Origin: a virus
Virus record (IMG/VR): IMGVR_UViG_3300015263_000634
Location: 1-53,211 of that record
Length of the DNA: 53,211 bases
Reading direction: 5' to 3' (one strand)
Under the pieces are notes generated by a model. The model made no database searches, had not been told where the DNA came from, and saw nothing but the letters and a program-made list of their open reading frames with translations. The position numbers were made by a program, and so were the translations under genes. This document shows positions 1 to 53,211 of the stretch, piece by piece (positions within the stretch are counted from its first letter, which is position 1; each line of letters begins with the position of its first letter).

Positions 1-2
1 AT

Positions 3-500
3 GGGACCGACGTTTCTCTTGAGTACGGATTTCTTGTTGATGCTGCTGGTGGATCATACGCAGTAACTGGAACAGACGTTTCCCTTCTATATGGGCATTC
101 CATCTCTGTATCTACTGGTTCCTACTCGATCAATGGAACCGCATTAAGCTTCCTGCGGACCTACACTCTTGATGCATCCGGTGGCGGATACACCATCACA
201 GGAACCGATGTATCTCTTGAGCATTTTCAAGATCGTTCAATCACCGCAGGGGCAGGTTCCTACGCAGTAACAGGAACTGACGCATCGTTGCTATATGCAA
301 GCATCATCGATGCAAGTAGTGGGGCTTACCATCTTGGCGGCGTCAAGGCGCAACTTACACGCTCGAACATAAACTTCCCTTGGTCGAATACCGGAGGGAC
401 AACGAATGCTTGGTCGCAAGTTAGCGGTCATTCAAACTCTTGGTCTGATGTATCGACCGGTTCCAATTCATGGGACGAAATAGACCCGAAAGCGAAATAA
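3..500 (+). CDS. Virion repeat protein, 3' end (partial)
   Basis: The reading frame is open from the window edge, so the start lies upstream and only the last 165 residues are visible. They contain about five copies of a 20-25 residue unit with the core YxVTGTDVSLxY, decaying into a Ser/Trp-rich C-terminus with three NSW repeats. Units like this are common in minor virion or tail proteins of tailed phages (family knowledge), but I cannot say where in the particle it sits. It precedes a tail-fibre-like gene by 11 bp, in the same direction as the whole late block. No promoter separates them, so they are probably co-transcribed. Confidence 0.8.
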   Translation, partial: GTDVSLEYGFLVDAAGGSYAVTGTDVSLLYGHSISVSTGSYSINGTALSFLRTYTLDASGGGYTITGTDVSLEHFQDRSITAGAGSYAVTGTDASLLYASIIDASSGAYHLGGVKAQLTRSNINFPWSNTGGTTNAWSQVSGHSNSWSDVSTGSNSWDEIDPKAK

Positions 501-511
501 GGTAACGGAAA

Positions 512-1909
512 ATGCCTAGCACTTATTCTTCAAACCTTCGTATCGAGAAGATGGCGACCGGTGAAAACCGGTCTACTTGGGGTTCGAAGACCAATACCAA
601 TTGGGAACTGATGGAGGATGCCGTTTCCGGTTGGGTCGATGTGTCCATGGGCGATGCGAACTACTCGCTAACCACGAACGACGGCTCTACAGATGAAGCC
701 AGACAATTAATTATAAAGCTGACTGGTGCCCATACTGGAACGCACACCCTTACTATTCCGACGTCTGACAAAGCTTACGTGATGTGGAATGGAACGACAG
801 GTGGGTATGATGTGACGGTCAGCAACGGATCGAACTCCGTTACGTTGTCCAACGGTCATATGTGCATCATCACGACTGATGGAACAAACGTTTACAAGTC
901 ATTGAACTTGTTCAATTTTAATGGCACAGCCGTTATCCACGATGATGTGTTTCTCGTTTCTGATCCAGCAGATGAAACCAAGGTCGCCCGCATAGACTTG
1001 GGCGGTGTGACTACTGCTTCGACAAGGGTCATGACATGGCCAGATTATAATTTCACTCCGGCAAGCTTGGCCGGAACGGAGACACTGACCAACAAGACGC
1101 TGACATCCCCTGCGATTTCAGGCCCAACTCTTAGCGGCACAGCAACAGGAACATACACACTTGGCGGAACACCGACGATCAGTTCTCCGACGATCACGTC
1201 ACCGACAATCAGCACATCGATCAGTCTCCCCGCAAGTGCTGTCGATGCCATCACTGAAATTGCCTCTGCCATCAAAACTGGCATTGATGCAAAACTTGTT
1301 ACTGGAACGGCAGGAACGGCAGGAAATGCTGCGGTCTGGGATGCCAACGGCGACCTCATAGACGGAGGCGCTGGTGGATCGTACCAGCCTCTTGACGCAA
1401 CGCTTACATCTATATCATCGCTAGGTACGGCGGCTGACAAAATCGCCTACACGACAGGTGTAGATACATGGGCTGAAGCTTCGATAACGGCTGGCGCGAG
1501 AAGCATGATAGCCTTATCTGGCACGGCAAATACTGTTCCGTATTGGTCAGCGACTGATACCGCAGGAAGCCTGACGTTCTCGACTTCTGCCTCTCTCGGC
1601 ACAAGCGATACGACGGTTTCATCGCAGAATGCCGTCAAGAGTTACGTAGACAGTGCAGTTTCCGGTGCCGGTAACGTCAGCGCACCGACAAGCCACACGC
1701 TGCCCCTCAATTCTTCCGGGCTGATGTATGTGAGTACAGCGTCACTCGCTGAGGGGGCAAACATTGCCGGGGCGAACGTGTCGATTTATTCCGTTACAAA
1801 TGCTGGCGCGTTTGCTGTAAGGTCTGCTCAATCCGGGACATGGAAAAACATCGGCGGCGTTACGGCATCATCGACGATCACTTACATATGGATGGTGAGG
1901 GTAGCATGA
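512..1909 (+). CDS. Tail fibre-like protein
   Basis: A 465-residue protein. The N-terminal part (about 1-150) has the pattern seen in phage fibre adaptors, including STWGSKTNTNWELMEDAV and a beta-rich ANYSLTTNDG segment. Residues 190-250 hold NKTLTSPAISGPTLSGT-type Thr/Ser/Pro repeats typical of trimeric fibre shafts; the C-terminus is beta-rich. The likely role is host-receptor contact at the virion surface, by inference from these features. The start is supported by AAGGTAACGGAAA just upstream. Its stop overlaps the next start by 4 bp (ATGA). No enzymatic motif was seen. Confidence 0.75.
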   Translation: MPSTYSSNLRIEKMATGENRSTWGSKTNTNWELMEDAVSGWVDVSMGDANYSLTTNDGSTDEARQLIIKLTGAHTGTHTLTIPTSDKAYVMWNGTTGGYDVTVSNGSNSVTLSNGHMCIITTDGTNVYKSLNLFNFNGTAVIHDDVFLVSDPADETKVARIDLGGVTTASTRVMTWPDYNFTPASLAGTETLTNKTLTSPAISGPTLSGTATGTYTLGGTPTISSPTITSPTISTSISLPASAVDAITEIASAIKTGIDAKLVTGTAGTAGNAAVWDANGDLIDGGAGGSYQPLDATLTSISSLGTAADKIAYTTGVDTWAEASITAGARSMIALSGTANTVPYWSATDTAGSLTFSTSASLGTSDTTVSSQNAVKSYVDSAVSGAGNVSAPTSHTLPLNSSGLMYVSTASLAEGANIAGANVSIYSVTNAGAFAVRSAQSGTWKNIGGVTASSTITYIWMVRVA

Positions 1910-2127
1910 GAAAACTCGACGGAAATCAAATCCAGTTTCGCAAGCCGAAATTCAACATGAATGGCGGCATCGACTGCGAGATCAACCACCCGGACTTCGG
2001 CTGGATACCCTTCACTGCGGCCCCGAACGACTTCGAAGAGCATGGGCGTGTCATCCATGAACGTCTTGCCAGCCTTCCCCCCGGTGCAGTTGCGGTGCAG
2101 GACGGGGATAACGGGCCAGCAAAATGA
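1906..2127 (+). CDS. Small conserved phage protein after tail fibre
   Basis: A 73-residue soluble protein, started at the ATG that overlaps the fibre stop codon and is preceded by GAGGG; an earlier in-frame ATG at 1840 lies inside the fibre gene without a good ribosome site. It contains a central INHPDFGWIPFTAAPNDFEE segment, a type of motif I associate with small proteins encoded next to fibres in tailed phages. It could be a fibre-associated or chaperone-like protein, but nothing in the sequence proves that. It overlaps the endolysin start by 4 bp, so it is translationally coupled. Confidence 0.7.
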   Translation: MRKLDGNQIQFRKPKFNMNGGIDCEINHPDFGWIPFTAAPNDFEEHGRVIHERLASLPPGAVAVQDGDNGPAK

Positions 2128-2699
2128 AAAAAAACTGGAAAGAATCTCTCCAGCATGTACTGAAATCTGAAGGCGGCTGGTCAGACAACCCGAACGATCC
2201 CGGTGGTGCCACGATGAAAGGCATTACTCTCGGCACATATCGCACTTACATAAACCCAAGGGCCACCAAGGAAGACCTGAAGAACATAAGCGATGCACAC
2301 ATCAGTATGCTTTACAAGAAGTTCTATTGGGACAAGGTACGTGGAGATGAACTTCCAAGCGGCCTCGATTATGCAATGTTTGATTTTGCGGTGAACTCCG
2401 GCCCGCATCGGGCCGTGAGATACCTGCAACAATCTCTTGACGTAGTTAAGGACGGAGTATTCGGGCCGGTCACTTTGGCCGCTGCGCGTAAAGAGAACGT
2501 CCGCACAACGATAACTGAACTGAACAGATTAAGACTTGCTTTTCTCACTGGTCTCAATGGGTGGAAACATTTCGGGAAGGGATGGATTTCACGTATCGAG
2601 AAGGTTCAGGAGGTAGCCACAAGCATGGCAAAAAAGTCTGAATCGTATGCCGCGCCTTTCGCGCCATTGGCGTGGCTCAATCCTTTCAACTGGCGCTAA
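2124..2699 (+). CDS. Endolysin, GH108 family with PG-binding domain
   Basis: A 191-residue peptidoglycan hydrolase. Residues 8-100 match the glycoside hydrolase 108 pattern: the catalytic Glu16 sits in SEGGWSDNPNDPGGATMKGIT-like sequence, followed by FYWDKVRGDELP and a FDFAVNSGP segment. The C-terminal half (about 110-175) resembles the PG_binding_3 domain (GVFGPVTLAA). It cleaves the glycan strands of the cell wall at the end of infection. No signal peptide is visible, so it should need the holin encoded directly downstream for release. It overlaps the previous gene by 4 bp. Confidence 0.9.
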   Translation: MKKNWKESLQHVLKSEGGWSDNPNDPGGATMKGITLGTYRTYINPRATKEDLKNISDAHISMLYKKFYWDKVRGDELPSGLDYAMFDFAVNSGPHRAVRYLQQSLDVVKDGVFGPVTLAAARKENVRTTITELNRLRLAFLTGLNGWKHFGKGWISRIEKVQEVATSMAKKSESYAAPFAPLAWLNPFNWR

Positions 2700-2710
2700 A
2701 GGAATATCCG

Positions 2711-2905
2711 ATGAATAAGGAACAGGTACTCGGATTGATCCGTCATATCCTTACCACGGTAGGTGGCGGATGGATCATCGCTTATCTTAATCAGCATGGC
2801 ATGACCATGAGCGATGCAGGATGGAGCGATGTTGTCGCTTCCCTCATGGTTATCATTGGCTTCGTATGGAGTTTCCTTGCTCCTGAGAAGAAGACTACTC
2901 AGTAA
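2711..2905 (+). CDS. Holin-like small membrane protein
   Basis: A 64-residue protein with an N-terminal IRHILTTVGGGWIIAYL hydrophobic stretch and a second membrane segment (VVASLMVIIGFVWSFLA) before a charged PEKKTTQ tail. This resembles the Pam3-gp28-type small holins that start MNKE-x-x-LGxIRHILT (family recalled from memory). The start chosen is the ATG after AAAGGAATATCCG; the longer form starting at 2672 would begin inside the endolysin. Position between endolysin and spanins fits the role of forming inner-membrane lesions. Confidence 0.8.
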   Translation: MNKEQVLGLIRHILTTVGGGWIIAYLNQHGMTMSDAGWSDVVASLMVIIGFVWSFLAPEKKTTQ

Positions 2906-3168
2906 TGAGCGACTTCGCAGTCAAGATCGTCGTTATCATAATCAGCCTCGGGGGTGCATCCCTCGTGGCTGGTTTTGTTATCAGGGCGATCTACAAAACA
3001 GGCAAGGACACTGGACGTCAGGAAGTCATAGATGCAGAGGCCAAGGCCAATGAAACGATCAACAAACGTGCGCTTGATGCTTTGTCTCGGGGTGCTCATG
3101 CTCGCCGTATCGGGGTGCAGCCTGATGACCCGAACAACAGGACCAAGCAGCCTGATGGTCCTAAGTAA
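2905..3168 (+). CDS. i-spanin (Rz-like)
   Basis: An 87-residue protein with a single N-terminal membrane segment (residues 5-27, VKIVVIIISLGGASLVAGFVI), then a charged helical region (GKDTGRQEVIDAEAKANETI) expected in the periplasm. The next gene lies inside it in another frame and encodes a lipoprotein, which is the classical Rz/Rz1 arrangement. Together they would fuse inner and outer membranes in the last lysis step of a Gram-negative host. It is shorter than lambda Rz (153 residues). It overlaps the holin stop by 1 bp. Confidence 0.75.
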   Translation: MSDFAVKIVVIIISLGGASLVAGFVIRAIYKTGKDTGRQEVIDAEAKANETINKRALDALSRGAHARRIGVQPDDPNNRTKQPDGPK

Positions 3169-3322
3169 GGCTTGCAAGGTATTGGGCAAGCCTGAAAGCT
3201 ATGCCGCAAAGCCTCAAGGGGCCACGGAAACTGCCGACAATCTTTATGATACGGACGAAACTTCTCTTGATATTGTTGAGCGCAACGCCGCCCGTAAAGA
3301 GTTTTGCAAGGGAATAGAATGA
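3050..3322 (+). CDS. o-spanin (Rz1-like lipoprotein)
   Basis: A 90-residue lipoprotein that starts inside the i-spanin gene in a different frame and extends 154 bp beyond it. Residues 1-23 form a lipoprotein signal peptide (basic MKRSTNVR, hydrophobic core, lipobox VSGC with Cys23). The remainder, with two further cysteines (CKVLG... and EFCKGIE) and a VERNAARKEFC ending, resembles the LysC/Rz1-type C-termini of some phages. It would be anchored in the outer membrane and pair with the i-spanin. The ATG at 3050 was preferred over 3032 because it gives a normal signal peptide. It ends exactly where the next gene starts. Confidence 0.8.
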   Translation: MKRSTNVRLMLCLGVLMLAVSGCSLMTRTTGPSSLMVLSKACKVLGKPESYAAKPQGATETADNLYDTDETSLDIVERNAARKEFCKGIE

Positions 3323-5212
3323 ATGCCGTGGATGAGGCTTGAGTTCAAACCGGGAATAATCAAGAGCCGTACCCGCTATGGAGCCACAGCCTCATGGTTC
3401 GATGGCTCTCTTGTCCGTTTCAGGGATGGGCTTCCTGAATCGTGGGGAGGATGGGTGAAGGCTTACGATTCGGCAGGCCTTGCACTGGACGGGGTATGCC
3501 GGTCCCTGTTCAGGTTCGAAGACCTTGCAGGCTTCCCTTGGGTTGGCATCGGTACGAACAAACGCTTCTATGTTGCGTCAGATGACGTGTATTACGAAGT
3601 AACACCCATCGCAAGCACTGTGACATTGGGGACAGACCCCATTGCAACAACGATCAGCACAACAACTCTCACCATTACACATACGGCACATGGTCAGTTT
3701 GTCGGGAAATACGTCATTCTTTCCGGTGCCACTGGCCCTATCGGTGGTATTCCTGCTTCTGAAATCAATGCAGAGCATGAAATTGCTACTATTGTCGATG
3801 ACAATACATACACTGTCGAAGTAACCACGACAGCCACTTCAAGTGCATCAGGTGGTGGCACATCAGTTCAGGCAGATTACCTGTACAGGGCAGGTTCTGA
3901 CAGCCAGATATACGGTGGTGGTTGGGGCTACCTCGGTTGGGGTGACGAGTATTGGGGCGGCGATCCGTCAACGGCTGCTGACGACAGGCTTGGAACATGG
4001 ACGCAAGGCAATTGGGGTGAAGACCTTGTAGCCTGCGGTGCCGGTGGTCCTATCTGGTATTGGGATGCCACTACACCGTCAGCAAGGATGGTGGACATTC
4101 TCGATCTTGCAGGTGCCGATGGATATGCACCGACATATGCAGAGTTCATTCTCGTCTCCCAAAGGGACAGGCACCTGATTGCTTTCGGTGCAAGCGAATA
4201 TTCATCCGGCAATCCAGCGCCAATGGCTTTCCGCTGGAGCGATCAGGAAGATATGACAAACTGGAACGAAGCCGACACAACTGGCACGGCTGGTTCCCTG
4301 CCCCTGTCGATTGGATCGAAGTTCATATCGGCAATATCAGCGCCTCGTGAAATCATCGCGTGGTCTGACAGCGCCATCTATTCCATCCAGTATGTGGGTG
4401 CACCATACATATTCGTGGCTGACGTGATAGAGGCAAAATCGGATATTGTAGGCCTTCATGCCTGCACGACATACAACGGGGTGGTTTACTGGATGGGAAG
4501 ATCGGGGTTCTACTCATACTCCGGTCGTGTCCAGAAACTTCCATGCACTGTCTGGGATTACATATATCAACGCATTGATGAACAGCAGCTTCAGAAGGTT
4601 TATGCTTCCACGAACAGGAAGTTTTCTGAAGTGATCTGGTTCTACCAATCCATGGATTCGACTGAAATCGACAGTTACGTCACCTTCAATCCTCTTTCAG
4701 GGGAATGGTGCATCGGCTCCCTCGCAAGGACGGCTTGGATGGATGGCAACTCGCAGTACAATCCTCTCGCTGCCTCTACCGATACTTACCTGTATTATCA
4801 TGAAGTTGGGTCAGACGACGGATCGACAAGTCCTGCCCAAGGGATCAACAGCTATATCGAGAGTGCGCCAATAGAACTGTCTTCAGAAGGTGCATTCGAT
4901 AGGGGTGATCGTTTTGCATTTATCCGCAGAATACTTCCTGATGTTACATTCAGGAACTTCGACGACAACATCAATACACCGCAAATGAATCTTGTATTGA
5001 AAATGATGGATAAACCGGGAGGCGGATTTGATACCACCTCTACCAGTCAAGTGGTACGATCTGCTATAGTGCCTGTGGAGACGTTCACTGAAGAGGCCTA
5101 TGTGCGTCTTCGCGGGCGTTCTTTAACTTTGAGAGCAGAGAGTGATTCGGTCGGAACACAATGGAGATTGGGTGTTCCCCGCATTGACGTAAGGACGGAT
5201 GGGCAGAGATGA
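3323..5212 (+). CDS. Conserved phage structural protein (beta-rich)
   Basis: A 629-residue protein opening with LEFKPGIIKSRTRYGA and a VRFRDGLPESWGGW motif. This opening is shared by a widespread family of podovirus and siphovirus structural proteins (known to me as a conserved virion protein, not with a firm role). The rest is rich in Gly, aromatic and beta-forming residues, compatible with a beta-propeller or hub, similar in style to the P22 gp10 class; that comparison is only an analogy. A Thr-rich insert sits at about 95-180. It overlaps the next start by 4 bp. Confidence 0.7.
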   Translation: MPWMRLEFKPGIIKSRTRYGATASWFDGSLVRFRDGLPESWGGWVKAYDSAGLALDGVCRSLFRFEDLAGFPWVGIGTNKRFYVASDDVYYEVTPIASTVTLGTDPIATTISTTTLTITHTAHGQFVGKYVILSGATGPIGGIPASEINAEHEIATIVDDNTYTVEVTTTATSSASGGGTSVQADYLYRAGSDSQIYGGGWGYLGWGDEYWGGDPSTAADDRLGTWTQGNWGEDLVACGAGGPIWYWDATTPSARMVDILDLAGADGYAPTYAEFILVSQRDRHLIAFGASEYSSGNPAPMAFRWSDQEDMTNWNEADTTGTAGSLPLSIGSKFISAISAPREIIAWSDSAIYSIQYVGAPYIFVADVIEAKSDIVGLHACTTYNGVVYWMGRSGFYSYSGRVQKLPCTVWDYIYQRIDEQQLQKVYASTNRKFSEVIWFYQSMDSTEIDSYVTFNPLSGEWCIGSLARTAWMDGNSQYNPLAASTDTYLYYHEVGSDDGSTSPAQGINSYIESAPIELSSEGAFDRGDRFAFIRRILPDVTFRNFDDNINTPQMNLVLKMMDKPGGGFDTTSTSQVVRSAIVPVETFTEEAYVRLRGRSLTLRAESDSVGTQWRLGVPRIDVRTDGQR

Positions 5213-5574
5213 AGGATAACATCGCCCCTCCGAACCTCCTGACAACCCTTGAACAATATGACCCGGACGACATTCGTTACATATTGAGAACGGTGGAACG
5301 GTATCTCGTTGACCTCCGGTCCAAGGGGCCTGTCGCTGTTTCCGACATGCTTGCTGATTCAGCCACTGTTACAGGATCAATATCCGGTGGCGCTGAAGTA
5401 ACAGCAACAACTTATGCAAAGGTCGGTTCTTATACAGTAGCCGGTGTGCCGTCTGCCTCGACAGCGGGGGCCGGGGCAATCATCTACGTATCCGATGAAA
5501 CTGGCGGGGCTGTTCTCGCCTTTTCCGATGGCACGGATTGGCGACGTGTCACCGATAGAGCAGTCATAGCCTGA
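5209..5574 (+). CDS. Small virion or fibre-associated protein
   Basis: A 121-residue protein with a helical N-terminus (residues 1-40, LLTTLEQYDPDDIRYILRTV) and a C-terminal module containing GAIIYVSDETGGAVLAFSDG followed by WRRVTDRAV. That C-terminal module is frequent at the ends of phage tail-fibre and baseplate proteins (established pattern). I infer a minor virion component. It starts within the stop codon of the preceding structural gene. Confidence 0.65.
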   Translation: MKDNIAPPNLLTTLEQYDPDDIRYILRTVERYLVDLRSKGPVAVSDMLADSATVTGSISGGAEVTATTYAKVGSYTVAGVPSASTAGAGAIIYVSDETGGAVLAFSDGTDWRRVTDRAVIA

Positions 5575-5586
5575 TGGAGAAGACAA

Positions 5587-7116
5587 ATGGAAGCGGCTAA
5601 GAAAGCCAAGGAACTTGCGAAGCACGGTCGGTACGGCGACACGGAGTTGCTTCACGTCAACAAGGCAGAACTTGCGGGCCTTGCCTCGCTCGCTCCCGGT
5701 GGAAGACTTCCCATCAATCCAGTGACAGGATTGCCGGAAGCGTTTTTCTTCCTGCCTTTCCTCCTTGGCGCTGCCGCTGCTCCCGCTGCCGCTGCCGCAA
5801 TTCCTGCCGCAGCAACCGCAGCCATGGCCGCTCCCGCTGCCGCCGCAGGATTAGGCGCTGCTGCTCTCCCTGCGATCACAGCCACAGGCGCTCTCGATGC
5901 TGGCGCTGCCGGTCTCGGTGCAGGATTGGCAAGTGCCGGAGGTGCAGGCATCGGTGCGCTGTCAAGCGGATTGAATGCAGGTATCAGTGCTGCAAGTCAG
6001 GCTCTCCCCGCCGCCGCTTCCCCTGTCGCCCAAGCTGCAACGCAGGCCGCAGCGCAAGGCGCTGGCTCTATCGCTCCACAGGTAACACAGGCGGCACACG
6101 GTCTCTCCGCAGCCAACACTGCGTCCAAAATTCCTTCGGCACTCGATCCTCTTAAAGGTTTTGTCGCTCCTCCTCCTACCTCAAGCATGACAGGATTCGC
6201 GCAAACGCCGCTGAAGCCGAATGTCATCCCTCTCCAAGGGGATGCTGCCCGTCAGGCAATGTCAGTGAACAATATTGCCGGATCGCAATTCGGCAAGGGC
6301 GCTCTTGGTCTGGACACTTCCGCTTTCCCAGAAGCCCCGAAGGCAGGTGGCCTCGGCGGTCTTCTCGGCGGCATGGACATGAACCAGATGATCCTCCCGG
6401 CTATGATGTTGAGCCAGCTTGGCGGCGGCAAGGGCGGCGGAAGCAAGGAAGAGAAGTCTGGTCCTGTACCGGATCATTACACAGGACCCGATGCTGTCTT
6501 CCCCGGCTCCGATTATCAGGGTGGTATCGACCCGGAATGGAACTATTTCCCAAGGGGATACGCAGCAGGCGGTCTGGTAGACCAGCCTCAAGCCCCCGGC
6601 CAGCCAATGCAGGCAACGATCATACCGAACCAGCAGCAGGGTGGAGGGCTTCAGTCCCTCATGAATCCGCCAATGATGCAGGCTCCGAAGGCGCAGATGG
6701 ATTCGCCGTACAAGAATGGCGGAGGAGGCAAGCCAAGCCCACAGGAAGAACAGCTTATTATGCTGACCGCAGAAGCCATCAAGGGCACCATGCCTAATGG
6801 TCAGGCTATCATACAGCAGTTCCTTCAGACCTTTGGACCGCAGGCACTCCAAGACCTTATTGCCCGTGTAAAGGGTGGAGGGCAAGGTGACGGGCAAAGC
6901 GATTCAATCCCTGCCATGGTCGATGGAAAGCAGCCAGCAGCCTTGAGTTCAGGGGAGCATGTCGTTCCGTCCGATGTTGTCTCTCACTTGGGGAATGGTG
7001 ATAATCAGGCAGGGTCGCAGCGTTTGCAAGAGATGCAGAACAGGATACGTATGATGAGAGGCGCACCTCCGCAGCAGCCTCCTGCAATCGATCCTAACTC
7101 GGTAATGCCCGGATGA
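5587..7116 (+). CDS. Ala/Gly-rich internal virion protein
   Basis: A 509-residue protein. The N-terminus has KHGRYGDTELLHVNKAE, followed by a very Ala-rich stretch at about 55-190 that includes a hydrophobic FFFLPFLLGAAAA segment. The middle is Gly/Gln/Pro-rich, and the C-terminus carries IPAMVDGKQPAALSSGEHVV and an RMMRGAPP tail. The SSGEHVVPSDVVS signature recurs in podovirus internal or scaffold-like virion proteins (family knowledge). It probably travels in the capsid or is ejected with DNA, but the exact role is unknown. It overlaps the GNAT-like gene by 4 bp. Confidence 0.65.
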   Translation: MEAAKKAKELAKHGRYGDTELLHVNKAELAGLASLAPGGRLPINPVTGLPEAFFFLPFLLGAAAAPAAAAAIPAAATAAMAAPAAAAGLGAAALPAITATGALDAGAAGLGAGLASAGGAGIGALSSGLNAGISAASQALPAAASPVAQAATQAAAQGAGSIAPQVTQAAHGLSAANTASKIPSALDPLKGFVAPPPTSSMTGFAQTPLKPNVIPLQGDAARQAMSVNNIAGSQFGKGALGLDTSAFPEAPKAGGLGGLLGGMDMNQMILPAMMLSQLGGGKGGGSKEEKSGPVPDHYTGPDAVFPGSDYQGGIDPEWNYFPRGYAAGGLVDQPQAPGQPMQATIIPNQQQGGGLQSLMNPPMMQAPKAQMDSPYKNGGGGKPSPQEEQLIMLTAEAIKGTMPNGQAIIQQFLQTFGPQALQDLIARVKGGGQGDGQSDSIPAMVDGKQPAALSSGEHVVPSDVVSHLGNGDNQAGSQRLQEMQNRIRMMRGAPPQQPPAIDPNSVMPG

Positions 7117-7541
7117 ATATAACTCTCATACCAAAGGAACACTTGCGGTCAATGTGGCCGCACGTGGAACCCATGCTTGCAGAAGCAGTCAAGTATCTGA
7201 AAGGCAGATACGACACCATCGATGTCTTCATTGAACTCCTGAAAGGGGAACAGACGCTATGGATAGCATTCAATGACGAACAGGAAATCAAGGGATGCTG
7301 CACGGTCAGAATCGCTGATTATCCTAATGCTCGTTGCTGTTCTCTTGATTTCATTGCTGGCACAGGCGTTGATGAGTGGCTTGAAGATGGTTTCAAGATC
7401 ATTGGTGAATACGCTAAAGAATTTGGCTGTACGCGCATGGAAGGCACTGGCCGACCGGGGTGGGCACCAAGACTGAAAAAGATGGGGTGGGATGCCATGG
7501 CAATACGATTCGATTTCAAAATATCTGATGGAGAAAACTGA
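7113..7541 (+). CDS. GNAT-like protein, T7 gp13-type
   Basis: A 142-residue protein with the acetyltransferase-fold pattern of the T7 gp13-like phage family: MWPHVEPMLAEAVKYLKGRY at the N-terminus, a DVFIELLKGEQTLWIAF strand-helix unit, and a GWAPRLKKMGW ending. The family sits among internal virion genes in T7-like phages. I do not see a clear acetyl-CoA binding R/Q-x-x-G-x-G/A, so enzymatic activity is uncertain. It is flanked by virion genes with 4 bp and 1 bp overlaps. Confidence 0.75.
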   Translation: MNITLIPKEHLRSMWPHVEPMLAEAVKYLKGRYDTIDVFIELLKGEQTLWIAFNDEQEIKGCCTVRIADYPNARCCSLDFIAGTGVDEWLEDGFKIIGEYAKEFGCTRMEGTGRPGWAPRLKKMGWDAMAIRFDFKISDGEN

Positions 7542-8629
7542 TGGCTAGTGGTGGTGGTGGGCAACAGACTTCCCGCGTCTATCAATCGTCGCTTCCTGAA
7601 TACGCAAGGCCATACTATGAATCCTTGATGACGAGGGGTGCGAACGAAAGCTATCGTCCGTACCAACCTTACGAGGGTCAGCGTCTTGCAGGAATGAGTG
7701 ATGCCACTGCCGGTGGCCTCTCGATGGCGAGCGACTATGCAAACTCCGGTGCAGGATACCTTCCTTATGCCCAACAGGGTGCCGCACAGACAGTGCAAGG
7801 AGGTCTGGATTACACCAACTATGATCCGACGGCCTTCTATGCCGGTGCCATACAACAGGGACAAGGGCCGCTCGGTTACTCGAATGTAAACGCCGGACCA
7901 CAGTTCAATCAGGGTATTGCCGAACTTTACATGTCTCCCTATCAGGCCGATGTGACTGCTCTTGCCAAGCAGGATCAGGCTTACAACACGCTTGTTGAAC
8001 AGACATACAGGGATTCGCAGGCTGCTAAAGCCGGTGCCTTTGGCGGATCACGCGCTGCGGTGCAGAACCAGATAGCCCTCAATGATGCGCAGAAACGCAT
8101 GAAGGAACTGGATGTGCAGGGACGGCAGTCCGCATTCGAAAATGCACAGCAACAGTTCGAGCGTGATCGTTCTGCTTGGATGAATGCGCAGAGAGCCAAT
8201 CAGGATGCAGCCCTCAAGGCCGCTCTTGCCAATCAGGGCCAAGGGCTTGAAGCACAGAAACTTGCTGAACAGTCCCGTCAGTTCGGCGTCACGTCAGGAT
8301 TGCAGGGCCTTGAGACAGCGCAGAAAGGATCGACCATTCTCGGCCAGCTTCAGCAGGCTCAAGACCAGATGGCACTCGACCGCATCAAGGCGCAGTTGGG
8401 TGTTGGCCAGACGACAGAAGACTACACGCAGAAACAACTCGATCAGGCTTATAACGATTTCGTCAACCAGCGCGATGCAAACAGGCAGAACCTTCAGTTC
8501 CTGTCCTCGCTCCTCCAAGGTGTACCGGTCTCCGCCAATCAGGATGTGACGCAGACAACCAGCACCAATCCTTTGGCAGGCACAGCGGGAACCCTGATGG
8601 GATTGCAGGCGCTCTATAACCTTGGGTGA
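7541..8629 (+). CDS. Internal virion protein, coiled coil
   Basis: A 362-residue protein with a Tyr/Pro-rich N-terminus (SSLPEYARPYYESLM), a YMSPYQADVTALA motif at about residue 130 and a QAAKAGAFGGSRAAVQNQIA motif at about 165, then a long Gln/Ala-rich predicted coiled coil to residue 320. The MSPYQ and AGAFGGSR signatures recur in virion proteins of many podoviruses. No enzymatic motif is visible. The likely role is a component of the internal core or ejection tunnel (inference). It overlaps both neighbours by 1-4 bp. Confidence 0.65.
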   Translation: MASGGGGQQTSRVYQSSLPEYARPYYESLMTRGANESYRPYQPYEGQRLAGMSDATAGGLSMASDYANSGAGYLPYAQQGAAQTVQGGLDYTNYDPTAFYAGAIQQGQGPLGYSNVNAGPQFNQGIAELYMSPYQADVTALAKQDQAYNTLVEQTYRDSQAAKAGAFGGSRAAVQNQIALNDAQKRMKELDVQGRQSAFENAQQQFERDRSAWMNAQRANQDAALKAALANQGQGLEAQKLAEQSRQFGVTSGLQGLETAQKGSTILGQLQQAQDQMALDRIKAQLGVGQTTEDYTQKQLDQAYNDFVNQRDANRQNLQFLSSLLQGVPVSANQDVTQTTSTNPLAGTAGTLMGLQALYNLG

Positions 8630-9660
8630 GGCTGATGGATCGTCCCCCGTCTGAAGCCGATTATGCAATCTACGATCAGTTCATGGGGCACCAGCAGCAA
8701 CCTCGCCAAGGTTTTGCAGAAGGTGGACTTGTCGATCAGATCAACCCCTTCTATACATATATAACGGCATTAAAAAACTTCGGGCAGATTCCACGCAATC
8801 TTCCAACACAGCCGGGATCATCCCCGCAATCGCTTCCCCCTCCTTCAGATTATATTCAACCGGTCGGTCTTTCCTCGCTTGTTCCGCAGCAACCGGGGCA
8901 ACCGCTGAAGTTTGCACATGGCGGTTCCGTCCATTACCCGACAAGGCAGCAGATAGAAGACCAGATCAGGATGGAAGCGACAATCAGGGGAATGGACCCT
9001 GATGTTGCTGTGAAAGTATGGCAGGCAGAAGGTGCCGGTGGTGACCCTGCCGAAGGATGGCGCAGTTTCGCTTCCCGCAACGGCGTGAGGGAGCCATCAT
9101 ACGGTCCTTACCAGATGCTTGTAGGCGGGGAAGGGACGGGATACGGAGCAGGTCTCGGCAACCAGTTCATGAAAGAGACAGGTCTCGATATTAAGGACCC
9201 GTCCACTTACCCTGACCAGATACGCTTTGCTCTCGATCAGGCACAGAAGCAGGGATGGACGCCTTGGTATGGCGCAAAGGCCGCAGGCATATCGCAATGG
9301 CAGGGCATAAAGGACGTGTCTGGAGGTCTTTCCTCTCTTGCTCCTTCGGCGGCTACCAAGATGGCTGCATCTACACTAACCCCGCAGGCAGCAAGTGCAG
9401 CAAGTGCAGGACAAGTAGCGTCTCAAGCCGCGCAACTAGCTGCAACACGAGCCGCAGCAGCAAAGGCAGCGACGCCAATGGGCGGAGGATTGGGGGCGCT
9501 TCTTGCCTTGAGCATGATGAACCAGCAACCGATGGGCGGGGATCAGATCGTTTCCGCTGATACGAAACCACGCCAACCCATTGATCCTCAACAGGAAACC
9601 ATGATGACAAGCCAGACACCAGATTGGTACGAACGCAGAAAGATGTATGGATATGTCTAG
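8626..9660 (+). CDS. Virion protein with transglycosylase-like domain
   Basis: A 344-residue protein. Residues 108-225 resemble a lysozyme-like/soluble transglycosylase domain: helix, then VKVWQAEGAGG with candidate catalytic Glu135, a SYGPYQMLVGG segment and an ISQWQGIKDV close. Such domains in internal virion proteins locally open peptidoglycan during DNA entry (as in T7 gp16). The first 100 residues are Pro/Gln-rich, the last 100 Ala-rich. The assignment rests on motif similarity only. Confidence 0.6.
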   Translation: MRLMDRPPSEADYAIYDQFMGHQQQPRQGFAEGGLVDQINPFYTYITALKNFGQIPRNLPTQPGSSPQSLPPPSDYIQPVGLSSLVPQQPGQPLKFAHGGSVHYPTRQQIEDQIRMEATIRGMDPDVAVKVWQAEGAGGDPAEGWRSFASRNGVREPSYGPYQMLVGGEGTGYGAGLGNQFMKETGLDIKDPSTYPDQIRFALDQAQKQGWTPWYGAKAAGISQWQGIKDVSGGLSSLAPSAATKMAASTLTPQAASAASAGQVASQAAQLAATRAAAAKAATPMGGGLGALLALSMMNQQPMGGDQIVSADTKPRQPIDPQQETMMTSQTPDWYERRKMYGYV

Positions 9661-10108
9661 CGGCAGCAGTAATTCAGTTAACCAGACTTGGGGACCATCC
9701 ACTCCTACCGGGATGATGGTCAATCCTGCCTATTCTCAATACGCATCCAATGCTCCTTGGGCTACGAACGCCAATGAGGGCGGTGGTGACATGAGCATGT
9801 ATATGCGTGGTGCGCCGCAGCAATATATTGCCGATCCGAATTATATCAGTTCACAAGTGGCGGAAGCCCTGAAGCAGTACCAGCTTCAGAACCCTGCTCC
9901 CATCCAGTCAAGATCGCCAAGTGAAACGGCTTATTACCATGCCAGCCCGAATGCGCAGGGACTGGCTTCTCTCAACCCTGATTTTCTTGGAGCCTCTCAA
10001 ATGGGTGGACTTCCTTCGCTTCCGCCTCAAGCTTCCTCTGCCGCGCAGCATCCGTCTGCGGCACAAGCAGGGTATGCTTACAACTTCGGCCTCGGCGGTC
10101 TTTGGTAA
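9647..10108 (+). CDS. Hypothetical virion protein, Ser/Gln/Met-rich
   Basis: A 153-residue low-complexity protein rich in Ser, Asn, Gln, Tyr and Pro, ending in YNFGLGGLW. I do not recognise it. It starts 14 bp inside the end of the transglycosylase-like gene after AGAAAGATGT; ATG 9653 is an alternative start. Composition and position among virion genes suggest a structural role. Confidence 0.55.
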   Translation: MDMSSGSSNSVNQTWGPSTPTGMMVNPAYSQYASNAPWATNANEGGGDMSMYMRGAPQQYIADPNYISSQVAEALKQYQLQNPAPIQSRSPSETAYYHASPNAQGLASLNPDFLGASQMGGLPSLPPQASSAAQHPSAAQAGYAYNFGLGGLW

Positions 10109-10120
10109 TGAGGTAACGAA

Positions 10121-11374
10121 ATGCCTATAAGCAGTGATCTTCTTCCAGATTGGTATCGTATCCTTCAGTCCAGCCAGCAGGCAGGGCCTCAACCGAACAT
10201 GAGCCAGCCACAGATTCCCATGTCGCAATCCACTGTGCCGGTTGACCAGATACAGCTTCCTGAACACAAGTACGATTATTTTGGATTGCGGGATTGGTAT
10301 GATCGTTACGGTGCTGCAATCAACAGGATCAAGGCAGGTGGACCGGCAGTCGAGCCTACAGGTTCTTCGACAGCAAGCGTGAACGCTCCTCTCTCTGCCA
10401 CCGCATCCGGCACAGCCAATGTGGATAATACCCCGCTTCCGACCTCCCCTTCCGACAATTATGGGATGAACCGCAGCCAGTATACGCCGCATTACCAGTT
10501 CGGTATTGCCGACCGTCCCGACACGCCACGAGATACATCCGGCCTTCTTGGTGGAGGAACAGGGGAAGCACTCGGTCAGTTGTACAAGGAATATGGACCG
10601 AAGGCCTATGATTACGTGATGAAGAAAAATCAGGAAGCCCTTGATTATCTTCGTAAAAAGAGGGCCGACAGGGAAGCGCAAGCAGCCAAGGAAGCTGACA
10701 AGCAATCGATCAATGACATGCCGCAGGTCCCTCTTGGACCGGCCTCTTCGCGACCGGCAGGGACCAATGCCCCGGTGCAGCCGGGAAAAGACTTGGAGAC
10801 CCAAGACAACACGCAGACGCAGCCGTCGTCTCTCGCAGATTATTTCAAGCAGGCCGATGCATTCTACAAGCAGGCTGGCATCAATCCTGATTACAAGAAT
10901 CCCTATCAGGAAAAGGCAGATGCTTATGCACAACAGGAACTGAAAAGGACAAAGGCTCTCGCTCAACTGGCTCTCGCCGCTGGTGTAACATCAGCCGGTG
11001 GAGGTGCATGGCAACAGGTCGGCCAAGGCTTCGCCAATGCAGCCGGTGCTTATGACCAAGGCTTCAGACGTTATCAGCAGGCTCTCCAGAACTCCGCCGA
11101 CCGGTATCAGCAATTGACAAATCAGGAGTTCAAGAACCGTCAGTCCAAGGCAGAGTTCGCTCTCGGCCTCTACAAGACAGAGGCAGCTACCAATCTTGCA
11201 AGAGCAAAGCAGGGATGGGAGCAGGAGAAGCAAAGCCGTGATGACATCAAGAGTTTCTTCGCCACCATCATGAAAGATGTTATCGATCCTCAAGAGAAGG
11301 CAAAACTACAGGCGGCTTACGAGCGTTCTCTCCAGTTGGGACGAGTGACGCTTCCAACTGATGTAAGGAAGTAA
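10121..11374 (+). CDS. Putative internal virion protein, Gln/Ala-rich
   Basis: A 417-residue protein with a disordered Pro/Ser N-terminal half and a predicted alpha-helical C-terminal half (about 245-417) that includes NPYQEKADAYAQQELK, a small hydrophobic LALAAGVTSAGGGAW patch and repeated Tyr/Gln heptads. No family recognised with certainty. The stop codon overlaps the start of the giant polyvalent protein by 1 bp, suggesting the two are made together and may act together in ejection. Confidence 0.6.
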   Translation: MPISSDLLPDWYRILQSSQQAGPQPNMSQPQIPMSQSTVPVDQIQLPEHKYDYFGLRDWYDRYGAAINRIKAGGPAVEPTGSSTASVNAPLSATASGTANVDNTPLPTSPSDNYGMNRSQYTPHYQFGIADRPDTPRDTSGLLGGGTGEALGQLYKEYGPKAYDYVMKKNQEALDYLRKKRADREAQAAKEADKQSINDMPQVPLGPASSRPAGTNAPVQPGKDLETQDNTQTQPSSLADYFKQADAFYKQAGINPDYKNPYQEKADAYAQQELKRTKALAQLALAAGVTSAGGGAWQQVGQGFANAAGAYDQGFRRYQQALQNSADRYQQLTNQEFKNRQSKAEFALGLYKTEAATNLARAKQGWEQEKQSRDDIKSFFATIMKDVIDPQEKAKLQAAYERSLQLGRVTLPTDVRK

Positions 11375-14300
11375 TGGGATATGTAACCTATAGGCGTCCA
11401 GACGGGACGTCAGCAGACTTTATCATTGCCGGTGATGCCCCAACGCCTGATGAACAGGCTCGCATAGATGCCAACCTTTCCGGCAAAACTCTCCCATCTT
11501 CCTCCCCCGATACAGGCCCCGGCGTTATTTCCTCCGGTATTGCCGGACTCATGCAGGGCGTTAATCAGTACCAAGCCAATCTCTATGAAACAGGTGCTGG
11601 AATAGCCCATGCTCTCGGTAGCAAGTCTTGGGAGGATTGGGCACTTGAGCAGGCCAACAAGCAGGCACAGGAAGCAGGTCAATACACTGTCGGTGAGAAA
11701 GGTGCCCCCTACGTAGCCGGATTGCTGGCGCAACAGGCCCCCCAAATGGCTGGCGGTTGGGGTGGAATGATCGGAGGTGGCGCTCTCGGAGGTGCCATTG
11801 GTGGACCTCCCGGTGCAGTTATTGGCTCGGTTGTCGGTGGCCTTGCTGGCATTTACCCCACAATGCTTGGGCAGCATGTAGAGGAGCAGCAGAAGGTCAA
11901 CAATGGACAGGTCAAGGATTGGGGCAAAGCTGCGGGATGGGCCGCTCCTGCAACGGCCAGTGAATTTGCTGGCAACCTTATAGAGTTGGCTGTTGCCGGT
12001 GTAGCCAGCAAGGTCCCGATGGCAAAGCCCCTTCAGGCAGCAATAACCAAGGCTCTTGTCGGTGGTCCTGTACGCAAGGCTTTGACCCGCGTAGCCCTGT
12101 CTTCAGCAGCCGGTGCCACCACAGAACCAATAGAGGAGGTTATCCAGCAAGCTATCCAGAGGGCACAGGCAGATGAAAGCCTGACGTCTGATGAAGCGAA
12201 AGCACAATACGTTCAGGCTGCGGTTCAGGCCGCGATTGTTGGCGGTGTTTATGGTGTCGGTGCCGGTACAGTGGGCCATGTTATCGACACGAGAGAAGAA
12301 AACAGGATCAACGATGTAATCAAGAACGTTGAGGACAAGGCCCGCAAGGTGCAGCAGATGTACCAGACTGCGGACGAGACTGACCAGCAATTCTACGATG
12401 AAATGATGAAGAAGGAGCAGGATGCCTTTATCAAGCAGAAGCTTGAACAGGCACCCCAACTCCCGGCTCCCCGTGGCGATCAGACTGTAGACCAAGCCGT
12501 ATGGGGAAAGCAATCCATACCCCTTACCGACAATACAGTCTTTACTGAAGAAGAGCGTAACCGCGCTCTCGAAGCGGTGCGCGGGGAAAAGAAATTCTCG
12601 CCTGACAAGATAAGGCGCATGGCAAATCTGGGGCGGAAGAATGCCAAGAACGACGCAAAGGCCTTGGCCATCTTCAACTCTCTCCTCGAAAGAGGGGACG
12701 CCCAGAAAGCTGGCAAGTACGCCACTATCAATTCGAATGAAGTTAATCGGGAATACAAGGTGGGTCCTGTTCCAGATACGCAGGCCGAACCTTACCTTCT
12801 ACAGACAAAGGATCGCACTCTCACCAAGCGGTTCTCCACTGAACAGGAAGCGCAGAAATTCGCGGATGAGCAAGGCCTGAAAGGCTTTGAGATAACAAAG
12901 GATGTGTCAGAAAAACATGGTGTTTATTCAGTTACCACTCACAAGGGCGGAGCGAAGAACGGAGAAGTAATCTCCACGCAGCTTGTCCATGCATATGATA
13001 CCCCGCAACAGGCCATAGAGGCTGCTCGCGGGTTCGATCCGAAGTTCTCCCCTGAAACCAACCAGATCATAAGTGCAGGTGAACATGAAGGTATCCGCCA
13101 GAAAGTCCTTGGTGAACTCCAGAAGAAACGTCAAGGCGATACTGCGGAACTATCGAATGCAATTAACGAATTTGCCAAGACTTTGCTTGGTGAACACGCT
13201 GTCAAAGTTCAGATCACTCCCAATCTTGCGGGTCCAGCGGCACAGTCTTTGGCAGAAGGAAGGACAGCCCAGATACGTGACGAGAAGACCCAGAACGGCT
13301 TCTCTCATCTTGTGCAGATTGCCGATGCTGTAGCGCGTGGCAACCCCAACGAGGCAATGGGAACCATGACGCATGAAGCAGTTCATGTGCTTCGTGATCT
13401 TGGCCTGTTCACGCCACAGGAATGGTCGGCCCTGAAATCCCTTGCCAACCAGAAAGTCCCCGGCCAGCGGTTCACTTGGATGGACCGCGCTCAAGCCCTG
13501 AATGCACAGAACCCTACTGCCAATATCCATGAGGAAGCAGTGGCGGAGATGACAAGGGCTTACCGTGAGAAGCCTGACAGCTTTACCAAGCAACATAGAA
13601 ATATTCTTCAGAAGATATTTGATTTCATCAAGCGTCTTGTAGGTGTCGAGAAGAATAACCCATTGGCACTGAAGACAATGCAGGACATCCTGTCCGGCCA
13701 GATTGGCCAGAGGGAAGCAGGATCGAAAGCTGCCATGAGAGACAGGCTCGGTCCAGTCTGGTCGCAGGTTCCGATCAAGCCATTCTATCTTCAGACAGAC
13801 AAGGCTATCGAGCGGGTCCCGCAGGAAACCATGACGCCCAAGCAATGGCTTGGTTTCCTCAAGAACCAGCAGCAGATAAAGCCAGAGGAACGCCAATGGC
13901 TTGGCCTTGAGCAGTGGCTCGAAACCCTTCAGGAAGAAGGCGGAGGGCAGGTAGACAAGGCAGAACTCCAGAAATTCATCAGGGCCAACTCGCTGGCTAT
14001 CATCCCCCAAGAAAAAATATACGGTGGAATGTCGTCGGAAGATTATAACCGGCACGCTGTTCTCGATGAACATCTTTCGACCGCATACTACGAAGATACC
14101 AATGCCCATGATTTAAGCTTCGAAGCTTGGATCAACGATCAAATAAACAATAACAAGAAATATGCTAATGAAGCACAAGAACTTCGCCAGCTTGAGTTCG
14201 ATGCATTAAGAGAACCATTCCATGAAAGCACCACACAAGAAGGTGGCGATCAGTACAAGGAATTTGTCTTTACCCTCCCGCAACTTTTGGATGGCTTTGC

Positions 14301-17300
14301 AGTCAGTGGGCATTTCGGCGGCAAGAGAAATATTGTTGTCTCTGCCCGCACCAAGGTTCGTGACTATGCCGACGGCAAGAAAATCCTGTTCATCGAAGAA
14401 ATACAGTCCGACGTTCATCAGCGTGGCAGGAGATATGGATATGAGGGCGAGGATGTTCAGCCCCGCATAGACAAGCTGCGCAAGAAGATCGATGAGGTCC
14501 GCGCTCAGTATAGTGTAAAAGACAATGAGATGCGGGCTGCGGCCAAGACCCCCGGCCCGGATTATTCCAGATTGCGTAACGAGCGCGATGCCCTTGACAG
14601 GGAAATCAATCGTCTTGAGATGCAGCGTCATGATCTGGAATCGGCCTACAAGATTCCACAGGCACCATTCAAGACTACGTGGGATCAGTTCGCATTCAAG
14701 AAGCTTGTTCAACACGCAGCCGAACAGGGCCTTGATGGTGTCGCGTGGCATGGCAACGAGGAAAGTGTAGCCCTTACCGAAGGATACCCTGACCCATATG
14801 CCGAAGAATATTCCGGCATCATGGATTTCTACACGCGCCGTCTCGGTTCATGGGCCAAGAAGTTCTTCAAGAAATACGGTGCTGAAATCCAGTACATCGA
14901 TCCGACCGAAGGGCAAGGCCTGACCTATGACAACATAGCGCAGGATATGGCTGCACTTGGTCCTATCGACCCTGCATTCTTCACTGAAGCAGCGAACAAC
15001 ACACGCAATGAAGACATGCAGGTAAGGCTTCGTGCCGCCGCAAATATCCTTTCAAATCAAAGACCTACACAATCCTACCAAGATATAAAGTATCAAGACA
15101 TTTCCGATGCCGCCCATGTTGCTGGTTTAAGCCAGCCTATGTGGCAATACATGTGGAATGAGTATGAAGCAGGTCGCAGTACCCTCAATGACATATTCAA
15201 GCATGGTGCAGAGACTGCTTCTTCAGAAGATGAAAGGCATATATACCTTGAGGGAGACAAACAGCTATCGCAGATTAGAACTTGGTATGAAAGATACTCC
15301 ACGGAACAGGTTATCGATGCTCTCAAGAAAGCAGACATAACCGCTCCAGAATTTGATCTGCTCATGCGCCAGCAGATGGATATTCCCATCGAAGGGGATG
15401 CCAACCATAATCCTCTCGTTCCGCGCTTCCAGATGAACATGACGGACGAGTTGAAAACAACTGCCCTTCATGAAGCCTTCCCTGTTTTCTCTGCCATGCC
15501 TTCACCCAAGGCACTGGAAAACCTTCATGCTCGTCTGAAAGAAGACAGCAACTTCAAGCACTGGTTCGGTCTTTCGAAGGTTGTCGATCAGAATGGCGAG
15601 CCTGCGGTGATGTATCACTCCACTCGCAAGATACTTGTGCGCGGCCAGCAACGTCACGAGTTCCCAGAGTTCAATCATTTCTCCCACTTCGGCACAATAC
15701 AAGCAGCCCATGACCGCCTCGCCTTTGCTGGCATGGCCGACTTCCTTGAGCAGGACAAGTACCGTCTCTACCACATAGCCACAAAAGAGGGGGTCTTCAC
15801 TCCTGAAGAGATGGCAGAAATAGAGAGCGGGCGGAAGTACGACATTTACGGAAACAACTACGAAGATGAACTGAAGGACTGGTGGACGATGCTCGACAAC
15901 GATACTCGTTATGCGTTGATGAACATCGAATCGGACAACTGGTTTGACGGTGCCCGTCTGTATCCAATGTTCATGTCCATCAGGAACCCGCTCCGTATTG
16001 AGGATGATGGACGTAACCACACGCTCGACGATCTTATTCTATTCACGCAGGCGGGCGGAGCATTCGGTGACAATACAAGGATGTTCCTGACCAACATCAG
16101 GAACCCTGAAGTCAAGGCAGCGGAACTCACCAAGGCCATGAAGCGTGCCGGTTACGACGGGTGGGTCTACGAAAACACCATCGAAAGCCCCGGCGAAGAT
16201 TCATTCATCCCTCTTGAGAAGTGGCAGGCCAAGTCAATCTACAACAGGGGATCATGGAGCAAACTCGATCCACGCTATGATTGGTCTTCCGTCCCGGCAC
16301 CTGATGGCAGCAATCCGCAATGGGCGGCAACAGCCCCTCTCGGTGAACGTGTCAATGACCACATGTCGCGTGAGCGTTGGGAACAGATGCTCCAAGCAGC
16401 AACTTACAACAACCTCGCCCCAACACTGAAGAAACTGAACACTATCCTGCCGGATAAATACAAGCATCGCTTCGACAGGCTCGTGGACAGCGGCATTTAT
16501 AACCTTCAGGACCGCATGGTTGGTGTGGCTGAACTGATTGACATGGTGCGCAAGGAAGGCGGGACCGTTACCAATGACAACGATACTTTCCTGAAGGAGC
16601 GCCTGTTCCCCGGACAGACCGACGCCGAATTGCAGGACAGGCAGAAGGACCTGTACACGCCCTTCATCGACCGCATCCATTCTCTTGGCATCTCAAGCCA
16701 GACGCTGAACGAACTGGCCGCTCTCAATCAGAGCGCAGAAGACATCATCAACAACTACGCAGAAATCACTGACGAGGCTACAGGAGAGAGGGCACAGGGA
16801 CGCAACCTCGCCATGGCCGAACTGATTCTCTACGCCCTCCATGCGCAAGAGAGAAACGCGGAAATGCGGCTTCGCAATGAGCGCGTCGCTGATGTTCGTA
16901 CCGACCAGTACAATGCAGGGTCCGGCATGTCCGATGACCATGCCGAAGCTATCCTAAACTATGTCTTCGGACGTCCCGATCTTGCGGCCAAATTGACCGA
17001 CCTTCGAAACGAGAACTCCATCCGTTCAATGTTCCGCAGGCTCATCGCCAACACCAATGCCCGCAGGGTTGCCGGACAAATTTCTCCTGACTTCACGCAG
17101 ATAGAGACACGGGCCAACTATCAGGACTATGCGCCCCTGAAGGGTTGGCTGGAGGAACATTTCAACGAAGACGAAGACGCCAACATCTTTGCCCGTACCG
17201 GCAAGGGATACTCGATACGCGGCAAGGAAGACATGAGTGCATTGGGTCGCCGCCGCCTTGCCTCACATATCATTTCCAATGCCATCCTCCAGAATGAAGA

Positions 17301-19296
17301 AGCCATCATCAGGGCAAAGAAGAATGAGGTTGGCCGGTCATTCCTCCAGTTCATCCGTGACAATCCAGACCTCACCTTGGGTGCGGCACAGATCATTGAG
17401 ACACGCCCCGTCAAGTGGGGTCTCGACAGCAGGACCGGTTCCGTCCGCAGGATGACAGACCTCGGCTTCCAGAACCGCAAGGATATTCTGACAGTCAAGG
17501 AAATGGGTGAAGACGGAAACATCAAGGAAACATACATCCAGTTCTCCGATCCGCGTGTGGCGGAAGCCCTGACAGTCAAATCGTCTCTCGGAAATGCAGG
17601 CCTCGGTGTTGTGATGAAGACCTTCTTGAAGGTCAATCATTTCCTTGGCCAGTTAAGCACCTCGTTCAACCCGGAGTTCTGGCTTTCCAACTTCCCGCGT
17701 GACTTCCAGACAGCAATGCTGAACCTGTCGGAGCAGGGTATAGAGGGAATACGAGGGCGTGTTGCCAAGGACACGCTGCCTTCCCTCTACTCGATTTTCC
17801 GTTACACGAGGGATAACAGCTACACCGATTCTTGGACCGATACCTTCCTTGAGTTCCGCCGCCGTGGCGGCATGTCAGCCTTCATGGGATTGCGTGACAT
17901 AAATGACACGATGAAAACGGTCGAACGGCTTGCCACTGAAGACCCGTCCAAGATGAAGGACTTCGGCAGGAAACTGTTCAGATCAACCGGCCAGCTTGTC
18001 GAGGACATAAACCTTGCCATTGAGAATGGAGTACGACTGGCGTCATACAAGGCAATGCGGGATGCCTACATCGAGATGGGTGCCACTCCCCAAGAAGCCA
18101 TGGACAGGGCCGCATACGGTGCCAAGGAACTGACCATCAACTTCAATGCAGGCGGCAACCAGAAGCCTTTCTGGAACTCCATGTATCTCTTCTTCAATGC
18201 ATCCATGCAGGGATCGATGGCACTTATCAATCCATTGATCCGCTCCAAGAAGATGCGGAGAATGTGGGGAACCATCATGCTTGCTGGCGTGATGCAGGAC
18301 CTGCTCATGTCCACTCTCATGCCTGATGAATACGATGACATGAAGGACTGGATTCTCGAACACAACATTATCCTGCCCAACATCTTCGATCCAAACGGAA
18401 AAAGCTATATCAAGATTCCTCTCCCTTACCTGATGAATGCCGTCTACAATTCAGGCAGGGCGATGAGCCGTGCCGCTCGTGGCAAATACAATGCAGGAGA
18501 AACATTCAACACCATCGCCGGTTCTTATCTTGATGCCCTGAATCCATGGGGAACAGGCGGCAACGCCTTCATCAACTTCCTTGCCCCGACCATAGCCGAT
18601 CCTATTGTTGACCTGACCTACGGAAAGAACTTCACGGGGGCACCAATATCGCCTGAAGGGGCTGCCTATGGACCGAAGGTGAAGGACAGCCAGCTTTACT
18701 GGAACAACACCAACCCTCTGGCAATCAGTGTGGCTGACTGGATGAGCAGACTATCCGGTTCACAGGGAACCTATCTCCCCGGTCTGGTAGAAGTATCACC
18801 GAACTCCATCGAGTATCTTGTCGATTACGCTACGGGTGGTGCCGGTACTTTTGTCAGAAGGCTGTGGGATTTCATGCCGTTCGTTCCAATGTCGCAGAAC
18901 ATTGTTCAGGAATGGGTAAAGACCGGAGACATTTCGGCCAACGACGTCCCCATGGTCCGGCGCTACATCGGCAACATGTCCTCTCGTAACGATCTTGAGA
19001 GGTACATCACCAAGCGCGACAAGGTAATGGCAGTGCGGCAGGAACTCCGGCTGGCTGCGATGAGCGGTGACAGCCAGCATTACCTTAACGTGATGGCTGA
19101 ACATCCGGTTGAGTACAGGCTCACTCAGCAAGTGAACTCAATTGAAAGTGAAAGACGCAAAATATCGCGTCAAATCAAGTCGATACAAAGGAACAAGTCG
19201 ATCCCCGAAGCGGAAAAATCCCGTATAATTCTGATGCTTAAAGAGCGCCAGAACCAGCTTGTGGGTCTTGGTCTGGAAGTAATGGGAGGGACATGA
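11374..19296 (+). CDS. Giant polyvalent virion protein: metallopeptidase, ART-like, LPD38-like
   Basis: A 2,640-residue protein, the largest in the window. Features in order: a Gly-zipper hydrophobic region at 125-165; a zinc-peptidase motif HEAVH at 667-671 with possible third ligands Glu720, Glu721 or Glu725 (IHEEAVAEM); a FIEEIQSD block at about 1006-1013, common in polyvalent proteins; an ADP-ribosyltransferase-like region at about 1394-1640, with WFGLSKVVDQNGEP, YHST at 1414-1417 and an NRGSW-type close; and a C-terminal alpha-helical LPD38-like region at about 2085-2480 (FNPEFWLSNFPRDFQTA). Polyvalent proteins of phages and plasmids combine such domains and are thought to enter the recipient with the DNA (Iyer, Aravind and colleagues). 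I infer it is ejected and may modify or cleave host targets. It is started at the ATG overlapping the previous stop. Confidence 0.8.
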   Translation: MGYVTYRRPDGTSADFIIAGDAPTPDEQARIDANLSGKTLPSSSPDTGPGVISSGIAGLMQGVNQYQANLYETGAGIAHALGSKSWEDWALEQANKQAQEAGQYTVGEKGAPYVAGLLAQQAPQMAGGWGGMIGGGALGGAIGGPPGAVIGSVVGGLAGIYPTMLGQHVEEQQKVNNGQVKDWGKAAGWAAPATASEFAGNLIELAVAGVASKVPMAKPLQAAITKALVGGPVRKALTRVALSSAAGATTEPIEEVIQQAIQRAQADESLTSDEAKAQYVQAAVQAAIVGGVYGVGAGTVGHVIDTREENRINDVIKNVEDKARKVQQMYQTADETDQQFYDEMMKKEQDAFIKQKLEQAPQLPAPRGDQTVDQAVWGKQSIPLTDNTVFTEEERNRALEAVRGEKKFSPDKIRRMANLGRKNAKNDAKALAIFNSLLERGDAQKAGKYATINSNEVNREYKVGPVPDTQAEPYLLQTKDRTLTKRFSTEQEAQKFADEQGLKGFEITKDVSEKHGVYSVTTHKGGAKNGEVISTQLVHAYDTPQQAIEAARGFDPKFSPETNQIISAGEHEGIRQKVLGELQKKRQGDTAELSNAINEFAKTLLGEHAVKVQITPNLAGPAAQSLAEGRTAQIRDEKTQNGFSHLVQIADAVARGNPNEAMGTMTHEAVHVLRDLGLFTPQEWSALKSLANQKVPGQRFTWMDRAQALNAQNPTANIHEEAVAEMTRAYREKPDSFTKQHRNILQKIFDFIKRLVGVEKNNPLALKTMQDILSGQIGQREAGSKAAMRDRLGPVWSQVPIKPFYLQTDKAIERVPQETMTPKQWLGFLKNQQQIKPEERQWLGLEQWLETLQEEGGGQVDKAELQKFIRANSLAIIPQEKIYGGMSSEDYNRHAVLDEHLSTAYYEDTNAHDLSFEAWINDQINNNKKYANEAQELRQLEFDALREPFHESTTQEGGDQYKEFVFTLPQLLDGFAVSGHFGGKRNIVVSARTKVRDYADGKKILFIEEIQSDVHQRGRRYGYEGEDVQPRIDKLRKKIDEVRAQYSVKDNEMRAAAKTPGPDYSRLRNERDALDREINRLEMQRHDLESAYKIPQAPFKTTWDQFAFKKLVQHAAEQGLDGVAWHGNEESVALTEGYPDPYAEEYSGIMDFYTRRLGSWAKKFFKKYGAEIQYIDPTEGQGLTYDNIAQDMAALGPIDPAFFTEAANNTRNEDMQVRLRAAANILSNQRPTQSYQDIKYQDISDAAHVAGLSQPMWQYMWNEYEAGRSTLNDIFKHGAETASSEDERHIYLEGDKQLSQIRTWYERYSTEQVIDALKKADITAPEFDLLMRQQMDIPIEGDANHNPLVPRFQMNMTDELKTTALHEAFPVFSAMPSPKALENLHARLKEDSNFKHWFGLSKVVDQNGEPAVMYHSTRKILVRGQQRHEFPEFNHFSHFGTIQAAHDRLAFAGMADFLEQDKYRLYHIATKEGVFTPEEMAEIESGRKYDIYGNNYEDELKDWWTMLDNDTRYALMNIESDNWFDGARLYPMFMSIRNPLRIEDDGRNHTLDDLILFTQAGGAFGDNTRMFLTNIRNPEVKAAELTKAMKRAGYDGWVYENTIESPGEDSFIPLEKWQAKSIYNRGSWSKLDPRYDWSSVPAPDGSNPQWAATAPLGERVNDHMSRERWEQMLQAATYNNLAPTLKKLNTILPDKYKHRFDRLVDSGIYNLQDRMVGVAELIDMVRKEGGTVTNDNDTFLKERLFPGQTDAELQDRQKDLYTPFIDRIHSLGISSQTLNELAALNQSAEDIINNYAEITDEATGERAQGRNLAMAELILYALHAQERNAEMRLRNERVADVRTDQYNAGSGMSDDHAEAILNYVFGRPDLAAKLTDLRNENSIRSMFRRLIANTNARRVAGQISPDFTQIETRANYQDYAPLKGWLEEHFNEDEDANIFARTGKGYSIRGKEDMSALGRRRLASHIISNAILQNEEAIIRAKKNEVGRSFLQFIRDNPDLTLGAAQIIETRPVKWGLDSRTGSVRRMTDLGFQNRKDILTVKEMGEDGNIKETYIQFSDPRVAEALTVKSSLGNAGLGVVMKTFLKVNHFLGQLSTSFNPEFWLSNFPRDFQTAMLNLSEQGIEGIRGRVAKDTLPSLYSIFRYTRDNSYTDSWTDTFLEFRRRGGMSAFMGLRDINDTMKTVERLATEDPSKMKDFGRKLFRSTGQLVEDINLAIENGVRLASYKAMRDAYIEMGATPQEAMDRAAYGAKELTINFNAGGNQKPFWNSMYLFFNASMQGSMALINPLIRSKKMRRMWGTIMLAGVMQDLLMSTLMPDEYDDMKDWILEHNIILPNIFDPNGKSYIKIPLPYLMNAVYNSGRAMSRAARGKYNAGETFNTIAGSYLDALNPWGTGGNAFINFLAPTIADPIVDLTYGKNFTGAPISPEGAAYGPKVKDSQLYWNNTNPLAISVADWMSRLSGSQGTYLPGLVEVSPNSIEYLVDYATGGAGTFVRRLWDFMPFVPMSQNIVQEWVKTGDISANDVPMVRRYIGNMSSRNDLERYITKRDKVMAVRQELRLAAMSGDSQHYLNVMAEHPVEYRLTQQVNSIESERRKISRQIKSIQRNKSIPEAEKSRIILMLKERQNQLVGLGLEVMGGT

Positions 19297-19664
19297 TGAC
19301 TGGTGTCAAGTTTGATCGCACTGTTTCAGCAGGGAATATCCTCACTGTACTCGGGATGCTGTTCGCGCTGTTCGGGTTCTACCTTGGTGTCAATGACCGC
19401 ATCGCCAAGAACACAGCCGACATTGGCGTCATCAAGGAGAAAGTCTCCAACGATATAACCATCCGTGACAAGGAACATAAGCAATTCGATATGCAGTTGA
19501 CCTCGCTTTCAACCAAGCGGGACGATAACCAGAAAGTTATAAGTGAATTGCAGAGCCGCATCAGCGGCATGGAATCCACGCTTAATGAAAACAAACGTCA
19601 ACTCGACAGGCTCGTTGACCTGATAGAGAAACTTACAAGAGACAGAAGGGATACCCAAAGATGA
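19293..19664 (+). CDS. Membrane-anchored coiled-coil protein
   Basis: A 123-residue protein with one membrane segment (about 14-33, GNILTVLGMLFALFGFYLGV), followed by a long predicted coiled coil (residues 45-120) of charged heptads. No family recognised. The strong GGAGGG site and 4 bp overlap place it in the late operon behind the giant virion protein. The topology resembles an i-spanin, but spanins are already present at 2.9-3.3 kb, so a second lysis or virion-membrane role is open. Confidence 0.65.
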   Translation: MMTGVKFDRTVSAGNILTVLGMLFALFGFYLGVNDRIAKNTADIGVIKEKVSNDITIRDKEHKQFDMQLTSLSTKRDDNQKVISELQSRISGMESTLNENKRQLDRLVDLIEKLTRDRRDTQR

Positions 19665-19677
19665 TTGGAGTGGGAGT

Positions 19678-20898
19678 ATGGCTAACGCTATTACTGACGA
19701 GGAGGCTTTGGCTAGATACAAAGCTTACCTCGAACACGGCAGTCTGTCCGCAGCGGGTCGTGCGCTAGGAGTTTCTGACAACACGATACGCAGGGCCGTT
19801 CTTGCAGCGGCAGAACGCGGCCTGCTTGGAACCGAACCTGTTCTTCCCGGCTTCGTCCTCTATAAAAGTACAGCCGTGTATGACGACGAAGGAAATCTGG
19901 TACGGAAGTTCGTTCAGCAGCGTCAAGAGCGACCTACCCCATACGAGGCACCAGAAAACCACAGGGTAAAGGGCCAGTCCACACTTGTAGATGCCGAAGG
20001 CAGGATCATCCAGCAGTGGATCAAGACTACCGAAGAGCGAAGTCCAGAAAACCTCGCAAAGACATTCGAGGAATCTTTCAGGAATTTCACTCCACTGGCA
20101 CCAAGACTGTCGAAGCCTGCCAAGACAGAAGACGACAAGCTGACAGTATACATTTGGACCGACTGGCATATCGGCCTGTACAGTTGGGGTCTTGAGACTG
20201 GCGAAGGCGATTGGGACTTGGGCATAGCCCGAACGGTGATGAACGACACCATCAGGGAAGTCATCGATGCCGCACCGAAATCGCAGAGAGCAATCGTCCT
20301 TGGATTGGGCGACCTCCTCAATCAGGACACCATCCTCCCGATCACGCAGCGTTCAGGCAATGTGCTTGACAGTGACACACGCTACGCCAAGTGCCTTGAG
20401 ACACTATGCGATCTTGTTCAGGAGAACACGGAGCGGGTCGCTGCCAAGCATGACGAAGTTGAACTGGTGTTCAAGCCGGGGAACCATGACGAGGCAAGCA
20501 CAGTCGGCTTGAGGATGGCACTCCGATCCTACTGGAGAAATACCGAAAGGGTTCAGGTCGATCTGTCCCCCGATCCATTCTACTTCAAAAGGTTCGGCGT
20601 GAACCTGATTGGCGGGGTCCACGGGGACAAGACGAAGTTAGCGCAGCTTCCGATGATAATGGCTAACAGGTGCAAGGAAGATTGGGCGGTCACCACCACC
20701 AGACACTTCCACACAGGGCACCTGCATCACAGGGTAGAATTGGAAGAAGGCGGGGTGCAGGTGTTTCAGCATAGGGCTACGACGGAGAAGGATGCATACC
20801 ATGCACATCATGGTTATCTCGGGGGCCGCTCCATGCGGGCATTTATCTATCACCATGACAAGGGTTCACGCGGCAACATAGAGATTGTAATACCATGA
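19678..20898 (+). CDS. HTH-metallophosphoesterase fusion
   Basis: A 406-residue protein. Residues 8-45 form a helix-turn-helix (GSLSAAGRALGVSDNTIRRA). Residues 155-400 are a calcineurin-like/SbcD-type metallophosphoesterase with all signatures: DWH (Asp162, His164), GD (211-212), GNHD (268-271), GVHGD (His315) and GHLH (347-350). The expected chemistry is metal-dependent phosphodiester hydrolysis, most likely on nucleic acid given the HTH. Family members are found in many tailed phages. It starts after TTGGAGTGGGAGT. Confidence 0.85.
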   Translation: MANAITDEEALARYKAYLEHGSLSAAGRALGVSDNTIRRAVLAAAERGLLGTEPVLPGFVLYKSTAVYDDEGNLVRKFVQQRQERPTPYEAPENHRVKGQSTLVDAEGRIIQQWIKTTEERSPENLAKTFEESFRNFTPLAPRLSKPAKTEDDKLTVYIWTDWHIGLYSWGLETGEGDWDLGIARTVMNDTIREVIDAAPKSQRAIVLGLGDLLNQDTILPITQRSGNVLDSDTRYAKCLETLCDLVQENTERVAAKHDEVELVFKPGNHDEASTVGLRMALRSYWRNTERVQVDLSPDPFYFKRFGVNLIGGVHGDKTKLAQLPMIMANRCKEDWAVTTTRHFHTGHLHHRVELEEGGVQVFQHRATTEKDAYHAHHGYLGGRSMRAFIYHHDKGSRGNIEIVIP

Positions 20899-21104
20899 CA
20901 CGCAGAGACTTGATTAACATATGGCTGAAGAATGGAGGCAATATCAACCGTGCCCTTATTCTTGCAGCCGATGATTTCATAAACAGTGCCAGCGCAGCAT
21001 ACATCAGGTACAGGTTCAAGTTCGAACACAATGATTCACCAAGGGAATTTCACTCCATCGATGAAGACGAGGCATGGCTGAAGACAGGCAAGACGGAAGA
21101 ATGA
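20895..21104 (+). CDS. Hypothetical protein
   Basis: A 69-residue protein beginning MTRRDLINIWLKNGGNINRA, with an acidic C-terminus. It overlaps the metallophosphoesterase gene by 4 bp and is the last gene of the plus-strand late block; the convergent minus-strand gene ends at the very next base, with no terminator visible between them. No function recognised. Confidence 0.65.
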   Translation: MTRRDLINIWLKNGGNINRALILAADDFINSASAAYIRYRFKFEHNDSPREFHSIDEDEAWLKTGKTEE

Positions 21105-21494
21105 TTATTCCTCCAACTTCAATACTTCATCCTTGGCCTTGTCGATCCGTTCATTGAGCCATTCTTTTTTGTATTCCGTATTGAGGCGTTTCTTGTCCAG
21201 CCTCAAATCAACATCCCCATTGTAGTAGACATGGATGCTGGCAACGATAGCGCCACGTTCGCTCTCCAGTATCTGCTCTGCCCTGTAGCGGAGCGTGAAG
21301 GCCATCTCATCCAAGCCTTCGGAGAAATACCGGATTGCTTCAGCCGGTTCCTTGTCCGGCAATGAATCCTTGTTCACTTCCAGTATTTCAGAAGTCCACC
21401 CATCCCCGTCCTTGCTGAACGCCATGGAGAAAACCCATTGCGTTCCGGTGTCCTTTTTCAGTTTGTCAGCTATGCTGATTACATTATCAGACAT
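21105..21494 (-). CDS. Hypothetical protein
   Basis: A 129-residue soluble protein with a basic/acidic mixed C-terminal helix (NERIDKAKDEVLKLEE). Its start is supported by AAGGAGTTAACA. It is the last gene of the minus-strand block from 29.5 to 21.1 kb. No family recognised. Confidence 0.7.
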   Translation of the reverse strand: MSDNVISIADKLKKDTGTQWVFSMAFSKDGDGWTSEILEVNKDSLPDKEPAEAIRYFSEGLDEMAFTLRYRAEQILESERGAIVASIHVYYNGDVDLRLDKKRLNTEYKKEWLNERIDKAKDEVLKLEE

Positions 21495-21509
21495 TGTTAA
21501 CTCCTTGAT

Positions 21510-21902
21510 TTAATTATTATAATTCCTATTCCACGTACTCCTTGAAACATACACTGGTGTGCTGCGGGCGTGGCTTTTTGGTGTTTTCATCTGGCCCATG
21601 TCCACTTTTATCAAGTACCCTTGCCGAACAGCACCGTTTATCATACCACCCCAAGCGTTATGATGATGAGGATCACCTATCTTTTCCCTCATTATTAACC
21701 TTAAATCTTCTGCGGTTCCTTTGAAATCCCCCAAGGTTGACACAAAAAGAGAGGCTTGTTCTTTCCAATCCCCGGACTTCTCAAGAACACGGAGCATCCC
21801 TGCGTCTCGCAAAGTTCTTGCAGCATGGCCAGTGCTTGCAACACCGCCACTATTTTGGCATTCGGCTTTTTCAAAGAGGTCATGCTGTCTATTGTCCTTC
21901 AT
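21510..21902 (-). CDS. Hypothetical protein
   Basis: A 130-residue protein with an AEDLRLIMREKIGDPHHHNA segment and an AWGGMINGAVRQGYLIKV segment that looks like a winged-helix core, so DNA binding is possible. The start is preceded by AAAGGACACACAGCC. It overlaps the next upstream gene by 4 bp. No family recognised. Confidence 0.65.
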   Translation of the reverse strand: MKDNRQHDLFEKAECQNSGGVASTGHAARTLRDAGMLRVLEKSGDWKEQASLFVSTLGDFKGTAEDLRLIMREKIGDPHHHNAWGGMINGAVRQGYLIKVDMGQMKTPKSHARSTPVYVSRSTWNRNYNN

Positions 21903-22180
21903 GGCTGTGTGTCCTTTAGTGTGCTGGCTATCTCATCATAAGCAGCATTTGCGTCATCTTTTGCCGCCTTGCAGACGCACAGACCATCATCGCCCATATC
22001 GTCAAGCAGTTGCCACAAAACTTCCATCAACCGCTCTTGCTGATCCAACAGCCTGTCACGCTCGGCTTCCAGATCGGCAACGTATTTGCGGGCCTTTTGG
22101 CTGACAGATATGTGGTTTACATGTTGTGAAAGGTTTAGTGCTATTTCCAGCGCCTTCTTTCCTTCGCTATCGGCATTCAT
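21899..22180 (-). CDS. Hypothetical coiled-coil protein
   Basis: A 93-residue helical protein (KKALEIALNLSQHVNHISV, then DLEAERDRLLDQQERLMEVL coiled coil). The start at 22180 was chosen for its GAGAAGGAGAACAGCC site; a longer frame to 22249 lacks one. It overlaps both neighbours. Function unknown. Confidence 0.65.
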   Translation of the reverse strand: MNADSEGKKALEIALNLSQHVNHISVSQKARKYVADLEAERDRLLDQQERLMEVLWQLLDDMGDDGLCVCKAAKDDANAAYDEIASTLKDTQP

Positions 22181-22352
22181 GGCTGTTCTCCTTCTCAAGA
22201 ACAATGTACCGCTCCGCGAACGGACGAGCGGCCAAAATGGCCGCTGCAATTATCTCTTCCATATCCTTGTTTTGCAGGGACCCGAGGATGCATTCAGACG
22301 CAACAGCTTGCGCAAGAGCATCTCTCCATTCTCCGTATTCTTTCCTTGTCAT
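22167..22352 (-). CDS. Hypothetical small protein
   Basis: A 61-residue protein, helical, with a MEEIIAAAILAARPFAERY segment. Its coding sequence contains one copy of the AGCGGCCA-x3-TGGCCGCT palindrome. It overlaps the next gene by 14 bp and the previous by 4 bp. Function unknown. Confidence 0.55.
   Translation of the reverse strand: MTRKEYGEWRDALAQAVASECILGSLQNKDMEEIIAAAILAARPFAERYIVLEKENSHECR
22227..22245. repeat. Palindrome GGCCA-NNN-TGGCC, copy 1
   Basis: AGCGGCCA-AAA-TGGCCGCT, perfect 8-bp arms, inside the 22167-22352 gene (minus strand). It has the same 19-mer as copy 2 in the opposite orientation. Confidence 0.7.
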
Positions 22353-22531
22353 TTTGGGTGCCTGTGAAATTCATATGGGGGAGGAAGGTCATCTTTCATG
22401 GCATCGACAAGATCATGAAAAAACACATGGTCGTGTGACTGTATGTGTTCGTATCCATACTGATCCCTCTCATAAAGAGTAACGGTCAAAGCCCTTGACC
22501 CGTAGTCAATGTTAAGTGTGATCTTCGCCAT
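22349..22531 (-). CDS. Hypothetical small protein
   Basis: A 60-residue protein (MAKITLNIDYGSRALTVTLY...), beta-rich N-terminus and acidic/His-rich C-terminus. The start at 22531 follows AAGGAATTTGGCA. It overlaps the upstream gene by 20 bp. Function unknown. Confidence 0.6.
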   Translation of the reverse strand: MAKITLNIDYGSRALTVTLYERDQYGYEHIQSHDHVFFHDLVDAMKDDLPPPYEFHRHPK

Positions 22532-22829
22532 TGCCAAATTCCTTGTATTCCCTGAAGTGTGGCGATGCTCCACCGCCATCTTTTACAGAAAGCTTTGCAA
22601 GGGATTCGATATTGGATCGTGCCTCTATGCGGTCACTGCCTCTCCGCTTGACCTGCAACGATCCCGTTTTCCCCATGGCAAGCAGTGCCCTTGCGGCATC
22701 GCAAAACGGAACCCTTGAAGACTTGAGAAGTATTTCACCCTGATACCAAACAGTGTATCTCACGCCCGACGAAGTTGCCTTCAGTCCGCCATCGGGAGTG
22801 CTGGCTTCTGCTATCTCTATTGTCTCCAA
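22512..22829 (-). CDS. Hypothetical protein, TTG start
   Basis: A 105-residue protein. The start is a TTG preceded by GGGGAGGAACCC, which I find convincing. Contents: VRYTVWYQGEILLKSSRVPF and FCDAARALLAMG, with a mixed alpha/beta look. No family recognised. It lies directly downstream of the SPFH gene. Confidence 0.65.
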   Translation of the reverse strand: METIEIAEASTPDGGLKATSSGVRYTVWYQGEILLKSSRVPFCDAARALLAMGKTGSLQVKRRGSDRIEARSNIESLAKLSVKDGGGASPHFREYKEFGNGEDHT

Positions 22830-22845
22830 GGGTTCCTCCCCGCCT

Positions 22846-23712
22846 TTACTGGTTTGGTTGAACGTTAAGGAATGGGACTGCCGATCCGGGGATCATGGTG
22901 GTTGGCAAGGTGCCGTTCCACTTCTCTGCCTGAATGAGGTTAACCAGTTCAGGATTGTCGTGCAACGCCTTGCCCTTGGCACGAATGGCATCCGCTTCCG
23001 CCTCACCTTTAAGGCGGGTTGCATCAGCTTGGGCTTGTGCATCGGCACGAACCGCATCGGCAGCAGCGTTGGCCTTGGTCACAGTTATCTGTGCCTGAAC
23101 CTTTTCACGCTCCGCATTCTGTTTAAGCTTTTGAACCTCGACCTCTGCCAACATTCTGTCCTCGATGGATTTTTCGTAGGCATCAGAGAAATCGATGTTC
23201 TCGATCTGCACGGAGTCAATAAGGATCGGCCCTTTGACAGCATCCTGTAACGCTTTCTGAACCTCAAGATTAAGCCTTGCCCGATCCTGAATTGCGGTAG
23301 CCGCATTGAACTGCCCAAAGACATTCTTGGCCTGTTCATAGACGCGGCGGTCAAGAAGGCGGGTTGCCAATCCTTCATTGTCACGAAAGTTGGCATATAC
23401 CACATCCACCTGATCCGGTGGCACACGGTAGTTTACAGACATTTTCATATGTGCGGTCTGCTGATCCCGGCTATAGGATGCAACATCATCATAGATGCGG
23501 GACTGTTGGGTTACATCGATGTAGATAATATCCTCGACAAAGGGCATCTTCCAATGCAGGCCGGGACCAGCCGTTCCCTTCACCGCTCCGTTAAACAGGA
23601 TGACACCCCGCTGCCCCTGATCCACTGTATAGAACGATCCGAAAATACCGCTTACCACAATCAGGGTAATGAACACCCCGACAATTGTACCTGCTACTCC
23701 TTTAGGACTCAT
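22846..23712 (-). CDS. SPFH/prohibitin-like membrane protein
   Basis: A 288-residue protein. Residues 7-27 are an N-terminal membrane anchor, residues 28-200 a Band 7/SPFH domain (YTVDQGQRGVILFNGAVKG, PGLHWKMPFVEDII, YRVPPDQVDVVYANF), then an Ala/Glu-rich coiled coil (about 190-260) with AEREKVQAQITVTKANAAAD, as in prohibitins. SPFH proteins form large oligomeric cages at the membrane and in bacteria associate with FtsH-type proteases (HflK/HflC). A phage copy could shield or redirect membrane protease activity, by inference. The start at 23712 has an AAGGAG site; a longer frame has none. It overlaps the small membrane gene upstream. Confidence 0.85.
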   Translation of the reverse strand: MSPKGVAGTIVGVFITLIVVSGIFGSFYTVDQGQRGVILFNGAVKGTAGPGLHWKMPFVEDIIYIDVTQQSRIYDDVASYSRDQQTAHMKMSVNYRVPPDQVDVVYANFRDNEGLATRLLDRRVYEQAKNVFGQFNAATAIQDRARLNLEVQKALQDAVKGPILIDSVQIENIDFSDAYEKSIEDRMLAEVEVQKLKQNAEREKVQAQITVTKANAAADAVRADAQAQADATRLKGEAEADAIRAKGKALHDNPELVNLIQAEKWNGTLPTTMIPGSAVPFLNVQPNQ

Positions 23713-23836
23713 CGTCTTCTCCTTCCTTGGTTTCATTAATTCCCTTGATCCTGACATTCCTGAACAGGAACAAAAGACCGAAATAGACAATGCCCGCAAT
23801 GACGAGCATCCCTGTAATGTCAGCGAACAGTCTCAT
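23702..23836 (-). CDS. 44-residue membrane protein upstream of SPFH
   Basis: A short gene, MRLFADITGMLVIAGIVYFG..., with one clear membrane segment (about 9-27) and an acidic tail (KEGEDDES). It is preceded by AGAAGGGAGATTGTC and its stop lies 11 bp inside the SPFH gene, so the pair is translationally coupled. It may be a small partner of the SPFH protein (inference from coupling and topology). Confidence 0.65.
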   Translation of the reverse strand: MRLFADITGMLVIAGIVYFGLLFLFRNVRIKGINETKEGEDDES

Positions 23837-23927
23837 GACAATCTCCCTTCTTGAGAGGACTGGCTTCTTGGTTGATATGAATTGTTAACAGCATACCGAC
23901 GCTTGGAAACCAGCCCTCACGAGAGGG

Positions 23928-23948
23928 GAGGCGGGACAAGCCCGCCTC
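23928..23948. other. 8-bp GC hairpin
   Basis: GAGGCGGG and CCCGCCTC flank a 5-base loop just downstream of the gene ending at 23,950 on the minus strand. No T-run follows on either strand, so it is more likely an mRNA-stabilising or attenuating hairpin than a complete intrinsic terminator. The remaining bases to 23,836 hold nothing else I can support. Confidence 0.5.
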
Positions 23949-23949
23949 A

Positions 23950-24177
23950 TTACTTGTTGCGTTTGGAAAGCTTGCCCAAGTGCCACACACGGTACTTGCC
24001 ATTCTCCTTGCGAATGGCTGGCCTGTGACCGCTACGACGCAAGGCATACGAAAAAGCCGCTGCCTCTTTCCTCGTATCGACAAGGACGGAATCTCCCGGC
24101 GTCATCTCGGAAACAAAGCTTGACCACAAGCCACGTCCCGGTGGAACTGGAACGTTGTGTTCGATCTTGTATTTCAT
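23950..24177 (-). CDS. Small phage protein, DUF7303-like
   Basis: A 75-residue protein with the pattern MKYKIEHNVPVPPGRG, FVSEMTPGDSVLV, AAAFSYALRRSG and YRVWHLG. This ordered set (short basic start, M-x-x-GDS, Arg-rich helix, RVWR/H end) recurs in a small uncharacterised phage family that I believe is DUF7303. The start at 24177 has AGGAGAAGAGA; function unknown. Confidence 0.65.
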   Translation of the reverse strand: MKYKIEHNVPVPPGRGLWSSFVSEMTPGDSVLVDTRKEAAAFSYALRRSGHRPAIRKENGKYRVWHLGKLSKRNK

Positions 24178-24530
24178 TCTCTTCTCCTGTTTGTCATCCA
24201 CCCCATTGCAGCCGCCATTGAATGCATTGATTCAACACCCTTGGCAACTTCGGCTTCAAGGTTAGTTATTGTCCTGTTCCTTCTCAATATCTCCTGAGAA
24301 AGTTCATTTATCTTTCTTTCCTGATCTTCCTCCTTTTGGTGCTTTTCTCGCCTGAGTTTCCAGTTATCAGCTTCCACCTTTGTGTGCAAGTTTCTCCAGT
24401 GGTCTATCTCTTTCCGCATGGTAACTTTGTCTGCCATAAGATCACTGCACTTGTTTTCAGAAATCTCAAGCTTCGAAGTCAGGCTATTGATTTCCCTTAC
24501 ATACGACGCCGCACTTTTACGGGCTGTCAT
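24174..24530 (-). CDS. Hypothetical coiled-coil protein
   Basis: A 118-residue, almost entirely helical protein with heptads of Glu/Lys/Leu from about 10 to 100 (REINSLTSKLEISENKC, KEEDQERKINELSQEILRRN). The start at 24530 follows AAGGAGACGTGAAA. It overlaps the next gene by 4 bp. Function unknown. Confidence 0.65.
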   Translation of the reverse strand: MTARKSAASYVREINSLTSKLEISENKCSDLMADKVTMRKEIDHWRNLHTKVEADNWKLRREKHQKEEDQERKINELSQEILRRNRTITNLEAEVAKGVESMHSMAAAMGWMTNRRRE

Positions 24531-24543
24531 TTTCACGTCTCCT

Positions 24544-24714
24544 TTACTTGTCGTCCTTGTCATCAAGAATGGACACTTTCGGCAATGTTATCCTCTTTTT
24601 CCTTTCCTTCTTTTCGGCCTCACTCGGATGATCGTATTGCTGCCTATCCGTATTAGTGCGGCTTGGGGTCGGCCACTTGCCTGCCTTCTTCTTCGGAACC
24701 AGTGGGGTTGTCAT
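24544..24714 (-). CDS. Small basic protein
   Basis: A 56-residue Lys/Arg-rich protein starting MTTPLVPKKKAGKWP and ending in an acidic DDKDDK tail. A GGAGATGTGGAA site precedes the ATG, and the ATG overlaps the integrase stop codon (ATGA). It is likely expressed with the integrase; no function recognised, although the size and charge would suit a DNA-binding accessory factor. Confidence 0.55.
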   Translation of the reverse strand: MTTPLVPKKKAGKWPTPSRTNTDRQQYDHPSEAEKKERKKRITLPKVSILDDKDDK

Positions 24715-25523
24715 TTCCACATCTCCATTGCCTGTTGTGCCATTGTTCTCTGGTCTGCCTGCCGTGTATACCGCTCCACTTCCTTGAGGGATTGGCCGGT
24801 CACGGCGGCGATCTGGTGGACGGTAGCACCGGCCTCGGCCAAATGCGAGGCGGTCGATTTCCGCAAGCCATGAATTGAAGTATTCTTGAGGCCAAGGACG
24901 CGGGCCTGTTTCCTGACAGCCGCAGAGACGGACGACTCCGACCATGGACTGCCATAAGCATTGGTCAAAATCACCGGCTCCCTCCGCTTGGTGCTGTCTA
25001 TTGCTGCCTTCAGCCGTGGATGCAACGGGATCACCAGATGCTTCCCGGTCTTTCTCTGCGTTACCTTGATGGTTCCGCCATCGTAATCTTCCCAACGTAT
25101 CTTGATGAGGTCGCAGCGGCGCTGCCCTGTATACAGAGCCATCAGGACAACGAGTTGCAGATGAGGCGGAGACTTCTCCAAGAATGCCTCGACCTCGTTC
25201 ATCGGCCAGCGTGGGATGGGTTTGGACTGCCTCATGTTACGCAATCCAAGGGCAGGGTTCTGGTTGGCGTAACCCCTGCTGCAAGCAAAGTCGAACAGGT
25301 TACGCAAAACTGATATTACTGTTCGGGTTGTTGCTGCTTTGTTCTTATAGACATCAAGGATTTCAAACACATCGACACGAGTTATCGATGTTATTTCCTT
25401 GTCCATGAAGGACATGACCTTTGCCAGTGCATCGGAATATATCTTCCGGCTGCGGCTTGATAGCCGCTCCCATTCAGGGCTTTTCTGGTATAAGTCGATC
25501 ACCTCTTCTATATGCAGTCCCAC
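24711..25523 (-). CDS. Tyrosine recombinase/integrase, one catalytic residue missing
   Basis: A 270-residue phage integrase with a SAM-like N-terminal core-binding domain (residues 1-95) and a catalytic domain. Catalytic set visible: Arg135 (TGQRRCDL), Lys158 (RKTG), His218 and Arg221 (HGLR), Tyr252 (ERYTRQAD). The usual His/Trp of the TGH-x-SLKEVERYT block is absent: the sequence reads TGQSLKEVERYT, one residue shorter than the usual form. A GTG start at 25523 is supported by AAGGAGATACAGAA. It points to an integrating (temperate) lifestyle now or in the past. No attP or tRNA was seen. Confidence 0.85.
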   Translation of the reverse strand: MGLHIEEVIDLYQKSPEWERLSSRSRKIYSDALAKVMSFMDKEITSITRVDVFEILDVYKNKAATTRTVISVLRNLFDFACSRGYANQNPALGLRNMRQSKPIPRWPMNEVEAFLEKSPPHLQLVVLMALYTGQRRCDLIKIRWEDYDGGTIKVTQRKTGKHLVIPLHPRLKAAIDSTKRREPVILTNAYGSPWSESSVSAAVRKQARVLGLKNTSIHGLRKSTASHLAEAGATVHQIAAVTGQSLKEVERYTRQADQRTMAQQAMEMWK

Positions 25524-25701
25524 TTCTGTATCTCCTTATCTCTGGCCTGTCCCACGACATTACACCGATAATCTGTCCAGACCGCGCTTTGAAGCTTACA
25601 TTTCTTTCTTTGTACGGCTCCCTATAAATATCTCTATTCGGTCCCGGCACACACCAGTTTCCCGTACTTGGTTCCCTAAGTTGCGTTACGTAAAAGTTCA
25701 T
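25474..25701 (-). CDS. Hypothetical protein
   Basis: A 75-residue basic, aromatic-rich protein (NRDIYREPYKERNVSFKA, MSWDRPEIRRYRSG). The start overlaps the stop of the upstream gene (ATGA), but it runs 50 bp into the integrase gene and has no strong ribosome site, so it depends on coupling. Function unknown. Confidence 0.5.
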   Translation of the reverse strand: MNFYVTQLREPSTGNWCVPGPNRDIYREPYKERNVSFKARSGQIIGVMSWDRPEIRRYRSGTAYRRGDRLIPEKP

Positions 25702-26135
25702 CTTCGTGTCATGCTGGCGAGAAAATCATCCCGCAATTTGAACAGCTTATCCCTTGCGACTTTGTTCGATTTCAATTCCGACCGCGATCCTACGCCGCAA
25801 AATGCCCGAACCGCAATAGCCGCTTCCTCTTCTGACCACCCGTCAGCAAGGCCTGTGGTGCAGAGCCATCCTTGGAACTTCTTGTCAGAACACAGCATCG
25901 CGGCCATTTTGACTGCCCTCAAGGCGTCATGGTCAGCTTTGCTTTCTATTGGGGACTCATCATCATCCACCCTGACCAGTGCCACGACGTAACGCTGGCC
26001 GAGGGGATCATGAAACAGGGAGTCTGGCGTATCTTCGAAGTGAATGGCAAGACGCAGCACATGACCGTTCTTGTCATGGACAAGAGCAATCTTCTTGGCC
26101 TCGAACTTCGTCGCCATTTCCCTGATGTCTGTCAT
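25698..26135 (-). CDS. Hypothetical protein
   Basis: A 145-residue protein with an N-terminal ATKFEAKKIALVHDKNGHVL unit followed by DSLFHDPLGQRYVVALVRV, a pattern I have seen in phage and prophage proteins of alphaproteobacteria without known function. The C-terminal half is helical. The start at 26135 is preceded by GGGAGGCACCGT and overlaps the previous stop. Confidence 0.65.
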   Translation of the reverse strand: MTDIREMATKFEAKKIALVHDKNGHVLRLAIHFEDTPDSLFHDPLGQRYVVALVRVDDDESPIESKADHDALRAVKMAAMLCSDKKFQGWLCTTGLADGWSEEEAAIAVRAFCGVGSRSELKSNKVARDKLFKLRDDFLASMTRR

Positions 26136-26878
26136 ACGGTGCCTCCCAAGATGCCACCAAGAAGCGTGTTGCTGGTTGTTGTTGTGTTTGAACTTCCCCA
26201 AAGCAGGCTGCGGGCCTGTTGGTACATGGCTGACGCTTGCTGCATTGCCTGAAGACGAGCCAGTTCATCACTGTTTCTCTTCTTGACAATCTCCAGCTTC
26301 TCTTCGTGCTTCTTGATTGCCTCTGTAAACACAGCAGGAAGAACACCCATTTCGAAATCAACGCATTCCGATTTGATCTGGCTGACCTTCTTGTTGTTCT
26401 TGTAGGCTTCGAAGAATTTCCTGAACCGCCTGTTCTTCCTTGCCCAATGCTCAAGCAGAAGAATACCTGTCAGGGATGTGTTGAAAGATGCTGCGGTCTT
26501 GCCGACAATGCATGGCCGCTTGTACATCAGGCCTGTACCCTTCAGCATGAAGCAGCCAAGCTTGTCCCGCTTGACATTCTTCGTGGTGCCCTCAAGGAGA
26601 AGCGCAACATACTTCTTCGGCACACCGCCGTAGAAGAGACGCATGTTACCAAGAACATCGATCACGTCAGCTATATCGACGGACCTGTAGAATTTTTCCG
26701 TCTCCTCGATGGTTTGTGTTTTCCCGTACAGCTTACGCATTGCCTTGAACCAAGCGGATTGTTTCTTCCTGTACACCGGCTTGGTGGGAGCGATCACCGC
26801 TGTGTTCGGGAAACTTGTGGTGCTTGTATACGGGACGATACCGCCTTCAGGTATCGGTGGCATGTAGATCGTTGTCAT
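26132..26878 (-). CDS. Hypothetical protein, low-complexity C-terminus
   Basis: A 248-residue protein: Pro-rich N-terminus (MTTIYMPPIPEGGIVPY), central basic helical part (KKQSAWFKAMRKLYG, FRKFFEAYKNNKKVSQIK), then a Gln/Ser/Thr-rich tail ending in LLGGILGGTV. The start at 26878 was preferred for its GAGGAATGGATCA site over 26893. No family recognised; it sits between recombination genes and the integrase region. Confidence 0.6.
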   Translation of the reverse strand: MTTIYMPPIPEGGIVPYTSTTSFPNTAVIAPTKPVYRKKQSAWFKAMRKLYGKTQTIEETEKFYRSVDIADVIDVLGNMRLFYGGVPKKYVALLLEGTTKNVKRDKLGCFMLKGTGLMYKRPCIVGKTAASFNTSLTGILLLEHWARKNRRFRKFFEAYKNNKKVSQIKSECVDFEMGVLPAVFTEAIKKHEEKLEIVKKRNSDELARLQAMQQASAMYQQARSLLWGSSNTTTTSNTLLGGILGGTV

Positions 26879-27158
26879 TGATCCATTCCTCATATGTGTT
26901 TTCTGCCCACTTGATAGGGTCTATCCCGAGCAGTGCCCACCACGTCGATTCCGGCATGGGGCTTTCGTGCAGTTCCATATGGTGCTTGTGGCACAGGGGT
27001 ACGCAATACTGATCCCCTGTCTTCCTGCCCATCGCCCTTGGTTGAGCATGGGTAAGATGATGGGCCTCTCCGGGTTGTCCGCAATGTAGGCACGGCCTGC
27101 CTCTGATATGGACAAGGTACTTTGGGGATCGTAGCCGGAAAGGCCCTTTCTCAAGCAT
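26847..27158 (-). CDS. HNH-type nuclease (Rap/DUF968-like)
   Basis: A 103-residue protein with the zinc-HNH layout: RPCLHCGQPG (Cys23, Cys26), EAHHLTHAQPRAMG (His33-34) and VPLCHKHHMELH (Cys56, His59-60, His64). This ordering is the signature of the DUF968/Rap-Ref style recombination nucleases of lambdoid phages. It lies among SSB, ERF-like and exonuclease genes, so a role in recombination or junction cutting is likely. It overlaps the SSB-like stop by 1 bp. Confidence 0.75.
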   Translation of the reverse strand: MLEKGPFRLRSPKYLVHIRGRPCLHCGQPGEAHHLTHAQPRAMGRKTGDQYCVPLCHKHHMELHESPMPESTWWALLGIDPIKWAENTYEEWINDNDLHATDT

Positions 27159-27607
27159 CAGTCACCAAACGGTATTTCATCGTCGAACGGAATGTCATCC
27201 GGCTGATTGAAGCCACGGCGCTGGTTGTCGCCGGGGAACTCCTGCTGTTGGGGACGGCTGTACCTTTGCTGCGGTGCACCATATCCCTGTTGCGGTGCAG
27301 CACGTCTTTGCTGCGGTGCAGCATTGCCGCGATTATAACCTTGGTTATAACTTGGGCGGTCTTCCTGTGGCCGGGGGACATAGCAGCGTATCTTGTAATA
27401 GTTCTGTCCCGACTGCGCGACGTTTCTCCAAGAAGAAACATCAATCGTTACTTCATTCGCGCCGTTGTTTACTTCGTCAAGGATGTATTGCAGAACGTCT
27501 TCCGCAATCGTTATCCTTCCAACCATGTCAGCCGATTTGGGGCTGGTCTTCTTGTTACCGAATAGCGCACCGCTATTGATATTCCTGTAGTCATTACCAT
27601 TACGCAT
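27158..27607 (-). CDS. Single-stranded DNA-binding protein (SSB-like)
   Basis: A 149-residue protein. The first 85 residues form a beta-rich OB-like part (GALFGNKKTSPKSADMVG, ANEVTIDVSSWRNVAQ, YYKIRCYVPRPQ). The middle is a Gln/Arg/Tyr-rich linker with repeated APQQ units, and the end is an acidic DDIPFDDEIPFGD tip like the SSB C-terminal interaction motif. It would coat ssDNA during replication and recombination. A GGAGG site precedes tandem ATGs at 27610 and 27607. Neighbours are an HNH nuclease and an annealing protein. Confidence 0.75.
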   Translation of the reverse strand: MRNGNDYRNINSGALFGNKKTSPKSADMVGRITIAEDVLQYILDEVNNGANEVTIDVSSWRNVAQSGQNYYKIRCYVPRPQEDRPSYNQGYNRGNAAPQQRRAAPQQGYGAPQQRYSRPQQQEFPGDNQRRGFNQPDDIPFDDEIPFGD

Positions 27608-28337
27608 CATCGCCTCCAAGCATAGCGTTCCTATCAACAAATTCCGACGCAAGCTTTTCGTAAGCAGGCCGGTTCTCTCTCTTCAGCATATCCCTGAAGC
27701 CCTCAAGGGCAGACCAATACTTGGCCAAATCCTTTCCATTCCCAATGCCCTTGAGGCTTTCCTTTATCATCGCGTCGTTACCTTCAGGGTCGTCCCAATA
27801 GCTTTGATAATCGTGTGGGACGAACATATCATCACCAACTACCACTTCAGGCGGGGCCTTTTTCTGACCAATCGGGATACGAGGACCATCAACATCACGA
27901 CCATTTCCGCGCTGCGGTGCAGCGTCCCGACGACGCTCATTAACCGGTATCATCTCTGCGTCTGAAGCATACTCGCCACCGTGAAATCCGAAACATGCGA
28001 GTGCCCTGCCTATTGCTTTCGTTTCAACTGCCTCGACCGGCGCATTCCATGACACATCATTACCCGGATTAACCCTTTCCATGGAATGTCCTGAAGCCAA
28101 TACATTACCCTGCCGGTCAATTATCTGTGCAATGCCAATAACCGTCGCCCCTCCTTCCAAACCATTCGACCAATCAACGGAAGTGCGAATACCAAAGTCA
28201 GACCCGAACGTGCGGCGAAACAGTTCGATCCTGTCCTTAACCATTGAATACAGCTTACCGCCGACTTCTACACCAGATTGTTCACGAACCTTCGTAAGCT
28301 GTTCAATTGCATTGCCAAATTTCGATTCATCACCCAT
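27600..28337 (-). CDS. ERF-like ssDNA annealing protein
   Basis: A 245-residue protein. Residues 20-140 have the ERF/single-strand annealing layout: KLYSMVKDRIELFRRTFG, a beta hairpin with ATVIGIAQIIDRQGN, and the family-defining VEAVETKAIGRALACFGFHG ending in EYASDAEMI. The C-terminal part is a linker plus a helical tail. Expected function is annealing of complementary single strands with SSB and the exonuclease. The start at 28337 follows GTGGAGAAATCTG. Confidence 0.8.
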   Translation of the reverse strand: MGDESKFGNAIEQLTKVREQSGVEVGGKLYSMVKDRIELFRRTFGSDFGIRTSVDWSNGLEGGATVIGIAQIIDRQGNVLASGHSMERVNPGNDVSWNAPVEAVETKAIGRALACFGFHGGEYASDAEMIPVNERRRDAAPQRGNGRDVDGPRIPIGQKKAPPEVVVGDDMFVPHDYQSYWDDPEGNDAMIKESLKGIGNGKDLAKYWSALEGFRDMLKRENRPAYEKLASEFVDRNAMLGGDDA

Positions 28338-28612
28338 CAGATTTCTCCACTGTAAACTTGTATAACCCTGTATGCCAAAGAGACTGCCAGTCTTGTATCG
28401 TGGGTGGCACACCTGAAACCGAAAGCACCGCCACCATTTTCATCCTTGCCATCCGGCTTATCATAATACGCTACCAGTAGCGTTTCAATGTCTCTTTCCC
28501 CACTATCTATTTCGCGTAACAGATTAATCAGCGCGTCACGCGGCGTCCATTGATCCGTTGTCGTCGCCGTCGCTTCCTTTATCGACTGCGGGTAATCCTT
28601 GAAGTCGTCCAT
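28337..28612 (-). CDS. Hypothetical protein
   Basis: A 91-residue protein (MDDFKDYPQSIKEATATTTD, INLLREIDSGERDIETLLVA), mostly helical. GGGCAGGTATCA precedes the ATG. It overlaps the exonuclease 3' end by 77 bp, unusual for this compact genome. The next gene starts on its stop. Function unknown. Confidence 0.6.
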   Translation of the reverse strand: MDDFKDYPQSIKEATATTTDQWTPRDALINLLREIDSGERDIETLLVAYYDKPDGKDENGGGAFGFRCATHDTRLAVSLAYRVIQVYSGEI

Positions 28613-29489
28613 TGATACCTGCCCATTGTTCGCACCAATTTGCTACCCCACAGTAATTCCCTTTGCAACGGGTGCATTCCCCGCCTCTAACTTCCACACT
28701 GTAGGAGTCATCTTCAGCGGCCATTTTGGCCGCTGCCACCTCATCTTCGAATACCTTGACTGCCCGTTTGCGTCCCTCCTTTACAACTGCCCAACGCTTA
28801 TCCTTCTCCCACCGGTCATACGAAGTGCATTCAGGGATCGGCATACCCAATTCGATGTTCATTTCTGCCTGTCTGTGGAGGCGTACTCGTTCCAGAGCAT
28901 ATGCTTCCCGCTCACTATAAGGCCAGAGGGTCGCAGGATAAAGTGAAATGGGCGCAGGCGGATAATTGGGATTGGTTTGAGCCTGCACTCCCTGCCAATC
29001 CCTAACGATAGCAAGAATTGAGATGTTGCGAACCGGGACTTTCTTGGTTTTCTCGACAAGGTATGCCTGCAAATTCAACTGTTGTTCCCACTCCGGCTTG
29101 ACGCCGCCCTCCTTTACGATGCCGTAGGCGGAGGTGACCTTGTAGTCGATAATGTCGATGTGACCTTCGTGCATAACGGATTGGCAGTCAAGCATACCGG
29201 AAATCGTCCAGCCATCCACATCAGCATACAAACGTTCTTCAACCACTTCATGGTCTTCGGCACCGGACTCAAGGATATGGTGGACCGCCGTGCCGAACAG
29301 TGCCCACCACTCTTCGGACACGTCCTTTTCCATCTCGCCAAAATATCTCTTGCGTAGAAGGTCCACACGCGGGGGCGTAATTAATTGTGTCACCGAGCGG
29401 TGTGCCGGACCACGATCATACTCCGCGTTCTTCTTGCGAACCGCCCGGACAATGGTTTCGGGGATGCCAAATTTGTTTGTATACTTCAA
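28536..29489 (-). CDS. PD-(D/E)XK nuclease with Fe-S-type cysteines (Cas4/AddB-like)
   Basis: A 317-residue recombination nuclease. Motifs: FGTAVHHILE (His70-71), SGMLD (Asp101), IDYK (Asp115, Lys117), QLNLQAYL (Gln137). The C-terminal cysteine set C-x2-C-x4-C-x5-C at 272, 275, 280 and 286 is of the kind that binds a 4Fe-4S cluster in Cas4/AddB nucleases; I infer that here. It would resect DNA ends for the annealing protein. The TTG at 29489 (after TTGAGGTGCAGC) gives a family-like N-terminus; a longer ATG frame from 29576 would run through the divergent promoter zone. One copy of the GGCCA palindrome lies in its codons (28716-28734). Confidence 0.8.
   Translation of the reverse strand: MKYTNKFGIPETIVRAVRKKNAEYDRGPAHRSVTQLITPPRVDLLRKRYFGEMEKDVSEEWWALFGTAVHHILESGAEDHEVVEERLYADVDGWTISGMLDCQSVMHEGHIDIIDYKVTSAYGIVKEGGVKPEWEQQLNLQAYLVEKTKKVPVRNISILAIVRDWQGVQAQTNPNYPPAPISLYPATLWPYSEREAYALERVRLHRQAEMNIELGMPIPECTSYDRWEKDKRWAVVKEGRKRAVKVFEDEVAAAKMAAEDDSYSVEVRGGECTRCKGNYCGVANWCEQWAGINGRLQGLPAVDKGSDGDDNGSMDAA
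28716..28734. repeat. Palindrome GGCCA-NNN-TGGCC, copy 2
   Basis: AGCGGCCA-TTT-TGGCCGCT, perfect 8-bp arms, inside the nuclease gene coding for Ala-Ala-Ala-Lys-Met-Ala-Ala. Confidence 0.7.
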
Positions 29490-29538
29490 GCTGCACCTCA
29501 AGCAAATGAGCCAACCCACTGACGGGATTAATTTTTCC

Positions 29539-29606
29539 TTGGTGGATGGCACCGAATCAGTTATATAGTTGCGCAATCTGGAGTGAATGTCAACGACATG
29601 GTGTCG
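29539..29606 (+). promoter_or_regulatory. Divergent promoter region with CGAC-N5-GTCG operator
   Basis: A plus-strand promoter is suggested by TTGGTG (29539-29544), 17 bases, then TATATA (29562-29567). The exact palindrome CGAC-ATGGT-GTCG lies at 29594-29606, just before the proposed RusA GTG start. On the minus strand a perfect TTGACA (29594-29589) abuts the same palindrome, but no good -10 sits at the right spacing. The segment separates the minus recombination operon from the plus block, so it probably controls both. Confidence 0.55.
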
Positions 29607-29608
29607 CT

Positions 29609-29995
29609 GTGAAGCAAAAAGAAGGCAGAACGAAGCCGATTGATTTCACAGTGCATGGTCAGCCGCAGTCCAAGGCAAACAGCCGCCGACTGGTGCAGAT
29701 CAAAGGGAAGCCTCTCTTCATCAAGTCGAAAAGTGCGCTCCAGTATGTGGAGGATTTCTCTCGCCAGTGTCCAGTGTTGGACCCAATGTTTGAGGAAGAC
29801 GTCCATGTCCACATCAAAATTTACTACGCAAGCCGACGCCCAGACCTTGATGAATCCATCATCCTCGATTGTATGCAAGGGCGCATCTATAGAAACGACC
29901 GTCAGGTTCGATCCAAGCTTGTGGAGTGGGGACTCGATAAAGAAAAGCCAAGAGCAATCATCCACGTTGAACCGCGCCGTAGCGGATACGAATGA
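29609..29995 (+). CDS. rusA: RusA-like Holliday junction resolvase
   Basis: A 128-residue protein. It begins like RusA (PIDFTVHGQPQSKANSRR) and contains the catalytic-site block RRPDLDESIILDCMQG followed by IYRNDRQV, with Asp79, Asp81 and Asp97 as likely metal ligands. RusA cuts Holliday junctions. The GTG at 29609 gives the normal N-terminus; an ATG at 29546 in the same frame would start inside the promoter. No strong ribosome site is visible for the GTG. First gene of the plus-strand middle block. Confidence 0.8.
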   Translation: MKQKEGRTKPIDFTVHGQPQSKANSRRLVQIKGKPLFIKSKSALQYVEDFSRQCPVLDPMFEEDVHVHIKIYYASRRPDLDESIILDCMQGRIYRNDRQVRSKLVEWGLDKEKPRAIIHVEPRRSGYE

Positions 29996-30014
29996 ACTGA
30001 CAAGCGAAGAAATA

Positions 30015-30248
30015 ATGTGGCGGTCAGTGGTTGGTCAGGCGATACGGGATATATATTGCGGGTCCAAAAATCAAAGAAAGCAGGTAGCACTGTGGTTATC
30101 CACAGAGGATTTCGAAACCGTTTGCGACTTTGCCTGCCTCCCCTCTGCCGATGTGAAAGAGCAGATGGTGAACCTCCTGAACCTTTCTGACACACTATGT
30201 CGTAAATACGGACGGCAGCTACGGGACATCATATTGCAGGGCACATAA
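30015..30248 (+). CDS. Small conserved phage protein
   Basis: A 77-residue protein MWRSVVGQAIRDIYCG..., with RKQVALWLSTEDFETVC and a helical Leu-rich end. The WR-x5-AI-D start followed by a WL-x2-DF-x-TVC block is a recurrent small protein next to RusA in many phages, without a known role. The ribosome site is weak (AAGCGAAGAAATA). Confidence 0.6.
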   Translation: MWRSVVGQAIRDIYCGSKNQRKQVALWLSTEDFETVCDFACLPSADVKEQMVNLLNLSDTLCRKYGRQLRDIILQGT

Positions 30249-30308
30249 AAATTGTTGCAGTGCAGCATAAAAAACCTCTTGATTTATTTTCCAAATCATT
30301 TTCTTTTC

Positions 30309-30701
30309 GGGTCCTGATCCAGAGTTGGGTACTGGATATGTGGAACCCACCACCCAAAAATACCTGATGGTTTGCAACGCCAGAGCATGGGTTCACTCAT
30401 AGGCAGAGCAGCGGGTGTCGATGGGTCCGGCTATCAGGTCAAGACACAGGATGGGATCGACGCAAGGTTCCCCCGCCATAAGGAGGGGATGGGACAGGCA
30501 AGTGTCAGGGGAGCAAGAACCCCGCCTGTTGAGGCACCACAGCCAATAGAAACTTGCCATGAACCGGAGTGGCCATGCACCGTCATATGGTGTACCGGGG
30601 ATGTGTCGATGAAACCTCGCTGTGGCTCCGAAAACAAAGGAGTAGAGGTAAGACGCAGGACCCTGCCGGATTGTTCCCCGGCCTATGGGTTTCTGTGTCT
30701 T
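30309..30701 (+). ncRNA. Candidate large structured RNA
   Basis: A ~390-nt tract between two plus-strand genes with no convincing ORF (a 134-codon open frame at 30372-30776 lacks a ribosome site and protein-like composition). Helices seen by eye: GGGT/ACCC plus ATCCAG/CTGGAT (30309-30348); GTGTCGAT/ATCGACGC, 8 bp (30415-30422 with 30456-30463); TCCCC/GGGGA (30469-30473 with 30485-30489); GGCAAGT/ACTTGCC, 7 bp (30497-30503 with 30552-30558), enclosing GGGG/CCCC and GCCT/AGGC hairpins; CCGG/CCGG plus TGCACC/GGTGTA (30564-30598); ACCTC/GAGGT plus CTCC/GGAG (30614-30649); and a four-segment helix AAGAC, CAG, ACCC, GCCGG with partners to 30701. The plus strand is inferred from neighbours. I cannot place it in GOLLD, ROOL or another named class. 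Confidence 0.6.
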
Positions 30702-30790
30702 ATTTCCTGCTGTTTCCAAAAACAAATATTACAGGTTAACATGTTTAAGGTTCTTAATGCTTCTTCGGGATTTTAAGGAAAGGAGTAATC

Positions 30791-31147
30791 ATGACGGAGG
30801 TTACCAAGCAACATGTCGAAGCCTACATAAAAACATACCGTGGTATGCCTGCAAAGCAAAAGCAATACATTAGGGAAAACCCGCAAAGCATTGAAAACAC
30901 TAAATATATTCAGACATTGTTCCGGTACGAAGCCGAACGGAAGGAAAAGGAACGGCTCTGGAAAGAAAAGGAACTGAAAAAAAGAGGGATTATTCCGGCC
31001 AGAGTGGCCGCTCGAACGGACATATACAATCATCATTGCGAGGACTGCTGGAACCTTGCCCCGTTTGGATACGGTGAACCGGGGAAATTCCCATCCCAAT
31101 CCGGCACAACAAAATGGTACTGTTCCGAACACAGGCCAGACAAATGA
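30791..31147 (+). CDS. Hypothetical protein, C-terminal zinc-binding pattern
   Basis: A 118-residue protein with a highly charged helical centre (EAERKEKERLWKEKELKKRG) and a C-terminal HHCEDCW ... WYCSEHRP arrangement that could bind zinc. AAGGAAAGGAGTAATC is a strong ribosome site. It is the first gene after the structured tract, so the RNA could be its leader. One GGCCA palindrome copy lies in its codons. Function unknown. Confidence 0.65.
   Translation: MTEVTKQHVEAYIKTYRGMPAKQKQYIRENPQSIENTKYIQTLFRYEAERKEKERLWKEKELKKRGIIPARVAARTDIYNHHCEDCWNLAPFGYGEPGKFPSQSGTTKWYCSEHRPDK
30996..31010. repeat. Palindrome GGCCA-NNN-TGGCC, copy 3
   Basis: CGGCCA-GAG-TGGCCG, 6-bp arms, inside the 30791-31147 gene. 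Confidence 0.6.
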
Positions 31148-31335
31148 GTGCTCCTCACAATTCAGGGATTGAATGCCCGAACTGCTCATGCACCGGATCG
31201 ACGGTGGCTGAAACACGGTTTTCAAAGAAGGGCATTCGGCGGCGCAGAAAATGTTTCAAGTGCGAAACCGTCTACACAACGCTGGAGACAATCCACAAAT
31301 TCCAGCGCGGAAAATCCAAACCTGAACAACAGTGA
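31144..31335 (+). CDS. NrdR-like zinc-ribbon protein
   Basis: A 63-residue protein made almost only of a zinc ribbon: IECPNCSCTGSTVAETRF, then IRRRRKCFKCETVYTTLE. The C-x2-C, R-x-RRRRC-x2-C and YTTLE order is that of the N-terminal ribbon of NrdR transcription repressors, but the ATP-cone domain is missing. It may bind DNA as a small phage regulator (inference). The ATG overlaps the previous stop. Confidence 0.7.
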   Translation: MSAPHNSGIECPNCSCTGSTVAETRFSKKGIRRRRKCFKCETVYTTLETIHKFQRGKSKPEQQ

Positions 31336-31352
31336 ATAAGAGTTGGCGTGGC

Positions 31353-31381
31353 TTGACGACAGCGGGTCGGTGTGCGATGTT
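31353..31381 (+). promoter_or_regulatory. Predicted promoter with CGAC-N5-GTCG operator
   Basis: TTGACG (31353-31358), 17 bases, GATGTT (31376-31381, weak -10). The palindrome CGAC-AGCGG-GTCG (31357-31369) overlaps the -35. It drives the gene starting at 31424. Confidence 0.5.
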
Positions 31382-31423
31382 GCATCGACAATCGGTCGCC
31401 TCAAACAAAAGAAAGGACACGCC

Positions 31424-31828
31424 ATGTCAGGTGATGGGATATCTCTTGGTGAACTGTTGCAGGGTGCAATGGTCCAAGCAAAACGGGAAGGTCGCCCTCG
31501 TAAACCGGCACCATCCATCGAAGGCCAGAAGGCAGTGCTTACTGAACTTGCCAAAATCTATGATGATGCCATTCATCAGGGACCGGCCTTCGAAGTAGGA
31601 GACTTTGTAACCCCACGTGAAGGCATGGGTGCGAAGTATGCTGGCATTCCCCATATCGTTGTCGAGACTGTAGGCGGCGTCAGCCCCACATTTACAGCCG
31701 CAGATATTTCTGAAGTGTCATCCAATGGCTACGGTCGCCGCCTCGATATGCGTGTCATGTTGTGGGCCGACGATGGCTACACATGCTTCTGGGTCGAAAG
31801 CTATGCTTACGTCCCCTTTGAAGAATAG
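31424..31828 (+). CDS. Hypothetical protein
   Basis: A 134-residue soluble protein (MSGDGISLGELLQGAMVQAK, a FEVGDFVTPREGMGAKY segment, and an acidic DDGYTCFWVESYAYVPFEE end). The middle is beta-rich. The start follows AAAGGACACGCC. No family recognised. It is bracketed by a predicted promoter upstream and a terminator downstream. Confidence 0.65.
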   Translation: MSGDGISLGELLQGAMVQAKREGRPRKPAPSIEGQKAVLTELAKIYDDAIHQGPAFEVGDFVTPREGMGAKYAGIPHIVVETVGGVSPTFTAADISEVSSNGYGRRLDMRVMLWADDGYTCFWVESYAYVPFEE

Positions 31829-31830
31829 GT

Positions 31831-31892
31831 AACGGGTTTGGTTCTTTTCCCGTTATCTTGAAGGATGGTGTTCTTCCCCCCGAACCATCCTT
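31831..31892 (+). promoter_or_regulatory. Two tandem intergenic hairpins
   Basis: AACGGG/CCCGTT (31831-31854) and AAGGATGGT/ACCATCCTT, 9 bp, 14-nt loop (31861-31892). Neither is followed by a T-run. They precede a third, terminator-like hairpin. Confidence 0.5.
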
Positions 31893-31898
31893 CGACTG

Positions 31899-31948
31899 CC
31901 CCCTCTCTGCAAAGCCGTCCTGAGACATGTGGAGAGGGGGACCTTTTT
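31899..31948 (+). terminator. Intrinsic terminator-like hairpin with T5
   Basis: CCCCCTCTC (31899-31907) pairs with GAGAGGGGG (31932-31940), 9 bp, a 24-nt loop, then ACC and TTTTT (31944-31948). It separates the 31424 gene from the AAA+ gene and could act as terminator or attenuator. Confidence 0.6.
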
Positions 31949-31976
31949 AATCGACATAAACAAGGAAGGAATTACT

Positions 31977-33413
31977 ATGTCGGATGCCAAGAAGAAAGAA
32001 GACAAGGCAGACAACGTTTGGGATAGCGTTGATCTTGAAGTAGAACATGCCGGGACAAAGATCATCCTGCCGGACGATCCAAACCGCATGTCTATCGATG
32101 CTGGTATCAAGACACTGACCCGTATCAAGAAGGCGGAGGAGACTGTCTATCAGGTAGCGGAGGAAATCCCCTGCCATTTTTTCGATGGACTTGTCTGTTT
32201 TGCAAAGGCACTCAAGAACATCTACGGATATTCCCAAGCGAAGCCGACCCCCGGTTTATTTGGGGAGACACCACCGCGTTTCGTCCATGTAAAACCTGGC
32301 CCGCATGTCAATGATTTCATTCAGGTTCCGTATGGTTCCTTCTCCCTTCCGAATATCGACGGCACCATCCAGACAATACAAACCGAAACCCGTGGCATCC
32401 CGACCCTTGCCATTGTCGGGAAGATCAAGGCCAAGGACAAGAAGATTGTCATGGATATTATCAAGGAAGCCGTTCGTATCCAGAAAGCTGAATCGATATA
32501 TGCTGGCAGGTCCATCATCCTTGAATCTGACCAGACTGAAACCGGCGTTGACTTCGATGATCCCCTTGAGTTCTTCGATCCTTCCGCAGGGCATGAAGTG
32601 CCGATCCACAACAAGGAAACGGAAGACACCATCAATGTTTCCGTCATGGCACCGCTTATCTATACGGCGGCTTGCCGTGCCCAGAACATTCCGTTGAAGC
32701 GTGGCATCCTTCTTGAAGGCCCGTATGGAACCGGCAAGACGCTGACGGCCAAGGCTATTGCAAGGGTTGCCAACGAGTATGCTTGGACCTTCATCCTTGT
32801 GAAGAAGGCGCAGGCTCTCAAGTTTGCCCTTCGCTTCGCCGCCATGTATCAGCCTTGCGTCGTCTTTACCGAAGATATTGATTCGGTTGTCGAGGATCGC
32901 AATCAGGGTGCCAACGATCTTATCAATGAAATCGATGGGGTTGTCGGCAAGAATGCCGAAATCATGACGATCCTGACGACCAACTTCGCCAGCAAGATTG
33001 ACAAGGCAATGCTGCGTCCCGGTCGCCTCGATACAATCATATCGCTTCGTCCACCGGAGGGTGACACCGTGGCCCGCCTCATCGAGTTCTATGCTGGAGA
33101 TGCACTTGAGAAAGACACCGATCTTTCCAAGCCTATCGAAATGCTATCCGGCACAATCCCCGCCAATATTGCGGAGGTTGTCAAGAAATCGAAGCTTGCC
33201 ATGCTCTTCAATGGTCATGACAAGATAACCGGCGACGACATTGCCATGTCTGCCCAAAGCATGAAGAACCATCTGGAACTTCTCGAACGTGCTTCGGAAG
33301 GCCGAAAGCAGATTGATCCTCTTTCAGAGGCTCTTGCAAAAGCTATCGAGCCAGTCGTCAAGGCAGCATCCAAAAAGGCTATTGAAGACGGCCTTGAAGA
33401 TCACTTCGGTTAA
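31977..33413 (+). CDS. Classical AAA+ ATPase
   Basis: A 478-residue protein. Residues 1-225 are an unrecognised substrate- or partner-binding region. Residues 230-400 form an AAA module of the FtsH/Vps4 type: Walker A GPYGTGKT (248-255), Walker B VVFTEDID (295-302), sensor-1 TTN (334-336) and RPGRLD (347-352, with the arginine finger region). No protease domain follows. Such stand-alone AAA proteins remodel or unfold protein complexes; the phage target is unknown. The start at 31977 has AAGGAAGGAATTACT; an upstream in-frame start at 31929 lies in the terminator. Confidence 0.85.
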   Translation: MSDAKKKEDKADNVWDSVDLEVEHAGTKIILPDDPNRMSIDAGIKTLTRIKKAEETVYQVAEEIPCHFFDGLVCFAKALKNIYGYSQAKPTPGLFGETPPRFVHVKPGPHVNDFIQVPYGSFSLPNIDGTIQTIQTETRGIPTLAIVGKIKAKDKKIVMDIIKEAVRIQKAESIYAGRSIILESDQTETGVDFDDPLEFFDPSAGHEVPIHNKETEDTINVSVMAPLIYTAACRAQNIPLKRGILLEGPYGTGKTLTAKAIARVANEYAWTFILVKKAQALKFALRFAAMYQPCVVFTEDIDSVVEDRNQGANDLINEIDGVVGKNAEIMTILTTNFASKIDKAMLRPGRLDTIISLRPPEGDTVARLIEFYAGDALEKDTDLSKPIEMLSGTIPANIAEVVKKSKLAMLFNGHDKITGDDIAMSAQSMKNHLELLERASEGRKQIDPLSEALAKAIEPVVKAASKKAIEDGLEDHFG

Positions 33414-33431
33414 CCCCTTGAATTAAAAGAC

Positions 33432-33460
33432 GACTCCCTGTAGGTTCACTACAGGGGGTC
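33432..33460 (+). promoter_or_regulatory. 12-bp hairpin in the leader of the 33478 gene
   Basis: GACTCCCTGTAG and CTACAGGGGGTC form a 12-bp stem (one G-U) with loop GTTCA, ending 11 bases before AAGGAG. There is no T-run, so a translational or processing role is likelier than termination. Confidence 0.55.
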
Positions 33461-33477
33461 GCTTCAAGGAGTAAAAC

Positions 33478-33801
33478 ATGAGCGAATTGGGAACACACTC
33501 AAAGTACAGCGTATCGTTCGACGTCAGGGCTTTGTTGAAAGAAATAGTGAGCAAGACGGAAGATGAGCCGGATTACACGTATCGTGGAATTGTTGAAACG
33601 GTCCACCGCCTCCTTGAACAGTCAGGCAGCACCGTCAAGCCAAAGACAATCGGGAAATGGATGGAGCGTGACACCATTCCCTCCGACGCCGTGGCAACGC
33701 TTGTGTCAGCGTACATGGAAAAGACAGGGAAAATTATCCCGCTCTTTGACTACCTCAAGAGAGAAGACGAAAGGAAGGACAATGGACATAAGCCGGATTG
33801 A
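33478..33801 (+). CDS. Hypothetical protein, possible HTH
   Basis: A 107-residue protein with VHRLLEQSGSTVKPKTIGKW followed by MERDTIPSDA, which reads like a helix-turn-helix (recognition helix KTIGKWMERD). The C-terminus is charged. It could be a small repressor, but that is inference. AAGGAG precedes the ATG; the next gene starts 20 bp before its end. Confidence 0.6.
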   Translation: MSELGTHSKYSVSFDVRALLKEIVSKTEDEPDYTYRGIVETVHRLLEQSGSTVKPKTIGKWMERDTIPSDAVATLVSAYMEKTGKIIPLFDYLKREDERKDNGHKPD

Positions 33802-34849
33802 TGTACCGGAATGGGGCGATAAAGCCCTTAAACTGTACGACCAGAAAGTTCGGGTTGATAAGATTGCCGATGAAGTCGGCAAATCTGAATCATGGATACG
33901 CTCATTCATAAAGCTGGCGCGTCCTCAACCAAACCTGAAAGACCCGCACTGGCTTGGGCAGGCCTTGTCTATCATCGATGCTGACCCAAGCATTGCATAC
34001 CATGACCTCGCCAAGAAACTTGGGGTGCCACAGAAACGGCTTGAGTATCATCTCCGTTTCAGAAAGACCCCATCAGGTAGACCTGCTCAAAAAGGAAAGG
34101 GAAAGAAAGTGCCTGATCGCCAGTTCACTCCAGTTAAAGAATGGGATACCACGCACCGTGCTTTTTCAGTCGGTGTGATGGTGCATTGCAGCAAATGTAA
34201 CAGGACGGAAAAGTTCATCCGTGCTGGTGGATCGGTTAATCCAAGCCATGCAGCAAACTGGTTCCGTAACAAGGGGTGGATAATCGGTGGCGGTCCTCGC
34301 GCCGATCTATGTCCAGAACATGCTGACAAGCTGGCTTCCAACGGGAAGATCGAGCGCCAGCCGGAGCCAATCAAGAAACCGATCTTACCGGCACTCGCCA
34401 AGGAAATCGGTATGGAACAAATGAAAGTGACTACAGTTGGAACTGTTGCTGAAAATGTTTCAGAGCCTCCGCGCAGCGATTGGCGTGTCATTCTGGCCAA
34501 GCTGAACGAAGTGTATGGGGATGAAAAATCCTACACTGCCGACTGGTCAGATGAAAAGGTTGCCAAAGACCTTGGCGTCCCTGTTCCATGGGTGGAAAAG
34601 GTCCGTGAAGATACCGGAATTTTCGGCCCGAATGTGAATGAAGGTGCGCTTCGGGAGCAGATCGCCGCTTTCCAGACGCTGCGTGAAAACTATGAAAAAG
34701 AGTTTAGCGCCGTGCAGTTGCTCTACAAGCAAATCGATAGTGATTACAATGCCTTGACCGCAAAAGTTGAAGCATTGGATAAAAAATTCACTGAGTTGAC
34801 CAAGTTGCATGTTGACTTGAAAACAAAAATGGATACCTTGGAAGTGTAA
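33782..34849 (+). CDS. HTH and zinc-ribbon regulator-like protein
   Basis: A 355-residue protein. Residues 10-45 (KALKLYDQKVRVDKIADEVG) and 55-90 are HTH-like. Residues 120-185 are a zinc-ribbon-like module (VHCSKCNRTEKF ... FRNKGW ... ADLCPEH) of the type common in rhizobial proteins. Residues 235-290 (WSDEKVAKDLGVPVPWVEK) are another HTH-like unit. The end is coiled coil. The likely role is sequence-specific regulation or replication control; it is a candidate binder of the repeated operator. The start follows AAGGAAGGACA. Confidence 0.65.
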   Translation: MDISRIDVPEWGDKALKLYDQKVRVDKIADEVGKSESWIRSFIKLARPQPNLKDPHWLGQALSIIDADPSIAYHDLAKKLGVPQKRLEYHLRFRKTPSGRPAQKGKGKKVPDRQFTPVKEWDTTHRAFSVGVMVHCSKCNRTEKFIRAGGSVNPSHAANWFRNKGWIIGGGPRADLCPEHADKLASNGKIERQPEPIKKPILPALAKEIGMEQMKVTTVGTVAENVSEPPRSDWRVILAKLNEVYGDEKSYTADWSDEKVAKDLGVPVPWVEKVREDTGIFGPNVNEGALREQIAAFQTLRENYEKEFSAVQLLYKQIDSDYNALTAKVEALDKKFTELTKLHVDLKTKMDTLEV

Positions 34850-34908
34850 GGCATCCCACTCCTTACTGCTTCGAGCGCAGTGATGGCACCCAACCGCGCT
34901 CATCGCCA

Positions 34909-34942
34909 GCCCCATGGATTAAGGTCCATGGGGCTTTTTATT
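34909..34942 (+). terminator. Intrinsic terminator
   Basis: GCCCCATGG/CCATGGGGC, a 9-bp perfect stem with 8-nt loop, followed by TTTTTATT. It closes the regulator gene and precedes the primase-helicase. Confidence 0.85.
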
Positions 34943-34997
34943 GCTTGAAATTCCTCATTCTTTTGTTACCCTCACCTTCTATCAAGTGGGAAAAAAG

Positions 34998-36776
34998 ATG
35001 CTATCATCCGCACAGGAAGATATAAAACATTGGGCTATTGGCAGGCCCATTGGTCACTACAGACGGCTTTGCCCGTTCTGTTCGCACACAAGAGTAAAGA
35101 AGCACGAACGCTGCCTGTCTGTTGAGGTCAAGGATAACCGTGCCATTTACATCTGCTGGCATGGTGACTGCGGAGAGAAGGGGGTTGTCCTGTTCGAGGA
35201 GAAGAAGGCAGAGCGTCCCGCGCCAATGGTGCAGCGCACAACGGGAGCCGTCAAACACATAAGCCATACGCTCGATACCTTCGCTCTTGACTGGCTCAAG
35301 AAGCGGGGGATCAGTGAGGCTACGGCCAAGACATTCAAGGTTGTGGCGGCACAGGCATTCTTCCCGGCCATCAAGAGAAACACGGCGGCAGTTGCTTTCC
35401 CTTACATCGACAATGACAGGGTTGTCGGTCACAAGGTCAGGTCGGTCGAAGACAAGGCCAATGTGTGTGACAGGCCGCTCACGACCCTGTGCGGGCTTCA
35501 CTGCGTTGACATGGAGGAGGAAGCGTCCCTCACCATATGCGAGGGCGAGCCGGATATGCTTGCAATGGGAGAGGCAGGCGTCCTGAATGCCACCAGTGTC
35601 CCGAACGGCGCATCCTCCTTTACGGCAAACAACAAGGAGGGCGATGACCAAACTGTGTTTGGCTTCCTCTGGTCTGCCAAGGATATAATCGACAAGGCGA
35701 AGAAGGTTTACATAGCAACCGACAACGACGCCCCCGGTGAGAAGCTTGCTGATGAACTGGCCCGCCGCATAGGCAGGCACAAGTGCTGGAAAGTGGAGTA
35801 CCCAGATGGCTGCAAGGATGCCAACGATACACTATTACGACACGGTGGAGAGGTTCTTAAAGCCTGTGTTGATACAGCAAAACCTTGGCCTGTGGCTGGA
35901 CTTTACGAAGCAGAAACATTCTTCCCGCAAGTCCGCGAACTGTTCACCAATGGATATGGTGAGCGTGTCAAGACAGGTATTTCCGACCTTGATGAATATT
36001 ACTCGATTGAGAAAGGTATGCTCACGGTAGTTACCGGGATACCGGCCAACGGCAAATCGACATTTGTCGATCAGCTTATGCTCAATGCCGCCCGTCTCCA
36101 TGGCAGTACATTTGCAGTCTGCTCCTTTGAAAATCCAATTCACGTCCATATTGCGAAGCTTTCCGAAATGCTTGTCGGTAAGCATTTTTTCCAGAGCGAT
36201 CTTCCCGGCCCCGTAATGGAAGAAGATGAACTTGAAGGCGCATTACCCTTCATTCACCGGCACTTCAAATTCATGCAACAGGAAGACGGCGCAAAGGCAG
36301 ACATTGAAAGCATCATAGAAAGGATCAAGACGGCAGTATTCAGGTGGGGTGTAAGAGGAGCGGTCATCGACCCGTACAACTACATACAGCGTCCCAAGTC
36401 TGCGGAGAGCGAGACGCAGTGGATTGACGATGTGCTGACACGGATCAGGTTGCTGGCCCAAGCATACGACCTGCATATATGGTTCATTGCTCATCCTACA
36501 AAGCTTGTGTCTGACAGTGAGGGGAACTATCCACCACCAAGAGGCTATTCGATTTCCGGTTCCGGTTCATGGTATTCCAAGGCTGATTTCGGCCTCACCG
36601 TACACAGGGAGCGCAATCTTCCCGGCGTTGTCAGGATCATCAACTGGAAGACGCGATGGCACTGGCTTGGCAAGGAGGGAGAAGTATCGCTGCTTTGGGA
36701 TAATGTCCATCATTGCTACATGACGGGGATACAGCCAGAAATCGAGCCATATAACGGAGACATGTGGTATGATTAA
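34998..36776 (+). CDS. Primase-helicase (T7 gp4/Twinkle-like)
   Basis: A 592-residue replication enzyme. The N-terminal zinc motif has CPFC (25-28) and CWHGDC (53-58). The TOPRIM primase core has ICEGEPD (Glu182, Glu184) and ATDNDAPG (Asp242, Asp244). The DnaB-type helicase has Walker A GIPANGKST (347-355) and RGAVIDPYNYI as Walker B. It unwinds DNA 5'-3' and lays primers. The start at 34998 is preferred, because the longer frame begins within the terminator tail. It overlaps the next gene by 8 bp. No DNA polymerase gene accompanies it in the window. Confidence 0.9.
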   Translation: MLSSAQEDIKHWAIGRPIGHYRRLCPFCSHTRVKKHERCLSVEVKDNRAIYICWHGDCGEKGVVLFEEKKAERPAPMVQRTTGAVKHISHTLDTFALDWLKKRGISEATAKTFKVVAAQAFFPAIKRNTAAVAFPYIDNDRVVGHKVRSVEDKANVCDRPLTTLCGLHCVDMEEEASLTICEGEPDMLAMGEAGVLNATSVPNGASSFTANNKEGDDQTVFGFLWSAKDIIDKAKKVYIATDNDAPGEKLADELARRIGRHKCWKVEYPDGCKDANDTLLRHGGEVLKACVDTAKPWPVAGLYEAETFFPQVRELFTNGYGERVKTGISDLDEYYSIEKGMLTVVTGIPANGKSTFVDQLMLNAARLHGSTFAVCSFENPIHVHIAKLSEMLVGKHFFQSDLPGPVMEEDELEGALPFIHRHFKFMQQEDGAKADIESIIERIKTAVFRWGVRGAVIDPYNYIQRPKSAESETQWIDDVLTRIRLLAQAYDLHIWFIAHPTKLVSDSEGNYPPPRGYSISGSGSWYSKADFGLTVHRERNLPGVVRIINWKTRWHWLGKEGEVSLLWDNVHHCYMTGIQPEIEPYNGDMWYD

Positions 36777-37227
36777 AAAGATCAAGAGAGAGCCAATCGA
36801 CATGGGCACATCTGAATTATCCAAGCGTCTCCGCGTGGTGCCCAAGCCTATCGGTGGAGGGATGGAGTATCAGGGGAAAGTAGTAGACGAGACATATATA
36901 GACAGGCTGCTATTGGAAGATCGGATCAATTCATCGGATCATTCCACACTGGAGAAATTCCTGCACCTGCTACAGAAAGCAAACTTCGTGGGGATGCGGT
37001 CGCCTGTGTATGATGCGCCTCTTTCGGCTGACCCATCTATAGTGGGGGACCGGAGAGCCAACCAGATCAGGGCAGTTGTTTCATTGTTCAGGAGAATGGA
37101 CGAGCGCCTTGGAAAGGGAAAGCGCATTGTTCTTGTGAATATGGTTTTAATGGACAGGCCTTGGCCGGATACCGATGAACAGTTGAGAGACGCCATCGAT
37201 ACCCTTGCCAAGATAATGATGCGCTAG
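36769..37227 (+). CDS. Hypothetical protein, primase-linked
   Basis: A 152-residue helical protein with a NFVGMRSPVYDAPLSADPS segment and NQIRAVVSLFRRMDERLG. This layout, a D-P-S followed by R-x6-FRRM helix, occurs in uncharacterised proteins near phage replication genes. It overlaps the primase-helicase by 8 bp and converges on the minus-strand gene by 4 bp. Confidence 0.65.
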   Translation: MIKKIKREPIDMGTSELSKRLRVVPKPIGGGMEYQGKVVDETYIDRLLLEDRINSSDHSTLEKFLHLLQKANFVGMRSPVYDAPLSADPSIVGDRRANQIRAVVSLFRRMDERLGKGKRIVLVNMVLMDRPWPDTDEQLRDAIDTLAKIMMR

Positions 37228-37496
37228 AGGCGCTGATATTCGCCCTCGATTACCATGTCTGGTTTCGGAAGGGGAAATTCTGCTTCACGCAGCTTTCCCA
37301 TGATTTCTTCCTTCCTTGGATGCATCTCCACTTTCATTATGTCGTTGTGATTGTGAAGCACCCATGCCTTGCAGCCGGGATATACCTTCTGCAAATGCGC
37401 AGAGCAGAGGCTTGCAACGACCTGCATCTGCTGCTCGATTTCAGTCTTGATAATCGCGTGACGACCTTCTTCCGTTTCTATGATGACGGCATACAT
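37224..37496 (-). CDS. Hypothetical protein
   Basis: A 90-residue soluble alpha/beta protein (IETEEGRHAIIKTEIEQQMQ, KAWVLHNHNDIMKVEMHP). AAGGAGGGTGAATAAAC is a strong ribosome site. It is the last gene of the minus-strand 48-37 kb block. Function unknown. Confidence 0.65.
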   Translation of the reverse strand: MYAVIIETEEGRHAIIKTEIEQQMQVVASLCSAHLQKVYPGCKAWVLHNHNDIMKVEMHPRKEEIMGKLREAEFPLPKPDMVIEGEYQRL

Positions 37497-37498
37497 GT

Positions 37499-37702
37499 TT
37501 ATTCACCCTCCTTTGTCAGGCTGTCCCACCAGTATTCAAGGTATATGAAAGAGGATAATATGTATGCTTCGACTGCAAACGCATGGAGCAATACATGCCA
37601 GTTGAATTGAGAGATTGGGAACACGCTCACATCGAAGGTCAGTATCAATTCCATGTAAATCAGGAACCATCCAATCCTCCATGGGCTTCTTTGCTTTTTC
37701 AT
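37499..37702 (-). CDS. Small membrane protein
   Basis: A 67-residue protein with two hydrophobic, aromatic stretches (IGWFLIYMELILTFDVSVF and VLLHAFAVEAYILSSFIYL) and an acidic end. GGAGGAAAC precedes the ATG. It is separated from the ParB-like gene by 52 bp holding a long palindrome. Function unknown. Confidence 0.65.
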   Translation of the reverse strand: MKKQRSPWRIGWFLIYMELILTFDVSVFPISQFNWHVLLHAFAVEAYILSSFIYLEYWWDSLTKEGE

Positions 37703-37714
37703 GTTTCCTCCAAT

Positions 37715-37737
37715 GCTCCGGCCAAAATGGCCGGAGC
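37715..37737. repeat. Palindrome GGCCA-NNN-TGGCC, copy 4 (10-bp arms)
   Basis: GCTCCGGCCA-AAA-TGGCCGGAGC, the longest copy, in the intergenic space just upstream of the 37702 start on the minus strand. Confidence 0.75.
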
Positions 37738-37754
37738 GACACGCCAATTAAACA

Positions 37755-38846
37755 TTACTGAGAAAGGACTGACCAGCCCTGCGGTGTCTTGTAGGACGAC
37801 AGCATGGCAAGCTTGTCCACCTTCGGATGGTAAGCATTGATGATGCGTTCCATCTTGTTTTCAATTGGTTCTGTTGGGCCGTTCGGAAGCGACAATGCTT
37901 CCTTGCCCTGTTCAGGACCAGTGATGGTGCCCTTGGTGCCAACGATAAGAAACTTGTGCTGGACCTTGGACCAGATGCCCTCGACTGGCTCAATCTTGAA
38001 GATGAACGAGGCTTCATAGGTCAGGCCCCATTTCCTGAACAATGCCAAGCCATCGGCAAGGAAACCGTCATCCACTGCCATGTAAACAACGGCATTGGTA
38101 TCGAGCGGCGGCTTCTTTTCTGTGTCGATGTTGAAGCTTATGCCCTCGAAATTAGGCTCGACGAAAGCCACCTGATAAGTCTGTGGCTTCGGTTCAGGAG
38201 CCTTCGCTGCCTGCTTCACAGCCTGCTTTGTCTGTGCGATTTCCTTTTTCTTGTTGTCAATCTTCTCGACAACCTTCTTGACCACTTCCGGCGACGATGC
38301 CTTGGCAACTGTCTCCAGTTCCTTCTGGGTATAGCGTTCTTCAGGCTTGCCCTTGAGAAGATCAAGCTTGTTCTTGATCTGCTCTTTCACTTCAGCAATC
38401 TTGTCGATGCCTGTTGCTGCCTTGGCCGCACGGCGCACGGTTCTTTCACCAATGCCATACTGTTCGGCAATCTTTTCTGCCGTAGCTTCACCGACCTTGT
38501 GTGTCTGGTTGTAAAGCTGGCCAATGAAATAATCGAATTGAGCAGGGGTAAGATTGCGCCGACCCAACTGGTTGCGGATCATCCATTCCTTTGCCTCGTC
38601 AATATCCTTGAGGCTCACTTCATTGGTTTCATAATCGATGCCCAATTCACCGGCTATCTTGTAGCGGTTATGACCATCGAGAATGGCATTGCGCTCTTTC
38701 CACACAACGATAGGATCACGAATGCCTTCGGCTTCGATGCTCTTTTTCAGTTCGTTGTATTCATTCTCACGAAGGCTATCCAGCAATGACTGGAGTTCTT
38801 CGATAATGGTCAGGCCTTCATTGTTCTTTTTCATCGCTTGCGTCAT
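37755..38846 (-). CDS. ParB-like domain fused to degenerate MT-A70 methyltransferase
   Basis: A 363-residue protein. Residues 20-100 are ParB/StrR-like (IRDPIVVWKERNAILDGHNRY, motif GHNR 58-61). Residues 121-141 form an HTH (ATAEKIAEQYGIGERTVRRA). After a Lys-rich linker, residues 225-363 follow the MT-A70 adenine methyltransferase order (LALFRKWGLTYEASFIFK, HKFLIVGTKGTITGP, a UIPNGP-like SLPNGP segment), but where the catalytic DPPW should be the text reads VEPNFEG, so activity is doubtful. It may bind DNA and recognise rather than methylate adenine sites. AGGAGAATGACCT precedes the ATG. Confidence 0.75.
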   Translation of the reverse strand: MTQAMKKNNEGLTIIEELQSLLDSLRENEYNELKKSIEAEGIRDPIVVWKERNAILDGHNRYKIAGELGIDYETNEVSLKDIDEAKEWMIRNQLGRRNLTPAQFDYFIGQLYNQTHKVGEATAEKIAEQYGIGERTVRRAAKAATGIDKIAEVKEQIKNKLDLLKGKPEERYTQKELETVAKASSPEVVKKVVEKIDNKKKEIAQTKQAVKQAAKAPEPKPQTYQVAFVEPNFEGISFNIDTEKKPPLDTNAVVYMAVDDGFLADGLALFRKWGLTYEASFIFKIEPVEGIWSKVQHKFLIVGTKGTITGPEQGKEALSLPNGPTEPIENKMERIINAYHPKVDKLAMLSSYKTPQGWSVLSQ

Positions 38847-39489
38847 AGGTCATTCTCCTGTTGGTTTCTTGTGACAGTAGTTCTCTTGCCGCCGATACTG
38901 CGGCTGGAGCCGTAAATCTTATTGCTGCTTTCTTTACTCCTTCCTTTGGCATTCCAATGAATGCATCCCTGTTTTCGTCTGTTGAACGATCATAAACCTT
39001 TGCCTTGAACAGACGCACAAGGCGGTCGTTTACCTTCACTTCCCTTGCGGAAAGAATGAACCATTTGTCAGGAAGCACTTTGAAGTCATCCCTGTAGAAA
39101 ATGTTGCCGACATACTTCATCCATCCCCACCCAACATACAGATCAACATATGTTCCGCTCTTGGTTCCCATCGGTCCCTTCTTACCGACATGGCCGACGA
39201 CGGATGTGCGGATATTCCCGAAGATGGCATCTATTTTTCTGGTTATTTGCTGCCTTGTACGCTGTCTTAATGGTAGCTGTTCTTCCTTTATTGCCTCCGT
39301 CCCTTTGAGTGTGTCTTTCATTTCACGGTAGGCACTACGCAGATAATTTGACGCAGACCGCAATTCATAGCCTATGTCATCATCCTGCAAGTCCATCGAC
39401 ATCTTGGATTTGTCGTGAAGATAGGGGAGGACCTTGCGCAGGCCCTCCATCATTTTTGCTGCTTTCTGGCGCTCGAATTTCGTGGTCAT
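38818..39489 (-). CDS. Hypothetical protein
   Basis: A 223-residue protein with helical N-terminal half (RQKAAKMMEGLRKVLPYLHD, LRSAYREMKDTLKGTEA) and a beta-rich part with GTYVDLYVGWGWMKYVG. No family recognised. It overlaps the VWA-metallopeptidase by 1 bp and the ParB-like gene by 29 bp, so it belongs to the same operon. Confidence 0.65.
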   Translation of the reverse strand: MTTKFERQKAAKMMEGLRKVLPYLHDKSKMSMDLQDDDIGYELRSASNYLRSAYREMKDTLKGTEAIKEEQLPLRQRTRQQITRKIDAIFGNIRTSVVGHVGKKGPMGTKSGTYVDLYVGWGWMKYVGNIFYRDDFKVLPDKWFILSAREVKVNDRLVRLFKAKVYDRSTDENRDAFIGMPKEGVKKAAIRFTAPAAVSAARELLSQETNRRMTYDASDEKEQ

Positions 39490-40706
39490 CAGAATGCATC
39501 CTTGATTGGAATGTATGTGCCGAATGGCGCGTTATCCGGTCCTGTTGCTGCCCACAAGACAGGATAATCGGGAGCCTCGTCCGGCGATGGATAATCACAG
39601 ATACCCATATCAGTGAGGCACACCATCCAGTTCACTTCATCTTCAAGTTCAGCCGCTGCCTTGAATGAGGGAGCAATACATGTGCCGCCACGGCCCTTGA
39701 TTCTAAGATGCTTGAAGTCTTCCCCCGGTTCCCATACCGTCACACTCTGCACCACTGCATCGTGGACGATGATATAAAGCTTGTCAGGACCGCACATATC
39801 GATGATCCCGGCGATTTCGGTGGCGTAATACTGCAATTCCTTGTCGGTTACAGAACCGGATGCATCGACAGACAGGACGCCAATACCTGCACCATTGAAT
39901 TGAATGGTCGGCATAATCATTCCGTAATTGCCAAGAACACGGCGGTTCGGTTTCTGCCAAGTATAGTTGTCAGGCGTGACGCCGCTCACCCAAGACTGGA
40001 TATAATCTTTCCATTCAATCTTCGGCTTGCCGACCGCTTCTACAAGACCTTCAAGGCATCCCGGCAATTCGCCCCGCTGCTTTGCGGCTTGCGCTGCATT
40101 GTGAACAACTTCCTTGATGCGCTCTTCCAGTTCGCGTTTTTGCGTCTCGGAAGCTTTCTTGCCTTTCTTCCCCTTGGCGTCACTGATTTCACCAAAGACA
40201 ACCTTGCGGCCCTTTGCATCCTTGCCATCCTTGTCAGGCTGACCGTCCGCATCGACCATCAGGACATATTCTTTTACCCATTTGTCCTTGTTCTTCAGAA
40301 GGTCGTCGTAAATTTCATATACTGACCAGTCCCGGTACTTCTCATCATAGCAATATCCGGGCTTGCTTTCGGTTCCGCCCATGAGCGGAAGCCTCAATCC
40401 CATTTCTCTCAGGATGATGTTGATTGCAAAGTCTCCTGCAAGGTTCCACAGGAGAGGGTCACGTTCGCCACGACGAAGGCCGTGGAGGAATATTACATGG
40501 AATGCTTCATGGGCAATGACCGCTGCCGTTTCAAGAACAGAGAGGTTCTTGACGAAGTTTGGGTCCCAATAAACATGCCTCATGTCAGTTGCCATCGTTC
40601 CCACGGGGGCTTCAATATAGATAAGCCGTGTGGCGACAGCGGATATAAAAACTTGGTACTGGACGAGATACCGTTTGGCTCGCGTCATCTTGTCTATGGT
40701 CTGCAT
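39489..40706 (-). CDS. VWA-like domain/metallopeptidase (DUF2201-type)
   Basis: A 405-residue protein. The N-terminal part carries HEAFH (66-70) with downstream NLAGDFAIN (Asp92 as probable third zinc ligand). The C-terminal part is a VWA fold with the metal-dependent adhesion motif DASGS (281-285) and a GRGGT segment. This is the DUF2201 layout, which usually pairs with a MoxR ATPase; the ATPase is encoded 1.2 kb upstream. AAAGGAACCGGCC precedes the ATG, and a strong promoter lies immediately upstream. Confidence 0.85.
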   Translation of the reverse strand: MQTIDKMTRAKRYLVQYQVFISAVATRLIYIEAPVGTMATDMRHVYWDPNFVKNLSVLETAAVIAHEAFHVIFLHGLRRGERDPLLWNLAGDFAINIILREMGLRLPLMGGTESKPGYCYDEKYRDWSVYEIYDDLLKNKDKWVKEYVLMVDADGQPDKDGKDAKGRKVVFGEISDAKGKKGKKASETQKRELEERIKEVVHNAAQAAKQRGELPGCLEGLVEAVGKPKIEWKDYIQSWVSGVTPDNYTWQKPNRRVLGNYGMIMPTIQFNGAGIGVLSVDASGSVTDKELQYYATEIAGIIDMCGPDKLYIIVHDAVVQSVTVWEPGEDFKHLRIKGRGGTCIAPSFKAAAELEDEVNWMVCLTDMGICDYPSPDEAPDYPVLWAATGPDNAPFGTYIPIKDAF

Positions 40707-40736
40707 GGCCGGTTCCTTTCTTTGAGATTTCCCCCA

Positions 40737-40766
40737 ATTTTAGCGACAGGCCGTCGCTGTTGTCAA
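40737..40766 (-). promoter_or_regulatory. Strong promoter with CGAC-N5-GTCG operator
   Basis: Minus strand: TTGACA (40766-40761), 18 bases, TAAAAT (40742-40737). The palindrome CGAC-AGGCC-GTCG (40744-40756) lies in the spacer. A wider inverted repeat GACAGGCCG/CGGCCTGTC (40745-40753 and 40778-40786) brackets the -35. Confidence 0.8.
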
Positions 40767-40807
40767 GCGAAATTGTCCGGCCTGTCACTATATTACTGAA
40801 CAGAAGA

Positions 40808-41677
40808 TTAAGAGGCTTGTTTCTCTTTGATCTTGTTGAGCATGTCCTCGATCCTCGTCTTGACGTCTCCACGAACATGGGCGTCCTGCCGGAGCATCTT
40901 GCCGTCCAGAGACTTGAACTCATGGAACATGCGGTGACCGATTTCTGTTATCAGGGGATTGTTGGTCACGTTCATCATCATGGCGATTTCGGTTATCTCC
41001 TGAACATTCTGAACTGTAATGTCCCGAAGGCCTTTCTTGTTTTCGTCATACTGATTGATCTGTTCGATCATCTTGTTGAGAGCGCCCTTGATTTTGCCGA
41101 ATACTTCCTCCACTGTATTTTCATACATTGTGGCGACACGTTCTTCGGCTTGCCGACGCAGGGAATTTTCATCAAGATCAGTAAGGCCCTCAAGCCGCCA
41201 GTCATCGACGTTTGGCACCGGAGAGAACGCTATAGTGTATTCGAAGAAAGTCTTGATCTTCTCCACAGAGGGGAAGTCATCTTCCTTGAATGCATTGCCA
41301 AGACGCTTCGGCGCTGCTTCCTTGATTTCAGGATATATATCGCAAAAATCCCGAACAGCCTTGTCGAACTCGTCCTTGATCTGTTCTTGAGCGGCGATGT
41401 ACCGGTCATAAAGGGACGTAGCAAGCAACTGCTGCCCCTTTACCATTCCCGGCACAGTCAAATGATAGTGCTGCCGCCGACCGAAATTGGCCACCTGCAT
41501 TATAGGACGGACATAAGAATCAGGCGTCAGCTTCTTCACTGCCCTTATAGAACCGGGTTCAGCACCGTAATGATCCGACATTTCATTCGAGATTTCTGAA
41601 TCATTCACGTTTGCCTGCCACGTCCTCTGATGAAGGCTTACAAGCATTGCGCGGTCTGCAAGTTTAGTCATGGTCAT
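40808..41677 (-). CDS. DUF3150-like protein
   Basis: A 289-residue, largely helical protein with WQANVNDSEI at the start, LTVPGMVKGQQLLATSLYD, an FCDIYPEIKEAAPKRLGNAF block and YTIAFSPVPNVDDWRLEG. This order matches DUF3150, a family encoded with MoxR ATPases and VWA proteins. It is probably part of the same complex. GGAGAATGACC precedes the ATG. It overlaps the small membrane gene upstream. Confidence 0.75.
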   Translation of the reverse strand: MTMTKLADRAMLVSLHQRTWQANVNDSEISNEMSDHYGAEPGSIRAVKKLTPDSYVRPIMQVANFGRRQHYHLTVPGMVKGQQLLATSLYDRYIAAQEQIKDEFDKAVRDFCDIYPEIKEAAPKRLGNAFKEDDFPSVEKIKTFFEYTIAFSPVPNVDDWRLEGLTDLDENSLRRQAEERVATMYENTVEEVFGKIKGALNKMIEQINQYDENKKGLRDITVQNVQEITEIAMMMNVTNNPLITEIGHRMFHEFKSLDGKMLRQDAHVRGDVKTRIEDMLNKIKEKQAS

Positions 41678-41789
41678 TCTCCTTTATTAATTTACGATAG
41701 GCGATAACGCCCTTGGCGATGGCTTTCCCGATTTCTTCTGGTGCCCACAAGGACCACATCAGAATGAGAAAAATTCCCGTTATTGTCAT
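41664..41789 (-). CDS. 41-residue membrane protein
   Basis: MTITGIFLILMWSLWAPEEI... has one N-terminal hydrophobic segment and a basic helical tail. GAGGAGAATAACC precedes the ATG, and the stop overlaps the DUF3150-like start. It is one of several single-span microproteins in this block. Confidence 0.65.
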   Translation of the reverse strand: MTITGIFLILMWSLWAPEEIGKAIAKGVIAYRKLIKENDHD

Positions 41790-41877
41790 GGTTATTCTCC
41801 TCGGTTTTGGGTTTCTTGTTTATGGACCGGCGCTTTGCATCGCGCCGATCCCAGAATGCGCTGATAGATTTGCGCAT
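41692..41877 (-). CDS. Possible small basic protein
   Basis: A 61-residue open frame rich in Arg/Lys/Asn (FWDRRDAKRRSINKKPKTEE) whose ATG overlaps the ATPase stop (TGATG). It largely overlaps the better supported 41-residue membrane gene in another frame, so it may be spurious or end up as a coupling device. Confidence 0.3.
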   Translation of the reverse strand: MRKSISAFWDRRDAKRRSINKKPKTEENNHDNNGNFSHSDVVLVGTRRNRESHRQGRYRLS

Positions 41878-42980
41878 CAATCTTCTCCAGAGAAAAGCTT
41901 GACGCCCTCATTCATCTTCCAGTTAACAACATGCTTGTTCTTGAGAAGATCGGGCTTCTGCCGGAATGTGTCTTTCGCCCAATAAGCAGTGAACTCCTGA
42001 TTGGGAAGGCGGCGGATATAGGTAAGGATCGCCTCTATATTGCTTTCCTTTGCTACGTCAGCCAGATTGGCGAGGAGGAGATACAGAACATCAGCATCCT
42101 CATTGCCAAAGACGCGGGCTTCTTGAGGTTTCTTGAGAATGTCCTCAAGCTTCGGCATCTTGTCTTTCACACGTATCCAAGCTTGGAATTTCGGTGTTTC
42201 ACCCTCACCGATGGTGCCCATCAAGGCTTCAGTCTGGATATGATCGGGAAGCTGCCGGTCCAGCCATGTTCCAGCACGTTCCCAAGAACGAGGCGTTGGG
42301 CATGATTTCGCCCCCGGTTCAAACTTGTGAAGCGAAGCAGGATTGTTCTGGAGATAAACACGAACCAGAGGGTTGATTTGATGAGCCTGTGCATATTCCA
42401 GAAACTCTTCAAAATCAGGTTCAATGTAGATGAGGGTCAGTCGGTCAACCAGATGTGAAGGCATGGAAGTAGTACCGGCCTTGTTCTCTGGCTTGTTTGA
42501 AGTGACGCCGATGGTGATGCCGGGGGAAACATCGTGCCGTCCAATACGATGTTCATTGACAAGCTGCGACACAATATTCTGATTGGCAAGGAATGCCTGT
42601 GCCAATTCATCGAGGTTCCATATACCGGCAGGAACGTCAAGATCGGGCATATGGTCCGGCCTTGCACGGCGCACCCTGTCTATCATGACAGTCTTGCCAT
42701 TCTTGTCCTTGACCGGTTTGCCGTCAGGTCCAATCAGTTCTTCTATTTTGGGGATGCCGAAACCACCCAATTCGCCAGCATCATACTGTGCAACGATGGT
42801 ATCGAAGTAAGGCAGCTTGTACTCGTCAGCTACCTGAATGAATGCAGACGTCTTGCCGACGCCCGGATCGCCTAACAAGGCAGGTATCAGTCTATGCCGG
42901 ACGCTCTTGCCTTTCTCTGCCAATTCCAGATTATGGAGCAGAACGGAGGCGATTAACTTCTTTGCGTCTGTAATTCGCAT
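41877..42980 (-). CDS. MoxR-like AAA+ ATPase
   Basis: A 367-residue AAA+ protein: Walker A GDPGVGKT (37-44), Walker B-like WNLDELAQA (Asp124, Glu125), sensor-1 region GVTSNKPEN, and an arginine-finger region around LVDRLT. The LGGFGIP segment matches MoxR/CbbQ-type ATPases that act on VWA-domain partners. It heads an operon with DUF3150-like and, across another promoter, VWA genes. AAGAAAGGGCCACACC precedes the ATG. Confidence 0.85.
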   Translation of the reverse strand: MRITDAKKLIASVLLHNLELAEKGKSVRHRLIPALLGDPGVGKTSAFIQVADEYKLPYFDTIVAQYDAGELGGFGIPKIEELIGPDGKPVKDKNGKTVMIDRVRRARPDHMPDLDVPAGIWNLDELAQAFLANQNIVSQLVNEHRIGRHDVSPGITIGVTSNKPENKAGTTSMPSHLVDRLTLIYIEPDFEEFLEYAQAHQINPLVRVYLQNNPASLHKFEPGAKSCPTPRSWERAGTWLDRQLPDHIQTEALMGTIGEGETPKFQAWIRVKDKMPKLEDILKKPQEARVFGNEDADVLYLLLANLADVAKESNIEAILTYIRRLPNQEFTAYWAKDTFRQKPDLLKNKHVVNWKMNEGVKLFSGED

Positions 42981-43015
42981 GGTGTGGCCCTTTCTTTCGA
43001 GTTGAAACGCCCACC

Positions 43016-43044
43016 AGCTTACCGACGGCTTGTCGCCGCGTCAA
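43016..43044 (-). promoter_or_regulatory. Promoter with CGAC-N5-GTCG operator
   Basis: Minus strand: TTGACG (43044-43039), 17 bases, TAAGCT (43021-43016). CGAC-GGCTT-GTCG (43023-43035) fills the spacer. It drives the MoxR operon. Confidence 0.75.
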
Positions 43045-43067
43045 GCGATTTTTTTGGCTGATTTTCC

Positions 43068-43430
43068 TCAACCAGTGATACGATTATTCACTTCCACGTT
43101 TATTTCTTCTATTATCAATTGGAATGCAGCCTCTTGTAAAGCAACTCTTTCCAGATGCTTAACTTCTGCATTGGGATATACTTCCAATACTTCTTCAATA
43201 TTTTGCTCTACTGCTACGGAATCAATTACTTCAGCAATGAAAATCTTGGAGCGTTCATAACTTACAGCCATGACAAGTTGTGACCCATGAAATGTGAGCC
43301 ATACGCCTCCAACGGAGAAGGCGTCCACTCTGTCAATCACGCCATTTGGCAAAGGTACGGTCTTTTCCACGTCATGGAAGAAGTAATTCGTCATGTTCGC
43401 CAGTGTTGGGTCTTCCCTGATTGGCCTCAT
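43068..43430 (-). CDS. Hypothetical protein
   Basis: A 120-residue alpha/beta protein (VPLPNGVIDRVDAFSVGGV, a WLTFHGSQLVMAVSYE strand pair, acidic helical end). The start at 43430 follows GAGGAAATAGC. It overlaps the HNH gene by 4 bp. Function unknown. Confidence 0.65.
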   Translation of the reverse strand: MRPIREDPTLANMTNYFFHDVEKTVPLPNGVIDRVDAFSVGGVWLTFHGSQLVMAVSYERSKIFIAEVIDSVAVEQNIEEVLEVYPNAEVKHLERVALQEAAFQLIIEEINVEVNNRITG

Positions 43431-43867
43431 GCTATTTCCTCGCACTTCATTTCTGTCTCAAGATAGCGGGAGAGGCTTGCGGTCAAGCTGTCAGGGACCG
43501 CTGTGCTGTATTCAGAGTTCTTTCTGGGTGCCTTGCCATCCCTGCGACGAATGTTTTCCCGAAGAGATGTAAGGGATAGATGTGCCGGTTGGACACACAA
43601 TCTGTTCAGGCATTCATGGTCAATGGTCTTGCGAGCGGGGATGTATCCATAAACATGAGTATACATGACCCGATGAACGGCAACTGTCTCTCCATTGAGC
43701 GACATGCGGGGATAGGAATGACCACGAGAATTGCGATCATTCTCCTTTGGATTGCCTGATGTGGTGCCTGTCCATATCCAGCATGGATGCCCGTTGTGAA
43801 TGGATTTGTGGTTTATCTCCACCTTGTCCATGATGCGTTGGAATATATGTTCACGGCGGTCCTTCAT
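43427..43867 (-). CDS. HNH endonuclease (HNH_3 type)
   Basis: A 146-residue protein with a zinc-type start HPCWIWTG, then YPRMSLNGETVAVHRV (His65), GYIPARKTIDHEC (His84) and NRLCVQPAHLSLTS (Asn88, His96), the order of free-standing HNH_3 homing-like endonucleases. It likely cuts DNA at or near a long site. It is embedded in an operon without disrupting a host gene, so it may be domesticated. Confidence 0.8.
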   Translation of the reverse strand: MKDRREHIFQRIMDKVEINHKSIHNGHPCWIWTGTTSGNPKENDRNSRGHSYPRMSLNGETVAVHRVMYTHVYGYIPARKTIDHECLNRLCVQPAHLSLTSLRENIRRRDGKAPRKNSEYSTAVPDSLTASLSRYLETEMKCEEIA

Positions 43868-44043
43868 TATTCAACTCCTTTGTGTTTTGCGTCCTTGATG
43901 TAATCGCAGCGGAAAGCGCCAAGCCGACGAACATCACCGAACCGCATATTTCTATGCCTGTCACAGTAACCATTCATTTTCCATGGCTTGCACATGAGAC
44001 AGCCTCTCCTGCGGTTTTTGGCTCTTTTCCGCTTGTAATTCAT
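43867..44043 (-). CDS. Small Cys-rich basic protein
   Basis: A 58-residue protein starting MNYKRKRAKNRRRGCLMCKPWKM, with a C-x2-C and a later CDRH. The RRRGCLMCKPWK motif recurs in small phage and prophage proteins of unknown role. GGAAGGGATAACACG precedes the ATG. Confidence 0.65.
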   Translation of the reverse strand: MNYKRKRAKNRRRGCLMCKPWKMNGYCDRHRNMRFGDVRRLGAFRCDYIKDAKHKGVE

Positions 44044-44047
44044 CGTG

Positions 44048-44224
44048 TTATCCCTTCCAGAACGATTTATCGAACAGGGCAGACAGTATGACCAAGGCAC
44101 CACCAAGTATCATGGCTGTTCCTGCTCCTGTAGCAAGCCCCTCATCCTGAAATATCAGGCTGAGAAGCAATTCCATCGAACTGAAAAGACAGATCAGCAG
44201 TCCTATCCTGTATAGTGTCATCAT
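44048..44224 (-). CDS. 58-residue membrane protein
   Basis: Two hydrophobic stretches (IGLLICLFSSMELLLSLIF and GTAMILGGALVILSALF). Tandem ATGs follow GGCAGGAGAGAGGAT, and the first overlaps the phosphatase stop codon. Function unknown; it fits the set of tiny membrane proteins in this block. Confidence 0.65.
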   Translation of the reverse strand: MMTLYRIGLLICLFSSMELLLSLIFQDEGLATGAGTAMILGGALVILSALFDKSFWKG

Positions 44225-44886
44225 ATCCTCTCTCCTGCCTTGAATATCTCGACAGGCTGGTACAGATTTTCATCGAACACTGCGACCATAAGATTACCTG
44301 TCTCATGGGCACAAGCATCAAGCGCCAGCCTCATTTTGTACTCTCTCGGACCTCTCGGATCGGCAATATGCCCATGGCAGACATATTTACCGTTCCACCC
44401 ACCGGTTTCGATCTTGCGGTAATAACCCCAAGTCATCTCTTCGACAGTGTGATCTTCAATAGGAACACCATCAGCAAGATAAGCATGGACAAAGGCATGA
44501 TTATCGAGAACAAGAGCATGGGGCTGGCTGGAGAGCCATCGAATGTGGTCACTCATCATCTTGTTAGGGATAATGAGCGGATCGTGTGGGTTCATTCCAT
44601 AGGAGGCAATCGTTCTGTCTCCACCACATTGTATCCAGTCAATATTGGCAACATGTCTTTCGACGGAATCAATGAACCATTCTTCATGGTTGCCGACGAG
44701 ACATGTCCATTCCCATCCCTCGGGAGGCCCCTTCATCAATCTGTCAAGCACTTGACAACTCTCCGGCCCACGGTCCACATAATCGCCAAGAAAGACGACC
44801 TTCCCCGGCTTGTCCCGCTCTATGTCCGCAAGAGCAAGCTTGAGAAGATCGAATCTGCCATGAATATCAGGTATGGCATAAATCAT
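44221..44886 (-). CDS. Ser/Thr protein phosphatase, lambda PP-like
   Basis: A 221-residue metallophosphatase: DIHG (Asp7, His9), GDYVDRG (34-40), GNHE (65-68), HGHI near residue 170. This is the complete metal-ligand set of bacteriophage lambda-type protein phosphatases. It could dephosphorylate host signalling or defence proteins. It overlaps neighbours by 4 bp on both sides. Confidence 0.88.
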   Translation of the reverse strand: MIYAIPDIHGRFDLLKLALADIERDKPGKVVFLGDYVDRGPESCQVLDRLMKGPPEGWEWTCLVGNHEEWFIDSVERHVANIDWIQCGGDRTIASYGMNPHDPLIIPNKMMSDHIRWLSSQPHALVLDNHAFVHAYLADGVPIEDHTVEEMTWGYYRKIETGGWNGKYVCHGHIADPRGPREYKMRLALDACAHETGNLMVAVFDENLYQPVEIFKAGERI

Positions 44887-45236
44887 CCAAACCTCGCAGC
44901 CAGTGCAGCAGCAGGATCATCATGTTCGAAATGCTCAACGATGGCATCTTCCGGCATGACATGGCCATCCCTTGTGATGCACATGAAGACACCACACCAC
45001 CGGACACCGACCACTCCGCCCTTGATATTGACAGTCTGAACGAAGTCCTTGAACTCCTTGAAGGTTAATTCAGGCATCTGGACGCCCTTCGGAGGAAATG
45101 GCTGTGCCTCTGTTGTGAATGAGTGATAAAGAGGGGTCAGTTCGAAAAGGCGCTTCAATGCGCTTTCCTGTGCCGGTTCGAAGATTTGTTCCGGTTGAGC
45201 ATGTACATCGACAGGTTTGTTATTATCAGCGTCCAT
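44883..45236 (-). CDS. Hypothetical protein
   Basis: A 117-residue protein with a MPELTFKEFKDFVQTVNIKG segment and a beta-rich GGVVGVRWCGVFMCITRDG, ending acidic. AAAGGAAGAAACG precedes the ATG. It is first in the operon that runs to the phosphatase and HNH genes. Confidence 0.65.
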   Translation of the reverse strand: MDADNNKPVDVHAQPEQIFEPAQESALKRLFELTPLYHSFTTEAQPFPPKGVQMPELTFKEFKDFVQTVNIKGGVVGVRWCGVFMCITRDGHVMPEDAIVEHFEHDDPAAALAARFG

Positions 45237-45286
45237 CGTTTCTTCCTTTCACGTTGATTAGAAACAGTTTTTCGGTTTGCGCTGCC

Positions 45287-45315
45287 AGAATATCCGACAG
45301 CGCGTCGCCAGTCAA
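45287..45315 (-). promoter_or_regulatory. Promoter with CGAC-N5-GTCG operator
   Basis: Minus strand: TTGACT (45315-45310), 17 bases, TATTCT (45292-45287), with CGAC-AGCGC-GTCG at 45295-45307 in the spacer. Confidence 0.8.
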
Positions 45316-45332
45316 CGGCAGGGAAATTCATC

Positions 45333-45722
45333 TTAACTGAATTTAAGATCACCCATGTGATCTATCTTGATGAACTTGCTTTTCCTCACCATTGGGATGG
45401 CTTCATCGCTCGTGATGGTGTGATCTTCGCTGTAATCCTTGTCGGCCCATTTCCTTGTCATCTGTTCCAAGTTTCCAACGAGATGCAATTGCTCTCCATC
45501 TCTTGTCCAGAGGAGTGCCACCTTGCCTGAACCTGTCATCTTTAGCGGCTCACCCTTCATGGCGTGATCCATGATCCAGCTTACAGCTTCCTTGCGGCCT
45601 TTCTTTCCTATCTTGTATCCGTCCCGCTTGAACAACCAGACCTTGAACAGTTCACCAAAGCCCATGGAGATGCAAAAACCGATAGTTGCGCCAATAAGTA
45701 CCTTTACGAGATATGCAGTCAT
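45333..45722 (-). CDS. Membrane-anchored paralog family protein, member 1
   Basis: A 129-residue protein with an N-terminal membrane segment (LVKVLIGATIGFCISMGF), a basic stretch and a soluble domain (WIMDHAMKGEPLKMTGSG, VALLWTRDGEQLHLVGN). The D-x-A-x-x-G core recurs in the nearby genes at 46089, 46583 and 46903. Start by TGATG coupling. Function unknown. Confidence 0.6.
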   Translation of the reverse strand: MTAYLVKVLIGATIGFCISMGFGELFKVWLFKRDGYKIGKKGRKEAVSWIMDHAMKGEPLKMTGSGKVALLWTRDGEQLHLVGNLEQMTRKWADKDYSEDHTITSDEAIPMVRKSKFIKIDHMGDLKFS

Positions 45723-46126
45723 CACTTTCCTCTTGTCATCCTGTGGTTGATGATATTTTGAGCGTGGCGAATGAACAGACCATCCACTTTCTCTTCCATT
45801 TCCTCTGGAGTTATGGATTGGATTTCATCCTTGGTAATGCTGAACTGGTTCTTGATGATGCGTGTTCTTCTGTGTCCACGCTCGTCTCCAATGATGCGCC
45901 AAGCCTTCAGGGGATACATTTGCAAAATGAAGTAAGGGTTTGATCTTGCAAAGAAAATCTTGTATGATTGAACAACATGACTTTGAGCAGTCATCCAGCT
46001 ATATGCGGACGATCCCGGTTTGACCCGTGTCCCTTTATAGAACATCAGGGCAATTTCAGTGTATTCCGTCCCGTATAGAAGAGAATGTTCAATGAGGTCC
46101 GGGGTCGATTGTGTGTTGTGGGCCAC
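45722..46126 (-). CDS. Hypothetical protein
   Basis: A 134-residue soluble protein with YSWMTAQSHVVQSYKIFFAR and a basic region (DERGHRRTRIIKNQF). It overlaps the upstream gene by 38 bp. Function unknown. Confidence 0.55.
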   Translation of the reverse strand: MAHNTQSTPDLIEHSLLYGTEYTEIALMFYKGTRVKPGSSAYSWMTAQSHVVQSYKIFFARSNPYFILQMYPLKAWRIIGDERGHRRTRIIKNQFSITKDEIQSITPEEMEEKVDGLFIRHAQNIINHRMTRGK

Positions 46127-46466
46127 GAAAATCTACCTTTTCTGCTTTTGAAACCAGAGGAGCAATCTCGCTTGGAGTTGTATTACGATGATTGGAATAA
46201 ATTTTAGGCGCTATTTCCTCACCCTCAAGCCATATGGAATGACCGTCCTCACAGTTTTTGACATAGACAGAACCAATCAGGTTATAGAGAACGAACCGAT
46301 CACCCTTGATGGCACAGTCAAGAAGGTATTCATGGACGGCAATCTTGGTGCGAGCGGTCATTCTTCTCTTGACTGGCGCGGCAAGGAAGGAGCATAAACC
46401 CATCAGGATGAGTGAGGATGCAATGCTTACAGCCAAAATGAGGATGAACACTAAAAACTCTTTCAT
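46089..46466 (-). CDS. Membrane-anchored paralog family protein, member 2
   Basis: A 125-residue protein with one strong membrane segment (residues 3-30), then a soluble part (LLDCAIKGDRFVLYNLIGSV, EDGHSIWLEGEE) alignable with member 1, including the closing SEIAPLV. Its ATG overlaps the stop of the 38-residue gene upstream. Confidence 0.6.
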   Translation of the reverse strand: MKEFLVFILILAVSIASSLILMGLCSFLAAPVKRRMTARTKIAVHEYLLDCAIKGDRFVLYNLIGSVYVKNCEDGHSIWLEGEEIAPKIYSNHRNTTPSEIAPLVSKAEKVDFRGPQHTIDPGPH

Positions 46467-46579
46467 GGAATCACCGTCACGATCACGTATGACGTCATGA
46501 AATACCCTATACTGGCACCGATAGCGGCCAAAATGACCGCTCCAAGCAACAACATTCCCAATTCAGTCAAGAGTTTCAT
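46463..46579 (-). CDS. 38-residue membrane protein
   Basis: MKLLTELGMLLLGAVILAAI... is hydrophobic over most of its length. CGAGGTGAACC precedes the ATG. It carries one imperfect copy of the GGCCA palindrome in its codons. Function unknown. Confidence 0.6.
   Translation of the reverse strand: MKLLTELGMLLLGAVILAAIGASIGYFMTSYVIVTVIP
46522..46540. repeat. Palindrome GGCCA-NNN-TGGCC, copy 5 (one mismatch)
   Basis: AGCGGCCA-AAA-TGACCGCT, inside the 38-residue membrane protein gene. Confidence 0.55.
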
Positions 46580-46582
46580 GGT

Positions 46583-46906
46583 TCACCTCGATCTTACTAT
46601 GCTTATCCATTGGGCAAGTTTCGCGGAGTAGCGCATTATTTCACAGATGTAAGGAGCGTCATCACCACTGGCACACAACATCATGGCTTCCTCATGAGGG
46701 GAGTATTTATCTTTGCTCTTCATTCTCCACCACCCAAGGTTCCAAACACGAATAAGGTAATGGTGGTCTCCTTCTGCTGGTTTCATTTCTGGATCAAAAT
46801 CAACAGCGGCGAATGTCACAGCCATCCTGTTCCCAGATAGCGTTATATCCATGCACAGTTCACGCGCTTTCTTCTTCATGGTTTTCTGGGTGATGGTCCT
46901 GCTCAT
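46583..46906 (-). CDS. Paralog family protein, member 3
   Basis: A 107-residue soluble protein (KKKARELCMDITLSGNRMAV, LIRVWNLGWWRMKSKDKYSP, then EEAMMLCASG). It resembles member 4 most (ARELCMD/ARQLLVD, EAMML/RALMML). The ATG overlaps the stop of member 4. Confidence 0.6.
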   Translation of the reverse strand: MSRTITQKTMKKKARELCMDITLSGNRMAVTFAAVDFDPEMKPAEGDHHYLIRVWNLGWWRMKSKDKYSPHEEAMMLCASGDDAPYICEIMRYSAKLAQWISIVRSR

Positions 46907-47217
46907 TTGGACACCGCTATAATTTTCTCTGACCAGTGGTGCCCGCCTATAAACGATTCCCTCAAAATCTCTGTTATGAAGGGTTTCGTCTTGCCGGAAA
47001 GCATCATCAAGGCTCTGTCTATTGGCTCGCGTGTTCTCTTGGGATAGCGTTTCTGCCAATACGCCATATTATGCATGAAAATGGTGTATTCGACGGTTTC
47101 GTATATGATATTTATCCCTCCATTGGTAAATTCTATGGTGCCTCCACGCATTGCTCCATCAACGAGCAACTGACGGGCTTTCTCGTTTATCGTCTCCTGA
47201 TTAACTGGATTTGGCAT
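46903..47217 (-). CDS. Paralog family protein, member 4
   Basis: A 104-residue soluble protein (NEKARQLLVDGAMRGGTIEF, NMAYWQKRYPKRTRE, RALMMLSGKTKPFITEILRE). GAGAGGAACG precedes the ATG. It is the first gene after the 47.33 kb promoter. Confidence 0.65.
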   Translation of the reverse strand: MPNPVNQETINEKARQLLVDGAMRGGTIEFTNGGINIIYETVEYTIFMHNMAYWQKRYPKRTREPIDRALMMLSGKTKPFITEILRESFIGGHHWSEKIIAVSK

Positions 47218-47305
47218 CGTTCCTCTCTTGTTCATGTGTGCCAATTACGGCATTTCCCCATATTAGCGTTGCTTATGTGTGGTAGCCGCGCTCCCGGTTC
47301 GTGCC

Positions 47306-47334
47306 ATGATCCGCGACGATGCGTCGCCAGTCAA
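47306..47334 (-). promoter_or_regulatory. Promoter with CGAC-N5-GTCG operator
   Basis: Minus strand: TTGACT (47334-47329), 17 bases, GATCAT (47311-47306). CGAC-GATGC-GTCG (47314-47326) lies in the spacer. The remaining intergenic bases from 47,335 to 47,557 hold no gene I can support. Confidence 0.75.
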
Positions 47335-47557
47335 GGGCGCAATGTGCCATGGTAAATGCAGGTAATACAGCCGCGATGTGTAGCGCCATGCGGGGATTGT
47401 CTAGCACCATGGGCAAACATGCCCTTCACGTCCAAATAAAAGGCCATACAGCGCGATTTGAAGCATGGCCGGTATATCCCCCCATGAAAGAAAAGACGCC
47501 CGCCAGCGGCCCTTAAAATGAATATCGGTATTTTCGGAAATGCTGATAAATGAAGGC

Positions 47558-47586
47558 AAAAAAAGGGGCAAGCCGAAGCCTGCCCC
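47558..47586 (-). terminator. Intrinsic terminator, UUCG loop
   Basis: On the minus strand GGGGCAGGC-TTCG-GCTTGCCCC (9-bp stem with one G-U) is followed by seven T. It closes the 47595-48143 gene. Confidence 0.88.
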
Positions 47587-47594
47587 GCATGGAA

Positions 47595-48143
47595 TTACTT
47601 GTTGGATTTAGCCAATTCCTTGGCAACTGCAGCCTGTTCAGCCTCCAAAGCTTCGACACCAGCCTTGTTGATATTCTTGTCAAGAATGAACTGGTCGATA
47701 TGATAGCACTGATAGGTATGGTCACCACGCTCAATGTAACCAGCAAATTCAATGGTTGATTTCGGGAAGAATTGGGCTTTAGCCCAATCGGGATGGCGAA
47801 CCTTTACTGCCTTTTCCCGCTCTTCCAGAACATCACAGACAACCATGAGAGTTGCTTCGGACCTTGCCTCACGTTCACTTTCATAAAGTGATTTGCGATC
47901 TGCCGGAATTTCCTTGCCAGCCTTCAAATGTGCAGGGTCCATCCATACCTGTTTTCCCTTGTGAACAACCAGAGAAGTTTGGCGATACCATTTGTTTGCA
48001 CCAACAAAAATGCAATCGACAACCTGACCTTCAGGAATTTTCTTTCCACCAGTCACGGTAGCAGTATGCATCATGAGTTTGGGAAACTTCTTCTGAAAAA
48101 ACTCATGGGCTTCGGCTTTGGTTTCGAAATGTTGAACAGTCAT
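47595..48143 (-). CDS. Hypothetical protein
   Basis: A 182-residue soluble protein (VQHFETKAEAHEFFQKKFPK, MHTATVTGGKKIPEGQVVD, a TYQCYHIDQFILDKN segment and an Ala/Glu-rich helical end). Monocistronic, with its own promoter at 48.2 kb and terminator at 47.56 kb, suggesting strong, independent expression. AAAGGTTCTATCAA precedes the ATG. No family recognised. Confidence 0.7.
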   Translation of the reverse strand: MTVQHFETKAEAHEFFQKKFPKLMMHTATVTGGKKIPEGQVVDCIFVGANKWYRQTSLVVHKGKQVWMDPAHLKAGKEIPADRKSLYESEREARSEATLMVVCDVLEEREKAVKVRHPDWAKAQFFPKSTIEFAGYIERGDHTYQCYHIDQFILDKNINKAGVEALEAEQAAVAKELAKSNK

Positions 48144-48198
48144 TTGATAGAACCTTTCATTGGGTTTGGACCGACGACACCATGCCGCCGATTGCCCC

Positions 48199-48230
48199 AT
48201 TATAATGACCGACCGGCTGTCGCCTGTCAA
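48199..48230 (-). promoter_or_regulatory. Promoter with CGAC-N5-GTCG operator
   Basis: Minus strand: TTGACA (48230-48225), then either CATTAT at 17 bases (48207-48202) or a perfect TATAAT at 20 bases (48204-48199). CGAC-CGGCT-GTCG (48210-48222) lies in the spacer. Confidence 0.75.
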
Positions 48231-48383
48231 TGGCGATCTGTCCCGTAGGGACAAAAACCTATTGGTATTCGGCGGATGGTTTGGCTTGGCCGATCCCCGT
48301 AGGGGATTGTCGGGGATGGTGGCGGAAAAGTTTTTTTCTTGATATATTTTTGCTCATCGAAGATGAGCAGCGAGGTTATCAAG

Positions 48384-48857
48384 ATGGGCGATGACGATGG
48401 CAAGGTTGTAGATTTACCGGTGGTCAACAACCGGCAGTTGACGGCAAAACAAGAGAAGTTTGCCCAGATGGTGGCTAATGGTTCAACAAAATCAGAGGCT
48501 TACCGCTCATGCTACAATGTATCCAACATGAAACCAGAGAGCATTTATAGCGAAGCAGTGAAGACTGCGGCCAACCCTATAGTTGCCCAACGGATTAGTG
48601 ACATCGTTGATAGCATACAGTCCAAGATGATGGCGGATTCAGTACGGATCAGACGTCATGTCGTAAAGAGGTTGTATGAAGAGAGCATAGACCGCGACGA
48701 GGGGACCGCTTCGACAAGGCTCAAGGCACTGGAATTGTTGGGTCGCATGGATATTGTAGATATGTTTAGCAGGAAGGCAGAGAGCAGTGCAGAACAGCGC
48801 AGTGCAGAAGAGATAGCGAAAGAGTTGAGGAACAAGATCAGGGATATGATGCGATAG
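48384..48857 (+). CDS. Small terminase subunit-like protein
   Basis: A 157-residue protein. Residues 18-75 (RQLTAKQEKFAQMVANGSTK, SEAYRSCYNVSNMKPES) have the TerS-type N-terminal HTH followed by AANPIVAQRI. The C-terminus is helical (SAEEIAKELRNKIRDM). It would recognise the packaging site and hand DNA to the large subunit. The ATG at 48384 follows GAGGTTATCAA; earlier ATGs lack sites. No large subunit follows it in the window. Confidence 0.75.
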   Translation: MGDDDGKVVDLPVVNNRQLTAKQEKFAQMVANGSTKSEAYRSCYNVSNMKPESIYSEAVKTAANPIVAQRISDIVDSIQSKMMADSVRIRRHVVKRLYEESIDRDEGTASTRLKALELLGRMDIVDMFSRKAESSAEQRSAEEIAKELRNKIRDMMR

Positions 48858-49741
48858 CAGCCCGCAATGAGGACTGGACTGAACGAAGTGAAGGAAGGCC
48901 GCGAGACCAGCCGATAGTCCATTCCCACAATGATAATAAGCCACCATACTATAGTATGCTCCAGTATTATGGGGATTGCCGATTGGTTGGCTTGGTCATG
49001 GCGATGGTAACTGTGCGTTGGATTGTGTGGTTACTATGTGTGATGATGAGGTAACATCGTACCACATTCCCTCACTGCAAGATGGACCGCTAAGCCATTG
49101 ATATTGCTGGACTTTCGCCACATCGGGTCGATGTAGGTGAACTGTGCCACCAGAATAAGAATCCTAATGTTTTCAACTACTTACCTCACCCCCCTTGGGG
49201 ACCCCGCGTGCGCATATGTGATGCGTCGCACATACTATACAAATCTCCTCAAACGCCCACCATTCACACACTGCACGAATCGATCCACCGGCCATTTTGG
49301 CCGCTCGCAGCATAATTTCGCGCATAAGTAGGTATAAACCCCGGTAGGAGTCCCATTTTCTCACCGGCACTAAACTTGTGGTTTGTATGGAAACGCGGAT
49401 TCTGTTACGAAAACACAGGAGTCCCAAAAAAATTATTATAAAAATTTTATGAACAAATCCAATGGGTTGGGCACCCAAGTTGAAGTGTTACATTAGTCGC
49501 GTACTTCATATTGAAGTGCCTTATTAAGTAAATGGCGTAACCCCATAGAAACATTAAGAAATTAACTTTGAGACGGTTTCTGAGTGTGGCAGGAGGGTGT
49601 TCAAAACAGAGACGGCGGAGCAGCAGGTTACACAGCAAAATCTGTTACAAATCAATTGGTTATAAGAGATGTGTTACCGATTCTTATACTAACAAACAAA
49701 CAAATTGGCCTTTCCCCCACGCTGAGCATGGGGCCTTTCCC
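48858..49741. other. Gene-poor tract with small repeats
   Basis: No ORF with a good start is visible. Features: a perfect 14-bp palindrome CATACTATAGTATG (48945-48958); two copies of AGGAGTCCCA (49346-49355 and 49417-49426); two TTGAAGTG repeats near 49.48 and 49.51 kb; an AT-rich stretch at 49,425-49,450; GTGCG/CGCAC and CCGGT/ACCGG hairpins. Position next to TerS would suit a packaging, origin or attachment function, none of which I can prove. Confidence 0.45.
49288..49303. repeat. Palindrome GGCCA-NNN-TGGCC, copy 6
   Basis: CGGCCA-TTT-TGGCCG core, 6-bp arms, in the gene-poor tract. Confidence 0.6.
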
Positions 49742-49785
49742 TTGACGCCGAACCGGGATGGGGCTACCGTGGCGACAGAAAGTCG
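49742..49785 (+). promoter_or_regulatory. Possible promoter and CGAC-N5-GTCG operator before the microprotein array
   Basis: TTGACG (49742-49747), 17 bases, TACCGT (49765-49770, weak). The exact palindrome CGAC-AGAAA-GTCG (49773-49785) lies about where transcription would start, 10 bases before the first ATG. A CCCCA/TGGGG hairpin lies just upstream. Confidence 0.5.
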
Positions 49786-49795
49786 GAGACGTCCC

Positions 49796-49957
49796 ATGAG
49801 AAGGTTTTACATATTTAACGACCAACCGGAATCCTATTACCCGAGGTTTCTTTGGCATGGAAGAATGTCCCTGTGGAGAAGCCGGACGGCAATAATAGCG
49901 GTTCTTGAGAATGAGAAGCGGCGTGAAGAAAGTAAGGTTCAGAAGAATTATGTATGA
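49796..49957 (+). CDS. Microprotein array member 1 (53 aa)
   Basis: MRRFYIFNDQPESYYP..., basic and aromatic. Core motif PRFLW, then a charged helical end. GGAGACGTCCC precedes the ATG. It overlaps the next gene by 8 bp. Confidence 0.65.
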   Translation: MRRFYIFNDQPESYYPRFLWHGRMSLWRSRTAIIAVLENEKRREESKVQKNYV

Positions 49958-50057
49958 TCCGCCACAGTATGAGTGGGGCGAGCATACACTCACCAAGACG
50001 AAACATTTGGCAAAATTGGTTGCCGCCAGACCGTGGTGTTTGAGGTTGAAATGGTAG
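49950..50057 (+). CDS. Microprotein array member 2 (35 aa)
   Basis: MYDPPQYEWGEHTLTKTKHL..., core motif PQYEW, basic end with RPWCLRLKW. A competing 29-codon frame from 49954 is less like the family. Ribosome site weak (AGAAGAATT). Confidence 0.5.
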   Translation: MYDPPQYEWGEHTLTKTKHLAKLVAARPWCLRLKW

Positions 50058-50215
50058 TGTTTGAATTGCACGAAGGGATGGAATTTATCAATGGAGAATG
50101 GAGCGAGGTCCCGATTTACAGGTGGATCGCCCACGACCTGTACAAGAACAAGACGGTTGCCACGTTTATCGCAAATAAGAAAAGGTTCTTGGAACTTTCA
50201 GTGAGGAAATGTTGA
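50051..50215 (+). CDS. Microprotein array member 3 (54 aa)
   Basis: MVVFELHEGMEFINGEW..., core motif PIYRW in EVPIYRWIAHDLY, basic end. TTGAGGTTGAA precedes the ATG. Confidence 0.65.
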   Translation: MVVFELHEGMEFINGEWSEVPIYRWIAHDLYKNKTVATFIANKKRFLELSVRKC

Positions 50216-50367
50216 GAAAACTTGTATTCACAAGATGGGGAAGTCGGGCAATACGGCCCGTATACAGATGGCAGTTTTCCGCTATTTGGCACCGTGCGCC
50301 ATGGATGGGATTGAATATGCTGGAGAAACAGAATGCTGAACTTCTCAAAGACAGGGAAAGTGCCTGA
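50209..50367 (+). CDS. Microprotein array member 4 (52 aa)
   Basis: MLRKLVFTRWGSRAIRP..., core motif PVYRW followed by QFSAIWHRAPW. It overlaps both neighbours; GTGAGGAA precedes the ATG. Confidence 0.65.
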   Translation: MLRKLVFTRWGSRAIRPVYRWQFSAIWHRAPWMGLNMLEKQNAELLKDRESA

Positions 50368-50491
50368 ACTCAAATGGGTAAGCTTCATGTTCTGGTGGCA
50401 TAGCCCGAGGATGGGCCTGATTTCTGTTGGAGCGCAGAATGAAATAGGCTGGTTCAAGACAACACAAACCCGAGGATACATGGGGCAGTGA
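50333..50491 (+). CDS. Microprotein array member 5 (52 aa)
   Basis: MLNFSKTGKVPELKW..., core motif PELKW followed by VSFMFWWHSPRMG. GGAGAAACAG precedes the ATG; overlap with the previous gene is 35 bp. Confidence 0.65.
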   Translation: MLNFSKTGKVPELKWVSFMFWWHSPRMGLISVGAQNEIGWFKTTQTRGYMGQ

Positions 50492-50492
50492 G

Positions 50493-50618
50493 ATGCGGAT
50501 TTTTTACCAGCATGGGGCTAAAGGCTTTCCCGTCTTCTACTTCGGATCATATTCCATGTACACCAAGAACGCCAAATACATGACTATCGTCATCGACAGG
50601 AAGTGGGAGGAAAGATAA
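50493..50618 (+). CDS. Microprotein array member 6 (41 aa)
   Basis: MRIFYQHGAKGFPVFYF..., core motif PVFYF (Trp replaced by Phe), then GSYSMYTKNAKYM. Begins 1 base after the previous stop. Confidence 0.6.
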   Translation: MRIFYQHGAKGFPVFYFGSYSMYTKNAKYMTIVIDRKWEER

Positions 50619-50621
50619 GCC

Positions 50622-50756
50622 ATGCCACTAACCAAATGGATATTCAGGAAGAATCCATCCCCCCTGTATTTCTGGCAGCGTCATTACCTGTACAGATATG
50701 CAGGTGCTGAGGTTTCCGAGAGTTTGGACGTATGGATCAGGGAGGGCAGGGTTTGA
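50622..50756 (+). CDS. Microprotein array member 7 (44 aa)
   Basis: MPLTKWIFRKNPSPLYFW..., core motif PLYFW followed by QRHYLYRY. GGAGGAAAGATAAGCC precedes the ATG; the stop overlaps the next TTG start. Confidence 0.6.
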   Translation: MPLTKWIFRKNPSPLYFWQRHYLYRYAGAEVSESLDVWIREGRV

Positions 50757-50878
50757 CCGTCTTTTACAGAGAGGATTACGTCTACCAGAGTTGGAAGAAT
50801 GTGCCGGTTTATGAATGGAAGAGATACTTCATCTACCGAGTCGTCTTCAGAAATGGCAGGTATGTTCACTACGATTAG
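50753..50878 (+). CDS. Microprotein array member 8 (41 aa, TTG start)
   Basis: Begins at a TTG after GGGAGGGCAGGGT. Core motif PVYEW in NVPVYEWKRYFIYRV, ending aromatic/basic (RYVHYD). Confidence 0.55.
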   Translation: MTVFYREDYVYQSWKNVPVYEWKRYFIYRVVFRNGRYVHYD

Positions 50879-50889
50879 AATGAATTGAA

Positions 50890-51015
50890 ATGGCAACAGG
50901 TAACCCAAAAACAGTGAACCAGCCTTCATTGGGCAGGTTCTATAAAGGATGGGCAGCAGAGCCTCCCACCATCATGTGGAGTGCTTGGTGGGTATTGGAC
51001 AGGAGGAGAAGGTGA
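50890..51015 (+). CDS. Microprotein array member 9 (41 aa)
   Basis: MATGNPKTVNQPSLGRFYKG..., core motif PTIMW in EPPTIMWSAWWVLD, Arg-rich end. The ribosome site is weak. Confidence 0.5.
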   Translation: MATGNPKTVNQPSLGRFYKGWAAEPPTIMWSAWWVLDRRRR

Positions 51016-51242
51016 AGAAGTACAGGATCGTAGTAACCAAGCAATCGGGGGGTGGGTATTCATACAGGGTGGAATCGAAGAACCGTGGGTTTGCTTCAGC
51101 ATTCGATGAGTGGGAAGGAGAAACTTACGTTTCATCGGAGCAGGAGGCATTGGCAACCATCAACAAGCTGATGAGGAAGGAAGAAACTATGAATTATAGA
51201 AAGATCATCCGCCTCCCCAAGAGAGTATGGTGGCCGTTTTGA
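51012..51242 (+). CDS. Small protein in microprotein array (76 aa, GTG start)
   Basis: GTG start after AGGAGGAGAAG, overlapping the previous stop. Beta-rich first half (KKYRIVVTKQSGGGYSYRVE), then a helix with QEALATINKLMRKEE; the end reads LPKRVWWPF, so the P-x-x-x-W pattern appears at the C-terminus. Confidence 0.6.
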   Translation: MKKYRIVVTKQSGGGYSYRVESKNRGFASAFDEWEGETYVSSEQEALATINKLMRKEETMNYRKIIRLPKRVWWPF

Positions 51243-51367
51243 TACGCTTCGTCAAGGATCATTTAGGTGTTCCGTGGTTCTATTCCGATCCAATGCATCT
51301 GTGGAGTACACGATGGAAGGACGGAAATATTATTGAACCACCAAGATATATCGGAGGAAACCGATGA
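51227..51367 (+). CDS. Microprotein array member 10 (46 aa)
   Basis: MVAVLIRFVKDHLGVPWFY..., core motif region VPWFYSDPMHLWSTRW. It overlaps the previous gene by 16 bp; AAGAGAGT precedes the ATG. Confidence 0.55.
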   Translation: MVAVLIRFVKDHLGVPWFYSDPMHLWSTRWKDGNIIEPPRYIGGNR

Positions 51368-51471
51368 GGCGCTTCTTCAGGAAAGCGATATTCATCAGGC
51401 CCATGCGGAAAGTGATGTATGTCCCAAATTTCAGGGCACCTCCCAAAAACATGTGGGTACTGTTGAGATGA
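51364..51471 (+). CDS. Microprotein array member 11 (35 aa)
   Basis: MRRFFRKAIFIRPMRK..., very basic, core motif PKNMW in APPKNMWVLLR. GGAGGAAACCG precedes the ATG; ATGA overlaps on both sides. Confidence 0.6.
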   Translation: MRRFFRKAIFIRPMRKVMYVPNFRAPPKNMWVLLR

Positions 51472-51593
51472 TCCGGTTCAGATCGAGATGGCTTTTCGTG
51501 GACGGGAAGTTTGTGAGGGTCCCCGGTATTTATTGGGTTGGATTGAAGATAAAGGTTCGGGAAAAATGGAAAGTCAAGAAGAAGAATGGATGA
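51468..51593 (+). CDS. Microprotein array member 12 (41 aa)
   Basis: MIRFRSRWLFVDGKFVRVP..., core motif PGIYW followed by VGLKIKVREKW. Very basic end. ATGA overlap with both neighbours. Confidence 0.65.
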   Translation: MIRFRSRWLFVDGKFVRVPGIYWVGLKIKVREKWKVKKKNG

Positions 51594-51976
51594 ACGAGCC
51601 GAACGTTCTCCCGGTGTTCTTTGATATGAACTACCACGGGGTCATCACTCGGCACCCAAACATGGGATTTCTGCGTGGGTATCTTCGTCTCCCTCCAAGC
51701 AACAGGTTTCATGGGAAGGGGTATGACGAAATTGATGTCGATGTTCATGGCGGTCTGACCTTCTTCCACCACAGCCTGAATATCGATATGAACAGGTGGG
51801 ATGAGAATACCGGTGGGTGGTGGATTGGCTTCGATTGCGGTCATTTCATGGATACGATCCCCAACTATAAAAAGTTCGACCGAGACTCAACTTACAAGAA
51901 TATCTGGTATGTGGTCAGAGAACTGGAAAGACTATACAAGCAGGTTAAAGATCAATCATGGCTGATACACAAGTAA
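51590..51976 (+). CDS. Conserved phage protein (WWIGFDCGH type)
   Basis: A 128-residue protein with GYDEIDVDVHGGLTFFHH and a GGWWIGFDCGHFMDTIP block, followed by a helical KNIWYVVRELERLYKQV end. The V-H-G-G-L-T plus WW-x-GFDC-x-H-x-x-D pair is a known uncharacterised family widespread in phages. The ATG at 51590 overlaps the previous stop after AAGAAGAAG. Not a member of the microprotein family except for an N-terminal LPVFF. Confidence 0.75.
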   Translation: MNEPNVLPVFFDMNYHGVITRHPNMGFLRGYLRLPPSNRFHGKGYDEIDVDVHGGLTFFHHSLNIDMNRWDENTGGWWIGFDCGHFMDTIPNYKKFDRDSTYKNIWYVVRELERLYKQVKDQSWLIHK

Positions 51977-52131
51977 AACTTCAGGTATTCTTCAGAGACT
52001 CCAAAGTAAACAGGAACGGATCACCGGAAGGTGTTCCGAAGCTGTATTGGGCAGGACAATGGAACCTACACAGGATTACATGGAATGAAACGATTCTTAA
52101 AAGAATACCCGATGTTTATAGAGAAATCTAA
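51958..52131 (+). CDS. Microprotein array member 13 (57 aa)
   Basis: MADTQVKLQVFFRDSKVN..., core motif PKLYW in GVPKLYWAGQWNLHRI. It overlaps neighbours by 19 and 47 bp. Confidence 0.6.
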   Translation: MADTQVKLQVFFRDSKVNRNGSPEGVPKLYWAGQWNLHRITWNETILKRIPDVYREI

Positions 52132-52228
52132 CAAACAAAGGAATTGGGTGTACGTCCCCCTGCTTTCTTGGGGAGGATTAGGGATAAGGAGAGGCGAGAA
52201 ATGGAATTTTATTTACTCGACGAAATAG
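52085..52228 (+). CDS. Microprotein array member 14 (47 aa)
   Basis: MKRFLKEYPMFIEKSNKQRN..., core motif PLLSW in YVPLLSWGGLGIRRGEKW, closest to member 12. AGGATTACATGGA precedes the ATG. Confidence 0.6.
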   Translation: MKRFLKEYPMFIEKSNKQRNWVYVPLLSWGGLGIRRGEKWNFIYSTK

Positions 52229-52626
52229 AGAACATAACGGGTTGGCCCCGTCATCGGATCATATATAACGAGAAGGTCAGGAAGTTCCCTCGCCGGTACA
52301 GGTCGAAGGTGGGGAAACCGCGCTGGAAAAAGACAGACATTGAGAAATGGATGGATGAGCAGGTGGGAGTGAGAGAGCAGATACTCCACCATTATCGCAG
52401 GAAAGGATGTGTCATCATCCGCGACGGCGGTGCCCTTGCGATTTATTCGCCACCGGGGTTTAATTTCAACGACGGCAACGCCCGCTACCACGTCAAGACG
52501 CTGGAAGACCATGACATTCCACGCCTCGATTTCAGGAACATAAGTATCGGACAATGCAAGGATGGGCCAAGATGTATCGTTTGCAATGAAGTGAGAGGAT
52601 GGATCAGTGAAGGGATTGGAGATTGA
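52201..52626 (+). CDS. AlpA/MerR-like HTH protein with unknown C-terminus
   Basis: A 141-residue protein. Residues 1-50 (LLDEIENITGWPRHRIIYNE, GKPRWKKTDIEKWMDEQ) have the excisionase/AlpA winged-HTH pattern. The C-terminus is beta-rich with GPRCIVCNEVRGW. It could regulate the array or act as an excisionase for the integrase at 25 kb (inference). AAGGAGAGGCGAGAA precedes the ATG. Confidence 0.65.
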   Translation: MEFYLLDEIENITGWPRHRIIYNEKVRKFPRRYRSKVGKPRWKKTDIEKWMDEQVGVREQILHHYRRKGCVIIRDGGALAIYSPPGFNFNDGNARYHVKTLEDHDIPRLDFRNISIGQCKDGPRCIVCNEVRGWISEGIGD

Positions 52627-52936
52627 AGAAGGAATAGCGACAGATCATGCGAGAGGCCGGATCAGGCAAAGGATAAAGGTTCCAAAGAGAGCGACGGACA
52701 GGGCGGTCAAATTGGCCTTGAAACGCGGTCATCCCCCAACATCCTATACAGGGGCAATGCGCAAGTATCTGGACAAGATAAGCCAGAAGACCATGCACTA
52801 CGGCAAAAATTCCATGCTGATCGTGTATGCCAAAAGCCTGTATATCTTCACCGGCACAGAAACTCCCGTCCTGATTACAGTGTGGAGGCTCCCGAAAAGG
52901 TTTCGGGACGTGAGGCCGAAGGGAATGGAAGAATGA
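52607..52936 (+). CDS. Conserved phage protein, GTG start
   Basis: A 109-residue basic protein (ATDHARGRIRQRIKVPKRATD, YTGAMRKYLDKISQ, a SLYIFTGTETPVLITVW strand pair, LPKRFR end). The order of an Arg-rich helix, a short helix and a Y-x-F-x-G-x3-T-V-x-x-LPKRF end is a recurrent uncharacterised phage family. GTG after GAGAGGATGGATCA. Confidence 0.7.
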   Translation: MKGLEIEEGIATDHARGRIRQRIKVPKRATDRAVKLALKRGHPPTSYTGAMRKYLDKISQKTMHYGKNSMLIVYAKSLYIFTGTETPVLITVWRLPKRFRDVRPKGMEE

Positions 52937-53115
52937 TAAGGAGTGTGTACATACCGGTAAATGATAGATGCTTTCTGTCCATCATCTGCTCCTCGTTCCA
53001 CATAACAAAGTATCTGGAAACCGACAAGGATTTTCTTCCGTGGATACAGGTCGGGCCAATGGTTTTCATGGTCCCGTTCGAAGACAGGAAAGAGAAAGGC
53101 TGGAGAACGGTATGA
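52933..53115 (+). CDS. Small protein in microprotein array (60 aa)
   Basis: MIRSVYIPVNDRCFLSIICS..., with a LPWIQVGPMVFMVPF segment resembling the family core without the Trp position. GGAAGA precedes the ATG, which overlaps the previous stop. Confidence 0.6.
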   Translation: MIRSVYIPVNDRCFLSIICSSFHITKYLETDKDFLPWIQVGPMVFMVPFEDRKEKGWRTV

Positions 53116-53211
53116 TGCACATACTGGAAATACGCAAAATCAATTTTGCCTTTGAAACAAGGTGCGAGTTTTACAGTGGTGAATACACTGTCGGCAGAAT
53201 ACCGTGGATCA
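53112..53211 (+). CDS. Next microprotein (partial, cut by window end)
   Basis: Starts MMHILEIRKINFAFETRCEF at an ATG overlapping the previous stop; the last visible residues are GRIPWI, the beginning of the family core. The 3' end lies outside the window. Confidence 0.5.
   Translation, partial: MMHILEIRKINFAFETRCEFYSGEYTVGRIPWI

Follow-up and report, generated by a model that had tools for sequence, protein, structure and literature searches.

The window analysed here, the whole 53,211-base virus record IMGVR_UViG_3300015263_000634 from a tailed phage, ends in a head-to-tail, operon-like row of tiny genes, most of which encode a single lineage-specific family of proteins of 35–70 residues. 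The array takes up the slot that separates the terminase genes terS and terL, its terL side being placed by gene order, and together with a sibling contig it comprises about 20 to 30 tiny genes, at least 25 of them seen. As read from their translations, the members share the core [V/F]-P-x-[Y/F/L/I]-x-W-x4-[L/I/F]-[Y/W].

Family matches of the window proteins include structural, ejection, exonuclease and primase/helicase proteins, and among named phages the closest found are Synechococcus phage MinM2 and its Planktothrix sequence twins, which share 37% identity in the one structural protein compared. A giant protein of 2640 residues (11374–19296), with matches to phrog_14770 and phrog_616, adjoins the ejection-type genes. 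Two further contigs come from this phage or a near-identical one: G001 (IMGVR_UViG_3300015263_000508) matches window positions 1–47351 at 99.9% identity in reverse orientation, and L067 (IMGVR_UViG_3300015263_000249) has terL in common with G001 and carries G001's upstream end. The array runs past position 53211; it is the contig that stops there. Because the window end and the start of L067 do not overlap, a central part of the array is absent from the contigs, none of which spans the gap. Gene order indicates that beyond 53211, across this gap, the window leads to terL. On the window, the slot contains the following features:

48339–48857, + strand: terS, terminase small subunit (PHROG phrog_51, E = 1.4e-8; Terminase_2 below cut-off); left boundary of the slot
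48858–49795, no strand: stretch of about 940 bp before the array, without convincing genes (ORF list, repeats); possible control region
49796–49957, + strand: m01, 53 aa, core YPRFLW
49911–50057, + strand: m02, 48 aa, core PPQYEW
50051–50215, + strand: m03, 54 aa, core VPIYRW
50209–50367, + strand: m04, 52 aa, core RPVYRW
50333–50491, + strand: m05, 52 aa, core VPELKW
50493–50618, + strand: m06, 41 aa, core FPVFYF
50622–50756, + strand: m07, 44 aa, core SPLYFW
50753–50878, + strand: m08, 41 aa, core VPVYEW (TTG start at 50753, TTGA overlap, better Shine-Dalgarno match)
50732, + strand: alternative ATG start of m08, giving 48 aa
50890–51015, + strand: m09, 41 aa, core PPTIMW
51012–51242, + strand: m10, 76 aa, doubtful member without a convincing core
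51239–51367, + strand: m11, 42 aa, degenerate core VPWFYS (TTG start at 51239, TTGA overlap)
51227, + strand: alternative ATG start of m11, giving 46 aa
51364–51471, + strand: m12, 35 aa, core PPKNMW at the C-terminus
51468–51593, + strand: m13, 41 aa, core VPGIYW
51566–51976, + strand: m14, 136 aa, non-member, phrog_2164 family of unknown function (E = 1.1e-22)
51958–52131, + strand: m15, 57 aa, core VPKLYW
52085–52228, + strand: m16, 47 aa, core VPLLSW
52201–52626, + strand: m17, 141 aa, non-member, weak match to an excisionase-type helix-turn-helix regulator (phrog_2790, E = 1.2e-4)
52607–52936, + strand: m18, 109 aa, non-member, phrog_16724 family of unknown function (E = 2.9e-11)
52933–53115, + strand: m19, 60 aa, doubtful member
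53112–53211, + strand: m20, probable member cut by the contig end (...GEYTVGRIPWI), read in frame; ATGA overlap with m19

The + strand is 99.5% coding from 49796 to 53115 and holds 19 complete small genes there, a 20th being truncated by the contig end. A count of ORFs of at least 35 aa with an ATG or GTG start and a Shine-Dalgarno match gives 14; Markov-shuffled sequence gives 4.7 ± 1.9, and the opposite strand 5. Shine-Dalgarno matches of at least 4 nt accompany 12 of the 19 array starts, against 18% of all ATGs, and for 14 of the 19 genes phage codon usage favours the annotated frame over the others. The tandem small genes noticed in an earlier, sequence-only reading are thus borne out by coding coverage and by the ORF excess over shuffled sequence. 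That reading described some 20 gapless genes with ATGA overlaps; the tight run stands, but true NTGA overlaps make up about one third of the junctions, the others being overlaps of 5–47 nt or gaps of 1–11 nt. Ordinary-sized non-members (m14, m17 and m18) lie inside the run, and the motif is not convincing in m10 and m19. No excess of sigma-70-type promoters was found before the array, and 48858–49795 had no Rfam match. By tblastn, m14 finds matches of about 30% identity in large Staphylococcus phages, and it bears a weak likeness to a MazG-like family; a scan with m14 returned two loci, both without the array. By eye, m18 resembles a small RNase or toxin-type protein, with no Pfam match, and single-protein scans with m18 and with TerS found nothing.

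How widely is the core shared? Of the 16 complete short window proteins, 14 contain P...W, against 2.0 ± 1.3 when each protein is shuffled, and the stricter P-x-hydrophobic-x-W in 11 of the 16 (0.65 ± 0.78 after shuffling). About 13–14 window proteins carry the core, fewer than the 15 or more initially counted. Three positions that played no part in picking the motif are also enriched: (i) V or F stands directly before the core Pro (position −1) in 12/19 proteins, with 2.9 expected; (ii) position +9 is hydrophobic in 14/18, against 7.2; and (iii) position +10 is aromatic in 9/18, against 3.4. All four Pro codons are used at the core Pro, where third-position pairwise identity is 0.31 and positions 1 and 2 are fixed. 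This freedom of the third codon position argues for conservation at the protein level.

The sibling contig L067 provided an independent test set, unseen when the motif was first noticed. At 37–1897 it carries ten further small genes (n01–n10), most of them members, followed by a glycine-rich gene and terL. A window-only profile of the 8-residue core picks out the L067 members (Fisher p = 4e-5, n09 and n10 not being independent), as does a 13-residue profile (Fisher p = 0.0014). Strict P...W is found in only three of nine L067 members; n04 is a non-member, and n03 and n06 are doubtful. An unsupervised Gibbs motif search on half-sets was unsuccessful, the sets being small and mixed, and was replaced by the anchored profile and by HMM splits with controls. 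HMMs built from random halves detected 37% of held-out members at p ≤ 0.05, compared with 4.4% for shuffled families and 6–14% for the small genes of three other phages. The sequence-only reading had staked the family on half-set profiles finding the remaining members above a shuffled background, and they do. Most readily detected when held out (median p < 0.05) were m01–m04, m08, m15 and m16; m10, m19, n01, n03 and n06 went undetected by the half-split HMMs.

The adjacent L067 genes n09 and n10 are 60% identical at the amino acid level (similarity Z = 36), with dN 0.34, dS 1.69 and dN/dS of about 0.2, and their sequences clearly mark them as tandem duplicates kept by purifying selection. Neighbouring window members are more alike than under permuted order (p = 0.0046; p = 0.059 for L067). 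Together, this pair, the alike neighbours and the detection by half-trained profiles support serial duplication and divergence, as first proposed: the row would have grown via tandem duplication and then diverged fast under protein-level selection. For most single pairs, too diverged for pair-by-pair proof, the data support common descent at the level of the family.

Searches for relatives were negative throughout. With 14 joined members as query, tblastn at E ≤ 10 returned no relative from 50,697 phage records. A peptide-pattern search of IMG/VR and a profile run across 23 related records gave no relatives outside the window phage's own contigs, which were also all that remained after a shuffle-calibrated motif score. 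Pfam, PHROGs, NCBIfam and PADLOC (which covers defence, not counter-defence, proteins) had no match to the array family, PDB sequences gave nothing below E = 0.28 for array members, none of these searches showed likeness to an effector already described, and the literature on tandem microgene arrays in phages yielded nothing specific. The earlier statement that no such family has been described holds within Pfam, PHROGs, NCBIfam, PADLOC, PDB, the 50,697 phage records and IMG/VR. So far, with search methods that are weak on such short, diverged proteins, the family appears restricted to the window phage lineage. Clusters of tiny phage genes are common; one family of 35–70 residues in about 20 or more tandem copies is undescribed in the libraries and papers searched. 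The array also illustrates what gene-calling length cut-offs can conceal.

In the relative G016, whose TerL and TerS are 69% and 38% identical to those of the window phage, the slot holds 6.3 kb of ordinary small genes at tight spacing, none with the motif; by eye they include a LexA-type helix-turn-helix protein, a GH19-type lysis enzyme and a glycine-rich protein. In G005, terS to terL measures only 860 bp. The MinM2 (L050) slot consists of a gene-poor stretch and a GH19 endolysin; an array suggested there by a crude count of P...W frames proved on inspection to be GC-rich chance frames. No array member was found in the terS–terL slots of G016/L131 or MinM2. Thus, the slot is variable and the family so far confined to the window phage. 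Directly upstream of terL, the inspected TerL relatives often have a small gene that is terS-like in size or position; bacterial genome contigs yielded no TerL relative. For both the window phage and a phage about 75% identical to it (L118), contigs break off within or next to the array, perhaps a sign of strain variation at this place. The TerL of L118, a second phage from the same sample, is 835 aa long (L118:209–2716) and contains some 345 extra residues, inserted in frame, that resemble an intein with a homing domain; the window phage's TerL has no such insertion. Beside terS of G016, palindromic repeats of the ACGTACTGTACG type are densely packed at L131:8289–8372 and may mark a control or packaging site.

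What might these proteins do? Almost every short member is aromatic and basic, with a net charge of +1 to +11. The 19-residue Kyte-Doolittle maximum mean is about 1.0 or lower in every one, and none has a hydrophobic segment of membrane-span strength. The original interpretation is thus partly supported: its duplication and its lack of a described family stand, and its host-interaction peptides, be they anti-defence, membrane or polymerase binders, stay conjectural. A holin or lysis role was rejected on the lack of hydrophobic segments and because a GH108-type peptidoglycan hydrolase, the likely endolysin, is encoded far from the array (2124–2699). AlphaFold2 modelled m03 as a beta hairpin plus helix (pLDDT 68) and gave no stable fold for m08 (pLDDT 52); a structure search against PDB had no match at E ≤ 0.001. 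The alternation of Pro, an aromatic or aliphatic residue and Trp would suit a beta strand. The core may be a structural anchor with variable flanks, and many versions could have been retained, each for a different host component, in host takeover or counter-defence.

By analogy with the SPO1 host-takeover module, we propose a host-directed role: phage genes that are small, arranged in tandem, confined to one lineage and lodged in a variable slot typically encode such proteins. The array may thus supply host-binding microproteins, basic and aromatic, that are peculiar to its lineage. Against this reading, the row includes non-members (m14, m17, m18, n04) and doubtful members (m10, m19, n03, n06), and no promoter excess precedes the array. 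The slot also lies upstream of terL and the packaging genes and is codirectional with them, and G016 carries its GH19-like lysis gene there, so early expression is not suggested. Because this orientation equally allows a late role, we hold the host-binding reading tentatively, at somewhat below even probability. The bolder form, a phage-made library of one small scaffold that duplicates and diversifies, each variant aimed at another host or defence protein, is unlikely. Such a one-scaffold library, if real, would resemble effector or antibody-like repertoires in construction. The array would allow a direct test of whether phages build host-binding repertoires through tandem duplication.

The same basic, aromatic composition and the position between terS and terL, in the direction of terL, would also fit late-infection binders of nucleic acid or virion, such as small packaging- or head-associated proteins. 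We consider this rather unlikely, as the family is absent from relatives with the same packaging genes and the slot is unrelated or short in two relatives. Alternatively, the locus could be a gene nursery, in which a permissive accessory slot lets genes amplify in tandem, the copies being under weak or short-lived selection and mostly without distinct function. Its occurrence in one phage lineage and the contigs ending in or next to the array, as in variable regions, are consistent with this idea; the dN/dS of n09/n10, a core kept at the protein level with free third codon positions, and the lack of any broken copies seen make it unlikely.

Could the likeness be largely a selected short motif, all members docking on one host or phage partner via the core, with copies adding dose or avidity? 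Conservation is indeed concentrated in the core, the flanks hardly aligning (mean column identity 12–21%), and the m08 model lacks a stable fold. However, the enrichment at −1, +9 and +10 and the alike neighbours indicate that more than the short core was inherited from a common ancestor, and a dose effect needs no such divergent flanks, so that we regard single-partner docking as quite unlikely. Very improbable, and already disfavoured, is the idea that the units are decayed pieces of one long repeat protein, or that spurious Trp-rich frames produce the pattern as an artefact of composition. The units are short and Trp-rich (5.4% Trp), and by eye the core has some likeness to beta repeats, WG repeats for instance, an identity that we rejected since Pfam gives it no support. 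The frame shifts from unit to unit, the units have their own starts, many with a ribosome site, the signal vanishes in shuffles that keep composition, and Pfam at E ≤ 10 returned no repeat family, the sole match being SH3_6 at 0.05.

Among known arrangements, the G016/L131 slot shares the position of the array and a glycine-rich gene at the terL side, found here in L067; unlike the array, it holds no family member, nor does the MinM2 slot. Anti-CRISPR operons with Aca regulators are runs of small phage genes usually unrelated to each other. The array is likewise a run of small genes that includes a helix-turn-helix gene (m17, with a putative regulatory role), but it is dominated by one family and matches none of the library models searched. 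The host-takeover module of SPO1 is located in the terminal region, is early by experiment, and consists of larger proteins that are not known to form one paralogous family. In this Bacillus phage the module comprises 26 mostly small genes (PMC6873191), and the array resembles it in clustering phage genes that are for the most part small, are specific to a lineage and have ribosome sites of their own. In contrast to the SPO1 module, the array is dominated by one family of 35–70 aa and is sited between terS and terL.
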